From Halobacteriales archaeon (GTDB lineage Archaea > Thermoplasmatota > E2 > JACPAO01 > JAHFTW01), in the NCBI GenBank assembly GCA_020201445.1, contig JAIVGU010000261.1, positions 1-5,361 on the forward strand: DNA of 5,361 nt. Reading direction: 5' to 3'. The translations under genes and the position numbers were made by a program. Position 1 is the stretch's first letter. Every line of letters begins with the position of its first letter. The notes under the pieces are model-generated. The model was not told where the DNA came from. It saw only the letters and a list, made by a program, of their open reading frames with translations, and ran no database searches. Positions 1-5,361 of the stretch are shown here, piece after piece.

Positions 1-1
1 C

Positions 2-1150
2 CTTCTCTTCACAGAAATCTATCTGGACAGGCTCTTCCGCGACCCTAAGCAATTCGTGGCAGACATCAACACCACTCTAGACGCCTTCAACAAGGGCAAG
101 GACGGTGACGACCAGTTGCCAGGCTTCGTCCCGAGCGACCTGAACAAGGTCTGCCTTTGGATGGCGACAGGCGCCGGCAAGACGCTGCTCATGCACGTCA
201 ATATTCTTCAGTACCACCACTACCTGGCCGCCCACGGCCGCAGCGGCGAAGTGAACCGCGTCATTCTGCTCACGCCCAACGAAGGACTTTCCAACCAACA
301 CCTGGGCGACCTGCACGAATCGGGATTCACCCGAGCGGAACTCTTCCGCAAGGACAACCAGGCGCGCCTGCCCAACCTTGGCGACACGCCCATCGTGGAG
401 GTCATCGACATCCACAAACTGGACGAGGAAGAGGGCGAGAAGACGGTCGCCATCGAGTCCTTCGAGGCCAACAACCTGGTCCTCGTCGACGAAGGCCACA
501 CCGGCGCCTCAGGCGACGACTGGATGGACAAGCGTGACCGACTGTGCCTCGACGGCTTCTCCTTCGAGTACTCCGCCACGTTCGGCCAGGCCATGAAGGC
601 CAGCAAGCGCAAGAACCTCCAAGACCGCTACGCAAAGGCGGTCCTCTTGGACTACTCCTACCGCTACTTCTACGGCGACGGATACGGGAAGAACTACTGG
701 ATCCTCAACCTCGCCGGCGACGTCACGGAAGAGGTCCGCAAGACGTACCTCACCGCCTGCCTCCTTACCTTCTATGAACAGCTGCGCCTCTTCGACGACA
801 ACCGGGAAGCCGTGCGGCCTTACCGCATCGAGCGCCCGCTTCTTGTCTTCGTCGGCGGCAGCGTCAGCGCTGTCCGGACCGAAAGCAAGCGCAAGGTCTC
901 CGACGTCCTGGACATTCTCCTGTTCCTCGCTGACTTCTGCCACGACGCAACCGCCAGCAAGGCCCGTACGCCCCGGCGCTTCGCACTCTCTGCGAACAAC
1001 ACGCCGACGCCTTGGCGGTCTCCGACCGCCAGTTCGCGGAGGGGCTCTTCGACAAGATCAAACGCCCCGATTCAACGATCCAGCTCCTCATCGGCTCCAA
1101 GAAGTTCACGCAAGGCTGGAACAGCTTCCGCGTCAGCGCCCTCGGCCTGA
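2..1150 (+). CDS. Type III restriction (Res)-like SF2 helicase, N-terminal fragment (5' cut by window edge, 3' end frameshifted)
   Basis: This is the N-terminal half of a DEAD/DEAH-type SF2 helicase of the type III restriction subunit R group, which couples ATP hydrolysis to movement on DNA. The frame is open from base 2 with no stop before the edge. The GTG at 56 is not the start, because the codons before it read as conserved family sequence (FTEIYLDRLFRDP at 11-49). Visible motifs: Walker A MATGAGKT at 161-184, motif II DEGH at 488-499, motif III SAT in FEYSATFGQ at about 563-589, and the first strand of RecA domain 2, RPLLVFVGG, at 833-859. Family-like sequence ends near 960-968. From there to the TGA at 1148-1150 the frame gives low-complexity Ser/Arg/Pro/Thr-rich sequence, typical of GC-rich out-of-frame reading. 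The true continuation lies in the -1 frame (1012-2595 entry). The gene is probably the first of an operon with the ATPase downstream. Family and break are near certain; the in vivo role is inferred. Confidence 0.9.
   Translation, partial: LLFTEIYLDRLFRDPKQFVADINTTLDAFNKGKDGDDQLPGFVPSDLNKVCLWMATGAGKTLLMHVNILQYHHYLAAHGRSGEVNRVILLTPNEGLSNQHLGDLHESGFTRAELFRKDNQARLPNLGDTPIVEVIDIHKLDEEEGEKTVAIESFEANNLVLVDEGHTGASGDDWMDKRDRLCLDGFSFEYSATFGQAMKASKRKNLQDRYAKAVLLDYSYRYFYGDGYGKNYWILNLAGDVTEEVRKTYLTACLLTFYEQLRLFDDNREAVRPYRIERPLLVFVGGSVSAVRTESKRKVSDVLDILLFLADFCHDATASKARTPRRFALSANNTPTPWRSPTASSRRGSSTRSNAPIQRSSSSSAPRSSRKAGTASASAPSA
934..1011 (+). other. Frameshift junction inside the helicase gene, probably with an internal deletion
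   Basis: The helicase moves here from the frame of bases 2-1150 to the frame of 1012-2595. The downstream frame is closed by TGA at 931-933, so the switch must lie after 933. Upstream family sequence (VSDVLDILLFLADF) runs to about 940-968 in the first frame. Downstream family sequence (ALRTLCEQHADALAVSDRQF) is readable in the second frame from about 976. The net change equals loss of 3n+1 bases or gain of 3n+2. From memory of related helicases, several tens of residues normally separate these two blocks, including a short conserved stretch before the LCE motif, so I infer a deletion and not a single-base slip. No X XXY YYZ slippery heptamer was found in the overlap, so programmed -1 frameshifting is unlikely. 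A sequencing error or assembly collapse cannot be excluded. Confidence 0.8.
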
Positions 1151-2595
1151 TGAACATCGGTAGGAGCGAAGGCCCCGAAATCATCCAGCTCTTCGGGCGC
1201 GGTGTGCGCCTCCGCGGATTCAACGGAGGCCTCAAACGCAGCTCTCACGTTCGTGGGGACGGTGACCGGCCCGCCCACCTGTCACTACTCGAGACCCTCA
1301 GCATCTTCGGCGTAAAGGCCGACTACATGACGCAGTTCAAGGCGTACCTGGAGGAGGAAGGCGTCCCCGTCGAAGCCGAACCGGTCGAGTTCGTCATCCC
1401 GACGATTCGCAACCTCGACTTTGCCAAGCTCAAGACGGTGACTCTCGACGACAAGATCGACTTCGGGCGTGATGTCGAGCCCTTCGCCCTCAAACCGCCC
1501 ACCGCTGACCTGCGCGCGGCCCTCAGCGTCCGCCTCGACTGGTATCCCAGGGTGCAGAGCCTCGCAAGCGCTGGGCTCGGCGGCATCGACGCCACGGCCA
1601 ACGAAGTCCGTTTCACACCGAACGACACCGCGTTCATCGACTGGCAGGCCCTGCACTGGGCGCTCAACGACTACAAGACGGAACGCGGCCACCACAAGCT
1701 CACCATCGATCCGGCCGCACTCCAGCCCATCTTGGAGGACTCCTCGTGGTACACCCTCAAGGCGCCAGCCAACGCGCTGCGCCTGGCCGCCATGCGGGAC
1801 GCCGACGCCATCCAGGAACTTGCCACCGCCCTCCTAAAACGCTACGTGGACCGCTATTACAAGGTCCGCCGCGACCAATGGGAACGCAAGAGCCTACGCC
1901 TGGAACCCTTCGCCGAAGGCGACCCGAACATCAATGTCACTTACACGTTCCTCATCGAGGCATCCAAGACCGAACTCGTCACCAAGCTGAAGGAGCTCAA
2001 GAAACTCGTCGACAAGGGCGCCATGACCGACTTTGAGTTCGGAAACATGCGCGCCATCATGTTCGGCCGCCACCTCTACCGCCCCCTGATCCACCTCGCC
2101 AAAGGCAACATCACAGTCTCCCCGGTGGAACTCAACGTCGGCGAGCGGGACTTCGTCCTCGACCTGCGCGATTTCCACGACGCCAACCCGGCGTACTTCA
2201 AGGACGCCGAGCTTTACCTGCTGCGCAACCTCAGCCGCGGCAAGGGCATCGGGTTCTTCGAGGCAGGCAACTTCTACCCGGACTTCATCCTCTGGCTCGT
2301 CATCGGCAACACCCAGCACGTCATCTTCGTCGACCCCAAGGGCATCGCCCGCATGGACGTCGACCACCCGAAGGTTCAATTCCACGCCAAGGTCAAGGAA
2401 CTGGAAAGCCAGTTCGCAGGCCACGACGTCACGTTCGACTCCTTCATCGTGTCCGTGACGCCCTTCGCCAAGCTCGCGGGCCACTCAACCACGCGCGCCG
2501 AGTTCGCCAAACATCACGTCCTCTTCCAGCACGAGGACAAGGCAACGTACATCCAAACCATCCTGGAGACGGCACGAAAAAGCAAGGCAACCTGA
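1012..2595 (+). CDS. Type III restriction (Res)-like helicase, C-terminal fragment: RecA2 motifs V-VI plus PD-(D/E)XK nuclease domain
   Basis: This is the C-terminal half of the broken helicase. The coordinates start at a TTG only because some start is needed: homology already begins near base 976 in this frame, and no ribosome binding site precedes the TTG. Counting from there, motif V is seen as GSKKFTQGW (residues 28-36) and motif VI as QLFGRGVRL (59-67, with the arginine finger region). A long middle region of about 350 residues has no motif I can name. A C-terminal nuclease signature follows: PDF with D424, then DPKG with D441 and K443, reading as PD-(D/E)XK with Asp in the second acidic position. 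Such nucleases cleave DNA in type III Res subunits. The TGA at 2593-2595 lies one base before an ATG for the next gene, so the two are probably co-transcribed. Without the N-terminal part this fragment has no Walker A or B motif and could not hydrolyse ATP alone. Confidence 0.88.
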   Translation: MAVSDRQFAEGLFDKIKRPDSTIQLLIGSKKFTQGWNSFRVSALGLMNIGRSEGPEIIQLFGRGVRLRGFNGGLKRSSHVRGDGDRPAHLSLLETLSIFGVKADYMTQFKAYLEEEGVPVEAEPVEFVIPTIRNLDFAKLKTVTLDDKIDFGRDVEPFALKPPTADLRAALSVRLDWYPRVQSLASAGLGGIDATANEVRFTPNDTAFIDWQALHWALNDYKTERGHHKLTIDPAALQPILEDSSWYTLKAPANALRLAAMRDADAIQELATALLKRYVDRYYKVRRDQWERKSLRLEPFAEGDPNINVTYTFLIEASKTELVTKLKELKKLVDKGAMTDFEFGNMRAIMFGRHLYRPLIHLAKGNITVSPVELNVGERDFVLDLRDFHDANPAYFKDAELYLLRNLSRGKGIGFFEAGNFYPDFILWLVIGNTQHVIFVDPKGIARMDVDHPKVQFHAKVKELESQFAGHDVTFDSFIVSVTPFAKLAGHSTTRAEFAKHHVLFQHEDKATYIQTILETARKSKAT

Positions 2596-2707
2596 CATGC
2601 CAAAGGGCGCCGTTTCACTCGCCTGTGGAAAGCACATTAACAGGGATCGCGCTCCCACTGATGTGGAACAGCGCGCCCTTGCCCCGACAGACGCGCGTCC
2701 CGCACCG
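2596..2707 (+). other. Spacer or N-terminal extension between helicase and ATPase (ambiguous start region)
   Basis: These 112 bases are either the first 37 codons of the ATPase or a non-coding gap in front of its real start at 2708. By hand count, 22 of 37 codons (59%) end in G or C, compared with 33 of 40 (about 82%) just after 2708. The encoded stretch is Ala/Pro/Arg-rich and shows no domain. Both points favour non-coding or fast-evolving sequence. The one-base spacing between the helicase TGA and the 2597 ATG favours translation from 2597 by coupling. I found no convincing promoter or hairpin here. Confidence 0.4.
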
Positions 2708-4777
2708 ATGCAGCGGATCTACACCATCAAGGTCCTTGGACGGACCCTTACCCACCTCGGCACCCAGATGTACAAGAGACGAGAGGCCGCCATCGCGGAA
2801 CTCGTCGCCAACAGCTGGGACGCTGGCGCCCGCAAGGTGCGAATCTTCATCCCGGAGACCGCCTACAGCGCCGCCAAGTCGGAGATTGTGATTGAGGACA
2901 ACGGCCACGGGATGACACCCGACCAGGTCCAGGACGACTACCTCGTGGTGGCGCGAAACAGGCGCAAGGGCGGCAAGGACACGGTCGATGCGGTCCTGGA
3001 GGACTTCATCGACGATGCCGATGCGGACGAAGAAGTGCCCGCTGGCGACGAAGCCCCGGCAGACCCGGACCAAGGCGACCAAGCCTCCACGGCGCCCAGG
3101 CCCATCATGGGCCGCAAGGGAATCGGCAAGCTCGCCGGCTTCGGTCTGGCAAAGCGCGTGAGGGTCCGCACATGGACGGGCGGCCAAAGCGTTACCTTCG
3201 AGATCGACGGCGCCTCACTCGAAGCCGGCGACAACGAAGCCAAGGATTTCTCCTTCACCGGCACGCTTGGCGACGCGAAGGGCGAATCAACCCCCTCCGG
3301 AACGCGGGTCGTCCTCTCGGGCCTGAAACACAAGACGCCGCTCGACAAGGAACGCCTCCGGCAGAGCCTCGCGCGCCGCTTCAGCCGGCGCGTGCGCGGC
3401 CAGATGGAAATCACTGTCAACGGCACCCCGCTGGAAGACCCGACCCCAACGCTCCGCCTCCGCCACCCTCCACAAGGCATGGTTGAGGAAACCCTGGAAG
3501 ACGGGAACACTGTGCGCTACTGGTATGGCTTCGCAGAATCCTCGATCGGGGCGCGCGAACAACGCGGCTTCACGATTATGGTCCGCGGCCGGACCGCGCA
3601 ATCGCCGCCCTACTTCTTCGATGTCGAGGGAACCGCAACCGGCCAGCACAGCACGCGCTACGTCGTCGGCGACATCGAAGCCGACTACCTGGACAAGAGC
3701 ATCGACGCTGACGACGTCATCTCCACCGACCGCCAGGAGGTCGACTGGGACGACGAATCCGTCAAGGCCCTCAAGGCCTGGGGAGAGAAGCTCGCGCGCA
3801 AGTGCCTCGCCGACTGCGCTAAAAAAATGGGCGAAGACCTTCACAACGCCCTGCTGGAAGACGCCGACTTCAAGGGGCGGCTCGACCGGTTGGACGACTC
3901 GTCCAGGAAGCGGGCGACCCAATTCCTCATCCTGCTTGGACAGAACCGAGAACGGGTCGACGATAGCACGCGCGGGCTGGCCGACCGGGTCCTGCAGGCC
4001 TTCGAGTACCGTCACTTCCACGATGTCATCGGCGAACTGGAAGAGGCCGTCAAGGAAGACCCGGCCCAACTCGAAACCATCCTCACGGCCCTAGACCAGT
4101 GGTCCGTCATCGAGGGTCGAGCCATGCACGAAATCATGGAGGGTCGCCTGTTCATCATCGACAAGTTCCGGGCCATGATTCTCGAAGGCGCCCCCGAGAC
4201 GGCCCCCGCGGTCGGGATTTCCAATATGCACGATCTCCTTGCTCGGTTCCCTTGGCTCCTGCGGCCCCGCTGGACCGTCATCCGGGAGGAGAAATCGGTC
4301 TCCAAGACGCTCAAGGAATGGGCGTCCAAGGATGACGGCGGCAACCCGTTGGAACGCTACGATTTCTTGGCGTTGGAGAGTGAATCGCTGCTCGTCGTCA
4401 TCGAGATTAAGGCGCCCGGGCACGCCGTAGCCTACACCGAGGTTGAACGGTTGGACCGTTACCAAGAGCGCCTCGCCAAGGGGCTTGCGAAACCCGTGAA
4501 GGCGGTCCTCGTCCACGGGGGCACCCTGGACCTCAGCCCTCAGAAGATGGAGGAACTGAAGGCGCGCCGCGACCTTACCCTGCTGACTTGGGGCGAACTG
4601 TTTGCCGAGGCGCGGAGCCACTACGCCCCGTTCGCAGGAATCGTTTCCGGCGACGCGCAGTCGCCGGAGTCCGCTGCGCTCGCCAGCGACCTCGCAGAGA
4701 TCCGTGAGGTCAAGCGGACAGGCAGCGTGTACCGGGGAACCGAGGCGCGGAAAGAAGCCAGGGAAAAATCAGCCTGA
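2597..4777 (+). CDS. GHKL (MORC/MutL-like) ATPase fused to C-terminal PD-(D/E)XK nuclease-like domain
   Basis: Predicted 726-residue cytoplasmic ATPase-nuclease. The Bergerat ATP-binding fold is clear: N box AIAELVANSWDA (E68 likely general base, N72 likely Mg ligand), then IEDNGHGMT (D101, G103, G105), then MGRKGIGKLAGFG (171-183), the ATP-lid glycine motif in the form typical of bacterial MORC-like proteins. An acidic segment (about 127-161) lies inside the lid. The middle region is mostly helical and ends in a PWLLRP stretch before the C-terminal domain. There, D589 in YDFLALES and E603/K605 in VVIEIKAPG form D-X13-EXK, a PD-(D/E)XK nuclease signature resembling DUF4263/Shedu-type domains. 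Family knowledge says GHKL ATPases dimerise as ATP-driven clamps; coupling to DNA cutting is inferred. The start could instead be the ATG at 2708 (M38), where conserved-looking sequence (RIYTIKVLGR) begins and codon bias becomes typical. Neither ATG has a good Shine-Dalgarno. No signal peptide or membrane segment is seen. Confidence 0.88.
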   Translation: MPKGAVSLACGKHINRDRAPTDVEQRALAPTDARPAPMQRIYTIKVLGRTLTHLGTQMYKRREAAIAELVANSWDAGARKVRIFIPETAYSAAKSEIVIEDNGHGMTPDQVQDDYLVVARNRRKGGKDTVDAVLEDFIDDADADEEVPAGDEAPADPDQGDQASTAPRPIMGRKGIGKLAGFGLAKRVRVRTWTGGQSVTFEIDGASLEAGDNEAKDFSFTGTLGDAKGESTPSGTRVVLSGLKHKTPLDKERLRQSLARRFSRRVRGQMEITVNGTPLEDPTPTLRLRHPPQGMVEETLEDGNTVRYWYGFAESSIGAREQRGFTIMVRGRTAQSPPYFFDVEGTATGQHSTRYVVGDIEADYLDKSIDADDVISTDRQEVDWDDESVKALKAWGEKLARKCLADCAKKMGEDLHNALLEDADFKGRLDRLDDSSRKRATQFLILLGQNRERVDDSTRGLADRVLQAFEYRHFHDVIGELEEAVKEDPAQLETILTALDQWSVIEGRAMHEIMEGRLFIIDKFRAMILEGAPETAPAVGISNMHDLLARFPWLLRPRWTVIREEKSVSKTLKEWASKDDGGNPLERYDFLALESESLLVVIEIKAPGHAVAYTEVERLDRYQERLAKGLAKPVKAVLVHGGTLDLSPQKMEELKARRDLTLLTWGELFAEARSHYAPFAGIVSGDAQSPESAALASDLAEIREVKRTGSVYRGTEARKEAREKSA

Positions 4778-4838
4778 GACAACAGCGGAAGCACGCCTCG
4801 CTTTCTCCCGAACTCCTGCAGGCCTTGTCGACGCAGGT
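4778..4838. other. Convergent intergenic gap between ATPase and vsr
   Basis: This 61-bp gap lies between the ATPase stop (TGA at 4775-4777) and the vsr stop (TAG, read on the minus strand from 4841 to 4839). The only inverted repeat seen is CCTGC at 4815-4819 with GCAGG at 4833-4837. It has a 13-base loop and no T-tract on either side, so it is not a convincing intrinsic terminator. The tight tail-to-tail spacing means transcripts of the two units may overlap unless Rho or another mechanism stops them. Confidence 0.6.
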
Positions 4839-5276
4839 CTAGACTTCATTCTCGGGCGTCGCCCTGCCGAGTGCAACCGTCACCCTGGCCGCGGCACGAC
4901 CGGGGCTCCGCGCGATGTCGCACTCCCAAATCTGGACGACGCGCCACCCCCCGTTCCGCAGTTCCTTCAGCACGACTTGGCGCCGGCCGCGGTTCGCCGC
5001 CAGTTTGGCATCCCAAAATGCCTGCCGGCTCGCTGGTCGCGCGTAGTGCTTGGGGCATCCGTGCCAGAAACAGCCGTCCAGGAAGACCGCCACCCGTTTC
5101 CCTTTGTGGCTGATGTCGGGCCGGCCAGGGACGCTTCTGTCGTGCGTCCGATATCGGAGCCCCGCCGCCCACACCCGGGCTCGGACCGCGCGTTCAGGTC
5201 CGGTATCGCGGCCGCGCACCCGCGACATGATGCGGCTGCGCACGGCAGGGCCGAAGGGGTCAGGCACGCTGCGCAT
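4839..5276 (-). CDS. vsr: Very short patch repair endonuclease (Vsr)
   Basis: This is a 145-residue protein, close to the usual size for Vsr. Vsr nicks DNA 5' to the T of T:G mismatches made when 5-methylcytosine deaminates, starting repair that restores the methylated site. Family marks in order: RSRIMSRVRGRDTGPE (13-28; E28 corresponds to an active-site Glu), LRYRTH (40-45), VPGRPDI with the catalytic Asp at D54, FLDGCFWHGCPKH (65-77; C69, H72, C74 and H77 in the metal-site and active-site cluster), FW..K..AN (87-95), and GWRVVQIWEC (110-119, with C119 as a likely zinc ligand). At the position of E. coli His64 there is D67, a variant I recall from many Vsr homologues. The first ATG is preferred because the usual short leader before RSR..S is complete with it. 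No Shine-Dalgarno is visible. The start lies inside the 3' end of the upstream dcm frame, so translation is probably coupled to it. Confidence 0.95.
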   Translation of the reverse strand: MRSVPDPFGPAVRSRIMSRVRGRDTGPERAVRARVWAAGLRYRTHDRSVPGRPDISHKGKRVAVFLDGCFWHGCPKHYARPASRQAFWDAKLAANRGRRQVVLKELRNGGWRVVQIWECDIARSPGRAAARVTVALGRATPENEV

Positions 5277-5361
5277 TCTGGATATGGGTTACAAGAGGGT
5301 TTGCAAGCCGGCTAATGAGGCGCGTCGGGAGCGCGTTGCCAATCATGGTCGCCGCCAGATA
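5260..5361 (-). CDS. dcm: DNA cytosine-5 methyltransferase (Dcm type), C-terminal end only (cut by window edge)
   Basis: On the minus strand, a frame open from the right edge (first codon TAT at 5361-5359) runs 33 codons to TGA at 5262-5260. It contains AATMIGNALPTRLISRLA, which fits motif X of C5 DNA methyltransferases: a GN(A/S)xP core followed by a helix, located at the extreme C-terminus as expected. Motif X packs against the AdoMet-binding site. The catalytic PC motif and target recognition domain lie outside the window, so the target sequence cannot be inferred. The last 17 bases overlap the start of vsr, which is read in the +1 register relative to this frame. Dcm-Vsr pairs are a standard combination and E. 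coli shows a similar overlap, which supports the call. The length is short but motif, frame, position and neighbour all agree. Confidence 0.82.
   Translation of the reverse strand, partial: YLAATMIGNALPTRLISRLANPLVTHIQNAQRA

What the first reader, a model, noticed from the sequence alone, without database searches (positions are those of the whole stretch)
2..5361. Composite system: Dcm + Vsr facing a MORC-like ATPase-nuclease and a helicase-nuclease
Seen: four adjacent genes encode a C5 methylase end, Vsr, a GHKL ATPase with a PD-(D/E)XK tail, and a Res-like helicase with its own PD-(D/E)XK tail. Known: Iyer, Abhiman and Aravind (2008) predicted restriction-modification systems built from MORC/MutL-like GHKL ATPases, SF2 helicases, C5 methylases and Vsr. 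Inferred: this locus is one such system, with Dcm/Vsr as the self-marking and repair arm and the convergent operon as the restriction arm. The mechanism of the arm, and whether the ATPase clamp loads or activates the helicase-nuclease, is to my knowledge little characterised.
Basis: partly seen in the sequence, partly recalled or inferred. Interest (0 to 1): 0.75.

Follow-up and report, generated by a model that had tools for sequence, protein, structure and literature searches.

The report
Two neighbouring restriction systems, one broken
This bacterial DNA holds a restriction unit built from a methylase, a repair enzyme and an ATP-powered DNA cutter, lying beside the broken tail of what is most likely a different restriction system, so the four genes look like neighbours and not one new machine.

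Summary
All four gene pieces are real: a C5-methylase tail (33 residues), Vsr, a GHKL ATPase with a PD-(D/E)XK tail, and a Res-type helicase. The helicase is worse than frameshifted: 75-98 residues present in 12 of 12 compared relatives are missing and the frame changes.

The one-system reading fails its own test. Around 154 ATPase relatives (80 genome loci, the best 80 of 426; 74 viral loci) a C5 methylase is present in 141, Vsr in 55, this helicase in 0. Around 39 helicase relatives the ATPase and Vsr are in 0 and C5 in 1, while a Type III-like adenine methylase lies upstream in 30; eight of the other nine have under 1.6 kb of upstream sequence. So the helicase is most likely the Res subunit of a separate Type III-like Mod-Res system. 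ATPase, Vsr and C5 methylase form their own restriction-modification unit, distantly related to the BbrUII/HgiDII family and fitting the 'paraMORC3' class predicted in 2008.

Likely mechanism: the C5 enzyme marks self, Vsr repairs T:G mismatches, and an ATP-driven GHKL clamp lets its nuclease domain cut unmarked DNA. New member of a known kind. The neighbourhoods of the window's nearest kin could not be seen.

The parts
2..946 (+). helicase (Type III Res-like), N-terminal part with the first RecA-like domain; open at the window edge
   Evidence: PF04851 E 7.3e-10; PADLOC REase_III PDLC03654 E 1.4e-81; tblastn of relatives
946..970 (+). junction where 75-98 residues found in relatives are missing and the reading frame changes (deletion in the organism or assembly error)
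   Evidence: 12 of 12 relatives compared; alignment A2
970..2595 (+). helicase, C-terminal part, with the conserved PD...DxK pattern (putative nuclease tail)
   Evidence: PADLOC REase_III E 1.3e-87; pattern invariant in 21 rows
2708..4777 (+). GHKL ATPase with C-terminal PD-(D/E)XK domain, probable restriction subunit (other possible starts 2597, 2663)
   Evidence: PF13589; NF050001 BbrUII/HgiDII family 227 bits, below the cut-off of 550; alignment A1; model pLDDT 78.3
4226..4657 (+). PD-(D/E)XK nuclease domain of the ATPase, residues about 507-650
   Evidence: model of the C-terminal 196 residues, pLDDT 85.0; Foldseek 2vld (NucS) E 6.5e-5, 5gke (EndoMS), 4f0p (MspJI)
4839..5276 (-). Vsr mismatch endonuclease, 145 aa
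   Evidence: TIGR00632 127.4 bits, above its cut-off; PF03852 E 8.6e-26
5260..5361 (-). last 33 codons and stop of a C5 cytosine methylase, open at the window edge, overlapping the vsr start
   Evidence: translation; short matches to C5 methylases of related loci

Best explanation
The window holds parts of two separate restriction-modification systems. (i) A C5 methylase - Vsr - GHKL ATPase/PD-(D/E)XK unit of the paraMORC3 kind, related at a distance to the BbrUII/HgiDII restriction enzymes. The methylase marks self sites, Vsr repairs T:G mismatches left by deamination of 5-methylcytosine, and the ATPase-nuclease restricts unmarked DNA: like MutL, Hsp90 and MORC it would dimerise and close on ATP as a clamp around or across DNA, and this would place or license two PD-(D/E)XK domains for cleavage. 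(ii) The 3' end of a Type III-like Mod-Res operon whose Res gene carries an internal deletion and is probably non-functional in this copy; its Mod gene would lie upstream of the window. Shown: gene content, conserved synteny of unit (i), the Mod partnership of the helicase's relatives, the fold of the nuclease domain (by model). Inferred: all biochemistry, the clamp step, ATP dependence, methylation sensitivity, and that the helicase has no role in unit (i).
For: C5 methylase in 14 of 17 close genome loci, 57 of 63 wider genome loci and 70 of 74 viral loci; Vsr in 10, 32 and 13; the helicase model in 0, 0 and 0. Close relatives come from many phyla by their record titles. Distances of ATPase and neighbouring C5 methylase correlate over 56 loci (r 0.48, 0 of 2000 permutations as high; close set of 11, r 0.48, 17 of 2000). 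Helicase relatives: an adenine methylase (PF01555 in two of two examined with Pfam, PADLOC MTase_III in four of four examined) lies upstream on the same strand in 30 of 39 loci, with gaps from overlap to 2.3 kb, and a DrmD-like SNF2 helicase is in 13; ATPase 0, Vsr 0, C5 1. Genome co-occurrence: 1 of 17 close-ATPase genomes has the helicase; in 246 genomes of one phylum 9 have the helicase, 4 the ATPase, none both; in 199 of another, 4 and 4, one both, with the genes at least 0.79 Mb apart. Nuclease fold. GHKL and nuclease residues intact.
Against: Helicase and ATPase lie on one strand with at most 112 nt between them and no terminator-like site was found there, so they could be co-transcribed. 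The closest relatives by sequence (P0002, 86%; P0003, 54%) are metagenomic and their neighbourhoods could not be seen. Other kinds of helicase do lie near several close relatives. In L015 an unrelated Type III-like Res-Mod pair stands directly upstream of the ATPase on the same strand. Three of 17 close loci lack a detectable C5 methylase (L007, L009, L014; L007 and L014 are cut short upstream by contig ends). The genome co-occurrence tallies are too small to be decisive alone. The active-site lysine is replaced in part of the wider family (alignment A3).
Confidence: 0.8

Rival explanations
1. One composite four-gene system: Dcm and Vsr mark and repair self, and the ATPase clamp and the helicase-nuclease together restrict.
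For: Same-strand adjacency of helicase and ATPase; other helicases near some close relatives; the 2008 prediction that such ATPases work with SFII helicases.
Against: This helicase in 0 of 154 ATPase loci, the ATPase in 0 of 39 helicase loci, which mostly have their own adenine methylase; 1 of 17 genomes co-holds them, unlinked. This copy of the helicase is broken.
Confidence: 0.07
2. Recent merger (a form of the best explanation, not an alternative to it): in the window's own small clade the ATPase-C5-Vsr unit was inserted behind a Type III Res and shares its transcript, without functional coupling.
For: Short gap and one strand; L015 (Res-Mod then ATPase-C5) and L013 (ATPase-C5 between HmaB and HmaC) show such arrangements.
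Against: Transcription untested; no promoter-like or terminator-like site was found, but the scan has little power here (0 found; 0.3 and 2.8 expected by chance).
Confidence: 0.3
3. The ATPase-nuclease is a Shedu-like effector that senses phage and is not methylation-guided; the Dcm-Vsr pair is an unrelated neighbour.
For: Same architecture as VcSduA, a Shedu protein with N-terminal GHKL and C-terminal PD-(D/E)XK domains (PMC12137116, passages); SduA among the PDB matches at rank 11.
Against: C5 methylase within 300 nt of the ATPase ORF in 121 of 154 loci and correlated divergence; the best NCBIfam match is a restriction enzyme family.
Confidence: 0.05

Closest known systems
BbrUII/HgiDII family restriction enzymes (NCBIfam NF050001)
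   Same: Match of the ATPase-nuclease (227 bits, E 4e-67); a C5 methylase partner (M.HgiDII and M.BbrUII are 5mC methylases, M.HgiDII recognising GTCGAC: passages of PMC5867850).
   Different: Far below the family cut-off of 550 bits, so not an equivalog; recognition site unknown.
paraMORC3 family of Iyer, Abhiman and Aravind 2008 (PMC2292703)
   Same: GHKL plus S5-like module with a C-terminal restriction-endonuclease-fold domain carrying E-D-ExK; neighbourhoods with cytosine methylase and Vsr.
   Different: The paper's individual sequences were not compared here; its helicase link is not seen for this helicase family.
Type III restriction-modification (Mod-Res)
   Same: The helicase matches PADLOC REase_III, and its relatives mostly sit behind a Type III-like Mod.
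   Different: A third of the fetched operons show an added DrmD-like SNF2 helicase; the window's Mod end lies outside, and this Res copy has a deletion.
VcSduA, Shedu with GHKL N-terminal domain (PMC12137116, passages)
   Same: GHKL ATPase and PD-(D/E)XK nuclease in one chain.
   Different: A Shedu (DUF4263) nuclease, described there as a Shedu defence protein; the window protein goes with a methylase and Vsr.
CglI and NgoAVII, ATP-dependent restriction enzymes (recalled, not looked up)
   Same: A C5 methylase with an ATP-driven restriction complex.
   Different: As recalled they use a PLD nuclease with a separate SF2 ATPase subunit, not GHKL.

Membership tests
paraMORC3 | GHKL ATPase motifs intact | tested here: met
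   four motifs present; key residues invariant in 31 of 31 rows
paraMORC3 | S5-fold domain after the GHKL domain | tested here: met
   by predicted structure only: the model aligns over more than 400 columns with MORC3/MORC4 ATPase modules and TRAP1, TM by target about 0.5-0.6 for MORC3/MORC4
paraMORC3 | C-terminal restriction-endonuclease-fold domain with E-D-ExK | tested here: met
   E527/E528, D552, E566, K568; NucS/EndoMS and MspJI fold matches
MORC (strict) | GhXhhpXXRhl motif in the S5 domain | tested here: not met
   0 of 31 rows of A1; 2 of 154 ATPase ORFs in L003-L156, against about 1% in shuffles of the window protein
BbrUII/HgiDII equivalog | score above the NF050001 cut-off (550 bits) | tested here: not met
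   227.2 bits; ten relatives score 169-362
BbrUII/HgiDII equivalog | cuts GTCGAC, blocked by C5 methylation | not testable with these tools
   needs a bench assay
Vsr | score above the TIGR00632 cut-off | tested here: met
   127.4 against 97.85 bits
Type III RM, Res subunit | ResIII helicase of a Res family | tested here: met
   PF04851 and PDLC03654
Type III RM, Res subunit | adjacent Mod methylase | tested here: inconclusive
   outside the window; upstream in 30 of 39 relatives
Type III RM, Res subunit | complete reading frame | tested here: not met
   75-98 residues missing and the frame changed
one composite Dcm-Vsr-ATPase-helicase system | recurrent co-occurrence of ATPase and this helicase | tested here: not met
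   0 of 154 and 0 of 39 loci; 1 of 17 genomes, unlinked

The most novel reading that the evidence does not exclude
The ATPase-C5-Vsr unit is a plug-in that settles next to, or inside, other methylation-based ATP-dependent defence operons (here a Type III Res; in L015 a Type III Res-Mod pair; in L013 between HmaB and HmaC) and works with the host system's helicase, so that one GHKL clamp serves several restriction engines.
Probability: 0.08. Interest if true: 0.65.

Novelty: new member of a known kind. Interest (0 to 1): 0.3.

Why it matters
It separates two systems that adjacency alone suggests are one. It also gives a clean three-gene target (C5 methylase, Vsr, GHKL ATPase-nuclease; wide phyletic spread, intact motifs) for asking how a MutL/MORC-type clamp drives restriction, perhaps without a helicase. 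In what I saw from my searches (listings, passages, and parts 1-3 of 4 of one paper) there was no biochemical study of the restriction subunit of this family; most subscription journals are not held there.

Tried and rejected
Own genome: none is held, so host, the rest of the methylase and the upstream Mod gene stay unknown. Solved structures by sequence: nothing useful for the ATPase (MutL at E 0.8) or either helicase half. PADLOC 'MzaB' for the ATPase: weak (E 0.003), rejected. MORC proper: rejected on the motif. A simple frameshift of the helicase: rejected in favour of a deletion with change of frame; an assembly error cannot be excluded. Shedu: architecture alike, context differs. GC content does not separate the units clearly (helicase parts 0.61 and 0.62, ATPase 0.64, Vsr 0.69). 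Promoter and terminator scan: nothing found. Plasmid search: 32 records with ATPase relatives, all under 60% identical; neighbourhoods not read. The two viral loci holding a helicase relative (L157, L158) have no ATPase, C5 or Vsr hit, and no Mod hit; they are not in the count of 39. C-terminal extension of some ATPases: no Pfam match there in the two scanned.

Limits of the counts. ATPase loci are the best 80 of 426 genome relatives and the 74 viral loci; some viral loci look near-identical, and many loci are cut by contig ends (mean flanking sequence in all about 15-17 kb). L001 and L002 were left out; L001 and L099 are one contig. C5 ORFs were found with four C5 sequences taken from L003, L005, L010 and L013, so those four are positive by construction. 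Helicase loci are 39 of 43 places found; two fragments in G812 and two extra fragments in G1118 were not fetched. The Mod model was built from nine of the first 11 loci; the other 28 loci are independent of it, and 20 of them have Mod. Neighbours of close loci were annotated selectively (25 ORFs in 14 of 19 close loci).
Full report
What is in the window. The window runs, on +, from the inside of a Res-type helicase (2..2595) to a GHKL ATPase (2708..4777; earlier starts at 2597 and 2663 are possible), and, on - and convergent with them, from the tail of a C5 methylase to Vsr (5361..4839). Family matches: PF04851 and PADLOC REase_III for the helicase; PF13589 and, below its cut-off, NCBIfam NF050001 (BbrUII/HgiDII family restriction enzyme) for the ATPase; PF03852 and TIGR00632 for Vsr. 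The methylase tail is too short for a family match; it was identified by its IGNALP stretch, which matches C5 methylases of related loci.

The helicase is broken. Twelve relatives aligned by tblastn match the window up to nt 940-997 and again from nt 970-988, with 75-98 of their own residues unmatched between. So a stretch between the two RecA-like parts is missing and the frame changes there. Whether this is a deletion in the organism or an assembly error cannot be told from one contig.

The ATPase-nuclease. Alignment A1 (31 sequences, the others 46-88% identical to the window) shows all GHKL motifs and E527/E528, D552 and E566-x-K568 invariant. A model of the whole protein (pLDDT 78.3) matches TRAP1/Hsp90 and MORC3/MORC4/MORC2 in the PDB. 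A model of the C-terminal 196 residues (pLDDT 85.0, pTM 0.82) matches NucS (2vld, E 6.5e-5), EndoMS (5gke), MspJI (4f0p) and, lower, SduA (8ps5). The MORC-specific motif given by Iyer and colleagues is absent in 31 of 31 rows. The protein therefore fits their paraMORC3 description (GHKL, S5, C-terminal nuclease with E-D-ExK) and not MORC proper. In more distant relatives the active-site lysine is replaced in several sequences (alignment A3), so not every member need be an active nuclease of the same chemistry.

What goes with the ATPase. In 17 close genome loci (39-45% identical), 63 wider genome loci and 74 viral loci, a C5 methylase lies in 14, 57 and 70, within 300 nt of the ATPase ORF in 11, 45 and 65, and Vsr in 10, 32 and 13. 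A profile of the helicase finds nothing at E 1e-3 in the ORFs of any of these loci. The close loci come from records named Chloroflexi, Hymenobacter, Thermoanaerobaculia, Nitrospirae, Streptomyces and other actinobacteria, Phycisphaerae, Spartobacteria, Synergistaceae, Acidobacteria, Lentisphaerae and others. ATPase and C5 distances correlate over 56 loci (r 0.48; none of 2000 permutations as high), though shared descent alone adds to this. With 0 of 154, the 95% upper bound for this helicase is about 2% (rule of three, treating loci as independent, which they are not fully); for the 19 close loci (17 genome, 2 viral) it is about 15%.

What goes with the helicase. Helicase relatives were sought in 17 close-ATPase genomes and in samples of five phyla: 1 of 17, 9 of 246, 4 of 199, 4 of 201, 8 of 246 and 13 of 247 genomes have one (the phylum samples include their centre genomes). 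In 39 fetched loci a Type III-like adenine methylase lies upstream on the same strand in 30, with gaps from overlap to 2.3 kb. Of the nine without, eight have under 1.6 kb of upstream sequence and one (L200) has 6.5 kb without it. A DrmD-like SNF2 helicase is in 13. The ATPase is in 0, Vsr in 0, a C5 methylase in 1 (L203, behind a TnpB-like gene). PADLOC names the methylase MTase_III (four of four examined) and gives DrmD as best match of the upstream protein (three of three examined). So the helicase is most likely the Res of a Type III-like operon.

Whole genomes. One of 17 genomes with a close ATPase also has the helicase: G004, with two copies, at least 0.79 Mb from its ATPase. In 246 genomes of one phylum 9 have the helicase, 4 the ATPase and none both; in 199 of another, 4 have each and only G004 both. 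These numbers are small and by themselves would not exclude a link.

How it probably works. From the families involved (established knowledge, recalled): the C5 methylase protects host sites; Vsr nicks at T:G mismatches that arise when 5-methylcytosine deaminates, for repair; the GHKL module dimerises on ATP binding, as in MutL, Hsp90 and MORC, and closes on DNA; and the paired nuclease domains cut DNA that lacks the mark. Which part reads the site is unknown; the S5 part and the helical stretch (residues about 350-492 in the model) are the candidates. This chain is inference. HgiDII and BbrUII show that C5 partners of this kind exist: M.HgiDII methylates GTCGAC and M.BbrUII is a 5mC methylase (passages of PMC5867850).

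Novelty. The protein architecture and its neighbours were predicted in 2008, and the restriction family has a curated model. The window adds a divergent member. The mechanism of the family remains open as far as my searches show. I score it modestly.

Noticed in passing
L013:3349-17217: A complete Hma set (HmaA, HmaB, HmaC by PADLOC) is split by an ATPase-C5 pair sitting between HmaB and HmaC, with Vsr after HmaC.
   Followed up: partly
L015:4231-16691: Order ResIII, Type III-like Mod, ATPase, C5, UvrD helicase with PD-(D/E)XK, Vsr, all on one strand.
   Followed up: partly
L059, L064, L065, L069, L072, L079: Six wider genome loci hold two ATPase-nuclease genes with a C5 methylase in the same locus, perhaps a heterodimeric restriction enzyme.
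   Followed up: no
P0026, P0096, P0101: ATPase relatives of 839-863 aa with an extra C-terminal region of very roughly 170-190 residues; no Pfam match there in P0026 and P0096.
   Followed up: partly
L174-L184, L199-L206, L231-L248, L211, L223: The Type III-like Mod-Res operon carries a DrmD-like SNF2 helicase nearby in 13 of 39 loci (many are cut short), a possible hybrid of Type III and DISARM parts.
   Followed up: partly
L083-L156: 74 loci from the viral contig collection encode ATPase relatives, 70 of them with a C5 methylase; they may be prophages or misassigned contigs.
   Followed up: no
L017:1108-3307: The ATPase of this close relative is split over two overlapping reading frames.
   Followed up: no
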